From: Eublepharis macularius
Lineage: Eukaryota; Chordata; Lepidosauria; Squamata; Eublepharidae
NCBI RefSeq assembly: GCF_028583425.1
Contig: NC_072791.1
Location: 17,503,868-17,567,867, forward strand
Reading direction: 5' to 3'
Length of the DNA stretch: 64,000 nt
Part shown: positions 1 to 64,000 of the stretch, in pieces
How the letters are laid out: each line of letters opens with the position of its first letter
Position numbering within the stretch: the first letter of the stretch is position 1
The notes under the pieces: model-generated
Databases searched by the model: none
Told to the model about the DNA's origin: nothing
The model's input: only the letters and a program-made list of their open reading frames with translations
Translations under genes and position numbers: made by a program

Positions 1-175
1 AGACAGAGAGCAGATAAAGGTATGTTAGCTGGTGGGTGAGAAGGAGAGAAGGAAGCAGGGGAAAGTGAGAGGCCATCAGGCCTTGCAGGAAGGAAAAGAA
101 GAAATGAGGGGAAATGAGATGCCCCTTCAAGTCCTTGCGGAAACCTTGCTTGTAATACAAAATACAATTTTCAGC

Positions 176-395
176 CTGGTGTTTTGGTTAAAAAGTTGGA
201 CTAGGAGCTAGAAGATCCAGGTTTTAAATTCCTTACTTTGCCATAGAAGTTTGCTGCTTGACTGTGGGCCAGTCATACACTCTCAGCCTAACCTACCTCA
301 TCAGACTGTTGTGAGGTTAAAATGGAGGCGGAGAGGCCAATGTATGCTGCCCTGAGGTCTTGGAGGAAGGGCCGGATAACAATGCACCAAATAGA
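176..395 (+). mobile_element. Old tRNA-derived SINE relic
   Basis: Diverged copy of a squamate tRNA-type SINE. A decayed B-box region (gatccaggttttaaattcc) is followed by the body signature 'gggccagtcatacactctcagcctaacctacctca' in diverged form and 'gttgtgaggttaaaatgga'. Similar bodies recur at 12.4, 16.0, 44.3 and 45.8 kb. The short reading frame inside it is not a gene. Confidence 0.55.
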
Positions 396-717
396 AGCAT
401 ATCCCAGCTCTCAGGAAAAAGCCATTTCGAATGGCAACGGCATCACAGGCCGATCAGAAGAATTCTCACAACAGCCCGTTCCAGTGAGTGGGAGCGATGG
501 TAGAAAAAGCTCTCGTGCAGGTGGCGGCAACACATACCAGCTGCTATGAGGGAATCATATTGGCAATTTGGCAGTAATAGCAGTCACAAGGGCTGCTGTG
601 ACTTCGTTTTGCTTTTCTTTTTTAATGAAACCTTTTATTCTCAGGACAAGGAACTGTGAATCCAGTAAGTGACTTGAGGTAAAGGGGGCAATCCTTTTAT
701 TTGTCTGTGCCTTGGTT
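396..717. other. Unassigned stretch
   Basis: No gene, RNA or repeat recognised. Ordinary AT-leaning non-coding sequence. Confidence 0.5.
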
Positions 718-1085
718 TGTTTTTAAAAATTTATTAGCTGCCTTTCCTCCAAAGATGCTCAAGGCGGCTTACAATGTAAAATATAAACAACATAAACTAT
801 ATCAAAAAACAACAGTTAAAAACACAGTTAAAATACATTTAAAAGCTGTCTGACATGAAACAGTCTTGCCAGCCACCTTCTGAAACTAGAGAGTGGGTGG
901 GCCAGGCACACCTCCCTAGGTTAATTGTTCCACAATTATAGAACTGCCCCCAGAAGACCCCCTTCTATACACCCACCAACCAAGCTTCTTTGGTTGATGG
1001 AGCAGTCAGGGGGGCCTTAACTTCCGAGCAAGAATGGATGAGATAAGACAGTACTCGATATACTCTGGTCCCAACCCATGGGGGC
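718..1085 (-). mobile_element. LINE 3' UTR fragment (CR1/L2-like)
   Basis: The phrase 'ctcaaggcggcttacaatg' followed by an A-rich tract is typical of 3' tails of squamate CR1/L2-type LINEs, here in minus orientation. No coding part remains, so the exact clade is uncertain. Confidence 0.4.
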
Positions 1086-1101
1086 TTTAAAGGATAGCAA
1101 T

Positions 1102-1485
1102 AGGGTTCCCAGGTACCCACCAGAGATGGGCAATCTCCCAGGAGTTTGCCCCATTGCCTGCTGATCTGCTAGCAATCAGCAGGAGGGGGCAAGCCGACCA
1201 GAGATCACCCACCACCAGCAGGCACCCGGGGAACATATGTGGCATGGGCATTCTGGGGGGGCACAATGACGTCACTTCCTGAAGTGATGTTGTTGCATTG
1301 GCCATTGGACTCAAACAGGGCAGAATTAGCCCCGTGCAAAGCGTGAGAGCACGCCCATGGCCAGCATGATGACATCACTTCCCAGAAGTGAAATCATCAT
1401 GCAAGTGCCAGGAACGTGCATGCAAAAAGGATCATGGGCAAGGCACTTGGTACCCGCTGAGAGGATAAGGGGACCTGGCAACACT
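1102..1485. mobile_element. Palindrome-ended interspersed repeat (CCAGGT family)
   Basis: It begins agggttcccaggtaccc and ends gggacctggcaacact, so the ends are imperfect inverted repeats. The interior contains an exact CRE palindrome, TGACGTCA, at 1267-1274 and a second diverged one (gatgacatcacttcc). Related sequence lies at 21.8, 25.1, 25.5 and 33.4 kb. Probably a non-autonomous DNA element; the superfamily is not determined. Confidence 0.45.
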
Positions 1486-1496
1486 AGATAACACCA

Positions 1497-1710
1497 GCAT
1501 CTTGATTTGGGCTCAGGAGCAGATCTGTAACCAATGCCATTGCTGTAATATCAGAGTAACATGTTCCCAAGAGCTGGCCCCGACCAGCAGTCTAGCCACA
1601 GCATTCTGCCCTAGCTGTAGCTTCCAAATCATCTTCAAGGGCAGCCCCAAGTAGAGGGCCTTGCAGTAGTCCACTTGATACGTAACTAAGGCATGAATCA
1701 CTACAGAACT
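1497..1710 (-). mobile_element. L2/CR1-type LINE ORF2 fragment
   Basis: On the minus strand the frame 1701-1513 encodes the late-RT signature HALVTYQVDYCKALYLGLP followed by KLQLGQNAVARLLVGAS and HWLQI. This is the 'LV.SRLDYCN.L..GLP...QNAAARL' block shared by L2 and CR1 ORF2 proteins. A short truncated relic. Confidence 0.65.
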
Positions 1711-2275
1711 GGAAGAAGCACAGAAGAGGGTGACTAAGATGATTAAGGGTTTGGAACACCTTTCCCATGAGGAAAAGATGGAGAGTCTGGAACTTTTGAG
1801 TCTAGGGGTGGAGGGGAGATATGGTAGAGGTTTATAAAATTATGCCAGGGGTAGAGAAAGCAGATAGAATGAACTTTTTCTCCCTCTCCCATAATACTAG
1901 AAATTGGAGGCGCCCAATGAAGTTGTTGGGCAATAGATTCAAGACGGCAAAAGGAAATGCTTCAGTACTAATGAACTAATTAAATTGTGGGATTTGCTGC
2001 TACAGGCATAGACAGCTTTGAAAGGGGATTAGATAGATTCATGGAGGTCCATCGGTGTCTACTTGCCCCAGTGACTGAAGGGAGCCACTATATCCAGAGG
2101 CAGCAACCTTCTGTATACCAGTACCAGGAGGCAACTTCAGGGGAAGGCCTCAGCCTCTATGCCCGACTGCTAACCCTCCATAGCAACTGTCAGCCACTAT
2201 GTGGGACCGGATGCTGGACTAGATAGATCAGTGGTCTGATCCAACAGGGCTCTTCTGAATGTTCTTACGTTCTTA
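1711..2275 (+). mobile_element. CR1-like LINE 3' end
   Basis: The + strand carries a decayed CR1 ORF2 C-terminus (the MIKGLEHLSHEEK-type region, then a body ending gctggactagatagatc and a tail of gttcttacgttctta). A second copy of the same subfamily, with an insertion, is at 42.77-43.35 kb. Frame is not maintained. Confidence 0.6.
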
Positions 2276-2375
2276 TCCTTATGAGACATGCAGAAGACAG
2301 AATTTCAGCTGGTGTAACTTTTCTTACTCTGTGTCGAAGAAGTTGCATGTGCTGAAATCTTCCATTCTACATAAG

Positions 2376-2810
2376 CAGGGCTCATTTTGAGGGGGAATGC
2401 ACTGGAATGCAGTTCCGGCAGTTCCCCAAAGAGGTCACATGTCAGGTGGCCGCGCCCACCTGACTCTCGGCCATTTTGGGCCTGTTTCAGCCTGGATTGG
2501 GGCCGAAACGGCCCGGATCAGGCCTCTGACAGGTGGTGGATCACTCTCCTGCTCAGCAGCGGCCTGATCCTGACCATTTTGGGCCCCTTTTTGGCCATTT
2601 TCAGGCCCCTTTTGCCATTTTGGGCCCAATTTCAGCCCTGAATGGCCAGGATTGGGTCCAAAACAGCCAAGATAGGTGATGTCAGGGGGTGTGGCATATG
2701 CAAATCAGTTGTGCTAATGACACATTTCTGGTGATGTCAAGGGGCGTGGCATATGCTAATGAGTTATGCTAATGAGTTCCTCCAGCTCTTTTTCTATGAA
2801 ATGACCCCTG
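2376..2810 (+). mobile_element. hAT-type MITE, 435-bp family, copy 1
   Basis: Termini are CAGGGCTCATTT and (reverse complement) CAGGGGTCATTT, flanked by a perfect 8-bp TSD tacataag (2368-2375 and 2811-2818). Length is 435 bp. The interior is built of repeated ccattttgggcc motifs and carries an exact POU octamer ATGCAAAT at 2698-2705. Other copies: 49684-50117 and 56368-56800 (opposite orientation). The 8-bp TSD plus CAGGG ends indicate hAT; no transposase is encoded. Confidence 0.85.
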
Positions 2811-2952
2811 TACATAAGTATTAACCAACAGTACCAAAACTTTGTTCCCCTTCCGACCTGACCGCTTGACCATTCCTGGATTCTTCCCTTGTCCAGGATG
2901 ACCACAGAAGTGTGAAGTGCCCGCAGCCCTTTTCTGTGTACATCAGATTTTC

Positions 2953-3692
2953 CTGTGGAATTTTTCTTTATTTGGACTATAAACAATAACATAAAAGCTA
3001 TAGGGCAAATCCACGTGCCCTCAGAGCATCCCGGCGTTGTGCTAAATGTTCACTAAACACCCGGAAGTATAGTGTCTTTCTAGTGCAATTTCAGAAATCG
3101 CGCTAGAAAGACACTATAATTCCGGGTGTTTAGCGAACATTTAGTGCAACACTGGGACGCTCCAAGAGTGTGTGGATTTGCCCATAGACAGCAAACATAG
3201 AAGATTTGAAAAACAACATTCTAAAAAGAAGACACACTAAAAATACATAAACAAATGAAAAAAGAGAAAAAAGAAGAAAAAACCTTAAACTACAGATTGA
3301 GTTCCAATTTTCTCTAAGTTAAACATAAGAGCCTCTTTTTTCTGTTGTTCATGGTTCTTAATCCATAAATCCAGATATCATCAAATCCTTATTATCCATT
3401 TCACGTAAAAAGTCTGTAAACGGTTTCCATTCAGTCAAAAATGTAACTAATGTCTTTTTCCTAATCGGTGAAGTAAGTTTTGCCATTGACGCAAACACCA
3501 GCAATTTTATCCACCATTCCTCCACTGTAGGCAATGTTGGAGTTTCCCACTTTTGTGCATAGATTATTCTTGCTGCCATAATGAAATATAAAAACAAAGT
3601 TCCAAAGCTTCTTTCCAAGGGGCTGTCCATTATTCCCAACAAAAAAAGTTCTGGTTTCAACTGAATTTTAATCTTCAAAATCTTCTGAATCG
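2953..3692 (-). mobile_element. L1 LINE 3' fragment (ORF2 C-terminus + 3' UTR)
   Basis: Minus-strand frame 3678-3358 encodes the end of L1 ORF2, including AARIIYAQKWETPTLPTVEEW and AKLTSPIRK, a conserved C-terminal L1 block. The rest, 2953-3357, is 3' UTR in reverse. An 18-bp TSD tgtgtacatcagattttc flanks it (2935-2952 and 3693-3710). It was 5'-truncated on insertion. It hosts a small MITE at 3003-3183, and its right TSD was later the target of the half-L1 at 3721. Confidence 0.85.
3003..3183. mobile_element. Foldback MITE inside L1 3' UTR
   Basis: A 181-bp near-palindrome with termini GGGCAAATCCAC / GTGGATTTGCCC and inner arms such as cactaaacacccgg against ccgggtgtttag. It is flanked by ata on both sides (3000-3002 and 3184-3186), a 3-bp TSD. 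This is compatible with a PIF/Harbinger-like or related element. Non-coding. Confidence 0.75.
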
Positions 3693-3969
3693 TGTGTACA
3701 TCAGATTTTCAAATGTTGGTGATTCGGTTTCGTTTTCTCGGCCATATCGGACGCTCCTCTCCGCAGGTCCAAGAGGAAGCGCCTGAGCAGCCTGACCGGG
3801 CGGCTGATCTGCGAAGATTAGCCCCCAGGACTCCCAGTGAGGGAGGCAGGGTCCGGAACGCGGCGGGAAGAACCCCCTGAAATCGATGCGGGGGATAAAT
3901 TGCCCGTTTGTCCCTATGGAGGCCGGCAGACGTGCGTGGCACCTCGAGTGCTGCTGGGCCATGGAAAAC

Positions 3970-5891
3970 AGGAAAACAACGAGAACCAGGGAATCACAAA
4001 GATATATAAAGTTAATATTGATAGTTCAAAGTGCAAACGTGCAAAATTGTGTCAAATTTGAATAAATACAGTCAAAATTACAGAGTCCATCAGTGACCAA
4101 TTCATACAGTACAAGATAAATATCTACAGTCCATAGCATTCGTTAGACAATTGTAAAGTGCAAAATGCTATCAATGAAAAGCCGCCAGTAGGTGGATGAC
4201 GGTGCAAGATGTTATCTCATTAGCAGTCCATAGAATAAATATATGAATGCGTAGAGAATCGCCGACGGGAATATGCAGGCAATTTTTCAATAACCCGTTT
4301 CGTGAGTACAAACTCACTTCATCCTGGGCGTACAGCAATTAGGACTGGGCACACTCTCTGAAGCCTGTATCAGTACAAATCTTTGTGTCTGGTTTCCTAA
4401 ACCACCTCTTGATCGAGGACTTCAGAGAGTTTGGAAAGTACTGCGGACAATCCTCGTATATGTAGGTGGAGATCCTGAACTGACCCGCTTCTCACAGCCT
4501 CTCCTTGCACGCCAGTTCCCACAACCTTCTCATAGGGTAACTGGGGTGGGATGAAAATGTTTCATACCCCCCAACATCCCATTTAAAAACAAGCAGATCT
4601 CCAATACAGAGCAGGGAAAACGCTGAAACAAACGTATATCAAACCATACAAAAGGGAATTACAGAACATCGACCATATCCCTTTAAGAAAGTCCCTCAAT
4701 GATGAGTATAAACAGTCTTAAACAGGCATTGCCTACTGCTCCATGCCTGATCCTGACAGGTGAAGGAAGGCAGCAGGCTTTACTACCTGCTCTGCTCCTG
4801 ATTCAGGCAGGTAGAAGGGGAGGGGCAGACATTGCTGCATGCTTGGCTCCTGACTCAGTGTCTTTTACAATTCTTTCATAGTACCTGGAGAGCGACGCCG
4901 GTAGCAGCTACCTGGCGTCGCTACCGGCGTCGCTCTCCAGGTACTATGAAAGAATTGTAAAAGACACTGAGTCAGGAGCCAAGCATGCAGCAATGTCTGC
5001 CCCTCCCCTTCTACCTGCCTGAATCAGGAGCAGAGCAGGTAGTAAAGCCTGCTGCCTTCCTTCACCTGTCAGGATCAGGCATGGAGCAGTAGGCAATGCC
5101 TGTTTAAGACTGTTTATACTCATCATTGAGGGACTTTCTTAAAGGGATATGGTCGATGTTCTGTAATTCCCTTTTGTATGGTTTGATATACGTTTGTTTC
5201 AGCGTTTTCCCTGCTCTGTATTGGAGATCTGCTTGTTTTAAAATGGGATGTTGGGGGGTATGAAACATTTTCATCCCACCCCAGTTACCCTATGAGAAGG
5301 TTGTGGGAACTGGCGTGCAAGGAGAGGCTGTGAGAAGCGGGTCAGTTCAGGATCTCCACCTACATATACGAGGATTGTCCGCAGTACTTTCCAAACTCTC
5401 TGAAGTTCTCGATCAAGAGGTGGTTTAGGAAACCAGACACAAAGATTTGTACTGATACAGGCTTCAGAGAGTGTGCCCAGTCCTAATTGCTGTACGCCCA
5501 GGATGAAGTGAGTTTGTACTCACGAAACAGGTTATTGAAAAATTGCCTGCATATTCCCGTCGGCGATTCTCTACGCATTCATATATTTATTCTATGGACT
5601 GCTAATGAGATAACATCTTGCACCGTCATCCACCTACTGGCGGCTTTTCATTGATAGCATTTTGCACTTTACAATTGTCTAACGAATGCTATGGACTGTA
5701 GATATTTATCTTGTACTGTATGAATTGGTCACTGATGGACTCTGTAATTTTGACTGTATTTATTCAAATTTGACACAATTTTACACGTTTGCACTTTGAA
5801 CTATCAATATTAACTTTATATATCTTTGTGATTCCCTGGTTCTCGTTGTTTTCCTGTTTGTAGTTACCGGGGTTGCCCGTTGTTTTTCTCC
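3970..5891. mobile_element. 1.9-kb near-perfect palindromic insertion
   Basis: Two arms, 3966-4905 and 4920-5859, are reverse complements around a 14-nt loop (4906-4919). Paired positions always sum to 9825, so there is no net indel over 940 bp. I see at least four single-base differences (around 4042, 4287, 4407 and 4583). The unit is flanked by a 14-bp direct repeat gggccatggaaaac (3956-3969 and 5892-5905), and 32 extra bases follow the right arm. Each arm carries gatgaag - hairpin gtgagtttgtactcac - gaaac (5502-5528 on +, mirrored near 4297-4323), the layout of hammerhead-like motifs described in Penelope-like elements. The class is uncertain; nothing is convincingly coding. Confidence 0.8.
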
Positions 5892-5905
5892 GGGCCATGG
5901 AAAAC

Positions 5906-6955
5906 GGCAAAGAGCAGAACTAGGCGGAAGCCTGTAAGTAAGCGAATCCCTTCTGTTATTACAAGCGCACGTGAAGGAGTGGTGGGATCTGAAGCTAAGA
6001 AGGCTCGTTCTTCCCCCTCGCTGAGTTTCAGAATTTGGTTGGCGGTCCCCCCCCCCCCCTAAAATGGCAGCGAAAAAGCAGAGTCCCGCTTTGGGCAAGT
6101 CAATCTCGGCTGCCCTGCAGGGGAAAGGAGAGTCGCTCGAGGACTTGGTGAAGAGGTTGGTTATTGAAGCCATAAAGCCCTTTGTTGACAAGCTGAATGA
6201 AACAGATCAAAGGGTGGGCTTAATTGAGAGCGAAGTGAAAACCATTAAGGAAGCAGCGGGGGGGGGCAGAGAAGTCTGCTCGGGAAAATGCATCACTCTT
6301 GAGGGCAACGAATAAAGAGTTAAAGCTGGTGGAGAACCAGCTGATCGGGCTACAAGTGGAACGAACACAGACAATTTTGCGCCTCCAGAATGTGAAAGAG
6401 GAGGAAAATGAGGATTTATGGGGTCTGGCCTCGGAACTATTGGCGACACCCGCGAGGGCAACTAAAGAAGAGGTAAAAAGCGCCATTTTGGAAGTCCGTC
6501 GGGCTTCTTCAAAATATGCAACAAAGCGTCAGCTGCCTCGCGAGATCATCGTCGATTTTTCATCTAAGAGGATCCGAGACACTATCCTATACAACTCATA
6601 CAATGCGGATCTGGATTTTCTGGGTAATAAAGTTAAGATACTGAAGGATGTCCCATTTTTAGTTCGGAAAAGAAGATTTAAGTATAAAAAGTTCGCAGCT
6701 CTTCTGAGGGAACGTGGAATAAAGTATAAATGGCTATTTCCGGAAGGTATCTGGTTTAGTTACAAAGATCAAGTTTACAAGATAATATCAGAAGATCAAC
6801 TAAGGGATTTTGAGGACAAAAATCAAGAATTTCAGCAAGACACCAAGCAAGAAGAAAAGGATTTGAAGTCTGAAGGGGGGGGAGGGAACGAGCACTGCGG
6901 TTGCAGTTGCTCAGAGAGAACTGCGTCCGAGGCCCGGGGGGGGAGGAAGACTTAA
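5906..6955 (+). pseudogene. L1 ORF1 (RNA-binding chaperone), frameshifted
   Basis: ORF1p of the half-L1. Three consecutive frames make up the protein. First is a basic N-terminal part (to about 6045). Then comes a coiled-coil start, MAAKKQSPALGK (6064) through LNETDQRVGLIESEVKTIKE. Last is a long frame (6299-6955) with the rest of the coiled coil (ELKLVENQLIGLQVERTQ), the RRM-like domain (LPREIIVDFSSKRIRDTIL) and the C-terminal domain with RERGIKYKWLFPEGIWF, a hallmark of L1 ORF1p (Transposase_22). The two frame changes fall at a C-run (6047-6059) and a G-run (6257-6266), so they may be slippage or base-call errors. The C-terminal tail is acidic/Gly-rich. ORF1p trimers coat L1 RNA in the cytoplasm. 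Confidence 0.85.
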
Positions 6956-7204
6956 TTTGGATTGTAATCTGTATTTTGCAAGGTCAACCACTCCATCAAT
7001 ATCTTACAAAGTTTTAATTTTTTAATAATGGCAGTATGAAGGGAAAGCATTATTTGTAGTGTAGTGTTGTTATATGTTGCTGTTTTTTTTTCTTTCCTTC
7101 CCCTGCCCCCCTTCTTTCCCTCTGTATTGTTAGTTAATGTAGGTAATAATAAAAAAAAGATTTTCAAATGTTGGTTGAGTTCATGAAGGGTGATTTCTTT
7201 TTAT

Positions 7205-7420
7205 GTATGGCACTTGAATTCTGCCCTTCTTCCAAGGAACTCTGGGTGTTGTCCTCTTCACTCTTATTGGGTCATGGAGCTTGCTGGGTGAACTTTGGCC
7301 AGTCATTCTCGCTCACCTACCTGGCAGGGATGTTGTGAAGACAAAAGGGGGGGGACGCTGTGCTGCCCTCAGCTTCTTTTTGAAGAATGATGAGATAAAA
7401 AGGAATAAATATATGTTCTT
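7205..7420 (+). mobile_element. tRNA-derived SINE relic
   Basis: It contains the SINE body signature tttggccagtcattctcgct, 'cacctacctggcagggatgttgtgaag' in diverged form, and the downstream 'aggaataaat' tail. Promoter boxes are too decayed to define. Confidence 0.4.
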
Positions 7421-7439
7421 CATTCAGATGTGTTTACCT

Positions 7440-8504
7440 ACTTAGAATGAGCACCTTCTTGAAATTAAAATTTCTTTAAGTTTACCCTCCTATCCCTCTT
7501 AAGTATCCTTCTCTTCTCACAGTCATTGTAACTAAAGGGTCATTCAATGAACTTCAAAATCCACCTTATAAGGAATCTCTGGTGGGCAGAAGCGGGTGAT
7601 CTGGTGAGCAGAGTTTGGGGTATTATCAGTGAGAGGGGAGGCCTCAACTGCCACCAATTTATTTTTAACTAGAAATGTTCCTGCTCTTAAAAACAAACTC
7701 GTGCCCTTTAAATGGACGCTGTTATGTCACAGATTTAAAGGCCTGGTTTTGGAAGAAGTGCTTCGATGGGGTGTATCAGCATTCCAGATAGGGAGGTGCT
7801 CCATCTCGCTGGCTGGCTGCAATCCTGGATTGATTGTGCAAGTCACCTAAAAACAATAAACAATGGAGTAGCCTGGCCTTGAGGGACCTTCCTGCTTCCC
7901 TCAATAGAATCATAGGCAGGGCCTCTGTTTAATTGAAGTGATGGCTGCTGGGACCTGGGACCAAAGATTTGCTTTTGGAACCAGAAGAATCGTTTAAATA
8001 ATTTTTTTTTAAAGTTTCTCAAAAGCAGGTCTTGAAATGAAGGACTTAAGCTGCATAGCTGGCACTGTTAAATGGAATTTCACTGAATGGCAGGAAGGCC
8101 CCAGTATCTGGTAAGCGGGTTTTGCCACTGTTGTGAGGCCTGAGGTTTTTTGCCTGACTCGAAGCAGTTTGTCAAGCAGACATGCAAATAATTTCCTTTT
8201 TCTCTTTTGGTCCTTCCTTCCTCGAAGCAAGCTTGGAAACGGAGATTGTGTTCATAGTAAAAGGAAAAATACAGGGCCATAAGAAGATGAAAGAAATTCT
8301 ACAGGCGCATCTTCATACCCTCCATGTGTTGTGGGTTAAGCTGCACCTGATGAATATCACCCTGCTTCACATTTCGACAAAGTGAGCTGATGGAGTTAAG
8401 GAATCTCCCGGTGCGGAGCAATGAGCCAGTTTTCTGGTACAATTAAAGCGGCTGCTTCTCAGCTCACCGTGTAAGAGGCTGTTTTCTCTCGGCTTAATGC
8501 CAGA
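7440..8504. other. Unassigned stretch
   Basis: About 1 kb with no recognisable repeat, exon or RNA. The short frames here (e.g. 8182-8385) show no conserved domain or coding bias that I can detect. Confidence 0.45.
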
Positions 8505-8507
8505 TTC

Positions 8508-9335
8508 CTGTTTTTATTATTATTATTAAATTTTTATTTAACAAAAGGGGGTACAGAAAAAAAAGTGTAAGAAGGGGAGGAAATCAAGACGAATACATGA
8601 TTATGTGCTACAAAGATTACTAAAATACAGAGTTCAAAAACCAAAACCTTTACTAATATTAAAATAGAGGTTATTAATTAATTATTAAGCTTAACTAGTA
8701 TATATTTTCCGTCTGTACTACACAAGCACAATTCAAGCCTATTCCTGCTTATTATTTAATAAGAATAATAATAAAAAAGATCTCAGTATTTCATTATTAC
8801 TCCATGCTATATTTTTCCTTTTTAACAATAACAATTATTGGCAGCATCACTACTTGCTTCTTGATGCAGCTGATTACTATGACCTTTAATATAAATATGA
8901 GTTACTATAAGAGATTTTAACCTATTTCTATTCCTTATCTTGTACCCAAAAAATTCATATATCCCTTCTGCATCTCTTTACCTTGTGTTTACACTTTACT
9001 TTTCAATAAACATGTTAAGTTTATACCAATATTTCCAAATTGTACAATCTGCTTTACCAATTATCTACCTAAATTACCAATCATCTTTATATAATTGACC
9101 ATCTTAAAATCAAATTATAAAATATATCAATATACAATTGCTTTCCGATTTCCAGAGTTAAGACCTCATAAAATTTTATCCACTATAGTACATGGATATT
9201 GGGTAATGGTACATAAGTTATTACAAAATATCTTACAGATAACAATTCCTTTGAAACCAGAGATTTTTTTATTAAACTGTATGTCAGATATGAAGAGAGA
9301 GCAAGAACATTTAGTAATCTATATGTTGGCAGGGG
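8508..9335 (-). mobile_element. L1 fragment with internal inversion
   Basis: 8508-9100 reads as an L1 3' UTR in minus orientation, with the reversed tail tttttattattattattaa at its left edge. 9150-9335 instead encodes ORF2 C-terminal protein on the plus strand (VHGYWVMVHKLLQNILQ and IPLKPEIFLLNCMSDM). The same protein block is on the minus strand of the L1 at 29.0 kb. A 3' part and an oppositely oriented 5' part are the known product of twin priming during L1 insertion. Confidence 0.6.
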
Positions 9336-9339
9336 ACAG

Positions 9340-9760
9340 CAAATCATTCACGATGGTGAAAACCGAAGTAGACTGTATACAGTTCCAAGCAAATTTCTCC
9401 AAAGAGGGTGAGCGGGCAACAGCATGGAAAATGAAGTTCACTGTAAGAAAGGATGAAGCGATCCACATAAGGACAAAAAAGAAGTCCTAATTTTACATAT
9501 CCACAGATGAGGTCTTGGAAATGCTAGTGGATAGCTTGAGGATGGAAATGTCTTCCCGGGTACAGCATTCGTGGATCAAAGGCAAGATCTACGCTACACA
9601 AGAGTTGTTATGAAAGGGGTTGAAAACAAGATAGGCAGTAGCATAATGGCCTTATGTAGACCCATGTGGTGGTCACATTTGGAATATTGTGTGTAGTTAT
9701 TAAGTCACAGAAAGTACTTCTAAACACAATGCATAAACCATTTGTAGAATTCGCAGTATC
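9340..9760 (+). mobile_element. Degenerate CR1/L2-type LINE fragment
   Basis: Decayed LINE-like sequence; the phrase tcacatttggaatattgtgtg resembles the 'HLEYCVQ' coding block of CR1 ORF2 (compare 20.1 kb). Weak assignment. Confidence 0.35.
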
Positions 9761-10148
9761 AAGATTAGGGATTCTTGAAAACCCTCCAGTTTGACTTTCT
9801 CGTTCACCAGTTGCAAACAGGGAGCCAGTTTTTGACAGACTGTTCGTCTGTTTGTCATACAGTTCATGGCTATTCAGCAAGCTGCTTCACTACACTCCTT
9901 CCTAACAGTGCAGTACCGTGCAATTGGCCTTTCATGAATGCACCTTCTCACATAATCTGCTTGAGTTCTACTTCTTCTCCACCTCCTTGATGTGCTGCTA
10001 TTACGCCCAGCAGACAATTGGGTAAATAAGGTGCTTCCCCTCCACCTCAACCACTAGAGGGCTTTCTCAGGTTTTTAAAAAGCATCCACTGCATTTATGT
10101 GCACTGATGTTCTAACAACCTATAGCCTCAATCTACTACTGAATTCCG
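9761..10148. other. Unassigned stretch
   Basis: No gene or repeat recognised. Confidence 0.4.
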
Positions 10149-10402
10149 AGCTTTCAATTTGGTGTAGTGGTTAAGAGCGCGGGACTCTAATCTGGAGAAC
10201 CAGCTTTGATTCCCCACTCCTTTGCTTGAAGTCAGCTGGGTGACCTTGGGTCAGTCACAGCTTCTCAGAGCTCTATCAGCCCCACCCACCTCACAGGGTG
10301 ATATTGTTGTGGGGATAATAATGACATAATTTGTAAACCGCTCTGAGTGGGTGTTAAGTTGTCCTGAAGGGCAGTATATAAATCGAATGTTGTTGTTGTT
10401 AA
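10149..10402 (+). mobile_element. Sauria SINE, near full length
   Basis: A tRNA-derived SINE with A box (gtgtagtggttaagagcg), B box (gctttgattcc), body gtgaccttgggtcagtcaca, and 3' tail aagggcagtatataaatcg ending in (TTG)n. It is transcribed by pol III when intact, and tail similarity to BovB implies mobilisation by that LINE. Other copies: 13.91, 31.82, 34.32, 46.0 and 63.6 kb. Confidence 0.9.
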
Positions 10403-11020
10403 TAGCATTAATAGCATTAATGGCTGACAGTCTGGATCAGCAGAGATTTGGCACATGTGCAGATCTGATTTAAAACATTCATACTTGTTCAGCAGGCCTT
10501 CGAGCAGCTCAGGGCCAAACCAAACATGCCAACTGATCTAATCATATCTGATCATTGAAGCTGAGCGAGGCAACTTCAACTGTTGGATATTTTTGGTGCA
10601 ACCCATAGCCAGGATGTAGCCAAGATCACTAGCTCAGAAAGGGAATTAGACAAATTCACAGCAAATCAATCCCATCATGGGTGTAAGCCATGAGAGTGGA
10701 ATAAGATCTCCTTGTTCAGATATGGCCAGTTCATTGTAATGTATTTCTCTGTACCAGGTTCTTTATCCTGTAAAATGCTTGTCACGTATGACACCAGAGA
10801 TTGCAAATCTCATGTTCTGTCCTAAACAAGAGACGCAGAGTTTCTAATCAGAACAGTCAGTGTAGTTAAATAAACAACTGAATTTGCAGTTCTGATCTGA
10901 GCGCAAGAGATAAAGAAAAACCACATGATTTATCACTGCCCTGACATTTAATTGTCTGTAACGGTATTTAACTAGGAGACTCCAATTGGTGCAAATCGCT
11001 GTGGCTCAGCTGTTATCAGG
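10403..11020. other. Unassigned stretch
   Basis: No gene recognised. 10.63-10.75 kb has a weak CR1-like flavour (gggaattagacaaattcac) but is too decayed to call. Confidence 0.35.
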
Positions 11021-11605
11021 AGTGAGCAAGAGCATGAATATCACTCACATGGTACAATCACTCCATTGGCTACCAATCAGTTACCGTGCTCAGTTCAAAG
11101 TATTGGCTATCACATACAAAGCTCTTCACGGCCTTGGTCCAGCATAGAGTTGCCCGTTCCAGGTTGGGAAATTCTGGGAGATTTGGGGGGTGGAGCCTAG
11201 AGAGGGTGGGGTTTAGGGAGAGGAGGGACCTCAGCAGGGTATAATGCCAGAGAGTCCATCCTCCAAAGCAGCCATTTTCTCCAGGGGAACTGATGTCTGT
11301 TGGCTGGAGATCAGTTGTAATTCCAGGAGATATCCAGTTACCACCGGGAGGCTGGCAGCCCTAGTCCGGCATACCTATGGGACCGCCTCCCTCCCTATGT
11401 CCCACCACGGCAAATTCACTCATCCAAACAGGGTCTCCTGCAGGTGCCACCCTGCACATGGATGAAATCAACAACATCCCATACACAGGCTTTCTCTGTG
11501 GTGGCCCTTCCCTGTGGAACCGACTGCCTGAGGAGGTCAGGAGAGCCCCCACTCTTCTGGCTTTCTGGAAACGATGCAAATTTGGCTACTGCAACCGGTG
11601 TTAGT
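11021..11605 (+). mobile_element. L2-type LINE ORF2 C-terminus, split by a MITE
   Basis: 11040-11145 encodes a plus-strand HWLPISYRAQFKVLAITYKA block, then ALHGLGP. After the interruption 11147-11363 the protein resumes as MGPPPSLCPT and GGPSLWNRLPEEVRRAPTLL, the conserved L2 ORF2 C-terminus. The reading is consistent across the insertion, so the MITE landed in an existing LINE. Minus-strand relatives are at 38.7 and 49.4 kb. Confidence 0.75.
11147..11363. mobile_element. Mutator-like MITE (AGGGTTGCC family), in L2
   Basis: Termini gagttgcccg / ggctggcagccct with an internal inverted structure and the family core gtataatgccagagagtcc. Direct repeats tccagcata and tccggcata flank it (about 9 bp, one difference). 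The family recurs at 11.7, 26.6, 34.6, 39.2, 46.6 and 55.0 kb. Confidence 0.75.
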
Positions 11606-11703
11606 GCAATCCTAAAGAGATTTACACCCTCCTAATTTTCAAGAGACCTGAAAGTGACCTTCATTTCCCATGGTGTACACAAACACTTCTTTCCTCCCAC
11701 TTT

Positions 11704-11911
11704 AGGGTTGCCAGTTCTAGGCTGGGAAATTTCTGGAGATTGGGGAGTAGAGCCAGGGGGCGGGGCTGGGGGGGGACCTCACTGGTGTATAATGCCGTAG
11801 AGCCTACCTTTCAAAGTAGCCATTTTCTCCAGTTAAACTGGTCTCTGTATTCTGCAGACCACTCGTAATTCTGGGAGAACCTCAGGCCCCACATGGAGGT
11901 TAGCAACCCTA
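11704..11911. mobile_element. Mutator-like MITE (AGGGTTGCC family)
   Basis: AGGGTTGCCAG at the left and TAGCAACCCTA at the right, with core gtataatgccgtagagcc. The TSD is tcccacttt (11695-11703) / tcctacttt (11912-11920), 9 bp with one mismatch. Confidence 0.8.
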
Positions 11912-11920
11912 TCCTACTTT

Positions 11921-12410
11921 GACCAATAGGTTTTGCAGGTTAATTGAAAATTTACCAAAACCTGCAAGAGCTGTTTAACGAAGGCAATGTTCGGATGAGC
12001 GATATACACTACGACCAACAATCCCTCTTTCAGATTGTCCTCAACTCTCTAAAGATACTATTGCCTGCCTCCAACATTAATGATAAAGCTGAACTTTGCA
12101 ACCAGTCTTGGAACTCTCAATGTCTCCTCCTATTTTGCCGTTTCCTTTTCCTGTCTAAATGACGGTGTTGCGCATGTGAAAGAGCGGATCAGACAAGCTG
12201 TTATCACAAACTTTTATCAGTTCTTTACAAACCATTTCCTGGATTTTGGGTTATATAATTGTGGTTTCGAAAGGAGTTTAAAGAGATTTGAGAGACTTTG
12301 TTTCTACGGCATACAGACCTTTTTGGGTTTTTGACTCACTGTCACTTCTTGTCATGTTTGCAGGCTTTTGAAACAATGGGGGGGAAACCTTTAAAAACTT
12401 GTCAAACACT
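11921..12410. other. Unassigned stretch
   Basis: No gene or repeat recognised. Overlapping short frames (11944-12334) show no domain. Confidence 0.4.
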
Positions 12411-12535
12411 GTCCGCCTAATCTACCTCACAGGATTGTTGTGATGATAAAATGGTGGGGGGGAAATGCTGAAAGTCCCTTTAGGTCCTCATTGGAGAGGA
12501 AAGTGGGGTATAAATGCAGTAAATAAACTAAAAAC
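12411..12535 (+). mobile_element. SINE 3' body fragment
   Basis: Carries cgcctaatctacctcacagg, gttgtgatgataaaatgg and ggggtataaatgcagtaaat, the 3' half of the tRNA-type SINE also seen at 44.4 and 45.9 kb. Confidence 0.6.
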
Positions 12536-13355
12536 TGTTCAGCAGAGACAAAAAGTGAAATGTCTTTAGATGTTATGTGCAGACATCCCTCTTCACATCT
12601 ATTAGCTCTCTAAACAAACAAAAACACCTGTTGTCCCATTTCCATCCAATCACAAGCATACAAACAGTCGCAGCTCTATCTATAGCTAATGTTCTACCAC
12701 TTGAAACTCTACAGCAAAACCATAGAATTTTTGGTGATTCCTAGAGCTACCTCCTGTCAAAGAGGAAAATCAAGGGTTGTGTGGAAAATGAACACACACA
12801 CACCTGAGTTCTTGTGGTCCCCCTAGTTCTGCAATCTTATTAGTCTATAGTTCCACAAGACTCCTATTTATTTTTGCTGTGGCAGTATGACACGGCTACC
12901 CCTCTGAAGTTATTCTCATCGGACTTGTACCTTCACTGACAGCCAGTATTTAATTTCTAAAATTTAAAAGTTTCATAATTCAAATTGCCTCGACATCATG
13001 GTATCTGACTAAGAAGTTCCCCAGTCCCGAAAAAGCCCATGCAGGCTAATTGTGGTTTCTCACTAGTGCATAGAGTGACCTGATAAGACTAAATTGTCTG
13101 GGTGGTGTAGCTTTTCTAGCTTTGTAGTACTCTGCTACAACCAGCCAGTCATTCTGAAATTCATAAATTCTTGCATCTTGACAGTTAGTAAAGATTCTAG
13201 AGAATTGTTTTATGTTGAATCTAAGCACCATTCTTTTTAAAGGACAATATCCTACAGATGTTCAAAATAACTCTCTTTTTAATGACTACTTTATAGGGAT
13301 TTCACTTAGTTTTAGAAATCTTACAGTGCCATCCAAAGCAGAATTACACCTGTCT
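12536..13355. other. Unassigned stretch
   Basis: No gene found. A short CA run lies near 12793-12803. Frames here lack domains. Confidence 0.4.
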
Positions 13356-13766
13356 GAGAGTCTCTCTACACGAGACATCTGACATGCGAAGAACACGTTT
13401 CGGGAGATGCGATGTGAGCCGGGAAGGTAGTTTAAAAAGACAGAGCCGGCAGGAGGACAAAGGTTTTGCTATACACTGGAACTATGTGAAGAGGCTGTGA
13501 AATGCCAGAAGGGAAACTTCAGCCCATTATAACTTCTCTGGGTCCAAGCCCAGCTCTGGAAGGCAGCTCCAGCCCATTTCCATTCCTCGCTGCCCTCTGG
13601 TTGCGATTCCATACAGTTTTAGACTGGAGAGGTGAAATTGACAGAGCCTTCTGACGAGCAATCTCTGCCAGCTCTGTCTTTTTAAACTACACTTCTCAGC
13701 AAATATTGCATCTCCTTACACTTAACAAACACACAGCATGGTGTCTTGTGTAAAGAGACTAGACTC
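13356..13766. mobile_element. Palindromic DNA element, TACACGAGACATCT family, copy 1
   Basis: It begins gagagtctctctacacgaga and ends with the inverted ggtgtcttgtgtaaagagac. Subterminal inverted blocks include gtttaaaaagacagagc against gctctgtctttttaaact. About 410 bp. Other copies: 46.77-47.13 and 52.96-53.40 kb, the latter with its central core in the opposite orientation. TSD not resolved. Confidence 0.7.
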
Positions 13767-13906
13767 ACAGTGACCTGATACCCCCGTAATTCCTCTCTGT
13801 GCTCCACTTACCCTTTGCACGCAGCTCTACAAAAAAAGCTGGGTGCAAAACAGCCTAGGATCCTAAGGAGACAAGTTTATTGGTTTCAGTTCTCCATTGA
13901 CAGAGT

Positions 13907-14166
13907 TATAATAATAATAACAATAACATTCAATTTATATACCACCCTTCAGGACAACTTAATGCCCACTCAGAGCGGTTTACAAAGTATGCTATTATTA
14001 TCCCCACAACAAACAGCCTGTGAGGTTGGTGGGGTTGAGAGAGCTCTGAGAAAGCTGTGACTGACCCAAGGTCACCCAGCCAGCTTCAAGTGGAGAAGTG
14101 GGGAATCAAACCCAGTTCTCCAGACTGAAGTCCTCTGATCTTAACTACTACACCAAACTGGCTCTC
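13907..14166 (-). mobile_element. Sauria SINE, near full length
   Basis: Reverse copy: tail (ataata, tttatataccacccttcag), body tgactgacccaaggtcaccc, B-box complement ggaatcaaacccag, and A-box complement ending caaactggctc. Confidence 0.9.
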
Positions 14167-14580
14167 CAGTTATGAATGAGCATCCCACTTGCTAACTGGG
14201 TCCAAGCCTGAGAAAGCCCTTATAATATGGGTCAGGAAAAAGGAATCCTTTGGTACTTTTTCTCATTCTTTTGCCAAGTCCAAGGTCTGCCTGGAGAAGC
14301 TGGAGGGAGATGTATGAAGTCTTGAAATATTAAACCCTGTACACGTCACAATGAACGTATGTACATCTTGTACATATGTCTATTTGTAAGAAAGAGTCCA
14401 CTCACGTTCGCTTTACAAATTAAACCAGGGACTGGTACCTGGATACAGGTTGAGCTGTACATGCACTGAACATTACTGAGTGCACATATAAAGAAAAATC
14501 AACTGTACATTGTAGATGGAAGCACTGTACAGATGACTTGTCCATGTGTTCACTGAACACGGAGAGGGATAGATCAAGAT
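14167..14580. other. Unassigned stretch
   Basis: No gene or repeat recognised. Contains several tgtaca-rich phrases but no array. Confidence 0.4.
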
Positions 14581-14582
14581 GG

Positions 14583-14785
14583 GTTAGTCCATCTGTAGCA
14601 GTAGAAAAGAGCAAGAGTCCAGTAGCACCTATAAGACGAACAAAATTTGTGGAAAGGTATGAGGTTTCATGAGTCACAGCTCACTTCTTTTTCTTCTGAC
14701 TCACAAAAACTCATACCCTACCACAAATTTTGTTAGTCTTATAGGTGCTACTGGACTCTTGCTCTTTTTTGGTACAGGGAGAGGG
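14583..14785. mobile_element. Inverted-repeat, Penelope-like non-coding repeat
   Basis: Two roughly 80-bp arms (14594-14675 and about 14697-14770) read gcaagagtccagtagcacct ... and its complement aggtgctactggactcttgc. The sequence ...aagtgagctgtgactcatgaaac (minus strand, about 14663-14693) is a decayed form of the vertebrate motif ctgaagaag - hairpin - gaaa. I link it to Penelope-like or other hammerhead-bearing repeats by motif only. Confidence 0.5.
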
Positions 14786-15200
14786 AAAGCAGGCACAGGT
14801 ACTCTGGCCCCATCCCTGCCTCCACATGATCCAACTTGTGAGCACGGCGTCTATGCGCAGAGGAAGTGTTTGTAAAGATGCTCCCTCCCTGTGATGAGCA
14901 ACATTCGGAAAGCAGCAGGATTATATGCGCATTCCCTGTAACTTGTGAACACGGCTAGTATTGTCAAGCAAACTCTGCTTTCCCTCATTTCTGTATTCCT
15001 TTTGTGCTTCTTTGTGCACGTGAAATAAAATCTTTGTACAATTTATTCTCTCGGTTTTGAGCAACTTTCTAAGTGACTTTCCCCCACAAGTTAGCTGCAT
15101 CAAAGTCATGCTGTTGGACAGATCTGGAGAATTGGGTGGGGAGCTTTTCCTCTATCTCTCACATGCCTAAAGGAACAGTCAAGGGGAGATTTATTGGGCT
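14786..15200. other. Unassigned stretch
   Basis: No gene found. Contains an AATAAA near 15024 with no associated gene model. Confidence 0.4.
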
Positions 15201-15204
15201 AAAA

Positions 15205-15300
15205 ACTAACGCCACCCTAAGCAGAGTTACACCCTCTTCGTTCATTGAAGTCATTGGGTTTAGAAAGGTATATATCTGCTTAAGATTGCACTGTAAACAA
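15205..15300. mobile_element. Short palindromic repeat (GCAGAGTTACACC family)
   Basis: taagcagagttacaccctct is followed by gaagtcattgggtttagaaa and tctgcttaagattgcactgt, a small foldback. Related copies: 18.54, 21.66, 35.0 and 45.6 kb. Confidence 0.6.
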
Positions 15301-15330
15301 TCCAAGATGGTGGCAGATTACTAACTGAAG

Positions 15331-15585
15331 CAGGGCTTTTTTTCTGGGAAAAGAGGTGGTGGAACTCATTGGGCTGCCCTCGGAGAAAATGATCACATGG
15401 CTGGTGGCCCCGCCCCCTGATCTCCAGACAGAGGGGAGTTTAGATTGCCCTCCATGCTGCGGCACGGAGGGCAATCTAAGCTCCCCTCTGTCTGGAGATC
15501 AGGGGGCGGAGCCACCAGCCATGTGACCATTTTCAAGAGGTTCCGGAACTCCGTTCCACCGTGTTCCAGCTGAAAAAAAGCCCTG
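15331..15585. mobile_element. hAT foldback MITE, CAGGGCTTTTTTTC family, copy A
   Basis: CAGGGCTTTTTTTCTGGG at the left and GCTGAAAAAAAGCCCTG at the right. Long internal arms (ctgatctccagacagagggg and its complement) make most of it self-complementary. Flanks aactgaag / acccgaag look like a decayed 8-bp TSD. Six copies in the window. Confidence 0.85.
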
Positions 15586-16005
15586 ACCCGAAGTGTGGTG
15601 TCTCTTGGGACCCAGGAGGGCTGGAGCATATAAAGACACACCATAAGCTCAGAGAAACTTGGGAAGCTGTGACAGCAGTAACATCCTGTAGCAGTGCGCA
15701 ACGTATGTACTAAAAAGCATTTCCGCTAGTCTGTCTTGAGCCACTGTCACTATGTGATGGGTGTTAACCACAGTCTATTTCTGAACCAGGGATCTGGGTC
15801 ATGAATTCAAGAACTCAAGCAAACACAAGGCTTAAAAATAACTTTCTAAGACAAAAGAACTGAGGTCATACCACTGATGCACCAACCACTTCACAGTCCT
15901 CGTTTTCTGAGTCCTCCGCGGTACCCAGTGTTGCCCGGGTGTCATGGAGTTGTACTGCACCCAGGAAGGCTCCATGTAGGTTACTCGTCTTCCCTGCCCC
16001 TCACC
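15586..16005. other. Unassigned stretch
   Basis: No gene or repeat recognised. Confidence 0.4.
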
Positions 16006-16007
16006 GT

Positions 16008-16192
16008 CACTTGTGGAGTGTCAGACTAGGATCTGGAAGACCCAGATTCAGATCACCACGGCCATGAAGTCTGCTAGATGATCTCTTGGGCCAGTCATCC
16101 TTGTTGGCCTCACCTACCATGCAAGGCTGTTGTAGGGATAAAATGTATGCCAGCCTGATCTTCTTGGAGAAAAGTTGGAATGAAAGCATCCT
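16008..16192 (+). mobile_element. tRNA-derived SINE relic
   Basis: A decayed B box (acccagattcagatcacc) precedes ttgggccagtcatccttg and ggctgttgtagggataaaat, the shared tRNA-SINE body. Confidence 0.5.
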
Positions 16193-16259
16193 AGATTGCT
16201 TCAGAATCTGTGCTGGGCTGCTTTAAGGAAACCCTTGAACAATGTTCCCCTCCCAGAGT

Positions 16260-16505
16260 TCATATCCCTTTCTTTTTTATATAAGTTTTAAATTTTGTTT
16301 GTCAGTAAAGAATGTGTAAAATGACATAAGCAAAATATATAACAATACATAAAGGCAATAGAAACCGAATATATAACAGAATGTTATATAATTATATAAT
16401 ATAGAGTATGAACGTGTGATTGTATTGCTTTATATTGTAACTTATTTGTATTTATTTGTATGTTGCAATCCTCCCTGAGCCCGTTCGCAGGGAGAGTGGA
16501 CTATA

Positions 16506-16571
<66 letters not shown>

Positions 16572-16840
16572 GATGATGATGATGATGATGATGATGATAC
16601 AAACTATTTCTCCTCTCCATCCCCTTACTGACATACACTCCACATTTTATATTCAAAATTTTAAAATGTTAATTTTACAGTTGATCTACTTTAGTAATAG
16701 CTATTCTTAGTTTTTCTTAATTTTCAACTACAGAGTCAAAAACCTTTTTCAATTTTTTCTGAAATTCTAAGATTTGTCTATTATGAATATAAGAAGTTAA
16801 TTCATCAAAGCTCATATTCTTGCGCTAACGGTGTGGGATG
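16260..16840 (-). mobile_element. Probable L1 3' UTR with a SINE tail insertion
   Basis: AT-rich sequence on both sides of the microsatellite resembles reversed L1 3' UTR (compare 8.6 and 28.5 kb). A short SINE/LINE tail (cgcagggagagtggactata) at 16483-16506 leads into the microsatellite. No coding sequence; weak call. Confidence 0.35.
16507..16598 (+). repeat. Compound microsatellite (TTG)n(ATG)n
   Basis: About 22 TTG units run directly into about 9 ATG units, extending the tail of the preceding retroelement. The poly-Leu/poly-Met and poly-Asn frames across it are artefacts of the repeat. Confidence 0.97.
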
Positions 16841-17249
16841 AATGTAACAGCGTCCCACACGCCCACAGTTTTCCCAACGGCAGCCCCTTCCACTTGCTCC
16901 ATTCGCTTGAGGAGGGAACACAACTCCTTCACCCACCTTGCAAGCATTAAGATATCAAGCCAGAAAAGCCACTTTTATTTGGCTTAGCACAACAAGGCAG
17001 CTGGAGCCACGTCCCGGGACCAAGCTAATTGCCATGCTGGAGATTTGCAAGTGGATCAATGTACAGTTTAGCTGGGAAAAAACAGGGGGAAGCATTTTGA
17101 TCTGTGATGCTGGGGAATGGAGGGTTCACTCTTCATGTGCACGCACTTTCTGAGTTGTATCCAGACTACATCCCAGGGAATTCATCCCTCCTGCTGCAGA
17201 TCTCTGATTTGCCCCTCGTGCCATTCCTGGGGGTCTCCTATCCCCCAAG
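16841..17249. other. Unassigned stretch
   Basis: No gene or repeat recognised. Confidence 0.35.
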
Positions 17250-17482
17250 CAGGGCTTTTTTTCTGGGTAAAGAGGTGGTGGAACTCAGTGGGTTGCCCTC
17301 GGAGAAGATGGTCACATGGCTGGTGGCCCCGCCCCCTGATCTCCAGACAGCTGGCACGGAGGGCAATCTAAACTCCAATCTGTCTAGAGATCTGTCTAGG
17401 GGGCGGGGCCACCGGCCATGTGATCATTTTCAAGAGGTTCCAGAACTCCGTTCCACCGCGTTCCAGCTGAAAACAACCCCTG
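17250..17482. mobile_element. hAT foldback MITE, CAGGGCTTTTTTTC family, copy B
   Basis: Left end CAGGGCTTTTTTTCTGGG and a decayed right end (cagctgaaaacaacccctg). Flanks cccccaag / ccccacaa are consistent with an eroded 8-bp TSD. Central arms are shortened relative to copy A. Confidence 0.8.
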
Positions 17483-17759
17483 CCCCACAAGAGTAGCCTT
17501 TCAGGCTACAACAGGAGAGGGAGTGGCAGGAAAATTCTGTTCCGCTGACGGAAGTGCCTTCTGCAAATGGAACACTTAGCCTGCACCCAACCCACTGTTT
17601 CTCTGATTGAAAATGGGGCCTCTGGAGCGCTGCTGAAGCCCTGGTAAGGAATAACAAGAAGCCCAACAGGGATCCAAGGCAGGGTTGGAGGTCATAGGAC
17701 CCAGCAGTCTTTCTGTATCTATTTACCCTATGGCATTGTTTATGGAAATGTCCTGATAC

Positions 17760-17945
17760 TGATTGTACTAATCTCATACTGTATAATCCACCTTGAGTCT
17801 CCGTGAGAAAGGTGGACTATAAATAAATAAATAAGCAAGCAAGCAGTTCTGGGTGCGATTGGGTGTCCAGGTGGGAGACTCTCTCAGGAAGGGTTGCCAA
17901 CTCTGGCTTGGGAAGTTCCGGGAGATTTTCGAGTGGCGGCTGGAC
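17760..17945. mobile_element. Repeat fragments: retroelement tail and truncated MITE
   Basis: 17780-17840 has the tail signature gaaaggtggactataaataa with TAAA/AAGC runs. 17891-17945 is the left end of the AGGGTTGCC MITE family (agggttgccaactctgg ... gggagatttt), truncated. Confidence 0.5.
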
Positions 17946-18021
17946 GTGGTGGAGTTTGTGGTGAGCAGACTGGGGGCATCTCCCAAGCAGGGAGGATCCC
18001 TCAAGAATGCAAATAAATAAA

Positions 18022-18260
18022 CTGTGGTGGAGAGTGCCCTCAAATCATAGCTGACTTATGGTGACCCCTGGTGGGGTTTTCATGGCAAGAGACTAACAGA
18101 GGTGGTTTGCTGTTGCCTGCCTCTGCAACTCTGGTCTTCTTTGGAGGTCCTTTGGACCTCCTCTTCTTTGGAGGTCTCCTATCCAATTACTAACCAAGGC
18201 CAATCCTGCTTAGCTTCTGAGATCTGACAAGATCAGGCTCGCCTGGGCTATCCAGGTCAG
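18022..18260 (-). mobile_element. 5S-rRNA-derived SINE
   Basis: On the minus strand the 5' part matches 5S rRNA: complements of gatctcagaagctaagcagg and ttggttagtaattggat are visible (18190-18245). The 3' part is the body ggcaaaccacctctgttagt and a BovB-like end (gtcaccataagtcagc). Tail similarity to RTE-BovB suggests mobilisation by that LINE. Confidence 0.8.
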
Positions 18261-18267
18261 GGCAAAA

Positions 18268-18378
18268 TCCTGCCTTCAAGTCAGAGTTGACTTATAGTGA
18301 CCCCTGGTGGTGTTTTCATGGCAAGAGACTAACAGAGGTGGTTTGCCATTGCCTGCCTCTGCAAACCTGGTATGGGAG
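18268..18378 (-). mobile_element. 5S-derived SINE, 3' part only
   Basis: Same 3' body as the copy just upstream (gtgacccctggtggtgtttt, ggcaagagactaacagaggt, complement of the SINE), lacking the 5S portion. Confidence 0.7.
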
Positions 18379-18537
18379 TTTCAAAAAACTGCCCAGACTG
18401 TGCTCCAGACCCGTATCCACCCACTCCCCACCCCACTTCTTGTGCCTAAATGCCACATCAGGAAATCCCAGACTGGCCCCTGGAAAGCATATTAAGTTCA
18501 GAATTGAGGAGAGGGGTGCCTCATTTGGGAAATACTA

Positions 18538-18630
18538 CACTGAGATCCCAAGCAGAGTTACTCCAGTCTATGCCCATTGATTTTAGTGGGCTTAGACTGG
18601 AGTCACTCTGCTTAGGATTTCCCTGTAAGT
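18538..18630. mobile_element. Short palindromic repeat (GCAGAGTTACACC family)
   Basis: aagcagagttactccagtct ... agactggagtcactctgctt forms a foldback of about 25-bp arms around cccattgattttagtggg. Confidence 0.75.
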
Positions 18631-18639
18631 ATAGCATGT

Positions 18640-19335
18640 GATTGAAATGTGCTGTTTTGACTGAGTGGAAAGGCCGTCAGTCATTTCTGTAGCCATCTAA
18701 CCTCTCCGCTGCTCGACCAAGATGTATGGTGATGAAACAGTCGAATTAGTTGTTGCGCAGGGCTTTTTTTTTCTTTTTTCCTTTTCCTTTGTTTGGAGAG
18801 TGAGCTTAGCTAACACACAACTAACAGTGACTTCCTGGCTGTTGTTTCATACACGCTGAGCAAGTCGGCTCACAGCAGCAGTTTTCAGCGGACGTTACTT
18901 CGAAGCCTTCAAGGCACGCCAGCAGCAAGCGGGTTTAGAAGTCCGGAGTTGCTTATTCCAGAGGTAAATTGATGCTTCGTTTTTAGTGTGAATGTTTTCT
19001 CCATGTTTATTAGTGATGCTCCACTGGGGTTTGAATTAGGATCTGCCACTTGATGGAAGACAGCAACTGCAGACGGAGGATAGCTTTCCTTTTCCCCAAG
19101 AGTCAGTACAGTGATAAAAGTGTCATTGTCTGTAATGTGCACGCCCCAAGCTACGATCAACTTTGATAAACAAAATTTTAAAGAGTTTACAATAGTTTCA
19201 GGCAGTGGGGCGGGGAGGAACAACCAGCAGAGGGTATTTGACTAGACCAAACAAACGGACATGAAGGAGATTGTGTTTCTGTTAGAATATCACCCAACTC
19301 CAGGAAGGGTTACATCAGTACATAGTTCTCGTAGC
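18640..19335. other. Unassigned stretch
   Basis: No gene recognised. A minus-strand frame at 18909-19223 has no family match that I can see. Confidence 0.35.
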
Positions 19336-19337
19336 CC

Positions 19338-19565
19338 CTTCTGACATGCCCAGGGTAATGCCAATCGCCACTTTGGGGTCAGGAGGCAATTTTCCCCAGG
19401 CCAGTTTGGCTAGGAATCCTGCCTGGTGTTTTGCCATCTTCTAGACATGGAGTAATGGTCACTGGGGGTGTGTCGGGTGGGGAGGTAGTTGTGAATTTCC
19501 TGCACTGTGCAGGGGGTTGGACTAGATGACCCTGGGGATCCCTTCCAACCCTATGATTCTATGAA
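19338..19565 (+). mobile_element. CR1 LINE 3' UTR tail
   Basis: Typical CR1 3' end: gttggactagatgaccctgg followed by ccttccaaccctatgattct and the terminal ATTCTATGA octamer-type repeat. No coding part. Confidence 0.85.
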
Positions 19566-20079
19566 CTCTCTCTTATAAACTATGTTCTGCATCCAACCAT
19601 GGGTTCTTCAAGCTGAACTATATTTGCTGCAAAATCTAGGGTGGAAAAATAGGATTCCAGGGGGAAAGGGTGTCAAGTTGAACATGTTGACATTTTCAGG
19701 GTTCGTGCATGTTAACTTTTTCAACTCACGGCTTGCGAGCAATCTTTATCACCCGGATTTCTGTAGGAAACTAATGTGTGAATGTTTTACTTGTGTAAGC
19801 TGCTCCCCTGTTGATCCATAGAATCCAGATATCATCAGATCGGACTGCTTTACTACTAGATTGTTTTCCTTTTCCCCTGTGCCACTTGATGTGGAGAGGC
19901 TTCCCATAATCCTCTCGTGCATCATTGGACCCAATTAGACTTTTCGTTCTTTTGGGTTCTGTAACTCTCAGGTCCTGATTTAGAGACCATAATTAAGCAT
20001 CGTTAGAGAAGCAGCCTAGGTTTGGATGCTCCTAGTCATCATATTTAGTTTAATTAAACCATGGCTTTGTATAATTCAA
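19566..20079. other. Unassigned stretch
   Basis: No gene or repeat recognised. Confidence 0.35.
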
Positions 20080-20650
20080 AGGGGCCATAGCATCGAAATC
20101 GCAGGAGGTCATCATAGCCCCTCTCTATACTGCCTTGGTCAGGTCGCACCTGGAGTATTGTGTGCAGTTCTGGAGGCCTCACTTCAAAAAGGATGTGGAC
20201 AAAATCAAGAGGGTGCAGAGGAGAGCGACGAGGATGATCGGGGTCTGGAGACTGAGCCCCACGAGGAAAGGCTGAGGGCCTTGGGAATGTTTAGTTTGGA
20301 GAAGAGGAGATTGAAGGGGGACATGATTGCTCTCTTTAAGTATATGAAAGACTGTCATTTGGAGGAGGGCAGGGAGCAGAGGGTAGGCAGCAGAGGGTAG
20401 GACCCGAAGCAATGGGCTTAAATTACATGCACAAAGGTACCAGCTGGATATTAGGAAGAACTTTTTCACTGTCAGAGTAGTTCAAAAGTGGAATCAGCTG
20501 CCTAGGGAGGTGGTGAGCTCCCCTTCACTGGCAGTTTTCAAGAAGAGGCTTGATGAATATTTGTCAGGGATGCTTTAGGCTGATCCTGCACTGGGCAGGG
20601 GGTTGGACTAGATAGTCTGTATGGCCCCTTCCAACTCTATGATTCTATGA
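20080..20650 (+). mobile_element. CR1 LINE, ORF2 C-terminus and 3' end
   Basis: The plus strand encodes the CR1 ORF2 end: [21 protein letters not shown]-type sequence, then [28 protein letters not shown] and [12 protein letters not shown], followed by a 3' UTR ending ctatgattctatga. 5'-truncated, with frame breaks. A longer copy in the minus orientation is at 35.5-36.5 kb. Confidence 0.9.
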
Positions 20651-20689
20651 TAATTTGTTTTATTTATTTATTTATGATGTCTAAGCCAA

Positions 20690-21650
20690 GCCTATGACAC
20701 AGTTTAGACGTCAAGTAGAAGCATGGTTTTAGTGAAACTCACTATGGTTGGCAAGGTCCTTCGAACTTAATCCACTGCACTGCGTTCAGTTAGGGCCTCT
20801 CATGCTTAGATCTGAAACTACAGTTTGAAGTCAGTTTATGAGCCACGCTTAGTCTTAACTTTCAGATGACAAACAAACTGGGACATCCTGTCTTAGCTGT
20901 GGGGTGTTTCCCAGCTCTGTTCTCACGCATTCCTGCCTACCGAGATGCCCGGCTAGAGAAAAGATGATGAAACCAGCGTGTGCCAACGCCCACCACGATT
21001 TGAATAATCATCTGCAAGTCAAATCCTGATTTTACAAACCGAGCAAAAATAAACCACAGCCTCGTACGATGCCTGCATCAATACTACAACGATGTTTTTT
21101 GGGTTCATATCATATCAAGCAAAAGGGTCGTTTGGTTTCATTTTACACCTTCGTCTTTTTTTCCCCCTTTGCCCATTTGATTAAAAATCGGAAGACGTCT
21201 TTCCTGGTATTTTCCTCTCCTCCCCCAGACACAACAGTCAACCCACCCTTGTTCTTTTTTGGTGTCCTAAAGAGTAGGCAGCAATAGCAACACCATGTTT
21301 AGGACTTTTAGATTTTCACTTCTCATGTAGAAAACGGCCCTGGCTAGACAGCACAGCACAAATTTTCCGTATACCCTTTTCCTTGTTGACTGGCTCCTCA
21401 CCTCTCTACTTTGTAAGCCCAGTCTCTGTTTCCTTTCTTAGCCATAAGTGCTTGACATGTTTTTTTTAAAAAAATGGGCATTAACAAATTCCCACGTCCC
21501 TTCAAGAAATTCAGGTGTACTGGTACCTGTTGCATCTACTTAGTGTTGTCTGAAAAGAACGAAGGAGCATCTATGGCAGACTTGTAAGTTGTCCCCACCT
21601 GGGTCGCCTGTGTTGAATAATAATCATATCCAGGCAACCACACAGAGTAA
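20690..21650. other. Unassigned stretch
   Basis: Nearly 1 kb with no recognised gene or repeat. Confidence 0.4.
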
Positions 21651-21651
21651 T

Positions 21652-21735
21652 TAACAGTGCAATCCTAAGTAGAGTTACACCCTTCTATTGAAGTCCATGC
21701 ACTTAGAAAGATGTAAGTCTCCACTGTAAGTCATT
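21652..21735. mobile_element. Short palindromic repeat (GCAGAGTTACACC family)
   Basis: cagtgcaatcctaagtagag, then ttacacccttctattgaagt and a diverged inverted arm. Confidence 0.6.
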
Positions 21736-21769
21736 TTTTTCTACAGGCCACGCATGATTAACTATGGAA

Positions 21770-21980
21770 CTCCCTTCCCAGGGAGATTCATCTTTCTCCC
21801 TCTGTGAGGGTTCTCATGTTTGTGCTGGGGGTAGGAGATCTGCCCCAACAGGGCCTTCCCACCACCACTCAGCGAAACAGTGGGAGAAAAATGGAGGGGA
21901 TGACTGCCAGTGTACAGATGTGCTGACATCACTTCCGGCATGACTGGAAGTGACATCAGCATGTCACCAGCAACGCTCTA
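21770..21980. mobile_element. CCAGGT-family repeat fragment
   Basis: Shares the tgacatcacttccggcatga / gaagtgacatcagcatg inverted block with the 1.1-1.5 and 25.1-26.0 kb repeats. Confidence 0.35.
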
Positions 21981-22039
21981 GCCTTCTGTCAAAACTTTAC
22001 GATTAAACCATGGGCTTATTGCCAAATGCTAGAGCCAGA

Positions 22040-22490
22040 ATATGTCAGCATATCGGCACTGACATTACATCTCCAGTAATGACTCCTCCCTGCAGCCTAC
22101 TCCGGACCCTAGAGTTGAATAACCACCGTCCACTCTCAAATGCACCATTCCTGAGCAAAGTGACTGAACAAGTGGTGGTGACTAGCCAGCTCCAGGGAGT
22201 ACTGAATGAAGTAGATTGTTTGGATCTATTCTAATCTGGTTTCAGGCCTGGTGATGGGACTTGAGAGTACTGCTGAACCCAGGCATCCACTTGGATAAAG
22301 AGGTAGCAGCAGTGGCCAGGTGTGCCTTTCACCAGGTTTGGCTGGTGAGCCAGGTGTGGCCCTTCCTGGGTGGGAAAGATCTTGCCACTATGGTGCATGA
22401 CCTGCTAACATCTAGATTAGATTACTGCAATGTGCTCTTTGTTAGGCTGCTCTTGAAGGCTGTCTGTACTCTAAAAGTATTCCTCTCTTG
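22040..22490 (+). mobile_element. L2/CR1-type LINE ORF2 fragment
   Basis: The plus strand encodes LNNHRPLSNAPFLSKVTEQVV (RT region), then LATMVHDLLTSRLDYCNVLF, both conserved in L2/CR1 ORF2. Frames are broken between them. Confidence 0.75.
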
Positions 22491-22494
22491 TGGA

Positions 22495-23055
22495 AATGAT
22501 TCTTCATTTGCAACAGTTGTGTTTTGTTATGCACCATCAAGTCGCCTCCGACCTATGGGGAACCTATGAATGAGAGACCTTCAAACATCCTATCATTAAC
22601 AGACTTGCTCAGATCCTGCAAACTGGAGGACATGGCTTCCTTTATTGAGTCAAACCATCTCGCTTGGAGTCTTCCTGTTTTCCTACTGCCTTCCACTTTT
22701 CCCAACATTATTGACTGTTCCAGAGAATCTTGTCTTCTCATAATGTGACCAAAGCACAATAGCCTTAATCTAGTCATTTTAGCTTCTAGGAAGAATTCAG
22801 GCTTGATTTGATCTAGTACCCATTTATTTGTCTTTTTGGCCATCTGTTGTATCCACAAAACTCTCCTCCAGCACCACATTTCAAATAAATCCATTTTCTT
22901 CCTGTCAACTCTCTTCACATCCAACTTTCACATCCATACATGGCAATGGGGAATACCATAGTTTGGGTTATCTTGATCTTGGTTTCCAGGGAGACATCTT
23001 TATCTTTAAGGATCTTCTCTAGCTCCCTCACAGTTGTTCTGCGTCTCAATCTTCA
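22495..23055 (-). mobile_element. BovB (RTE) LINE ORF2 C-terminus and 3' end
   Basis: Minus-strand frame 22924-22553 contains FEMWCWRRVLWI, ARWFDSIKEAMSSSLQDLS and LLCFGHIMRRQDSLEQSIML, diagnostic of BovB ORF2. BovB is shared by squamates and ruminants through horizontal transfer (established). 5'-truncated. Confidence 0.9.
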
Positions 23056-23344
23056 GTGCCCTATAAACATTACACCAGTTACCAGAGGAAGTACCTTGCT
23101 GTGAGAGGAACTGGTAGAAAAACACTTCCTCCAGTCCACTGGCCTTGCTAGCTTGCAGGCAAGAATGACTGAAAAACAGCTGCATATTATGTTTTCAGCA
23201 GTCTGCAGTTGTTTTAAAAACCTGAACAAGTGCAAACCACTGGAGAGAAGCTATATTTAATTGTGTTTCAATAGTTTCATCTCTCTGGAGTCATCTAGAC
23301 TAAATGGAAAGCAGTCGACAATGTGTCACTGTTAAGGCTCAAAA

Positions 23345-23406
23345 GGGCTCAAGTGATTCACAGTTTTTTTGGTCACCGAGATTCACAGTTTTTTTGGTCA
23401 CCAAGA
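23345..23406. repeat. Direct repeat of a 25-bp unit
   Basis: gattcacagtttttttggtc is repeated immediately (second copy starts near 23380). Two units only. Confidence 0.75.
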
Positions 23407-23559
23407 AGAGGCAAAGAGGGCCATAAGTCAATGAGAACAAATTAATAAAAGCCACAAAACAGGCCACCCACAGATAAAGGTAGATGAAACTACATATGCC
23501 GGGGGGGGGGGGGCTCCCCAGGCATATTGAAAAAATATAGCCTTATGAATCAAATTTTA

Positions 23560-23630
23560 AAAGGACGGGACGGGACAGGACAGGACGGGGACGAGGCGGG
23601 ATGGGACGGGACGGGACGGAAGGCCTGAGA
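23560..23630 (+). repeat. GGGAC-type minisatellite
   Basis: Imperfect pentamer array (gggacgggacaggac...), preceded 55 bp upstream by a G-run (about 23500-23511). Confidence 0.9.
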
Positions 23631-24330
23631 AGGACTTAATATGTCCCGGAAGAGACGGAATATTGAGGGAGCTGAATGTCAGTTAAAAGGGAAAAGAGGG
23701 CACAAAGCACATGATCAATTCCCCAGAAAGGAAAGACTCAAGGGTGGGAGAGGATTCCCAGATTATTTATCATTCCCACCCCCATTATGTGATTCTTCAC
23801 AGGTCACAGCTTGTTGGTAGCAAATATCAAACTGATTTATTACATAGCTCATAGAATGCTAAATATTTAATGTAGATGAGGTGAATAAACAGATAATTGT
23901 GACCTGTCAATAATCCAGTTAGTTAGTCTGACCAAAGAAATTGTTCTTCATACTCTTTCTCTTCTGATGGTTTTGTGTTCTTCTGCCTTCTTCTCGTGGC
24001 TTCTTGCCAAACACTGACCCACATACTTGCAGCTTCACTCCGCTACACATCTCACACAGCACTGGCACACCTCGCCCCAATGTGGTTTCCTTTTTGGGTC
24101 AGTCTCTCAACGCTTCAACTGATCTAAGCCTGATTTCCACACCCCACAACACTCAAACATCTACAAAGTAAAATATAACTCTGGGACCCTGCAGATCAGG
24201 CGAGGGGAACAGCTAGATGGGACAATTCCAAAGCAATGAGCCAGGAGATGGTTAAGCACTTCCAGAGCTGCCTCTTCACTTAAAATTACAGCCTCCCTAA
24301 ACTGCTTCTCTTCATAACAATGACAAAACA
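23631..24330. other. Unassigned stretch
   Basis: No gene or repeat recognised. Confidence 0.35.
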
Positions 24331-24332
24331 GA

Positions 24333-24475
24333 GCTTCATGGTTCAGTGGGTGAGAGTCTGCTTTGTATGCAGAAATCCCAGATTCAATCCTCGGAATTTC
24401 CAGTTAAATGTATCAGATAGATACATATGACCAAATGAATGCTGGGAATCCCATTATTGGAATTTAGTGGTTTGA
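24333..24475 (+). mobile_element. tRNA-derived SINE (second family)
   Basis: A-box-like tggttcagtgggtgagagtc and B-box-like cccagattcaatcctcgg are spaced as in a tRNA, followed by catttccagttaaa-type unique sequence. It is not a functional tRNA: no closing acceptor stem. Confidence 0.65.
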
Positions 24476-24524
24476 CATGCAGGGCCGAATTCCGATTAGA
24501 GTTACATGTAAGTTTCCCCAGTGG

Positions 24525-25013
24525 CAGGGCCGGATCGAGGGGGGGCAGGGGGTAGTCTGCCTCCGGCGCCGCCAGGGAGGGGGTGCCAGGAGCAGCTGCC
24601 AGCTGCCGGGAGCACGCGGGCGGCAGCGCAGGCAGCCTCCCAGCCTCCTGCGCTGCCTTTCACCTGCCCCGCAGGACAGGGGGAGGCCGGCTTGCCACGT
24701 GCCTCCTGTCCTGCAGGGTAGGCAAAAGGCAGTGCGGGGGGCTGCAAGGCTGCCTGCACAATTCACCTGCCCCGCAGGACAGGGGGTGGCTTGCCGCCCC
24801 CTGTCCTGTGGTGAGGCGAATGGCACGGGCAACTTCCCAGCCCCACACGCTGCCTCTGCCGGCGCACTGCACAGGCGGCACACTCCGCTCTGTGTGATGA
24901 CATCACAGAAGTGATGTCATCACGCTGCACCGGGAGCACGCCCGCACTGTGAGCGCTCGCAAGGGGTTGGACTAGGATTGTCCTGGGCACCGGCAACCCT
25001 AGATCCAGCCCTG
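24525..25013. mobile_element. GC-rich hAT-type element with perfect TSD
   Basis: Termini CAGGGCCGGATC / gatccagccctg and a perfect 8-bp TSD cccagtgg (24517-24524; 25014-25021). Length is 489 bp. The interior is GC-rich and repetitive (cacctgccccgcaggacagg repeated three times on both strands) and contains tgatgacatcacagaagtgatgtcatca. The overlapping open frames on both strands reflect GC content, not genes. Confidence 0.85.
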
Positions 25014-25099
25014 CCCAGTGGGGCAAACAGTAGCTCCCTGGAACCTTTTCAGCTTGGGAAAATAGTACAAGAAGAGGAAAGCTTAAGCTACCTTTCCCT

Positions 25100-25990
25100 G
25101 CATTAGGGCTGCCAGGTCTGCTGCTACGGAGGGAGACCTTCTGCCCAGCAGCCCCTGATCCCCACTACTGCTTAGTAGGGTGGTAGGGGGAAACTGCAGT
25201 GAAAATATCTGTTTCTTCAATGGTGTGACATCACTTACAGCACAAACCCAGAAATGATGTTATCGCATCAGGGAGATGCTCTAGGATTCCACTGAAACTT
25301 TTATCATAGAGTTTCAGGGGAATCCTAGAGCATCTCCCTGATGCAATGACATGACTTCAGGGATCACATTGGAACTGATGTCACGCCATTGGAGCAATGG
25401 AGATTTACCTCCTTGAGCTTCCCACTGGTTGCCAGGGGTCGGCTGGCTACAAACCTGCATGCTGCAGTCTTAGGTTTACCAGTTGCCCATTTACGGTGGG
25501 CCCACTCTTGGGGATTTGATCTGGGAGTAATTGGAAACTGTGGCTCAAAGTGGTGGAATGGTAGATAAGGTTTCCAGGCACGCGCCAATGGCGAGCAAAC
25601 TCTCGGGGGTTTGCACCTTTGCCAGACGATCTGCCAGTGATCAGCAGGAGGTGACAAACCCCTAGAGGTCACCCGCCACCAGCAGGCACTCCAGGAGCAT
25701 GCTCTCAGGGGTGCGACACCAGTCCCAGAAGTGACATCATCGCATCAGCAGCAAGAGCGCTCCTGCGCTTCATTTGGGGACGATTTGGGCCCCAAATGCA
25801 CCAAATTGGCCCTGCACGGAACATGGGAGCGCTCTCATGGCCGGCATGACTTCTGAGAGTGACATCATTGTGCAGGTGTCAGTGTGCATGTGCACTTTGC
25901 ACGTGTGCAAAGACAAACCCTGCCAGCACAAGGTAAATGCCAGGTCCCCCGCCCTCCCACTGGGAGAGTATACGGACCTGACACCCTAGG
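25100..25990. mobile_element. CCAGGT-family repeats, two or more copies
   Basis: 25105-25340 (gctgccaggtctgctgc ..., with the inverted pair ctctaggattccactgaaac / gtttcaggggaatcctagag) and 25465-25990 (ending acctgacaccctag). Both carry tgacatcatcg/agtgacatcat blocks as at 1.1 kb. Confidence 0.4.
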
Positions 25991-26600
25991 GGCAGAATAA
26001 ATTTAGTCTCTGGCCTGGGTACAACCTGAAAGTGATAGTGGTAGCTCTAAGAATCACCTCAGAGTTTTACTATAGAGTTGTGGCGATTCCTAGAACTACC
26101 ATTGTCATTTCTGGGTACAACCGAGAAGTGACATCGTGACATTGGTGAGGCTGCTAACTTCACACATACACACCATGTCCTGTTCCGCTGCCCCCCCCCC
26201 TCCTGCCAGGCTCAAATTGCAACCCATGCACAAGCAGCTCAACAATAGATTTAATGGAGAGAAACTGCACAGCTTGTATATATTGTGGTTTGTTAAATCC
26301 GCATACTTCAGTTCATTGAGTAACCTTATTTGTGGCCACTTGGCCTTCTGTGCAAGTTGTTCTTTCTGAGGAGGCCAAAAGCAGACCAGCTGAGGTTGAA
26401 ACCCAAACCAATCTGGAAAATGAACCTCTACCTGTTGCACAAAACGGGGCTTAAAGAAACAGCGATGCTTCGTGATGTTCGAACGCAGTCTTGGGGTATG
26501 AAAGAACAGTTATTTGCAGACGGAGGAACCCAGCCCATGTTTCTCCATGAGTTACTGCTCTGGGCATGCTTTGTGAATGGAAAGATCTAGACCAGCTCCT
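25991..26600. other. Unassigned stretch
   Basis: No gene recognised. Frames at 26105-26440 (minus) and 26330-26590 (plus) overlap and show no domain. Confidence 0.35.
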
Positions 26601-26932
26601 AGGGTTGCCAGCCGGCAGGGGGTGGCTAGAGATCTCCCAGAATTACAACTGATCTCCAAGCCGTAGTGATCAGTTCCCCCGGAGAAACTGGCTGCTTTGG
26701 GGGATGAACTCTATGGCATTATATCTTGTTGGGGTCCCTCTCCTCCCCAAATCCTTTCCAGGCTCCACTCCCAGATATTTCCCAACCTAGAGCTGGCAAC
26801 CCTCCCCAAATCTCCAGATATTTCCCAACCTAGAGCTGGCAACCCTCCCCAAATCTCCAGATATTTCCCAACCTAGAGCTGGCAACCCTCCCCAAATCTC
26901 CAGATATTTCCCAACCTAGAGCTGGCAACCCT
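26601..26932. mobile_element. Mutator-like MITE with amplified 43-bp end
   Basis: AGGGTTGCCAGC family copy (core ctctatggcattata) whose right end, ccccaaatctccagatattt...gctggcaaccct, is tandemly repeated as identical 43-bp units at 26804-26846, 26847-26889 and 26890-26932, after a diverged first unit (26761-26803). Flanks ccagctcct / cccagttcc resemble a decayed 9-bp TSD. Confidence 0.85.
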
Positions 26933-26939
26933 CCCAGTT

Positions 26940-27244
26940 CCAGGTATTTTATTGCCCCCAGTGAGAGCCACCCATCCCCTCCTGGTTCAGTGCTACCTCC
27001 AGTTAGGCCTAAGCCAAGGACTCCCTTGGACCTGGCTAGCAGCAACCAGCCACCTTCCAGGCAGCTGATGGCTAGAGAGAGCTCTTCATCAAAGCGTCCC
27101 TAACCATCGCTCAGGTAGCATAGCTGAAGAACAGGCCCTGAGAACCAAACAGAAATGTCCAGATAGCAGCTTCCTCTGCGGACCAGGGTTTGGGTTGGGG
27201 CCTCAAAGGAGACTGTAATGACTGAACTCATGCATTTCTCATTA
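26940..27244. other. Unassigned stretch
   Basis: No gene or repeat recognised. Confidence 0.35.
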
Positions 27245-27252
27245 CTTATTAG

Positions 27253-27978
27253 TAGAGATGGGCACAAACAGCAATATGAACTAAAAAAAGCCAGGAACAG
27301 CCCAATCAGCTGTTCGCGAACAAGCTGTTCGTGAGGCCCCATTCTAAACAAACAGGTGGTCGTTGCAAGCCTCGTTCGTTGCTGTTCGTCAAGCCAGACA
27401 GTCTGGCACCTGCAATCAATTCCCTTGGCAACCAGAGGCAGGGACTGCCTGAACTCTGTCTGGACTCCTGCTGTTGCCCTGGAAACCCCAATCTATGCCC
27501 AATTTAGCTTGATAGGCAGGTCTTCCTTTCAAGTGTGGAGCTCCAAATTTGTTACAAGGAAGCAAAGAGCAGAGGGGAGGGGGGCTCCCAGCTCTGGTTT
27601 TGCAGACAGTGAGGGAGAGACAGTTGCTGTTGGCATTTTGAGAGAAAGACAGGGAGAGTGTATTGGAGCTTCAATTTTGTGTGTGTGTGGTGGGATAGGG
27701 ATCTACCTCTTCAGGTTCCAGGGCTGCTGCCAGGCTCTGGGGCCAAGCTATTATTTTTTATTGGTACATTTCCTGCTGCCTGCTCAGGTAGGGTTTCTGG
27801 GAGTGGCGTGGTAGGGATCTTGATGGCTGGAGGAGAGCCTGCTGGCCCCCACGAACAACGAACAACGAACATGTTCATGAACAGGTCATGTTCGTCAATG
27901 TTCATTGTTCGTTGTTCGTGGATAGCAACGAACAACCAACACCATGTTCGTTTTTTTTTCTGTTCGTGCCCATGTCTA
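27253..27978. mobile_element. 726-bp hAT-type element with GTTCG arrays
   Basis: Terminal inverted repeats TAGAGATGGGCACAAACAG / CTGTTCGTGCCCATGTCTA and a perfect 8-bp TSD cttattag (27245-27252; 27979-27986). Subterminal clusters of GTTCG/CGAAC words occur on both sides (27311-27390 and 27851-27966), as expected of transposase-binding repeats. Interior frames (27356-27814, 27658-28092) match no transposase, so it is non-autonomous. Confidence 0.85.
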
Positions 27979-28440
27979 CTTATTAGCCAGTTCTTTCCTG
28001 GCACATGGCTTGGAAAGTCCTTTTTGAGGGTGTATGAGAAAGATTCCTGCAGCTTTAAGGTCCAAGAGAGGTCGAAGAGGGCATTTTGCTGAGAACTGAG
28101 TTGCATATCACAAATTTCCCTGATACCAATATCCTCTTTCATAGAGTAATAACATGAGACGCCAGTTCTTAGATCCCCTTTTTACAATAAAAAAGGAACC
28201 CACTTCCCTTCTCGAGAAAGAGAATCTGCAAACGTGCACATAATAGTTGACCAGTATGGCTGCTTCTTAAATTAAGTTAGCAATCCCAGCATAGAGTCCA
28301 AGAGCATCATAACTCCAACCAATATGTTTCTTGGTGCCAACTGGCTGCCCTACTGCCTGATCCCTTCCACACTTTTTCCTGGCTGTTTCAGGTTCTTCCT
28401 TCCGATTCTTCCCGTCTCTTTGTTGCTTTGTCTTCTTCAC

Positions 28441-31400
28441 ATCCCTTCCTTTTTTAAAAAAATATTTTTTATTATTTTTCACGAATACATGAAACAAACA
28501 TGAGATAGTTATCATTATGCTTGCCTATATCCATTATCTAGTTCTTCACCTCCTGTATTTCATCCTACTACATCTTTACCTGTGAGTTACATTGTATCAT
28601 ATATTACCCTTAATATTACATTACATTTAGTCATTGTATTTGTTTGTCATCCATTTGTAGAAGGGATCCCATGGTGCAGAAAAGTCTTCTTCCATTTGTC
28701 CTTTCATTAGTGAAGTTGATTTGTCCATTTCCACAGTTTCCATTACTTTCTCTATTAGCTCTTCTTGCTGTGGAATTCTCTGTTGTTTTCAGTAAGACGT
28801 TAGTAAAATTCTAGCTGCCGTTACTACATGAATTATGAAATGTTTTTGCTCTTTGCTCATATCTGGCATACAGTTTAATAAAAAAAGTTTCTGTTTTGAG
28901 CGGAATTGGTATCTGCAAAATAGTTTGTATTAGTTTGTATACCATTATCCAATATTTATGCACCTCTTTACAGGACCACCACATATGAAAGAATGTCCCT
29001 ATACATTTTTTACATTTCCAGCACTTATTTGCAGCTCCGGCACTAGGGTTTCTTGCGCTGGAGGCAAGTCTCATGTGTGCGCTGCATGCATGCACGCCCC
29101 AGACCGCACGATGACGTCATCACATGATGACATCATCAAGCAGTGCCGCTGGTGGGGAGCTGGGATGGCACGAGGAGGCTGCCTGCACTCCGCGCGACCA
29201 CCCCGGCCACCTGTCGTCCCTGGCCCGTGGCTGCTGCTCCCGCCCGGGGGTGTGCAGCGGCACTGGGCTGGCTGGTGGCAGCGCTGGACGCGCACCCCCT
29301 GGCACCCCCTCTGGTGCTCCCTCTTGCCCCGCGGCACCTACGGCCCCCGCCTCACCATTTCAACGGTGGCGCCAGCCCTGCTTATTTGACATATTTTAAA
29401 ACATTTTAGATAGACTGACTAAAATGAAACATCTTATATAAGTTCTCTTTGAACGTAGCAGACTTTCCCGTTATTTTAATATTTACTTTCCATATCTCAT
29501 TCCACTGAGCTGAGTCAATATTATTACCTAAGTTCCGTACCCATAGTGTTTTACATTTTTCCACTCCATTTTTTTCATTTGCATTAGGAAGATATACATT
29601 TTCTTGATCAACTTTTCCTCTGAATCACATAACAATTTTTCGAATTCTTTTTGTTCTAAATAGAAACCCCCTATTTTTTAATCTTTATTATATCTAGATT
29701 CAATCTGTATTCTTGACCACCAATCCAAATTAATATCTTGATTTTGCAATTCTTCTTTCGTTTTTAATGTTCCTTTATCATCTAACAGTTCTTTATATAT
29801 TTACATTTGGTTGTGTGAATGCCTCTAGTGGGGAGACCCATTGAGGGGTCTTCACATATATTTGTGGTGCAATTCTTTCCCATATTGTTATAAGGGATTT
29901 CCTTATCAAATGGTTTTTAAAATATTTATGTCCAGCTGTTTTCCCATACCCCATAAATGCATGCCAACCTAACTGTAGATCATGGCTTTCAAGGGCTAAC
30001 AGTCTTGAATTTTCCAATAAGATCCAATCTCTTATCCAAACTAGACAGCATGCTTGGGAGTAAGTTTCCCAATCTGGTAACGCAAAGCCTGCGTTCTCTT
30101 TCAGGCCTTGAAGTGTTTTCAGTTTAATTCTTGGTTTTTTCCCTTGCCAGATAAACTTGCTTAGACTTCTATTTAATTCTTCAAAGTAAGATTTGTTAAT
30201 ACTTACCAGGATGGTTTGATACAAGAATATTATACGTGGTAGTATATTCATTTTAATAGTTGCAATCCTTCCCAACAGTGAAAGTTGTAATCTTTTCCAT
30301 CTCTCCAGGTCTCCTTTTATTTCTTGTAGTAGCTTCATATAATTATCTTTCATTAGTGAACTGCATTTTGATGTCAAGTATATCCCCAGATATTTTACTT
30401 TTTTTCTAATTGAAATCCTGTCATTCTAGTCAGTTCTATTGTTTGTTGTGTGGTCATATTTTTCGTTATCATTTTTGTTTTTTGATAGTTAATCTTCATT
30501 CCTGCCATCGATCCATAGTCTTTTATTTGTTTTATTAGTTGTTCTATTGATTCTAGCGGTTCTTCTAATATGAATAGTAGATCATCTGCAAATGCTTGTA
30601 ATTTATAGTGATGTCCTCTAATCAATGTTCCCTTTATTACAGAATCTTTCCTTACAGCTCTTGCCAGTATTTCTTGCATTAAAATAAATATTAATGGTGA
30701 AAGTGGACAACCTTGTCTTGTCATTTTTTCTATTGGGATCGATTCTGTCAAGTCATTGTTCCAAATTATTTTTGCTTTCTGTTTCTTGTATATAGCTTCA
30801 ATCCCTTTTATAAATTTCATTCCGAAGTCCATTTCTTTCATCTGTTCAACAAAAAATTGCCAATTAACATTATCAAATGCTTTTTCAGCGTCTAAGAATA
30901 TCATCGCCATCTGTTTTTCCGGGTGCACCTCATATTTTAATAGGTTTAAAGCAACTCTAATATTGTTTTTTAGTTGTCTTTTAGGGAGAAAGCCTGTCGG
31001 TCCTGATGTATCTTATCAAGTAATATTTTTTTCAGCCTTGTAGCTAATATTGTAGCAAATATTGTATAGTCACAGTTAAGCAGGGAGATGAGTCTATAAT
31101 TTTTAATTTCTTTCGGTTCTGTTCCTTCTTTATGTATCAATGAAATCGTTGCCTCTGTCCATGATTCCGGTAGAGTTGTTTCTTCCACTGCTGTAGTAAT
31201 AATATTTTTATATGGTACAATAATAATCTCTTCTAATGTTTTATAATATTCTGCTGGTAGGTAGTCCATCTGGACCGGGAGTTTCCCCGTTATTTTGTTT
31301 CTGTATTGCTTCTACTATTTCCATTGCTGTAAAAGGGTCATTCAGACTTTTTCTTTCTTCCTCTGATATTTTGGGTAATTCTTGTTTCTTAAGGTATCTT

Positions 31401-31560
31401 TTTTGTATTTCTACTGGGATCTCCTCTTTTTTATATAGCTGTTTATAGAAGTTTTCGACTATCTTGTGAATTTCCTCTTTCCACATCTTTTCCCTCTTTG
31501 TCTCATCATATAAACAATGAATATATCTCATTTCCTTTTCTTCTCTTTCTTTTGCTACTT
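28441..31560 (-). mobile_element. L1 LINE, 5'-truncated ORF2 + 3' UTR
   Basis: Minus-strand ORF2 lies in several broken frames. From 5' to 3' they are: 31531-31241 (NGETPGPDGLP, start of RT); 31269-30970; 30928-30395, with RT motifs IFLDAEKAFDNVNW, RQGCPLSPLIF and FADDL; 30377-29793, with thumb/C-terminal region LERWKRLQLSLLGRIATIKM and SKFIWQGKKPRIKL; and 29030-28811, with a CWKC...CK zinc-knuckle-like end. The endonuclease domain is absent (5' truncation). The reversed A-tail is at 28455-28480. A hAT element interrupts it at 29032-29380. At least five frame breaks: dead. Confidence 0.93.
29032..29380. mobile_element. GC-rich hAT-type element inside L1
   Basis: Termini CAGCTCCGGC / gccagccctg and a perfect 8-bp TSD cttatttg (29024-29031; 29381-29388). 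It holds gatgacgtcatcacatgatgacatcatca in overlapping pieces and a GC-rich body like the element at 24.5 kb. It splits the zinc-knuckle end of ORF2, so it is younger than the L1. Confidence 0.85.
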
Positions 31561-31737
31561 TTCACAACCCTTTCTTCCTTTTTCTCTGTGGGGGGTCTCT
31601 CCATCCTTCACCCCTACCTCACGCTGCTCTTCCAGCTGGCTTCAAGGCTAAAGGAGGGCAGAGAGGTTGTGGTAGTGGCAATGGGATTGGGAGGGGCAAC
31701 CAAACTCCAGTCTCCTGTTCCAAAGTCTGGGTAGAAC

Positions 31738-31828
31738 AGCAAGATTTACATCTAGTAGCACTATTAAGATTTTCAGGCTTTCAAGGATCGAAGTTCCCTT
31801 TGTCAGATATGAAAGTCTGGGTAGTAGT
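31738..31828 (-). mobile_element. Penelope-like repeat fragment with hammerhead-like motif
   Basis: On the minus strand it reads tctgacaaagggaacttcga then tccttgaaagcc, i.e. CTGAC(A)A-A-stem-GAAA, followed by ctgaaaatcttaatagtgct and actagatgtaa. Same plan as the repeat at 14.6 kb. Confidence 0.45.
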
Positions 31829-32080
31829 AATAATAACAACATTCAATTTACATACCGCCCTTCAGAACAACTTAACGCCCACTCAGAGCAGTTTACAAAG
31901 TGTGTTATTATTATCCTCACAACAATCACCCTGTGAAGTAGGTGGAGCTGAGAGAGATTTGAGAGAGCTGTGACTGACCCAAGGTCACTCAGCTGGCTTC
32001 AAGCAGAGGAATGGGGAATCAAACCTGGCTCTCCAAATTAGAGTCCTGCTGCTCTTAACCACTACACCAAACTGGCTGAC
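31829..32080 (-). mobile_element. Sauria SINE, near full length
   Basis: Reverse copy: tail (aataataacaacattcaatt), body gtgactgacccaaggtcact, B-box complement ggggaatcaaacctgg, and A-box complement taaccactacaccaaactgg. Confidence 0.9.
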
Positions 32081-33084
32081 ATTCAGCATCTGGTTCCTTG
32101 AAACTACTTTACTACAAAAACAGTTCTGCTACCAGAAGAAAAGGAGGGTATAAACATCACTACAAAGTTAAAAGTAAAAACAAAAATCAAAAGAGAAAAG
32201 AAGAGAAGACGAATGGAGGCTGTACCTCCCATCTCAGCCACCCCACTCTCCTAGTACCTGCCATATCCACAATACCTTCAATCACACCCCAAATAAAAAT
32301 CTATGTACATGCTTAATGACCTCCCCCCACAACATCAGCTTCAATTAGATTTCCCTATCAGAATCCCTATATGGAACAAAATTCTAATGGTTGATTTTCT
32401 AAGGAAAGGCAGCATTTTTGGCAGGCAGGACTTGGAGCAGAGATGCAGGGGTGTTGTCAGGTGAGCAATTAAAAAGGGAATAAAGTTAGCAGAGTCTGAT
32501 ATTAGCACATTTGATATTAGTGCATTGGAAATAAGTAGACAGACTTCGGTGGTTTTGTAGTTTGCAAGTGGCAGGCCCTTTAAATGGCCCCCCAGCTCCC
32601 CCCCCAGCCCCCCGCCCCAGCCCCAGCCCCAGCCCTACACTTATCTTGCACAGCCACCCTGCGGGCCCATGGAATCCTCCTCTTGTGAGGGGCGGGAAGG
32701 CTGTGGGCCTGCAGGGTGGCGGAGGATGCTGAAAACAGCCTTCCCGCCCCTCGACAGAGACAAAGAGCAATAAAACCTTAGTATATGTTGCTACCTAATT
32801 GCCCCCCAATAAACGGGCTCATCCAATAGACAATCCTAGATTCCTTCATTAAGACTAATGACTCCCCTTTCTATGGTGGGAACTTTTGCTCGAGGTCTAA
32901 GTGGTCCTATGCTAACTAGCTATCTGACTAAACAAACAGAATAACAATTTATCTCTTTCATGACTTGAACGTAAGTAAGATGCAAAAAATTCCAACAAGG
33001 GGGAGATTTTGGAGGGGGGCAACTTGGAGCAGAGAAGTCGTGGGCCATTTTTGTGCCCTTTACTTCTCTGCTCTCCCCTCCAAA
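32081..33084. other. Unassigned stretch with C-rich tract
   Basis: No gene recognised. 32589-32634 is an imperfect C-rich run (agccccagccccagccc). 32500-32800 may be an unclassified repeat. Confidence 0.35.
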
Positions 33085-33085
33085 C

Positions 33086-33212
33086 CTAAGGCTGCCGGTG
33101 GGGCCTGGTGAGCTCATATAATTACAATTGATCTCCAGATGAACTCCACCCTCCTCAGGCTCCACCCCCCAAATCTCCAGGAATTTTCCAGTGCAGAGTT
33201 GGCAACTCTATC
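33086..33212. mobile_element. AGGGTTGCC-family MITE fragment
   Basis: aattacaattgatctccaga ... cccaaatctccaggaatttt ... gagttggcaactct: both halves of the family core, with the middle deleted. Confidence 0.55.
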
Positions 33213-33429
33213 CAAATCTCATCTCCAACTGAGGTGAAAGGGCAGACACCCAGTTTTTGTGATGGACATTTTTGTAATGTGAGACTCTGAGGCGAGTGGT
33301 TCCATACTAAGGGTCTGGAGAATGACTATGTAACCCCAATGAGGAAACTTACAGATACCAATAAACCAATCTGTTTATTCCAACTGGACAAATATGGCTC
33401 CCTCGAACAACTTCAGATTGGGAACGAGT

Positions 33430-33720
33430 AGGGTTACCAGGTACCCTCCAGTCCCTGTGATCTCTCCCCCACTCTTAAAGTGGGAGAAAATAGCGGGGGA
33501 CTGTGACAGCATCACTTTCAGTCACTGTATTTGCAATGCTTTAGGAATTCCCCCAATCTCTGTGGTCTTCGTTTGGGGAAATTCCTAGAGTGTGGCGTGA
33601 CGCTTCACCACTCCATGGCCACCCCTAAAAATTTCTAGGATTGCCCAGGGAAAAGGCTTTTTAAAAATTCCCCTCACACTGCCAGTCCAAATCCCACATA
33701 CCTGGTAATTGAGTTTATCT
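33430..33720. mobile_element. CCAGGT-family repeat fragment
   Basis: gggttaccaggtaccctcca start and an internal inverted pair around ggaattccccc / ggggaaattccta. Weakly defined right end. Confidence 0.3.
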
Positions 33721-34322
33721 GGTTTGGCCCTCAGAGGAGAGAGAAACCCAATCTAGCAAAGGCAAACCAGATTTATTTAAGGCAGCCCCAACATTTCCTC
33801 AAAATACAAATAGTGGTTTACCAGGGGCTAACACCAGAAAACTGGGGCAGTCCCTGATAGGGCAGATCTATACCTCAGACTCAATGCTGGTTGAATAGTC
33901 ATTCTCTCCCCACACAGGGAATTCTGGAAATTGTAGTTCTTTGAAGGATTTTTTAACAGAATTCTCATCCTCCTCACCAAACTACAGTTCCCAGAATTCA
34001 TTGGCTGACACTCTAGATATAAAATATGTTTATATTGTTGTGTAGATATACCACTAGAGATGGACCACTTGAGTGTAGTCCCCTCTTTCTAGTGGGAGGG
34101 ACGACTGCACAATGCCCTGGAACACTGGTTTTTCAACTGTGGGGGTTCCTCTGAAGTTTATTGGGGTTCAAGGTAAGGATGCCAAGCCAAGCCTGACCAC
34201 CAGTTAAAGGGCTGGGCTCAGAGACATGGTGGAGGGCAGTATCACAGGTGTGGTGATGTAACATCAAGGGAAAATCTAGAAGTGACAGTGGGTAACTCTA
34301 GGAATTGACAGAAACTCTAGTG
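33721..34322. other. Unassigned stretch
   Basis: No gene. A small hairpin, gggaattctggaaattgtagtt against aactacagttcccagaattc, lies at 33916-33999 and may be another MITE remnant. Confidence 0.35.
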
Positions 34323-34530
34323 GGTCAGTCACAGCTCTCTCAGAGCTCTCTCAGCCCCACTCACCTCACAGGGTGATTGTTGTGAGGATAATAATAACAT
34401 ACTTTATAAACTGCTCTGAGTTGGCATTGTTGTCCTGAAGGGCAGTATATACATCAAATGTTGTTATTGTTGTTGCTGCTGCTGCTGTGGTGGTGGTGGT
34501 GGTGATGGAGGTTTGGTTGTGGTTGTTGTT
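34323..34530 (+). mobile_element. Sauria SINE, 5'-truncated
   Basis: Starts within the body (gggtcagtcacagctctctc) and runs to the tail aagggcagtatatacatc plus a (TTG/TGG)n microsatellite. No promoter boxes. Confidence 0.85.
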
Positions 34531-34646
34531 AAGGACATGGACATTGACCTTCCTGGCTGGGTGGAAGAAATAATCAAAGATTCCTCCACCCTCAACCAAC
34601 AGTGCAGTGTCCAGGGCAGCAACAGAAAACCCCTAGAAAATACTCA

Positions 34647-34852
34647 GGTTGGCAACTCCTGCTTGTGAAATTCCTGGAGGTTTGGGGGCAGTGCCCGGGG
34701 AGACTTGAACTTGGGGCAAAGAGGGAGTTCAGCAGGGATATGATGTCCTAGAATCCAAAGTTGCCATTTCCTCCAGGGGAACTCATCTGCTTACTGGAGA
34801 TCGGTTGTCATTCCAGGAGAACTCCTGGCCTCACCTGGAGTTTGGCACTTCT
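34647..34852. mobile_element. AGGGTTGCC-family MITE, diverged
   Basis: aggttggcaactcctgcttg at the left, core ggatatgatgtcctagaatcc, and ggagtttggcacttct at the right. TSD not recognisable. Confidence 0.6.
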
Positions 34853-34984
34853 AGAAGAGACTCAAACCCTCAGACTAAGTTGGAGATCCATGTCTGAGAC
34901 AAGCAAGGACGAGAACGAGGATGGTTAATAAAAGAAAACCTTCTTCTAGTCTGACAAACTCTGTTAAAAGATCGTCCTACAGCC

Positions 34985-35075
34985 CAAACCTATGATGAAT
35001 GACTCTGGTCTGAGTTTATTGATTTCAGTAGATATAGACTGGAGTCACTCGGCAGAGGATTGCTCGGTTATTCTA
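34985..35075. mobile_element. Short palindromic repeat (GCAGAGTTACACC family), diverged
   Basis: atgaatgactctggtctgag against agactggagtcactcggcag, with ttgatttcagtag between. Confidence 0.45.
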
Positions 35076-35499
35076 TTAAAAGGGAGAGTCATCATCGCTT
35101 CCACCCATGTCTTGCTTGCTTGTTTTTGCAACTGGAGGATGGCCCCCGAGCATCTCACACCCACTGTCTCACACCCACTGAAGCTTCTGCAGCAGCCAAG
35201 GAATGGCGGGTGCACAAGAAGCAAAACGCAGATTTGAAACCACTGGATACTATGATATTTTACACATCACAGGCAGCAGGAAATAACAAAGACAAAAGGA
35301 AATGAGAAACAGGCATGCAGAGGGGAGAGGTCACTTTGCATGAACCAAGGCTCTAGTACTTAAAGCTTGACTACATGTGACAGCTGTTGCCCTTAGCTTC
35401 CGCATTTAATTTGCAATGGGTGATGGTGCAAGGACTCGCAGGTTCTTATGAAATTCAAGCCCTCCAGAGGGTGAGGCCTTCTAGGCTGCAACTTGAAAG
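35076..35499. other. Unassigned stretch
   Basis: No gene or repeat recognised. Confidence 0.35.
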
Positions 35500-36533
35500 A
35501 CATAGAATCATAGAGTTGGAAGGGGCCATACAGACCATCTAGTCCAACCCCCTGCCCAATGCAGGAGGAGCCTAAAGCATCCCTGACAAATATTCATCCA
35601 GCCTCCTCTTGAAAATTGCCAGTGAAGGGGAGCTCACCACCTCCTGAGGCAGCTGATTCCACTTCTGAACTACTCTGACCATGAAAAAGTTTTTCCTAAT
35701 ATCCAGCCGGTACCTTTGTGCATGTAATTTAAGACCATTGCTTCGGGTCCTACCCTCTGCTGCCAACTGGAACAGCTCCCTGCCCTCCTCCAAATGACAG
35801 CCTTTCAAATATTTAAAGAGAGCAATCATGTCCCCCCTCAATCTCCTCTTCTCCAAACTACATTCCCAAGGCCCTCAGCCTTTCCTCATAGGGCTCAGTC
35901 TCCAGACCCCTGATCATCCTCGTCGCTCTCAATTTTGTCCACATCCTTTTTGAATTGAGGCCTCCAGAACTGCACACAATACTCCAGGTGCGGCCTGACC
36001 AAGGCAGTATAGAGAGGGGCTATGATGACCTCCTGCGATTTCGACACTATGGCCCCTTTGATACAACCCAAGATTGAATTAGCCTTTTTTGCCACTGCAT
36101 CACACTGACTGCTCATATTTAGTTTACATTCCACTCTTACCCCAAGATCCCTTTCACATATACTACTGCCCAGAAGTGTATCCCTCATCCAGTATTTGTG
36201 CTTCCCATTTTTGTGGCCCAGATGTAATACTGTGCACTTGTCTTTGTTGAATTGCGTCCTATTCACAGCTTCCCACTTTTCCAGAGTATTCAGGTCTTGT
36301 TGAATTTTAATTCTATCTTCTTGGGTGTTTCCTACTCCTCCCAATTTGGTATCATCAGCAAATTTAATGAGCAGCCCTTCCACTCCTTCATCCAGATCAT
36401 TGATAAAAATATTGAAAAGTACCAGGCCCAAAACCGAGCCCTGCAGCACCCCACTGGACACCTCCCTCCAATCTGATGAAACGCCGTTGACCACCACTCT
36501 TTGGGTGCAGTCCACATGGTGGTCCACAAGCAA
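35500..36533 (-). mobile_element. CR1 LINE, RT-to-3' end
   Basis: The minus strand has the 3' end at 35500-35515 (complement of the ATTCTATG tail). Frame 36533-35895 (212 aa) carries CR1 RT with LQGSVLGLVLFNIFINDLDEG and FADDTKLGG, then LEKWEAVNRTQFNKDKC and [17 protein letters not shown]. Frame 35856-35572 continues with [16 protein letters not shown]. 5'-truncated at the RT; one main frame break near 35.9 kb. Confidence 0.93.
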
Positions 36534-37030
36534 AAATTTAGGTGAAGAACATGGTTCTGGGGTGACCGGGGAGGGGGTAAATTCTGAAGGGCTGGCAAAG
36601 GAGAACCCCAGCCAAATGCCATCGGCTCAACAACAGAAGTTTTGTTAGACTGAATCCTAGCAGGGAAAAGCAAAGGAATCCAAAGCAGTGCTGAGCTTTA
36701 TTGATTGATTTGATTAAGCTTTATTGATTGATTTCTTCATTTATAGTCCACCTTTCTTGCCAAAACTCAAAGCAGATCTCATTTAGCAATGTAATAGGAA
36801 CAGCATGCAGTAGATAATAAACTTTCCAATAAGACTGGATTGCAAAATCAGAAAATGATGCATTAAAAACAGTATACGCTGCAACACAAAAAATGTGAAA
36901 ACTAGATTACAGAAATGAGAAGAGTAACATGTCCTTGAGCCAAGGAGCATTGGGTCACAAATACCCGATGGCCCACCGTATCATAGCAACTCCTGCACTC
37001 TTCCTGTTTGACATTCATAAATTGTGTGTA
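36534..37030. other. Mostly unassigned; SINE tail at 36.73-36.80 kb
   Basis: 36728-36775 reads tttatagtccacctttcttg, the reversed tail seen at 17.8 kb. A direct repeat, gctttattgattgattt, occurs twice at 36695-36735. Otherwise nothing recognised. Confidence 0.4.
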
Positions 37031-37355
37031 ATCTTTAGTTGTTGTTATGTGCCATCAAGTTGCCTCCGATCTATCGTTAACAGACTTGCTCAGATCTTGC
37101 AAACTGGAGGACATGGGCCGTTTCCAGACGGCCCCCCGCCTCGCGAAACGTTGCGTGTCGTTGCGTGTCGTTGCGCGTCGTTGCGCAGAAAACGCGAAAT
37201 ATCGATGCGCGATGTCGCGCAAAACTCGCGCGAGAAAACGCGATATTTCGCGTTTTCTGCGCAACGACGCACGACGACGCGCAACGTTTCGCGAGGCGGG
37301 GGGCCGTCTGGAAACGGCCATGGTTTCTTTTACTGAGTCAAGCCATCTCATTATG
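37031..37355 (-). mobile_element. BovB 3' fragment interrupted by a MITE
   Basis: 37040-37115 and 37320-37355 together match the same BovB 3' coding stretch as 22.6 and 37.5 kb (cagatcttgcaaactggagg, then gagtcaagccatctcat). They are separated by the 204-bp palindrome. Confidence 0.85.
37116..37319. mobile_element. CpG-dense palindromic MITE
   Basis: Near-complete palindrome with ends GGCCGTTTCCAGACGGCC. The flanking BovB copies define the empty site: TSD is either atg (37113-37115; 37320-37322) or catgg, the ambiguity coming from the palindromic edge. I count about 41 CpG in 204 bp, extreme for reptile DNA outside promoters. The frames within it are meaningless. Confidence 0.85.
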
Positions 37356-37438
37356 GTCTGCCTCACTGAAACTCAAGGTGGATTACACAGTATAAGTCAA
37401 TACGATCAACAGGTGGGACATTCCATAAACCATGTGTG

Positions 37439-38443
37439 TTATGTGCCGTCAAATCGCCTCCAACCTATGGCGACCCTATGAATGAAAGACCTCCAAAACG
37501 TCCTATCATTAACAGACTTGCTCAGATCCTGCAAACTGGAGGACGTGGCTTCTTTGATTGAGTCAAGCCATCTCGTTTTAAGTCTTCCTTTTTTCCTATT
37601 GCCTTCTAATTTTCCTAGCATTATGGACTTTTCCAGACAATCTTGTCTTCTCATAATGTGACCAAAGTACGATAGCCTCAGTTTTGTCATTTTAACTTCT
37701 AAGGAGAATTTGGGCTTGATTTGATCTAGAATTCACTTATTTATCTTTTTGGCTGTCTATAGTATCCGCAGAACTCTCCTCCAGCACCACATTTCAAATG
37801 AATCCATTTTCTTCCTGTCAGCTTTCTTCACTGTCCAACTTTCATATCCATACATCATAATGGGGAATACCAATTTTTGGATTATCTTGATCTTGGTTCC
37901 CAGAGAGACATCTTTAGCTTTAAGGATCTTATCTAGCTCCCTCACAGTGGCTCTTCCAAGTCTCAATCTCCTTCTGATTTCCTCGTTACAGTCTCCCTAT
38001 TGGATGATGATTGAGCCAAGGAATAGAAAATCTTGGACAATTTCAACTTCCTCATTGTCACCTTTAAAATTGTGTAACTCCTCAGTAGTCATTACCTTTG
38101 TCTTCTTGATGTTCAGATGTAATCCTGCTTTGGTGCTTTCTCCTTTAACCATCAGTAGTTGTTTCAAGTCTTCACTATTTTCTGCCAGTAACATGGTGTC
38201 ATCTGCATATCTGAATTTGTTAATGTTCCTCCCACCAATTTTCACTCTACCTTCTTCTAGATCTAATCCAGCTTTCCTTATGATATACTCTGCATAGAGG
38301 TTGAACAGGTAGGGAGATAATATGCATCCTTGTCTGACACCCTTGCCAATTGGAAACCATTCTGTTTCCCCATATTCTGTCCTGACAGTAGCCACTTGTC
38401 CTCCAGAGTACAAGTTGCTCATCAAAACAATCAGATGTCATGG
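37439..38443 (-). mobile_element. BovB (RTE) LINE, RT-to-3' end
   Basis: Minus-strand frame 38425-37997 holds RTE RT (VRQGCILSPYLFNLYAEYI, FRYADDTMLLAENSEDL). 37966-37757 continues (IIQKLVFPIMMYGYESWTVK, FEMWCWRRVLRI). 37690-37439 ends it (LRLSYFGHIMRRQDCLEKS, RWLDSIKEATSSSLQDLS). The N-terminal endonuclease is missing. Two frame breaks: dead. Confidence 0.93.
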
Positions 38444-38694
38444 CACCCCCATTTCCTTTAAGACCCTCTTTACATGATCCATTCTATGATGAGAAAATTC
38501 ATAAACAATACAATAGGATATAAGCTGCAGAAATTCAAAAACAACTAGAAATCTGGTAAGGAATGGAAACAATTTCAAAACAAACATAAGCAATTTGACA
38601 TCACATATTAAACAACAGGGAAGCAACGCAGTAGGAACATACTTACAGTAATGGCCAGTGCACAGTAGTATAGTCTATAGTCCCTATCCCTTAT

Positions 38695-39075
38695 CAAAGC
38701 ATCTTTTTGAAACATTCCTTTACAGTACAACCCTCTTATCCATGTAAGAAAGTCCTCCTGAGTAATTAGGTTTTGCACAGTTTGCAGAAAGCGAGGAGAA
38801 TGGAAGTATTACTGACATCTTCAGGCAGGCCATTTTATAGCGCGGTGCCCAGTACAGAGAATACATATGTGTGGGCAGCTGTTGATTTTTCTCGTTTGCA
38901 GGATGGCTCCTGCAGAAGACCCTGTTAAAATGAGCAAAACTGCTGTGGCATAGCATAGGGAGAGAGGTGGTCCCATAGATATGAGGGGCAAAGACCATGA
39001 AGGGCTTTTTATGTGATAGCCAAAACCTTAAACTGAGCCCTCGTGCATTAAACAATGCCATTTGTTCTGCCTCAT
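38695..39075 (-). mobile_element. L2-type LINE ORF2 C-terminus
   Basis: Minus-strand frame 39061-38720 includes KKPFMVFAPHIYGTTSLPML, FAHFNRVFCRSHPAN and WAPRYKMACLK, the same protein block as 11.4 and 49.5 kb (PPSLCPT...HPNRVSCRCHPAH). Confidence 0.7.
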
Positions 39076-39161
39076 CTAAATTACACCTGGCATCCAGATC
39101 AGAGCATATTCATGTTATTTTGTCAGCTAAGAACTTTGCAAAAGCGTCATAGCTTATTGTT

Positions 39162-39393
39162 AGGGTTGCCAGCCTCCAGGTAGTGGCTGGAGATCTCCTG
39201 GAATTACAACTGGTCTCCAGGCCACAGAGATCAGTTCACCTGGAGAAAATGGCTACTTTGGGGGGGGGGTGAACTCTGTGGAATTATGCCATGCCAAGGT
39301 CCTTTCCCTCCCCAAACCCCACTTTCTCCAGGTTTCTCCAGGTTCCACCCCCTAGATCTCCAGGAATTTCCCAACTTGGAACTGGCAACCCTA
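39162..39393. mobile_element. Mutator-like MITE (AGGGTTGCC family), complete
   Basis: AGGGTTGCCAGC ... ACTGGCAACCCTA, core ctctgtggaattatgcc. TSD cttattgtt (39153-39161) / cttattgtc (39394-39402), 9 bp with one mismatch. Confidence 0.85.
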
Positions 39394-39761
39394 CTTATTG
39401 TCTGTTCTTGAGACTAAATGTTCAGATTTAGAAGACCAAAGGTCTTGAGATAATTTAAACAATTAAGATGATCATGAACCAGCTGATGCGACGGTTGCAG
39501 ATAAATAATGCTTCTTTTCTGCTATCACCAAAGGGAACACCTATTTCTCACTCAAGGCAGTGTATTTATTCACACATTGGCGAAATAAGTTTTTTATTGC
39601 TTTTTTGGGAAATTCTACAAACACATGAACACATTATGTACTTTTGCTCCAATTGCCCAATTTATACAGAATTCTTGAGTCCCTCCAAATCCAGATTGTG
39701 CGAGGACAGACTTTGGATGAGTGGGGACAGAATTAAAACAAAAATTAGCATGAGGTTCCAC

Positions 39762-39955
39762 AGATCTGAATCTCATCATCTCGGAAGCTAAGCAGGGTTG
39801 GCCTTGGTTAGTAATTGGATGAGAGACCTCCAACAAAGACCAGAGTTGCAGAGGCAGGCAACGGCAAACCACCTCTGTTAGTCTCTTGCCATGACAACCC
39901 CACCAGGGGTCGCCGTAAGTCAGCTATGTCTTGAGGGCAGGATCTCATTTTTTCA
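39762..39955 (+). mobile_element. 5S-rRNA-derived SINE
   Basis: 39775-39830 is clear 5S rRNA sequence (tctcggaagctaagcagg, then ttggttagtaattggatgag and agacc, including the box C region). The SINE body ggcaaaccacctctgttagt and BovB-like 3' end (gtcgccgtaagtcagc) follow. It is not a 5S gene: the 5' 35 nt and the 3' third are missing. Confidence 0.88.
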
Positions 39956-40109
39956 TGTAATATATAGCTTTGATTCTATAGAGTAGATTGGCATTCAAGG
40001 GGCTCTATAAATTTGGGTTCACATATTCTTTAAAAAGATGAGCAAAGCAATTCCTTCTACGACATACATTTGATCCTGTTTTAGGTATTATTAGGTACAA
40101 TTGACGCTG

Positions 40110-40300
40110 TAACCTGAATAGCCCAGGCAAGCCCAATCTCATCTTTGGTTAGTAATTGGATGGGAGCCCTCCAACAAAGACCAGGGTTGCAGAGGCAGCC
40201 AATGGTAAACCACCCCTGTTTGTCTCTTGCCATGAAAACTCCACCAGGGGTCGCCATGAGTCAGCCATGACTTGAGAGCACTCTCTACCACACCACAGAC
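40110..40300 (+). mobile_element. 5S-derived SINE close to the GPR132 exon
   Basis: gcccaggcaagcccaatctc, then ttggttagtaattggatggg and the SINE body gccatgaaaactccaccagg. It ends about 70 bp before the GPR132 splice acceptor. The 5S part has an internal deletion. Confidence 0.85.
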
Positions 40301-40339
40301 CTGGACATACCTTTTCCCATCAAACTTTGATTTTTTAAA

Positions 40340-40432
40340 AAAGCCTCTAACTTCCTTTGTTTTGTTTTTAGAACTTCAGGGGGACCCAAATGAGGGAGGC
40401 ATCCACTGGGTGAGCCTGCCCACGTCAGCAAC
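40340..40432 (+). other. GPR132: GPR132 splice acceptor and 5' UTR with uORF
   Basis: A branch-point-like ctctaac (40345-40351) and a T-rich tract end in ttttgtttttag, AG at 40370-40371, so the exon starts at 40372. The 61-nt leader in this exon holds an upstream ORF, ATG at 40390 to TGA at 40413 (peptide MREASTG), out of frame with the main start. Human GPR132 also has non-coding or N-terminal upstream exons; none could be identified in the repeat-rich 40 kb upstream. Confidence 0.75.
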
Positions 40433-41440
40433 ATGGCTACTAACCACTCCACATGTAACCAGACTCTTCCCTTCGAAGAAAGCAGGCAGCTTCTGGTCGG
40501 GGTGTACAGCGTCGTCTTTGCCGTGGGCCTGCCAGCCAACTGCATCACCACCTTCTTGACCATTATCCAGATCCACAGGGGAAACATTGTCGCCATATAC
40601 TTGTTTGGCCTTTCTCTGTGTGAGATGATGTACTTGAGTACCCTCCCGCTCTGGATCATCTATACCCAGAATGACCACAAGTGGACTATGGGGCCCACAT
40701 CTTGCAAGATGACCGGATACATCTTCTTCTGCAACATCTACATCAGTATTCTTCTCCTGTGCTGCATTTCAGTCGATCGCTATGTGGCAGTGGTATATGC
40801 CTTGCGGAGCAGGGGATTGCGGAGCCAGAAGATCGCCGGGGTGGTCACGTCTGTCCTCTTTGCTGTGGTTGCAGTGGTCTATAGCCCTGTATTTTTTAAC
40901 AACATCCAGGACTCAAATAGCACTACCTGCTTTGAAACGCCACTCAAGCCCTCCCTGGCTGTCTTCAGCATCATCCGGTTCCTAATTGGCTTCGTCGTTC
41001 CTTTCATAATTCTCATTTTCATGAATTACAAAATTTTTCAAAGCATTAAAATCAGCTACAGCCTGAGCCCGCACCAGAAATCTAAAGTGAAGTACCTGGC
41101 CATTGCAATTATTTCCATCTTTGTGGTCTGTTTTGCTCCCTACCATTTTGTGCTGCTCATACGATCTGTTCACTTCTTTTTGGACCGAGACAACAGTTGC
41201 ACCTTTGAGAACAAAACATACACCGTATTTACAGTCTTCCTGTGTTTATCCACTGCGAACAGTGTTGCAGACCCGTTTGTTTATGTTCTGGCTAGTGAAA
41301 ACGCAAGACATGAGATATGTCGGACTTTCAGGGCAGTCGGGGTCCGTTTCTTGAATGAATCCAAGACAGACAGCAACAAGCCCGACAGTACCCAAAAGAC
41401 ACCTGTGGATCCTTCGTTGGGATATAAAGAGGACAGGTAG
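40433..41440 (+). CDS. GPR132: G protein-coupled receptor 132 (G2A)
   Basis: A complete 335-aa class A receptor in one exon. In vertebrates it is a plasma-membrane receptor of the proton-sensing/lipid group, responding to oxidised fatty acids and lysolipids, mainly in leukocytes. Visible: FEESR before TM1, as in mammalian G2A; TM1 PANC (N36); TM2 LSLCE with E64 at the usual D2.50 place, as in human G2A; C91 and C166 for the TM3-ECL2 disulfide; CNIYISILLLCCISVDRY with DRY at 115-117; no TM4 Trp; CFAPYH in TM6 (233-238); NSVADPFVY in TM7 (276-284); N-glycosylation sequons at N4, N9, N162 and N260; and a Ser/Thr-rich tail that is shorter than the human one (human protein 380 aa). The start has a strong Kozak context (gcaacATGG). 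GPR4, GPR65 and GPR68 are less similar across TM2-TM3. Stop at 41438-41440. Confidence 0.94.
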   Translation: MATNHSTCNQTLPFEESRQLLVGVYSVVFAVGLPANCITTFLTIIQIHRGNIVAIYLFGLSLCEMMYLSTLPLWIIYTQNDHKWTMGPTSCKMTGYIFFCNIYISILLLCCISVDRYVAVVYALRSRGLRSQKIAGVVTSVLFAVVAVVYSPVFFNNIQDSNSTTCFETPLKPSLAVFSIIRFLIGFVVPFIILIFMNYKIFQSIKISYSLSPHQKSKVKYLAIAIISIFVVCFAPYHFVLLIRSVHFFLDRDNSCTFENKTYTVFTVFLCLSTANSVADPFVYVLASENARHEICRTFRAVGVRFLNESKTDSNKPDSTQKTPVDPSLGYKEDR

Positions 41441-41767
41441 CATCTCCTTCTTGAAAGGAACTCTGCGTTTGTAAAAGAAAAAGAAAGAAAAAAGAGGAAA
41501 ATGGGCAACTTCTTTAGCAGGAAGGGCCTCTTTCCTCTTATGTCCAGGAGGCCGCTCAGCAAAACCCTGCTCGTTTGTGGAGGAGGGCAACCCTTTCCTC
41601 TTGCACACTGTGGCTGGCCTCATTGCATCACGTACTGAGAATGAACCTTTCGGAAAATCCTGGCTGTTATGCATAATGGGATTACAACAGGATGGCCTGC
41701 TTTGTGGCCAAATCCATGCACAAAACAGGATGTGCTGTGAAAGTAGAAGACCACGCAATGCCAGGGG
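41441..41767 (+). other. GPR132: GPR132 3' UTR (partial, proximal)
   Basis: Non-repeat sequence after the stop codon, the likely proximal 3' UTR. I see no AATAAA before the repeat that starts near 41768. The first AATAAA downstream on + is at 42062-42067, inside that repeat, so the polyadenylation site may be transposon-derived or alternative. Confidence 0.5.
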
Positions 41768-42735
41768 CTGGTGGAGTAACCAACGGCGTTAGTCGATGGT
41801 TACCTTCTGTGTATGGAGGGATGTGTTGAAATCAAGCTGTTATGACCCTTTCTTTCTCTAGGGTAGATTTTGCCTTTTATCTTTCCCTTACACCCTCTGG
41901 ATAGATTGCTGCCACCAGGAATATTATATTCCAAGATATTTTATTTAAGTTTTCCCTTTTGTAACGTGCCTAAGCGTCAGGCTCCTTCATGGCTCTATGT
42001 GGCCCTGAGGATAGGAATGGGAAATAGCCATGACAGCTACTCTGGGATATAACAAAAACAAAATAAACTTTTATTTTTTTCAAGAAGCGTTTCGGTTTCA
42101 TAAAAGTAGTTCTCGGTTCTTAAAGTTACTTCATTTAAACTCATTCACACAGATCTCTTCTAAGGCTTCACACACAGTTAGCCTCTTTCTCTGACTCAAT
42201 ATTTCTCACAGACGTGCTTAAAGTTACTCAGGCAGCACACAGCTAGCCTCTCTTTTCCTCACTAAATATTTTTCACAGAAATGCTTAAACTGCTCAGGCA
42301 GCACACAGCTTTCCTCTGACTGAATGTTCTTTCTCCCCTCTCAGTCTAAGAGCAGAACCACAAGTGACAAAAGGCACAGATTGGACACTTGTCAGCTTCC
42401 CTCAAGTTTTGATGGGAAATGTAGGCATCCTGGTCTCGCAGCTTGGCTCTCCGACTGCTGTCCAATGGACTTTTCTACTGTCACTTGTCCAACATTCCGC
42501 CAAGCTGCCTACATTTCCCATCAAAACTTGAGGGAAGCAGACAAGTGTCCAACCTGTGCCTTTTGTCACTTGTGGTTCTGCTCTTAAACTGCCTTCACTC
42601 CGCCCACACACACAAGCTACAAGTGACGAGTGACACAGGTTGGACACTTGTCAGCTTCCCTCAAGTTTTGATGGGAAATGTAGGCAGCCTGGTCTTGCAG
42701 CTTGGCTCTCCGACTGCTGTCCAATGGACTTTTCA
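41768..42735 (-). mobile_element. Composite palindrome-ended DNA element (GAGC/TCA group)
   Basis: On the minus strand it is collinear with the element at 53.65-54.43 kb: same internal region (gctgtgtgctgcctgagcag, gtgaaaaatatttagtgagg, gtgttgaaatcaagctgtt) and the same end sequence aagctacaagtgacg...caagttttgatgggaaatgt. It is interrupted by a 234-bp MITE at 42350-42583. Non-coding. Internal units of about 85 bp are repeated (cacacagctagcctc and variants). Confidence 0.7.
42350..42583. mobile_element. 234-bp palindromic MITE (GAGC group), nested
   Basis: GAGCAGAACCACAAGTGAC ... GTCACTTGTGGTTCTGCTC, a nearly complete foldback with inner arms around gatgggaaatgtaggca. Exactly 234 bp, as is the copy at 43007. 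The empty site is visible in the 53.9 kb copy (ggcagttttagactgagagg). Flanks taa / tta indicate a 3-bp TSD. Confidence 0.8.
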
Positions 42736-42739
42736 ACTG

Positions 42740-43350
42740 ACACCCACTTAAATTGATGGGCAAAACGTTCACGACAGACAAAAGGAAATACTTCTTTACT
42801 CAATGAGTAATCACATTGTGGCATCCACAGCCAGTGGACTTAGTGATGGGCATGCGCATAGATAGCATGGTTTTAAGAGGAAATTAGACAGACTCGTGGG
42901 GGATAGGTCCAGCAATGGCTTCTAGCCATGGTGACTGAAAGGAACCTCTAGATTCAGAGGCAGGAAACCAATAAATACCAGGAGACAGCTTCAGGGGAAG
43001 GCCTCAGAGCGGGACCACAAGTGACACCCGACACCGGTTGGACACTAGTCAGCTTCCCTCAAGTTTTGATGAGAAATGTAGGCATCCTGGTCTTGCAGCT
43101 TGGCTCTCCGACTGCTGTCCAATGGACTTTTCAACTGTCACTTGTCCAACATTCCGCCAAGCTGCCTACATTTCCCATCAAAACTTGAGGGAAGCTGGCA
43201 AGTGTCCAACCTGTGTCAGGCGTCACTTGTGGTCCCGCTCTCAGCCTCTGTGCCCTTCAGGGGAACTGGTTGACCTCTGTATGAAACGGGGCGCTGGATT
43301 AGATGGAACTCTGATCCGATCCAAAAGGGCTTTTCTGGTGGTCTTAAGGG
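42740..43350 (+). mobile_element. CR1-like LINE 3' end, split by a MITE
   Basis: 42775-43006 and 43241-43345 match the subfamily at 1.7-2.3 kb (gcttcaggggaaggcctcag, then cctctgtgcccttcag). The break is the 234-bp MITE. Confidence 0.75.
43007..43240. mobile_element. 234-bp palindromic MITE (GAGC group) in CR1
   Basis: GAGCGGGACCACAAGTGAC ... GTCACTTGTGGTCCCGCTC with TSD tca (43004-43006; 43241-43243). The empty site is confirmed by the uninterrupted CR1 at 2.15 kb (ggcctcagcctct). Confidence 0.88.
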
Positions 43351-43655
43351 GGCTGGTGGCCTTAGCACTATCCCTTGTCACTTTTCACATTTTCACTGCC
43401 GGGTTTCTTCCTTGCTGACAGTCTCCATCCCTGGCAGTGTTGTTCTTGGCAACACTGATGTGGTCTTTGAGGCCAGCAGCCTTCAAAAAGCTTCTATTTT
43501 GACTCTGGACGCAAATTTATACTGGGCTGCCGAGCTAGTGGGGAAGGTGCAAAACATCTCTATGGTCCCTAGAGGGCGCCAAAAGCTAGCCTATTTTATC
43601 AGGAATCCCTCATGAAAAGAATGGAAATTTACCTTTTCATCTTGGGAACAAAATA
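43351..43655. other. Unassigned stretch
   Basis: No gene or repeat recognised. Confidence 0.35.
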
Positions 43656-43663
43656 GAGTTGAT

Positions 43664-43935
43664 CAGGGCTTTTTTTCTGGGAAAAGAAGTGATGGAACTC
43701 AGTGGGTTGCCAGCACAGGGGGCGACTCTTGGCGGGAAGTGGTGCCCCTGGTACCACATACGTGTGCACAAAGTGCGCACACGCTCCCTGGACCGCACAA
43801 TGATGTCACTTTGGGTCAGCTGGAACAAGGGGGGAGTTTAAATTGCCCTCGGATAAAATGGTCACATGGCTGGTCGCCATTTCCAAAAGGTGCCGGAACT
43901 CCATTCCACCACGTTCCAGCTGAAAAAAAGCCCTG
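43664..43935. mobile_element. hAT foldback MITE, CAGGGCTTTTTTTC family, copy C
   Basis: CAGGGCTTTTTTTCTGGG / AGCTGAAAAAAAGCCCTG. TSD gagttgat / gggttgat (43656-43663; 43936-43943), one mismatch. Confidence 0.88.
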
Positions 43936-43943
43936 GGGTTGAT

Positions 43944-44330
43944 CATGACTGTTGTTATAACAAGTATCTAATCTTACTATTTGATTAATTATTGAATGCA
44001 ATATAGGCAACTGGTGGTAACTCATGGTCATTTAAGGCTTATTAGCTCACATAACATTGCTTCAGAATGGCATGGTATACAATAGACAACTACTACGAAT
44101 TATATTTCTTTAACAAAGGAACCCATTATCAGTTTGGGGGCAGAATCTTGCCATTCCCCATCATCACAACTAGAAACCTGGTTTTTGAGGGAAAGCTGAC
44201 TGAAGCTTTCTCAGATCCAAAATTCTGCCTTCCTTTTAAGAAAAATGGAGATTCCTTTTAACTTTTTTTTTTAAAAAAAATTGCTTTGAAAAGAACTCCT
44301 AAAATATTAGCAATCCATAACAGCTGTAGA
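43944..44330. other. Unassigned stretch
   Basis: No gene recognised; an A/T run at 44265-44281. Confidence 0.35.
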
Positions 44331-44339
44331 GGGTATAGA

Positions 44340-44525
44340 TTTACCCAGTTTAGACCCAGGCTCAGTTCCTTGCTCTGCCATGGAAGCTCTCTGGGTGACC
44401 TTGGGCCAGTCACGCTCTCTCAGCCTAACCTACCTCACAGGAGTGTTGTGAGATAAAATGGAGATAAAACCGCTTTGGATCCCCATTGGGGAGAAGGGAG
44501 GGGTATAAATGAAGTAAAAATAAAA
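44340..44525 (+). mobile_element. tRNA-derived SINE, 5' part eroded
   Basis: acccaggctcagttccttgc (B-box region), gaccttgggccagtcacgct, and tail ggggtataaatgaagtaaaa. Confidence 0.65.
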
Positions 44526-44840
44526 TGCGGTACCCGCCGTGTGTGCCATGGCACCCACCCTTGGTGCCCAATGGGCTGTTCAGAAAGCGGGTGAGGCTTT
44601 TGTAAGTCAGGGCTTGCTACTGGTTGCCCTCATTCAATCAAAAGACTGGTAAGCATTTGCCCTTTCCTTAGTCCATGTTTGGTTCCATTTCTCCTTCAGA
44701 CTTTCCTCCTTCCTAGGAGGTGTGAGGAGGGACGTATTTCATTTCCTTCCAGTTCCTGTGGCAGCCATTTTGGTGTGGCGCTCGCCACCCTCTCTCAAAA
44801 TTCCAAATGTGCTACAGGCACAAAAAAGGTTGGGGACCTC
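44526..44840. mobile_element. Possible hAT (Charlie-like) end
   Basis: The phrase cacaaaaaaggttggggacc at 44820-44840 resembles termini of hAT-Charlie elements; the other end is not clear. Confidence 0.3.
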
Positions 44841-45785
44841 TGCTCTAGACATAACACATGGATCATTCATAAGTTCTCTCTCTTAAGATTTTTAATGTAT
44901 TGTGTGTTTTCTCATAGCATTAACGCTTACTGTAGGAGGAGGGAACAGTATTGTGACGATTTTGACATGGACAAATTCCAACCCATTTTGAGGAGGTACT
45001 AAAACCCGGGGAGGGGGGAGCAAAGGCAAGTTTATAAAATATGCAGACAATTCCTGTTGCATTTCCCAAGTGTTCTTCAAGGTAATTTGCAAAGACATAG
45101 CTAGCCCTTTACAAGGGTGTAGCTTTGTCCAGGAATGGCAGAGTTGCGCCGTTCTAAGCTGTCCGGCCCTGCCAGTTAGATCCCCAGTTACTTCACTGAA
45201 GACACGTCAAGAGTCCAGTTCAAGTTTCTTTATTAGAGATCCATCAGTATCAGTGCACTCATACTACAGCATTGGCAGAAGTGATGAAAAGGGGGAAAGC
45301 AATGTTAGTTACAGGGCAAGGTTCCCGCCCTGGGATAAGGACCATTAGAATTTAGGCTCACAGGGCCTAGAAGGTTGGATGGGGTAGGGCGAGGGGGAAA
45401 AAAGGGTGAGCTCATTTCATGTCTCAGGGAGATACGGCTCTGACCAGCACTTCAAGGACACTTTCCCATGCCAGTTGAGAAAATGAAAGCAGTCACCTGC
45501 AAGATAAGTGATCCCCAGCTACACAGAGATTTCTTTACACATTGTCAGAAACCCAAAATGCAATATAGAGTATAATAGACATACATGGCAGATAAGCAGG
45601 GTGCATCTGACATAAGCACATTGACTTCAATGGACTTGGAAGGGGTGTAACTGTGGCTAAGGCTGGACTATAAAAAAGCAAATAAAAATAAATATAAATA
45701 AATGCAGTATATAAGCAGTGTTTTTATTCACGTGATTCATTATTATGATATGTTTACACTGTATGGTTGGCTACTGTACTTGCAG
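44841..45785. other. Mostly unassigned
   Basis: No gene. A short GCAGAGTTACACC-family half-copy is at 45612-45672 (gacttcaatggacttggaag, gtgtaactgtgg). 45.17-45.48 kb might be an old retroelement end but I cannot support a class. Confidence 0.35.
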
Positions 45786-45789
45786 ATAC

Positions 45790-45995
45790 TGAGAGCCAGA
45801 GGCGGGGTGGGCAGAATGTTGGGCAGGATTTGAGAGACCCGGGTTCGAATCCCCCCTCTGCCACAGAAACTTGCTGGGTGACTTTGGGCCAGTCACAACT
45901 TCTTAGCCTAATCTACCTCACAGAGTAGTTGTTGTGAGGATAAAATGGAAGAGGAGAATGATAGCAATACTTTGGGTCCCATTAGGGGAGAAAGG
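45790..45995 (+). mobile_element. tRNA-derived SINE with intact B box
   Basis: cccgggttcgaatcccccct is a perfect B box. The body gactttgggccagtcacaac and gttgtgaggataaaatggaa follows. The A-box region is eroded. Confidence 0.75.
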
Positions 45996-45996
45996 T

Positions 45997-46262
45997 TAAT
46001 AATAACAACAACACAACATTCGATTTATATACCGCTTTTCAGGATGACTTAACACCCACTCAGAGTGGTTTACAAAGTGCATTATCATTATCCCCACAAC
46101 AACAATCACCCTGTGAGGTGGGTGGGGCTGAGAGAGCTCCTAGAAGCTGTGACTGACCCAAGGTCACCCAGCTGGCTGCAAGTGGAGGAGTGGGGAATCA
46201 AACCCAGTTCTCCAGATTAAAGTACCACGCTCTTAACTACTATACCAAACTGGCTCTCTGGT
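45997..46262 (-). mobile_element. Sauria SINE, near full length
   Basis: Reverse copy with tail (aacattcgatttatatacc), body tgactgacccaaggtcaccc, B-box complement gaatcaaacccagttctcc and taccaaactggctctc. Confidence 0.9.
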
Positions 46263-46571
46263 TGGGTATAAAGAAACAAAAAAAAATAAACAGCTTCAAA
46301 ACATGTTGGGCATTTTCTTTTCTACCGTTCTACCTTATTGGCTTTGCCCTCAGCATTTTATTTTTAGGGCTAGTTTCTAACATCTGGAAAGGTAGCAGTT
46401 CTCCTGAAACAGAAGCGGGGCATAGACTCCATAGCCCAAACAAGGATCCAAAACTCAGGACGGGTCGAAGGCCTTCTGTCACTCCAGGCAGGCAACACCC
46501 TTCCCCTTCTGGGCCTATGCCACCACCTGATAGGTGCAAGTCCCTGGAGATTTCTCCTCCTGTGTCCAATT

Positions 46572-46765
46572 AGGGTTGCCAGCTCCGGGTTGGAAATTTG
46601 GAGGTGGAGCCTGAGGAGGGCAGAGTTTAAAGAGGGGCGAGACCTCAGCAAGAGCATCCACCCTCCAAAGCAGCCCTTTTCTCCGGGGGAAACTTATCTC
46701 TGTCATCTGGCGATCAGTTGTAATTCTGAGAAAGCTCCAGCACCTACCTGGATGTTGCCAACTCT
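46572..46765. mobile_element. AGGGTTGCC-family MITE
   Basis: AGGGTTGCCAGCTCCGGG ... GGATGTTGCCAACTCT. It directly abuts the next palindromic element. TSD not recoverable. Confidence 0.7.
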
Positions 46766-47132
46766 GTGAGTCTCTCTACACAAGACATCTTACACGGGGA
46801 TGCTCAAGTGTAGGGAGATGCAATGTTAGCCAGGAAGTGCAGTTTAAAAAGACAGAGCAGTGCTGATCGCTCCTCAAAGGGTTTGTTAATTTCATCTTTG
46901 CCTCCTGAAGGAGGTGAAATTGACAGAGCCTTGGGGAGGCGAAGATGAAATTAACAAACCCTCTGAGGAGCCATCACCTCAGGCTGTGTCTTTTTAAACT
47001 ACACTCCTGCAGAGAGGTGAAATCGACAGAATCTTGGGTTCTGTCTTTTTAAACTACTCATCCTGGCTAACATTGCATCTCCCTACACTTGAGCATTCCC
47101 ATGTAAGATGTCATGTGTAGAAAGATTCTATG
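46766..47132. mobile_element. Palindromic DNA element, TACACGAGACATCT family, copy 2
   Basis: gtgagtctctctacacaaga ... gtcatgtgtagaaagattct, with subterminal gtttaaaaagacagagc / tctgtctttttaaact and a second inverted pair built on tttgttaatttcatctt. Confidence 0.7.
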
Positions 47133-47790
47133 TCCAATTGTGGAGCAGAGAATGGGGAACTGGTATATGAGGTTGCTGGGCCCCCATTTGAGCGTCAAGG
47201 CTCAAAGGCTTCTGTGAACAACACATCATTTTGTGCTCTGGTATACATATCCAAATACATATGAATTAATGTGTTGCTCAGTGCTGTGCAAACTTAATCC
47301 CAAAGCAAACAGTAGGAAATCCACGAGGGCCCTGGCTTTTTCTAAAAAGCTGTTGCATCTCCCTTTTCCCAGTATGAATCAGGTCTGGGGTGTGGCATTA
47401 GAAGGGTTTTACCCCTCCCACATTCACACTCACTGAAACGAAACCACTAGCATGCTCACTCACTGCTATAAGCCACGGAAAAGAAAAGCGAGAGACCAAA
47501 AGAGGGCGTCTGTCTTTTCTCTTTACGTGACTCAAAAACGGTATTTAGAAAGATCAGTTTTGATTGACGAAACCATGCAGGAGTGGAAAGGTTAAAAAAA
47601 ACACATACATATCGTGCTGTGCCCAGTCTTTACTGAAGAGCAGTTGTTAGCCAAGGACAATCTGCCCAAATCTGATCTGGATCTCCCAGAGGTGCAGGTG
47701 CCTTCTGGCAACATGGTATGAGCTTCTTGTATGAGCGGTCAATCCCAAGCCAAAGCATGAGTGAGAAAGTGTACAAGGTAGCTGAAGAGG
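47133..47790. other. Unassigned stretch
   Basis: No gene or repeat recognised. Confidence 0.35.
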
Positions 47791-47794
47791 CACC

Positions 47795-48290
47795 AGGTTT
47801 ATTTATGAGATCCTTTTTTATATAATGCCACTACTCAACAAAGATTCCTGAGACAGCTTACATTAATATGCCAATACGATAAAACAATACAAAATACAGC
47901 CCCGAAAAATCGCAAAAATCAGTATCAGCAGGCAAATCGCATTCATTGCAACTTTTAAAGGAAGTGCTCATAGGGGAAAAACACATATCACAATCCCCCT
48001 TTGCTAAAGCCCCAAGAAAAAAGGACCGTTTTCGCTTGGAGCCTAAAACTCAAAAGGACAGGCCTTGGATGGCATAAATGAGGTGCCACAATAGAAAAAT
48101 CCCTGTCTGTGACAGCCACCCAGTTCACACAGAAAGGGGCAGAGCCTCCAAAGAAAATCTTAACAGCTGGGAAGGCTTGTTCTGTTCAGTGCTTGTGCTG
48201 CTGAAAGCAGAGGGAGACTGAGATTGAGTTATCCTACAGCAACCTAGAATAGACAAGAGGGCTCCTCCGAGTCAGAAACAACCAATATCA
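47795..48290 (-). mobile_element. LINE 3' UTR fragment (CR1/L2-like)
   Basis: Reversed LINE-like 3' tail: ggtttatttatgagatcctt, gagacagcttacattaatat, A-rich stretch. Same type as 0.72-1.08 kb. Confidence 0.4.
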
Positions 48291-48319
48291 AAGAAGAAGC
48301 CTCAGAAGTCAAACGGAAT

Positions 48320-49060
48320 AAACTGAGATTAAGAATTTTTAAATTTTTAAATGTATTTCTTTGAATTTCAAAGTGCAAAGTGCTACAGTGTCAACAGGCA
48401 ATTTCTAATAATTAATACACCTAAATATCAATGGCTCATCCCATAAATATCCAATAGATATCCAAATATACAATTACGTACAAATACAATCAGGAGTCCA
48501 ACCGGTGAAGTTCCATCCTATGACCAGGGCTTTTTTTTTGCTGGAACGCGGGGGAACGGAGTTCCGGCACCTCTTGAAAATGGTCACATGGCTGGTGGCC
48601 CCACCCCCTGATCTCCAGATGGGAGTTTAGATTGCCCTCCGTGCCGAGCACGGCACAGAGGGCAATCTAAACTCCCCTCTGTCTGGAGATCAGGGGGTGG
48701 GGCCACCAGCCATGTGACCATTTTCTCTGAGGGCAACCCACTGAGTTCCACCACCTCTTTTCCCAGAAAAAAAAGCCCTGCCTATGACAATAATGCAGGT
48801 CTTCCAGAGATGTACTCCGTGATGTAATTCTATTTGCTTGTTCCTTTATAGGTGTTAATATGGAGTTTTCTTCAAAGGACAATACAGTCCAATGGTTATA
48901 GTTGATGGCTAAACATGAGCTCAAGAGCCTGACGGGTACTGCCAGCTTGTTATTTCGTTTCGGCAAATTCTTTTTCAAAGGCTCTTAATTATACATAAAT
49001 CATTCCAGCACCAAAATTTTCATCTCCAGGAAAGAATCCGACGGACCAACAGCAAATATA
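48320..49060 (-). mobile_element. Penelope-like non-coding repeat, split by hAT MITE
   Basis: 48320-48524 plus 48789-49060 form one diverged repeat related to 50.58-51.42 kb (aatccaaccggtgaag versus aatccaaccagtgaag; gagctcaagagcctgacggg versus aaggagcctgacaggc). The minus strand has gagcctttgaaaaag then gccgaaacg (48949-48982), a decayed hammerhead-like motif. Confidence 0.5.
48525..48780. mobile_element. hAT foldback MITE, CAGGGCTTTTTTTC family, copy D
   Basis: 256 bp. Perfect 8-bp TSD cctatgac (48517-48524; 48781-48788). Inner arms ctgatctccagatgggag and the complement. Confidence 0.93.
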
Positions 49061-49134
49061 TCAACAATGGCTGAGTAGAGTTGGAGAACACTTCTGTCCT
49101 TCTCCATTTGTTGAGACAGATTGAGGGCGACTCA

Positions 49135-49255
49135 TTCGTTATATTATTTACACCCTGCCTTTCTCCACAATGGGGACCCATGGTGGCTTATATCATTTTC
49201 TTCCATCTCACAACAACCCTCTGGGGTAGGTCAGGCTGAGAGTGAGGAACATTTC
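49135..49255 (-). mobile_element. SINE 3' fragment
   Basis: Reversed tail: acaccctgcctttctccaca, tcacaacaaccctctggggt and aggtcaggctgag. Confidence 0.55.
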
Positions 49256-49377
49256 CATAAACAATGCCACAGGCAAAATCAATACATGTTCACAAAGACA
49301 TAGCATTAGTTGGAATCCAATAAAATATAGTGGTGAGGTCTATGGTTCCTAACTCGTTAGCAGATTATCTGAGATCC

Positions 49378-50210
49378 CCTCCCTACAATACAGCCCTTCT
49401 ATCTGAGTAAAAATCCTTTTTGAATAATTTGGTTTTGCATAATTTGCAGAAAGCCAGGAGAGTAGGGGCTCTCCTGACCTCCTCAGGCAGGCCATTCTGC
49501 AGGGTAGGGGCCACCACAGAGAAAGTCCATGTATGAGCTGCTGTCGATTTTGCTGATGTACATGGTGGCACTGCAGGAGACCCTGTCTGGAAGAGCGAAG
49601 CTGCCATGGAGGAGCATAGGGAGGGAGGCGTTCCCATAGGTATGTCGGACCAAGGCCGTGAAGAGCTTTTTAAGTGATAACCACAGGGCTCATTTCGAGG
49701 GGGAACACGCAGGAACGCAGTTCCAGCAGTTCCCCAAAGAGGTCACATGACAGGTGGCCCCACCCACCTGACTCAGCCATTTTGGGCCATTTTCGGCCTG
49801 GATTGGGACCAAAATGGCTCGGATCGGGCCTCTGACAGGTGGTGGATCACTCTCCCGTTCAGCAGCGGCCCGATCCTGACCATTTTGGGCCCCTTTTCAG
49901 ACATTTTCAGCCTCTTTTTGCCATTTTGGGCCCAATTTCAGCCCTGAATGGCCAGGATTGGGTCCAAAACAGCCATGATAGATGATGTCAGGGGTGTGTG
50001 GCATATGCAAATCAGTTATGCTAATGACACACTTCCGGTGCTGGTAAGGGGCATGGCATATGCTAATGAGTTATGCTAATGAGTTCCTCCAGCTCTTTTT
50101 CTATGAAATGACCCCTGGATAACCATATACCTTGAACTGAACACGGTAACGAATGGGTAGCCAATGGAGTGACTGCAGGATGAGAGTGATGTTCATACTC
50201 ATAGTAAACT
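49378..50210 (-). mobile_element. L2-type LINE ORF2 C-terminus, split by hAT MITE
   Basis: Minus-strand frame 49637-49383 encodes MGTPPSLCSSMAASLFQTGS and GLPEEVRRAPTLLAFCK, as at 11.4 kb. The LINE resumes after the insertion at 50118-50210 (ccttgaactgaacacgg). Confidence 0.75.
49684..50117 (+). mobile_element. hAT-type MITE, 435-bp family, copy 2
   Basis: 434 bp, perfect 8-bp TSD gataacca (49676-49683; 50118-50125). POU octamer ATGCAAAT at 50005-50012. Confidence 0.92.
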
Positions 50211-50214
50211 CACA

Positions 50215-50345
50215 CATATACAGGTATATTCGTACATTTTATCACTATATGTATAGAACCAGAACCAGATGCGTTTCAGTCCAAGGACCTTCTTCAGTGG
50301 TATATTTTCATGCAAAGCACTCAATCAATATAGCTAATAAATCAA
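50215..50345 (-). mobile_element. Repeat with best-preserved hammerhead-like motif
   Basis: On the minus strand (50297 to 50262): acca CTGAAGA A ggtcc tt ggact GAAAC gcatc tggt. The CUGANGA and GAAA core boxes, a 5-bp stem II, and a 4-bp stem I (ACCA/UGGU) flanking the expected cleavage position can all be drawn. One extra A precedes stem II, and stem III is imperfect. Host repeat class inferred as Penelope-like. Confidence 0.5.
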
Positions 50346-50579
50346 AAATACCTGACCCTGCACAAAATAGACACAGATAGCATCTGTCTGTTCTGCTCGT
50401 GGCTTACCACTCCATCTTTTATTTGTATACTACTCATTGGGGCCAGGTCCATAAGCAACCACCAGGCAACTCAGTACCACATGATTTGTGTGACTCACCC
50501 AAGACTGGCTGCTTGTAATTGTTCAACTATAGAATAACAAAGACGGGCTCCTCTGGAATCTGAAACATCACTAACAAAG

Positions 50580-51420
50580 AGAGGAACCCCAACCCCAGCC
50601 CAGAGGTGTAACCAAATATCTCAATAGTACATAAATACTCTTACATACAAATATTATTATATTTTTAAGAAAAAATTTTAAATACATTTATATTAGAAGA
50701 AAGTGTAATGTGCTAAAAGTGCTCAAGGTAATTAATACAATAAATATATACAAAGGTAAATATTTTAAATCCCAGGGCTTTTTTACAGCTGGAACATGGT
50801 GGAACAGAGTTCTGGCACCTCTTGAAAATGGTCACATGGCCGGTGGCCCTGCCCCCTGATCTCCAGACAGAGGGGAGTTTAGATTGCCCTCCGCTCTAGT
50901 GGCAATCTAAACTCCCCTCTGTCTGGAGATCAGGGGGCGGGGCCACTGGCCATGTGACCATTTTCACCGAGCGTGATTTAAACTTTAAAAAGCAACCCCC
51001 TTGTTCCAGTTGACCCAAAGTGACATCATTGTGTGGTCCTGAGTTCCACCACTGAGTTCCACCACCTCTTTTCCCAGAAAAAAGCCCTGTTAGATCCTAA
51101 CCATCAATAAATATTAAGACATATACTGCAAACAATTCCTTACAGGCACAATGGCCACAAATCCAACCAGTGAAGAGAAATAACAAGAGTCCACAAGGTA
51201 AGTAATTAAATACTCCTAATCTATTCTTATTCTCTTTCTAGGTGGATCCTGTGTTGAAAGAAGTAGATTCTTTGAAGTCACTTCAGAAGCTCGTGCTGAA
51301 ATCAGAGCATTACTGGAAGGAGCCTGACAGGCGCCGCCAACATATAAATTCCCATTTCGTACTCCACTTTATCAAAGGCTCATAAATCAATATGACAGGC
51401 AAACCATAAGTAATCAATAT
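50580..51420 (-). mobile_element. Penelope-like non-coding repeat, split by hAT MITE
   Basis: 50640-50772 plus 51090-51420. The minus strand has gcctttgataaag then tacgaaatgg (51347-51375), a decayed hammerhead-like motif. Related to 48.3-49.1 kb. Confidence 0.5.
50773..51089. mobile_element. hAT foldback MITE, CAGGGCTTTTTTTC family, copy E
   Basis: TSD ttaaatcc / ttagatcc (50765-50772; 51090-51097). Longer than its sisters because it retains the segment gacccaaagtgacatcattg shared only with copy C. Confidence 0.9.
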
Positions 51421-52200
51421 CATAACACCGAGTTGGTATAATCTTGATGGTCTATTGCACAGTCAAGACTGGCTATCAGCCCCACACCCCCCCGAGATAT
51501 GCAAAGATCTTAAAACAAAGGCTCTTCCAGGAGTTCCTGAATGAATCACCTCCACACCCTGCCAGTCTTCCTTTATCCACTTGCCCAATCTGGGCTATTT
51601 AGGGATCTAATAAGCCCCACCTGTCCAGCAATCACGAGTCATCAAGCACACGATTTTTACCTTTAGTAACATCCAGGAAGGTTTAATCAAACCTTCCCCA
51701 TTGTACTGTCTCACCTCCAGAGACAGCCATTAAGTTATTGTTTTGGGGTAGAAGACGCCATCCTGCCCCACGGTACGTTCCACAGTATAATTGGGCTATC
51801 CTTCGTCATAGTTGTGTGCGCATGTTCTTACATCCAACACCCACCCTCGGACACATGTCTGAGCCTCTCTCTTCCTGCCGCAAAACGCTGGTTGCGCAAG
51901 CTGCTGTCCTACACATGTCTCCTGTCTTCTACACTGGTAAATATCACCCAACCCTGTAATTCTCTCCAACTTCCTCCCTATTTTCTAGTTAGCTCTGCGA
52001 GTATGCTGTGTGCATTTTCTGTGTGTTTGCTTTTGCTACCCCCTTTAATAAAAACCATTCCTGTTGAACTTCCGCCTCTTTAGCAAGTGTTCTCTGGAGG
52101 AATAATTCTTCCATACACATGGAGAAATCTTGTTTAGTTACCCCCTCTCTCTGCTTCTCCTTGCATGCTAATTCCCCCAACTCACAAGGAGACACCCCCC
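51421..52200. other. Unassigned; possible old LTR at 51.7-52.2 kb
   Basis: Non-coding sequence with a poly(A)-signal-like TAATAAA at 52044-52050 followed by a T/G-rich stretch, which could be a solo LTR fossil. No paired LTR, coding region or clear duplicated target was found, so I do not call a family. Confidence 0.25.
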
Positions 52201-52963
52201 CCCCATTAGCGTAACAGCAGTGGGGAGAGGCACGGGAAAGGGTCTGGAAATTCCACTCCGGAATGCTTCTGCAGCCAGGGGTTTCTGCATTGCGCCAGGA
52301 ATGACGTTATTCCCAGTGTGGCGTGGGAGTGTTGGGGCGGGGGGGGGGTGAAGATAGGAGGGCAGAGAAAGGTGGGTGAGAAGGAAGTGGGGAAAGGAGA
52401 GAAGCTATGGGGGGCATGGAAGGAAAAAGGACATGGTGGGGGCGGAGAAAATGAGATGCTCCCTGCTGCTGGTTAATCCTGCAAGTTCTTGCAGGCCTCC
52501 CATTCATAAACGTGTGTATCTACTACACCCTGTGGCAATGAGTTTTGCAAATTAATCACATCTCGAACGGAGAGGTACTTTCTTTAGTCTGTCCTGTATC
52601 TACCTATAAGAATATCTACCAATATTTCCATGTTGGATGGTCTCTCAAAGCTGAGACGGCAGTGGCTACAGAACTAATGAGTTCTGTAATTTAATTGGCA
52701 TGTAATCATTCCAGTTCCATGGTCTAGCTGCATTTGCTATTTATTATTTCAAATATTCATTAGCTTCATTCTCCAAAGGGTCTCACTTAACCATATGACA
52801 ATGTTAACACACAAAACCACCATGACACAGTTTTTTAAAAAAAATCAATAAAAGCAGTAAAAGCAGCAACATAAAAGTGACATGATCATTTCAACAGAGG
52901 GTTGTCAGTAAAACACCATACAACAAGGGCACATCTATCAACAAACTGATTGGTTGATTTATT
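52201..52963. other. Unassigned stretch
   Basis: G-rich purine tract at 52320-52450. No gene recognised. Confidence 0.35.
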
Positions 52964-53400
52964 AGAGTCTCTCTACACGAGATGCCTTGGCGCATGTTCA
53001 TCAAGTGTAGGGAGACGCAATGTTAGCCTGGAAGTGCAGTTTAAAAAGACAGCTGGCAGAGATTGCTCCTCAGAGGGTTTGTCAATTTCATCTTCACCTC
53101 CCAGAAGGCTCTGTCAATTGCACCTCTCCAGTCTAAAACTGTGTGGGATCACAACCAGAGGGCAGCGAGAAATGGAAATGGGCTGGAGCTGCCTTCCAGA
53201 GCCAGGCTTGAACCTGGAGAGGTTATAATGGGCTGAAGTTTCCCTTCTGGCATTCCCCAGCCCCTTTACACAGCTCCAGCGTATAGCAAAGCCTTTGCCC
53301 TGCCACCAGCTCTGTCTTTTTAAACTACCCTTCCCAGCTATCACCGCATCTCCCAACATATATTCTTCACGTGTCAGATGTCTCGTGTAGAACGACTCTC
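52964..53400. mobile_element. Palindromic DNA element, TACACGAGACATCT family, copy 3
   Basis: agagtctctctacacgagat ... gatgtctcgtgtagaacgac. The central core (agggcagcgagaaatggaaa, ggttataatgggctgaagtt) is the reverse complement of the core in copy 1. Confidence 0.75.
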
Positions 53401-53650
53401 AGTTTCTTCTGGTTTTTGCAGCGCTGATTAACAGCAATCCAGTGTTTTTAACTTTATTATTAGTTATCTCAATGGGTTGGATCCTGCCTAAAATTTCCAC
53501 AGGAAAAAGCATGGCGGATACCTCTAAGAACAGGCTGGGAGGGAGTCAGAGGCCTGCCATGAGAGATGGAATCGTGAAAATCCTCTCCCCTTGTCTATGT
53601 GGAAATTTTAGGCAGAATCTAACACATAGTGTGTAACCCATTCCCTTCAC
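53401..53650. other. Unassigned stretch
   Basis: Contains an inverted pair, ggatcctgcctaaaatttcc and ggaaattttaggcagaatct (53478-53620), probably a small foldback element. Confidence 0.4.
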
Positions 53651-53653
53651 TCA

Positions 53654-54432
53654 GAGCCAAGCTACAAGTGATGCCTTACACAGGTTGGATGCTTGTCAGC
53701 TTACCTCAAGTTTTGATGGGAAATGTAGGTGTCCTGGTTTTACAGCTTGGCTCTCCATTACAGCTGCAAGACCAGGATGCCTACATTTCCCATCAAAACT
53801 TGAGGGAAGCTGACAAGTGTCCAACCTGTGTCAGGCGTCACATGTAGCTTGTGTGTGTGGGCGGAGTGAAGGCAGTTTTAGACTGAGAGGGGAGAAAGAA
53901 CATTCAGTCAGAAGAAAGCAGGCAAGCTGTGTGCTGCCTGGGCAGTTCAAGCATTTCTGTGAAAAATATTTAGTGAGGAAAAGAGAGGCTAGCTGTGTGC
54001 TGCCTGAGTAACTTTAAGCACGTCTGTGAGAAATATTGAGTCAGAGAAAGAGGCTAACTGTGCGTGAAGCCTTAGAAGAAATCCGTGTGAATGAGTTTAA
54101 ATGAAGTAACTTTAAGAACTGAGAACTACTTTTATGAAACCGAAACGCTTCTTGAAAAAAATAAAAGTTTATTTTGTTTTTGTTATATCCCAGAGTAGCT
54201 GTCATAAGAAAGGGTCATAACAGCTTGATTTCAACACATCCTTCCATACACAGAAGGTAACAATCGACTAACACCGTTGGTTACTTCACCAGCCCATCAA
54301 ACCAGGCGTCCTGGTTTTACAGCTTGGCTCTCCATTACAGCTGCAAGACCAGGATGCCTACATTTCCCATCAAAACTTGAGGGAAGCTGACAAGTGTCCA
54401 ACCTGTGTCAGGCGTCACTTGTAGCTTGGCTC
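53654..54432 (+). mobile_element. 779-bp palindrome-ended DNA element (GAGC/TCA group)
   Basis: GAGCCAAGCTACAAGTGA ... TCACTTGTAGCTTGGCTC with TSD tca (53651-53653; 54433-54435). Its end domain is itself a foldback (gatgggaaatgtaggtgtcc / gcctacatttcccatcaaaa). The interior 53870-54300 is shared, in opposite orientation, with 41.77-42.35 kb. No transposase. Confidence 0.82.
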
Positions 54433-54435
54433 TCA

Positions 54436-55007
54436 GATCCCTGAGAAAGCTGTAGGCCAGAGAGGTGCAGCTGGAGCTTCTCTCCACTGTAGTTCACTCC
54501 TCTTCTGTCGCCTGAAGCAAACCTGCCTTCCCTCACTCTCTCAGCCTTCCTGAACCCAAGAGGCAGCTAGCCAATAGCCAGCACCATTGACGGCTTTTAA
54601 CAATGGGATGCTCGAGGAGCCTGGGAGTTGGCAGAGGTGCAAAAACAGGATCAGCAAGCTAGAAAACAAAACAAGGCATCAGGGACTAACTCTTGCAAAA
54701 GATTGCCTCTGCTTGGCAAAACACCACTGCCCCAGAGAACATTTGTTAGCAATTCCAGAGCATCTGGAATTTCGCAGGCCACAATCTTAAACTCATTTAT
54801 GACGGAATCTCGCTGTAAACAGAGGATTTGTTTGGGAGTAAACATGCACTGGATCAGCCTGCATAAGATTTCTCAGACTTCGTTGCAATTATTTTTCCTA
54901 CTTATACTTTTTTAAAAAAATCCCATCGATCATCTCAGTAGCTCAGGGAAGCCATTCCGTCCACACAACAACCCCATGAGATAGGTTTGACAGAGACTGA
55001 GTGACTC
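54436..55007. other. Unassigned stretch
   Basis: No gene or repeat recognised. Confidence 0.35.
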
Positions 55008-55092
55008 ACAGTCACTAAGGTTGCCAGCCTCCAGGTGGTGGCTGGAAACCTCCAGGCATTACAACTGATCTCCACCTGACAGAGATCAGTTC

Positions 55093-55727
55093 TGTTATGT
55101 ATTGGGTTGAGTTAGGGCTTAGCAAGGCCCCTAATGTCTGTGGTTCATTGAATGTTGTGTACTGACTGAGCTTCTATCTGAGTTTAGGATCCTAACGCCC
55201 TCAATCCAATCCACTATGTACAATAAAGGCCAATCACTGCTCTGTAAATATGTTACATTGCATATAAATGCAAATTATTTTATTCCAGGGTGCATGTTAC
55301 TATCGGTTGTTGGTTATTATCAGGGCGGGGTTTGTGTGTATAGATTTGGCTCACGTTGAGCTACTGTTCTCTGTCTGTCTGTTCTGGCCTTCAATAAACA
55401 TGTTGTTCTGTGCTGAAATCATTGCTGGCTGAGATCACTACAAGCACAAGCAGGGCTTTTTTTCAGCTGGAACGCGATGGGACGGAGTTCCGGAACCTTG
55501 AAAATGGTCACATGGCTGGTGGCCCCGCCCCCTGATCTCCAGACAGAGAGGGGTTTAGATTGCTCTCCGCGCCGCTGCATGGAGGGCAATCTAAACTCCC
55601 CTCTGTCTGGAGATCAGGGGGCGGGGCCACCAGCCATGTGACTATTTTCTCCGAGGGCAACCCACGGAGTTCCACCACCTCTTTTCCCAGAAAAAAAAGC
55701 CCTGAGCACAAGGCTCAATATTTAATA
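55093..55727 (+). mobile_element. Solo-LTR-like fossil
   Basis: Inserted into the MITE with a 5-bp direct repeat agttc (55088-55092; 55728-55732). It starts TGTTATG, carries a CATATAA-like box and an AATAAA (about 55393), and about 380 bp remain when the nested hAT MITE is subtracted. Length, 5-bp duplication and promoter/polyA layout suggest a solo LTR. The right end is not the usual CA, so the class is tentative. No internal region; moderately old. Confidence 0.45.
55451..55704. mobile_element. hAT foldback MITE, CAGGGCTTTTTTTC family, copy F
   Basis: Perfect 8-bp TSD agcacaag (55443-55450; 55705-55712). It sits inside the LTR-like fossil. Confidence 0.93.
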
Positions 55728-55929
55728 AGTTCCCCTGGAGAAAATGGCTGCTTTGGAGAGGGGACTGTATGGCATTATACCCTGCTGAGGCCCCTCACCT
55801 CCCAAATCCCACCCTCCCCAGGATCCACCCCCCATATCTCCCATAATTTCTGTACTTGGAGCTGGCAACCCTAACAGTCACTAATCGTGTGATCCTAAAT
55901 GGAGTTACATCCTTTTGAATTAGTGCACC

Positions 55930-56005
55930 AGTGTGGGCCTGGAGTTCTCCTAAATTACCCCCAAATCTCCAGAAATCACCCTAGCTGGAGTTGGCAACCT
56001 TATTC
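55930..56005. mobile_element. AGGGTTGCC-family MITE fragment
   Basis: cccccaaatctccagaaatc ... gctggagttggcaacctta: right end only. Confidence 0.55.
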
Positions 56006-56325
56006 TAAATGGGCTAAGAAAGGTGCAATTGCTGAGTGTGAAATGAAACCCAGATCTCACAAACCACATGCTGCCAATCCGGATCATCGGCTCTCACCTA
56101 ACAGCCCCCGTTCTGCCACATTCTATCATGTCTCTAATCTGTGCTCTAATTTGTAACCTTGAGAGAATTATCATATCATTCATAATGCTGCATATAGTTC
56201 AATTTTGGACATATTGTTATTTTCATATTGTTTTCATGTGGTTTGAACTGCAATCTTGTTATTTTGTGTTTTCACGTAAGTATTTTAGAATGTAATTTGT
56301 AGAACAGGTCTTTTATTCATTATTA
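56006..56325. other. Unassigned stretch
   Basis: No gene or repeat recognised. Confidence 0.35.
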
Positions 56326-56350
56326 TACACACACACACACACACACACAC
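56326..56350 (+). repeat. (AC)n microsatellite
   Basis: About 12 AC units, immediately upstream of the third 435-bp hAT MITE. Confidence 0.95.
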
Positions 56351-56367
56351 ATTTATGTATGGAGGAG

Positions 56368-56800
56368 CAGGGATCATTTCATAGAAAAAGAGCTGCAGGA
56401 ACTCATTAGCACAACTCATTAGAATATGCCACACCCCTTGACATCACCGGAAGTGTGTCATTCGCATAACTTATTTGCATATGCCACACCCCCTGACATC
56501 ACCTATCCTGGCTGTTTTGGACCCAATCCTGGCCATTCAGGGCCAAAATTGGGCCCAAAATGGCCAAAAGGGGCTGAAAATGGCCCAAAGGGGTCCAAAA
56601 TGGTCAGGATCAGGCTGCTGCTGAGCAGGAGAGCGATCCACCACCCGTCAGAGGCCCGATCCAGGCCGTTTCAGCCGCAATCCAGGCCAAAAAGGGCCCA
56701 AATGGCCAAGAGTCAGGTGGGTGGGGCCACCTGACATGTGACCTCTTTGGGGAACAGCCGGAACTGCGTTCCTATGCGTTCCCCCTCAAAATGAGCCCTG
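56368..56800 (-). mobile_element. hAT-type MITE, 435-bp family, copy 3
   Basis: 433 bp, reverse orientation: CAGGGATCATTTCATAG ... AAAATGAGCCCTG. Flanks tggaggag / tgaaggaa are a decayed 8-bp TSD. Octamer ATTTGCAT at 56473-56480. Confidence 0.88.
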
Positions 56801-57205
56801 TGAAGGAAGCATATAAATTCTCTAAAATATGTATGTAAGCGCCTATTCTGCTGGCTTTCCACAAACTAAACTGAATTATTCAGGAGGGTTTCTATCCAGA
56901 TTATAGGGCTATGTCATAAGAAGTAGCTCAGAAAGGTGCATTGGTAGGGGACAGTGACTATATACAATTCTGTTTGGAACTGTTTGCTTACTAGGGAGCT
57001 TTATACATGCTAACCCTTGCCATGAAAATAAATGTTTTTTTTTAAAGATTTTATCTCTGTGTTTGGCTTTATGCTTTTTTCAAATTTTCAACTACTGTAC
57101 TATATTGCATCTCTCTTCACTAAATGGCCTGATATTCATTATTGTACTTTGTTCAGTGAATGTTCTAGCTGTAGATTTTAGACACACACACATTATGTGA
57201 AAAAT
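56801..57205. other. Unassigned stretch
   Basis: No gene or repeat recognised. Confidence 0.35.
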
Positions 57206-57207
57206 GA

Positions 57208-57286
57208 AATCCTGCCCTCAAATCATAGTTGACTTATGGCGACTACTGGTGGGGTTTTCATGGCAAGAGACTAACAGAGATGGTTG
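57208..57286 (-). mobile_element. 5S-derived SINE, 3' part
   Basis: tgccctcaaatcatagttga, then ggtggggttttcatggcaag and agactaacagagatgg, as at 18.0 kb. Confidence 0.7.
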
Positions 57287-57400
57287 GATACATACATATA
57301 CACACATACAAATACACATACATGTGTAACTCCGTATATATATGTGTGTGTGTACACACACACGCGCATGCATATAAGTGTACGGAATCACCACGCACGT
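57287..57400. repeat. Alternating purine-pyrimidine tract
   Basis: (TA/CA)n-rich run (acatatacacacatac, tatatatgtgtgtgtgtaca, cacacacacgcgcatgca). Z-DNA-prone, about 30 bp upstream of the CpG island. Confidence 0.85.
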
Positions 57401-57429
57401 ACACACACCCCTCCTCTTTCTGGATCGAC

Positions 57430-58130
57430 GAGCCTCTGAACCAGAGCCGTAGCCTTAGCAGGCGTTTGAAACTCGCCTTTGCCTCCTTGCCAGCCACTTA
57501 CAGCGTAGGGGCAGGACTCCGGCTCCATGGTAACCCCTTCAGCACCAATGGAAGGACAGACATGAAGAACGGGGAGGGGAAGGAGGCGGGACTAAACCGC
57601 AGAGCCCTTTACTCATCTCACGGAACACTTGATCAAAGGACGTGTCCCCGCCCATTCCCGTCGCCCAATAGGAAGCGGGGGCGGTGGGGGGGGGGGCGGG
57701 GCCGAGGGCCGCTCAGCCGTCCTTCGCTGCGCCAATGGCAACGGCAGAGAGGGCAGAAAGGGGGCGGGGCCTTCGCCGCTTTGTGGGGCTTGACAATAAG
57801 ATGGCGGGGTGGAGGCGGGCGAGGGGGCGTGGTTTGAGGAGCCGTTGGCACCGCCCCTCCCCTCCCCCTCTCTCAGGCGCGGAGATCGTTGAGGCGGGAG
57901 CGGGTTGGCTCGGGGGCAGGAGGCCTCGGTCAGTCGGTAAGTGGGGCTGGGTGGGGCGGAAGAAGGCGCCGGCCTCTCCACCTGGAATCCCCCCCTCAGG
58001 GGGGGAAAGCAGGCCGAGGGAGCTACAAGCGCCGGGGCTGAGGCGAAGAAGAGCCGCGCAGGGTCAATGAGCCACGGCTTCAAAATGGCGGCCGTGAAGT
58101 GGGGGGGGGAGGGTAGAAAGAGAGAGAGGG
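57430..58130 (+). promoter_or_regulatory. CDCA4: CpG-island, TATA-less promoter (probably CDCA4)
   Basis: About 700 bp of GC- and CpG-rich sequence, unlike everything around it. Visible: CCAAT at 57665-57669 and 57732-57736, GC boxes (gggcggggcc near 57695 and 57764), a YY1-type AAGATGGCGG at 57798-57807 and a second AAAATGGCGGC at 58083-58093 past the splice donor. There is no TATA box. In human the next gene downstream of GPR132 in the same orientation is CDCA4, whose first exon is non-coding, so synteny and strand point to CDCA4. That name is inference, as its coding exon is not in the window. Confidence 0.75.
57810..57936 (+). other. CDCA4: Predicted non-coding first exon, donor at 57937
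   Basis: The transcription start is unknown; TATA-less YY1 promoters usually start close to the ATGGCGG motif (57801). The exon end is set by ggtcagtcg|gtaagt (GT at 57937-57938), a full consensus donor. There is no ATG with a plausible coding run in the exon after 57810. The left boundary is a guess. Confidence 0.5.
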
Positions 58131-58535
58131 CCAGCTCTTTAATCCCCCTGCTTCATTAATTCGTATCTCTTAACTTTCTTATTAATTCCTTTCCAAGTTT
58201 CTCCTCATCGAGTGTTAACTTTCGCTCTTTTAAAGTCTCTTTCCCCACAAGCGTCTTCCTCTCTTTCTTCCCCGTCCTACGTTGAAAACCTGAGCCGCCC
58301 TGACCAGCCAGTCGGTTTTCCCCTCGCCGCTTCATTACCGTCAAGTTCAGCCCCTTCCCCTCATAGCCATCTCGCTCCCTCCCCGGGTCAGTGGCTCGAA
58401 GCCTCAAGAGGAAGGGGTTGGGGGGAGTCCCTTGTGAGAGGCAAGAATCGCCCCGTTTGTAGACCAGGGGGGTGGGCTTAGGGTCTATATTAGTTTGGGT
58501 GGACGATCCTTTGGGGTGGAAGTTTGGCTTTTCTT
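58131..58535. other. Start of presumed intron 1
   Basis: No exon or repeat recognised. Confidence 0.4.
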
Positions 58536-58539
58536 TCTT

Positions 58540-58750
58540 TTCGAATTTTATTTCATTTATACCCCATCTTCCCCCCCAAAAAATTGGGCACCCAAAGCAG
58601 CTTACATCATTCTCCCCTCCCCTGTTTTATCCTCACAACAACCCTGTGAGGTAGGTGAAGCTGAAAGGGTGTGATTGGCCCAAGGCCACCCAGCAAGCTG
58701 CCATGGGTCACCCAGATCCTAGGCTGTCACTCTAGCCACTACACAACACT
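58540..58750 (-). mobile_element. tRNA-derived SINE, reverse
   Basis: Tail complement attttatttcatttatacccc, body cctcacaacaaccctgtgag, gattggcccaaggccaccc, and A-box-side ctagccactacacaacactg. Confidence 0.8.
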
Positions 58751-59485
58751 GTCACTTTGCATGGGAGGAAAAATGCCTTCTGAGGATCTGGGAGAAAAAG
58801 GCATTTAGCGAGGTTATTTTGGTCCTATTTGGCTGATAGCCTGTTTACTCTATGGCAACAAAATGAAACAGGAGGCTAATGGCGCTTGAAAAGCTAAAAA
58901 AAAAAAATTTCGTTGTAGCTTAAAAACTGGACTTGTATTATGCTTGCCTTTTTCAGATGTGTCTCTTTCAATGCACACACAAATCTCTCCACTCTTTCAA
59001 GCAATCCTGAGTGGTATTTTTAACATAAAGCAGGAATATAAGTCTTAGCTATTTTGTGGCCTCCATCTTATTTTGCACAAATTATTTTCCTCTTTGACTT
59101 TTAACCATTAAATCTTTTCCCTGCCTTCAAAAATGTTTCCCTACAGACTCTGAAAGCTGCGCTTTTCCCACAGTTGCCTGATCATCCTCCTATTTGGACC
59201 CTTACAGCCGTTTGTGTGTGCCCTTCTGTCTCTTTCTTGTGCATTATCCACATTCCTTATCCTTCCTATAGTACTATTTGAATAATTCTTCAACTCTCTA
59301 TCATTGGCTGCCATTTTAGCTCAGACATATATACATTTTTTTTAAAAAAAAGTAGATGTGTTAATGTTTGCAAGCCTTACAAATAGCCTTTTAAGGTTGC
59401 GTGGATGGGCAGAAGCTGAATTGCTGTTGGAATAAGATTTCTGGTTCCCCCTCTTGTCCACTACAGACCCAATCTGTTGTTAGGA
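58751..59485. other. Unassigned intronic stretch
   Basis: No gene or repeat recognised, apart from short A/T runs. Confidence 0.4.
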
Positions 59486-59488
59486 GAA

Positions 59489-59612
59489 TCAGATTCCAAA
59501 TGTGAAAAGAATCTTCCCTGTTTTCTCTCTCTCTCTCCAAATGTGAAAAGAGTCTTCCCTGTTTTCTCTCTTTCTCCAAATGTGAAAAGAGTATTCCCTG
59601 TTTTCTCTCTCG
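59489..59612 (+). repeat. Tandem repeat, three units of about 40 bp
   Basis: ccaaatgtgaaaagaatctt, then ccctgttttctctctct is repeated three times with small changes (starts near 59496, 59537 and 59576). Pyrimidine-rich. Confidence 0.88.
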
Positions 59613-60974
59613 CATGTCACATAATATTACAGGCAAGAAGAAATCTAGATATATGGATGTCACCCAGAAATTTGATGCTGGCTCTTAAACTTTCTATCTA
59701 ATGCTGTGTCTTAATATCATATGGCTTCTTAGAGTGGTTAAATATCTTTCCAACCAGTCTGGCCTTCATTTCATCACCTTGCCACGTCACCCCAGTAATT
59801 ATACTGACCCTACACGCTGCACTATCCGGTAATTTGTCTTCCTGCATAATTTGCCAGTCCTCCTTTTCCACTGTATACGCATGTGCCAGAGCACCCTTTA
59901 GAAATGTTACCCATTCATTTCTTCATGTAAGCTATATGATTTGTCCTTCACTGCAATCCATAAAACCCCACATTGTTTTCCTGGCCACAATGACTTTAAA
60001 ATTTAGTCTTCAGAAATGTCCCAAGTATGACTGATGACTTCTCAGTTGTTCAGACCCCTGAGGTCCATCTCATGCTTTTAAACTATGTGTAACATCACAA
60101 GTGAAGCCACCCATGTAGCTCTCTCAGCTACATTACAAATGTAATAAATTGACTCAGGATGGTTCATTATACGTAAATGTTTCATGAGCTACTGAATTTA
60201 AATCCTGCAGTCTGTGTTCTCTTGTGTCAGTGACCTGATATCTCAAAAGCACACATGTTCAGAATGTACATACAGGTCTAGGAATGCAGTACTATAGTTA
60301 AGTCTTCTTTGGATGTCATGGTGTTTTCTGCTCATACTATAGTACTCTTTGGTTTACATTGCATTAGACCACTGGTACTGTATTTCTGAAGGTCCTGACT
60401 ATGTTGTAAAGATGCATCTTGTGAGCACCATCCTAAGTGCCTGATAGAATGGCGTGGGAAGAGAGCTGCCTAAAAAGTAGGCTGGAGCAAGTCATCTACT
60501 TAGAATGCCTTAACTCCCCTGGGGCACATCACCACATTGTTGCACTTATAATGAGATGCAGTTGTCTATTTTCAAGGTGGTGTATTCATTTGTATAATAG
60601 ATTAGTGCTGCTTCACCACTCACTCCCTTGCAATACATCCACAAGTATACTGTTCATTTCCATTTTTAAGGCCACTTGCCACCATCCAGTTGCTGCTGTT
60701 AAGTCTACAAAGATGTAAGTGCTTTTAGGTCTTACCATTTTATCATGGTGCCTAAGAGTAGGATCCTGTAGAGCAACAGCAGGAAGCAGATCTTTCCCTG
60801 TGTTGAAAAGATGTGGTTGTGGGTTGAGGGACCCTGCATGGACTAAAAGCCACATAGGGGGGGGGGGCTGCAGTGAGAAGAAGCAGTCTTGCATTAGCAA
60901 AGCCTCTTATCACTATGAAAAGTTTTGTGTTCCTGAAGAAGGACACAGGACCTAACCCTAAGAGACCAAACTAC
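59613..60974. other. Unassigned intronic stretch
   Basis: About 1.4 kb without recognisable repeats or exons. Frames here are short and lack domains. Confidence 0.4.
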
Positions 60975-60977
60975 AAG

Positions 60978-61190
60978 CTGAAAGCTGCTGTAGCATAGTG
61001 GTTAAGTGGCTAGGTTGCGAATCAGCTTTCTGCTAGTTCAGTTCCCACTGCTGCCATGAACTCTGCAGGTGGCCTTTGGTAAGCCACTCTCAGCCCTAGA
61101 TGTATTGTGGGGATAATAATGATTTTGTTCACTCTGTGTGGCACCAGTCTGTCCAGAAGGGCAGTGTATAAGCATACGTTACTATTAAAG
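60978..61190 (+). mobile_element. Sauria-like SINE, diverged
   Basis: A box (ctgtagcatagtggttaagt), decayed B box (tagttcagttccc), tail gaagggcagtgtataagcat. Confidence 0.8.
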
Positions 61191-61345
61191 TACCAAATCA
61201 TACTAAAAGTCACTAGGTGATGTTTGGTAAGCCACCATCTTAGCACTCCAGATTCTCCAGAGATCTCTTTTATCCTTACGCTGCCTATCATACAAGGTTA
61301 TTGTAAGGGCTGCAGTGTGTGTGAAGTGCTCAAATGAACTTCAGT
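61191..61345 (+). mobile_element. SINE body relic
   Basis: gatgtttggtaagccaccat and acaaggttattgtaagggct are tRNA-SINE body remnants adjoining the previous copy. Confidence 0.4.
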
Positions 61346-63600
61346 GTTAAATGCTATATATTAGCAGTACCTAAACAGAAGGACTTTTCAAAGTATCATT
61401 CTTCTCTATGTATCATTCTTCTCTTCTTGCTGCCACTTTATTAAATTGGAGAAGGTATATGTATGGGAAGAAAACTGGGAGTGCAGAGTATCCATTGTAC
61501 ACGTTAAAAGGGTTTGCTGCTTAAAATGACTGAAGATGCATTTATTTCTTATCTGCAACTCTCAGGTAGGTGGTGCTAGAACACTTGCTGTATGGAATCT
61601 TGTTCTGTAATATGGGGGAAGAGGAAGGATTACACCAAACGCAATTATTGGTAAGTAACTTGCAATGTATATGGACTAAAGTTTGACTGATAAGCATTAT
61701 CAGAATTAATGAATGTGTTCGCACACTGCTGTTCTTCCGTGCCCCAAGGGAACAGAAATTGGAGGGGGGTCTGAAATATATGCAGTATTAATCGTGACAA
61801 AACAGAACATATTTTAGGTTTATAAGGGAAATTGAGCTGTATCTGTGACTGCACTAGTACAAGGGGATCGTGATGGTGGGTCTGCCCCTTTCAACAAGAG
61901 TCTTCTGTAGTTCTTGAAAAGGCATCGCTGAGTCGCGTAGAAGACACCAGTTACAGGAGGCTGCAATAAGTTGGGGGGATTGGGGCAAGAACAAGATGGG
62001 AAGGCCATTTGGGCCAGCTTCTCCCTCCTCGCTGCAGCTTCCTGTATCTGGTGGATTTTTGTTCATGAGGATCACTTACCAGTGCTTTAGAGAGAGTGCA
62101 GAGAGTTGTGGGAAAGGGGAGGAGGGAAGAGTCCTACCAATGCCTTTTGTACAACCGTAGCATATTAGTTGGTATATATAACCTAATATTTATAACAAAA
62201 TGGTATTTCTTGGTATATTTGTAAAACACTTTAGCATAGTTGCCTTTTAATCAAGCCATAATTGCAAATAACATACTGCTTCTTTGCTGTGACTGGGTAA
62301 GTTGCTGCATGCGAATGGTCACAGACTTAGCTTAGTTTGTGCTGGTTGGGAAAATAGGAAGTAAATAGAAGTAGTAGGAAGTAAATAGAAGTGCTCATGT
62401 CTTTACAAAGTTTCTTTTTTGAACTGTCAGCATTATCCAGAAACAGAATGCAAAAACCTATAGCACCTGCTTAGCAGAAGTGACCATATTGTTCATGTAT
62501 ACACCACAGGATCTTTCATACAGCTTCCGTCTCTGATGGGAGAAAGGAGGCAACAATTCTGGCAATAAAGAATTGCAATATTAAACCACTGTCAGTACAT
62601 AACACTGAACTGTTCACTAGTATGTCAATACTGCACCAAACAACTGCGTACAAAATTAGCTGAATGTAAATTAAACAAATAGTCTTTCAGATACAGTATC
62701 ACCACTAGTTTCTTAGAATCATTTGCCAGAAGCTTCTATTTAGACATTGAATTTCCATTTTTCTCAATTACACCATGTCTCTTTGATTTGCTGCAGAAGA
62801 TGGAGGAATCTGTAGCAAGTAGTTTCTAAAAGCAAAAAAAAGTTTTATAAGCATTTTCAGTGTTCCCAAAAATTTTCATTAGCGAAATAGTGGGAAAGTC
62901 TAGGGAGGGGAGAGCATCCCTCATTTCCCCCCCCCCCCCAAAATTCCCTCACTTTTTTCTGTGGCACCGTACAGGAAGCAGCTGCCAGTTCAGACCAGTT
63001 ATACAGCTTAGAGCTCACATGTGGCTTCTCTGATTTGTCCTAGGTCTTGGCTTCTATTCTGTACAATTCTCACAGTAGAGAGCATCTCTTCTTTTCCTGA
63101 GTCACTGGAAAATAAGGAAAGTTGCTTGGGAAAAGTACTGGAGGATGGGGTTTCCTAAGGATGGTAGAATTGGAAGAGATTCTCATTAAAGACTCAGGAT
63201 CCATAAACTTGGTGATAGAACTTGGTCCATGTTTCATGCCATAGAACTGTGGCATGTTGACAGTGAGAAAATAGTTACTGCCTTTCTCAGTGTGCTGCCA
63301 GTGTCATGTTTGGGCATGCACGCTTCAGTTGTCAGCACACTGTAGCCACCATTTATTGACTAAATCTTTCCATTTACCGCAAATGCACGTTCATGTGGAG
63401 GCATGTTTAAACTAAGAAGTTTTTGAGAATAGTTTTGTAGTGGATGATAGGCTAGGAGGATTCTCACTGCTATGACAGGAGAAGTCTCGTCATGGCAGGG
63501 TGGTGTTTGGAGGCATCCGCTGTGGGTAATGTCTTCAAGCAGCCCAAGACATGGTCCTGATCAGGGATACCACTTGGCTAATGGCAACCAAGCTGTCTTT
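61346..63600. other. Unassigned intronic stretch
   Basis: About 2.2 kb with no recognised exon or repeat. A C-run lies at 62928-62939 and a short direct repeat agtaaatagaagt at about 62360-62390. CDCA4 coding sequence was looked for and not seen. Confidence 0.4.
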
Positions 63601-63609
63601 GATCTGCTG

Positions 63610-63850
63610 AAAATAAAATAATGATAGCAACAACAACCTTGTGCTTATATACCACTCGTCTGGACAAATTAGTGCCACACTCAGAGCTGTTAGCAAAGTC
63701 GGTGTTATTATTACCCCCCACAATACAGTTGGAGCTGAGAGGAGTGGCTTATCCAAGGCCACCTGCAGAGTTCATGTTAGTAGGGGGAGTTGGACCAGCA
63801 GAGTGCTGGCTTGGAGCCCAGCCACTTAACCACTATGCCACAGCAGCCCA
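63610..63850 (-). mobile_element. Sauria-like SINE, reverse
   Basis: Tail complement (acaacaaccttgtgcttata), ctggacaaattagtgccaca, and A-box complement aaccactatgccacagcagc. It pairs in reverse with the copy at 60.98 kb. Confidence 0.8.
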
Positions 63851-64000
63851 TATGAATGAGTAGAGGAGAAAAGCAGAGATGATTTAGAAGCATGTTGCTG
63901 TTTTCTTCCTGCATTACCTTCCAAAATAAGCAAGAGAGAAAAAAGGGATCGCACAAGAATGCATAGATTGGGAGAGGGATGTGGATGTGGCATTTACATC

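Follow-up and report, generated by a model that had tools for sequence, protein, structure and literature searches.

How does a 1.9-kb palindrome with hardly any differences between its arms come to stand in a genome, and from what was it made? The question is raised by positions 3966-5859 of the window, the whole 64,000-nt stretch of DNA analysed here (C2:17503868-17567867), and to answer it we searched one arm against the window's own genome (2.24 Gb, 72 contigs), which we judge from its repeats to be squamate-like.

Anatomy of the palindrome and its surroundings

Comparison of the window with itself shows that the arms, 3966-4905 and 4920-5859, are complementary over 940 bp with exactly four mismatches (4042/5783, 4296/5529, 4418/5407 and 4585/5240). 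This bears out the first-pass annotation, which had described 940-bp arms with about four differences; the pairing also ends where that annotation placed it, since matches over the 60 positions beyond the arm ends number 15, the chance level. The flanking 14-bp direct repeat that it reported, GGGCCATGGAAAAC, is likewise present, at 3956-3969 and 5892-5905, and the inserted segment is 3970-5891; the final four bases of the left repeat also belong to the left arm. The right side has an extra 32 nt (5860-5891), the tail of a Penelope-like element (PLE), which the left arm lacks. A single pair of target-site duplications (TSDs) encloses the whole, in agreement with the earlier proposal that the palindrome arrived already inverted, as one insertion.

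The outer part of each arm appears, from its relatives in the genome, to be the 3' part of a PLE, which we name PLE-1, and the inner ~550 bp consists of three exons that lie in transcript order on the plus strand of C1. The parts of the insertion are as follows.

3956-3969, no strand: left 14-bp TSD, GGGCCATGGAAAAC (direct-repeat comparison)
3966-4353, minus strand: left-arm PLE-1 3' exon, 388 nt, no tail, its outer 4 nt within the TSD (BLAST against 30 other scored genome loci)
4354-4633, minus strand: left-arm captured exon B, 280 nt (source C1:241111536-241111815)
4634-4855, minus strand: left-arm captured exon A2, 222 nt (source C1:241087418-241087639)
4856-4918, minus strand: left-arm captured exon A1, the apparent first exon of a second PLE-like family, exceeding right-arm A1 by 13 nt (4906-4918) (C1 source ends at 241087005)
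4919, no strand: one-base filler at the head-to-head junction (comparison with L046)
4920-4969, plus strand: right-arm captured exon A1, 50 nt, one mismatch against the C1 source (sequence comparison)
4970-5191, plus strand: right-arm captured exon A2, identical to the C1 source
5192-5471, plus strand: right-arm captured exon B, 3 of 280 positions different from the C1 source
5472-5859, plus strand: right-arm PLE-1 3' exon, starting exactly at the PLE-1 3' splice site (comparison with unspliced copies)
5501-5528, plus strand: hammerhead-like stem-loop, GGATGAAGTGAGTTTGTACTCACGAAAC (read by eye)
5860-5891, plus strand: PLE tail, right arm only (18 of the 19 inverted loci have a tail at one outer end only)
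5892-5905, no strand: right 14-bp TSD (direct-repeat comparison)

The centre of the palindrome, AGCTACCTGGCGTC, does measure the 14 nt first assigned to it but is not a plain loop: 13 nt, AGCTACCTGGCGT, prolong the left arm into the sequence that naturally precedes A1 on C1, and are followed by one additional C and then by the right arm.

The palindrome sits inside an element with an A-rich 3' end, at 3703-7175, which is bounded by an 18-bp direct repeat (3703-3720 and 7158-7175) and which we take to be L1-like and ORF1-only. Its frames gave no match in Pfam, and a search for its empty site among the fetched loci matched only the window's own copies. Elsewhere in the window there are a separate short palindrome at 3003-3183 (90-nt arms, 83% complementary, 1-nt gap; MITE-like), a tandem repeat at 26771-26935 (43-bp unit, 3.8 copies, 100% matches) and, at 40394-41440, an open frame of 348 codons, which on reading resembles a seven-helix receptor of the proton-sensing group.

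The PLE-1 family and its inverted copies

Scoring was applied to the 40 best of 3,619 first-look candidates, so the copies described below are the best-scoring ones and not a census. Within this set the arm search gave 52 places: the two window arms, one match to the inner part only, and 49 matches to arm positions 1-390. These 49, which cover the outer ~388-390 bp, group into 30 scored loci besides the window. Of these, 18 have inverted neighbours, and at the remaining 12 the fetched stretch contains a single arm; single-arm status was judged within those stretches, which at nine of the 12 loci measure 2.6-5.5 kb. Widening the stretch revealed no mate for single-arm loci L029 and L031, and at L030 a partial inverted segment without the 3' end. 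The first-pass annotation had asked whether other copies are single units or palindromes, and whether they end at the same bases: head-to-head pairs make up 18 of the 30 loci scored besides the window, and related copies do stop at comparable bases. With the window included, the 19 scored inverted loci span 0.6 to 8.2 kb and are all head-to-head with the common end outward, and no tail-to-tail pair was found among the 18 others. The closest other PLE-1 copy among the best 40 of the 3,619 candidates has 97% identity.

The longer scored copies hold an open frame of ~760 codons with an RVT_1 domain (E-values of 2.1e-9 in L009, 3.9e-11 in L014 and 2.7e-9 in L024), and the window copy itself has no reverse transcriptase (RT). 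A GIY-YIG domain was matched in the L024 ORF (PF01541, residues 655-742, E=6.5e-4), marginally, as its 20.4 bits lie below the Pfam cut-off of 22.6; it was not matched in the ORFs of L009 (E up to 0.001) or L014 (E up to 5), whose C-termini read similar to that of L024. No scanned frame matched a transposase, the ORFs being RT/EN or without significant match. We assign the family to the PLEs because of these RT/GIY-YIG frames, the tail and the tandem copy contained in L014. The family has probably been mobile recently, judging from its identical-arm dimers and the long open RT frames of L009, L014 and L024; the arms of L009, L014 and L021-L024 are identical across the 340-345 bp compared, with few differences over the full arms.

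The hammerhead core is CUGANGA. In the stem-loop at 5501-5528 the GAAAC is present and the core deviates in its first part; the corresponding left-arm fold has a z of -0.56, with 54 of 200 shuffles equally stable, and no hammerhead match was obtained from Rfam at E up to 1 or up to 5. Sub-threshold Rfam matches to MIR160, mir-279 and the like were dismissed as the usual output of palindromes.

A direct repeat of 14-19 bp, taken as the longest exact match near both ends and scored for the 19 inverted loci, encloses the whole dimer in 18 of them. Exactly one outer end is tailed, again in 18 of the 19; the exception, L009, is tailed at both ends and lacks a TSD. Counted along the 3' exon plus tail, the tailed ends of the 18 one-tail dimers fall at 418-420, whereas their non-tailed ends fall at 380-391 (11 dimers) or 325-369 (seven). 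Ten of the 12 scored single-arm copies end at 380-390 and the other two are tailed. Positions near 382 and 419 would thus both seem to behave like starts of reverse transcription. In an anole PLE, reverse transcription is described as starting at two adjacent sites that match the tail, and the enzyme as cutting and extending both target strands in vitro (PMC11167929).

That element, PAc of Anolis carolinensis (Penelope/Poseidon type), has in common with PLE-1, on the published description, the RT and GIY-YIG domains, the tandem pLTR layout, an optional tail of 30-40 nt and a hammerhead-like stem-loop; it differs in that the tailed and untailed ends of PLE-1 flank single head-to-head insertions, and in that the template of the window insertion includes spliced foreign exons (PMC11167929). 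The PAc paper makes no mention of splicing, palindromes or head-to-head copies, the word 'inverted' occurring once, for a blocked oligo end (PMC11167929).

The first-pass annotation held the palindrome to be either very young or maintained by gene conversion. Its youth is supported by a difference of 0.43% between the arms; with a rate near 1e-9 per site and year this would put the insertion at ~2 million years, a figure that is only indicative. Within loci the arms differ by 0-1.2%, against a between-locus median of 7.1%, in a comparison of 345 bp that took in 15 inverted loci and, among the 12 single-arm loci, the 10 other than L032 and L033, which are incomplete. Some loci have near-identical siblings, and for this reason the strictly closest relative is the arm's own mate in no more than 17 of 31 cases. 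Maintenance by gene conversion is not borne out. All four differences in the window are changes in the right arm, two as judged from related copies and two from the C1 source, and private changes across the 345 bp of 14 inverted loci (L014 left out) are evenly spread, with eight in tail arms and seven in non-tail arms; youth therefore suffices. The earlier interpretation thus stands as to one inverted insertion of young appearance and lacks support as to its upkeep, and it did not include the chimeric nature of the arms (PLE 3' part plus spliced exons), the one-sided tail or the commonness of inverted insertion in the family.

Captured exons and the spliced template

Just upstream of the common 390 bp, unspliced PLE-1 copies read CACTT, then GTGAGTATG...CATACTTACAG (in some copies CATACTTCACAG), then TGTGCCC, and spliced copies join CACTT directly to TGTGCCC, which indicates that PLE-1 carries an intron. 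In the window, exon B replaces the PLE-1 upstream sequence at this acceptor boundary, 5472. The source of exon B on C1 is preceded by TTTCCTTTAG and followed by GTGAGG, and two of the three right-arm differences from it are the changes found in the right arm only. The A2 source, ~24 kb upstream of that of B, is flanked by TTGTTTCAG and GTAAGT, and its 222 nt are identical to the exon, which includes a repeat occurring at many other places. A1 matches C1 as far as 241087005, with one mismatch in 50, where it is followed by GTAAGATG.

With up to 2 mismatches allowed, a 30-base segment of A1 is found at 53 places, both window arms counted. A1 belongs to a second PLE-like family, whose first exon it is. 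This family, represented by L064, L066, L056 and L046, has its own acceptor, TTATAG followed by TGCAATACTGAC, with spliced copies at L052 and L055. It too includes self-complementary stretches, of 577 bp (94%) in L064 and 618 bp (87%) in L066; the L064 stretch has A1 at its centre, and both of its arms are spliced.

Every exon junction falls at GT/AG sites in both arms, and the last joins PLE-1's own splice acceptor. Because the C1 sources lie on the same strand, in transcript order, with junctions on GT/AG, we conclude from the sequence that a spliced sense RNA served as template for both arms. The putative chimeric transcript would run A1-A2-B-PLE-1 3' exon. Its acceptor would come from a PLE-1 copy downstream on C1; the 49 kb that follow exon B yielded no sense PLE-1 donor, only an 83% antisense fragment (L057), and the copy may lie at a greater distance, be polymorphic or have been lost.

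The two arms agree in splice state in all 15 dimers in which both reach the junction. Both are spliced in L012, L015, L016, L019 and the window, there with foreign exons, and both keep the intron in the other ten (L009-L011, L013, L014 and L020-L024). L012, L017, L019 and L028 start at the same ACAGCGTCC, which is likely to be the transcription start. Non-PLE sequence stops exactly at the PLE-1 splice acceptor in L026 (865-967) and L039 (~2490-2577), and these pieces are possibly further captured exons; the putative capture in L026 has no second genome copy at up to 3 mismatches.

Processed retrocopies and LINE-1 chimeras also derive from spliced host RNA that enters the genome by reverse transcription and acquires a TSD. 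The window insertion differs from them in having no poly(A), a 3' end that is the PLE end, and the form of an inverted dimer.

Routes to a head-to-head dimer

The spliced sense RNA is present twice, as inverted arms with the element's 3' ends outward, together with one 14-bp TSD and one tail. The most probable explanation, in which we have good though not full confidence, is a single insertion of a non-autonomous Penelope-like RNA as a head-to-head dimer, by two-sided target-primed reverse transcription. Transcription would start at a PLE-2 promoter exon on C1 and cross 24 kb or more of host sequence; splicing would join the transcript to the 3' splice acceptor of a downstream PLE-1 copy. The PLE-1 enzyme would then nick both target strands ~14 bp apart and both 3' ends would prime reverse transcription, one at the tail-end start site and the other ~38 nt further in; both cDNAs would reach near the RNA 5' end, and their head-to-head joining would involve little homology or none. 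The least certain step is the use of one RNA molecule, and not of two similar ones, as template for both cDNAs. One RNA is suggested by the common splice state and by the unique exon chain in both arms; two RNAs from one locus could also give a shared splice state.

Junctions in other dimers, read from alignment ends (a reading that leaves out L016, L019 and L026), show overlaps of 1-4 nt in eight (L012, L015, L017, L020, L021, L022, L024 and L025) and filler of 1-19 nt in five (L009, L010, L011, L013 and L014); L018 has a 42-nt gap and L023 has ~1.4 kb of other sequence between the arms.

The mobility of PLEs has been called poorly understood (PMC11167929), and the choice between sense and antisense template, like the cause of head-to-head copies, was left open in 2013 (PMC3846280). 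For the window insertion the template strand is settled by spliced exons of a known locus in both arms, and the dimer mechanism becomes countable from genomes by tail position, arm length and splice state. Inverted PLE dimers are already known. We found no report of spliced-exon capture in palindromes or of the asymmetry of tail and arm length in an open-access library, which takes in few of the subscription papers, and this absence is weak evidence of novelty. The route offers PLEs a means of making near-perfect kilobase palindromes and of moving exons in a vertebrate-like genome. A more tentative extension, to which we give somewhat less than even credence, is that paired PLE-1 enzymes act on one RNA with start sites ~38 nt apart, each protomer cutting and priming one strand and the non-tail copy leading further. 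PLEs might then be built-in palindrome makers and exon traps, the intron's 3' acceptor near the priming sites mobilising upstream-transcribed sequence as mirror-image pairs.

A single target-primed cDNA that folds at its 3' end and copies itself would also give both arms, and we judge this snap-back reading unlikely for the window. Equal arms with a small centre do resemble a hairpin, and one kind of template is common to both arms. Furthermore, 12 of the 31 scored loci are single-armed in the fetched stretch, and three of these (L036, L038 and L039) have 5' foldbacks of 37-46 nt, likely snap-back products, which suggest that some such synthesis occurs. A snap-back copy cannot hold a tail that is absent from the primary arm, however, so the tailed arm would have to be the primary one and at least as long as the other. 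Instead, 15 of 18 one-tail dimers, the window among them (by 13 nt), have their longer arm on the non-tail side, and the tail arm is longer in L016, L021 and L026 (two-sided sign test by hand, ~0.008). The 18 comprise 17 simple dimers and L014, in which a tandem read-through that lacks a terminal tail forms the right arm; L009, with two tails, is omitted, and lengths were read by hand, not by one scripted rule. The difference is small in L011 (7 nt), L012 (12 nt), the window (13 nt) and L015 (15 nt); leaving these four out brings the count to 11 of 14 (~0.06, likewise by hand). In addition, the non-tail ends at 380-391 in 11 of 18 dimers match the end site of 10 of the 12 single copies. The longer non-tail arm in most dimers thus supports two separate priming events, one per target strand, as two-sided priming would have it.

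Self-priming on an antisense template, as favoured for rotifer Penelope, predicts the head-to-head arrangement (PMC3846280) and would suit the ten of 15 scored dimers that keep the PLE-1 intron, for which unspliced copies it may hold. The introns are out at sense GT/AG sites in both arms of the window, of four other PLE-1 dimers and of L064, which disfavours an antisense template for those spliced copies, and we regard this explanation of the window as very improbable. The Penelope of Adineta vaga is, on the account given of it, like PLE-1 in its head-to-head inverted pLTRs, one-sided tail, enclosing TSD, junction palindromes and host sequence between the pLTRs; there, a captured host gene has introns and an antisense template is favoured, whereas the captured pieces in the window are spliced sense exons, in both arms (PMC3846280).

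Another conceivable source of the chimera, in place of splicing, is template switching, with reverse transcription passing from one RNA to another. LINE-1 is said to produce chimeric insertions (PMC13174262) and the PLE-1 donor was not found near exon B, but all three junctions coincide exactly with canonical splice sites, the last of them at the acceptor that PLE-1 itself provides and that its spliced copies use; we hold switching to be highly unlikely.

Finally, although a tight single-locus palindrome is a frequent form of artefact and the paired outer 390-bp repeats resemble long TIRs, we give next to no weight to an origin at the DNA level (a local inverted duplication, a long-TIR DNA transposon, or an assembly or library artefact), against which stand the enclosing direct repeat, the asymmetric ends, mismatches on one arm only, the same anatomy at 18 other scored loci, and RT and GIY-YIG in longer copies with no transposase match in scanned frames. 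Repeat annotation could take such PLE palindromes for DNA transposons or artefacts. A DNA transposon with 390-bp inverted repeats was among the candidates considered here, and was dropped in view of the RT/EN encoded by longer copies and of direct repeats that vary from 14 to 19 bp.
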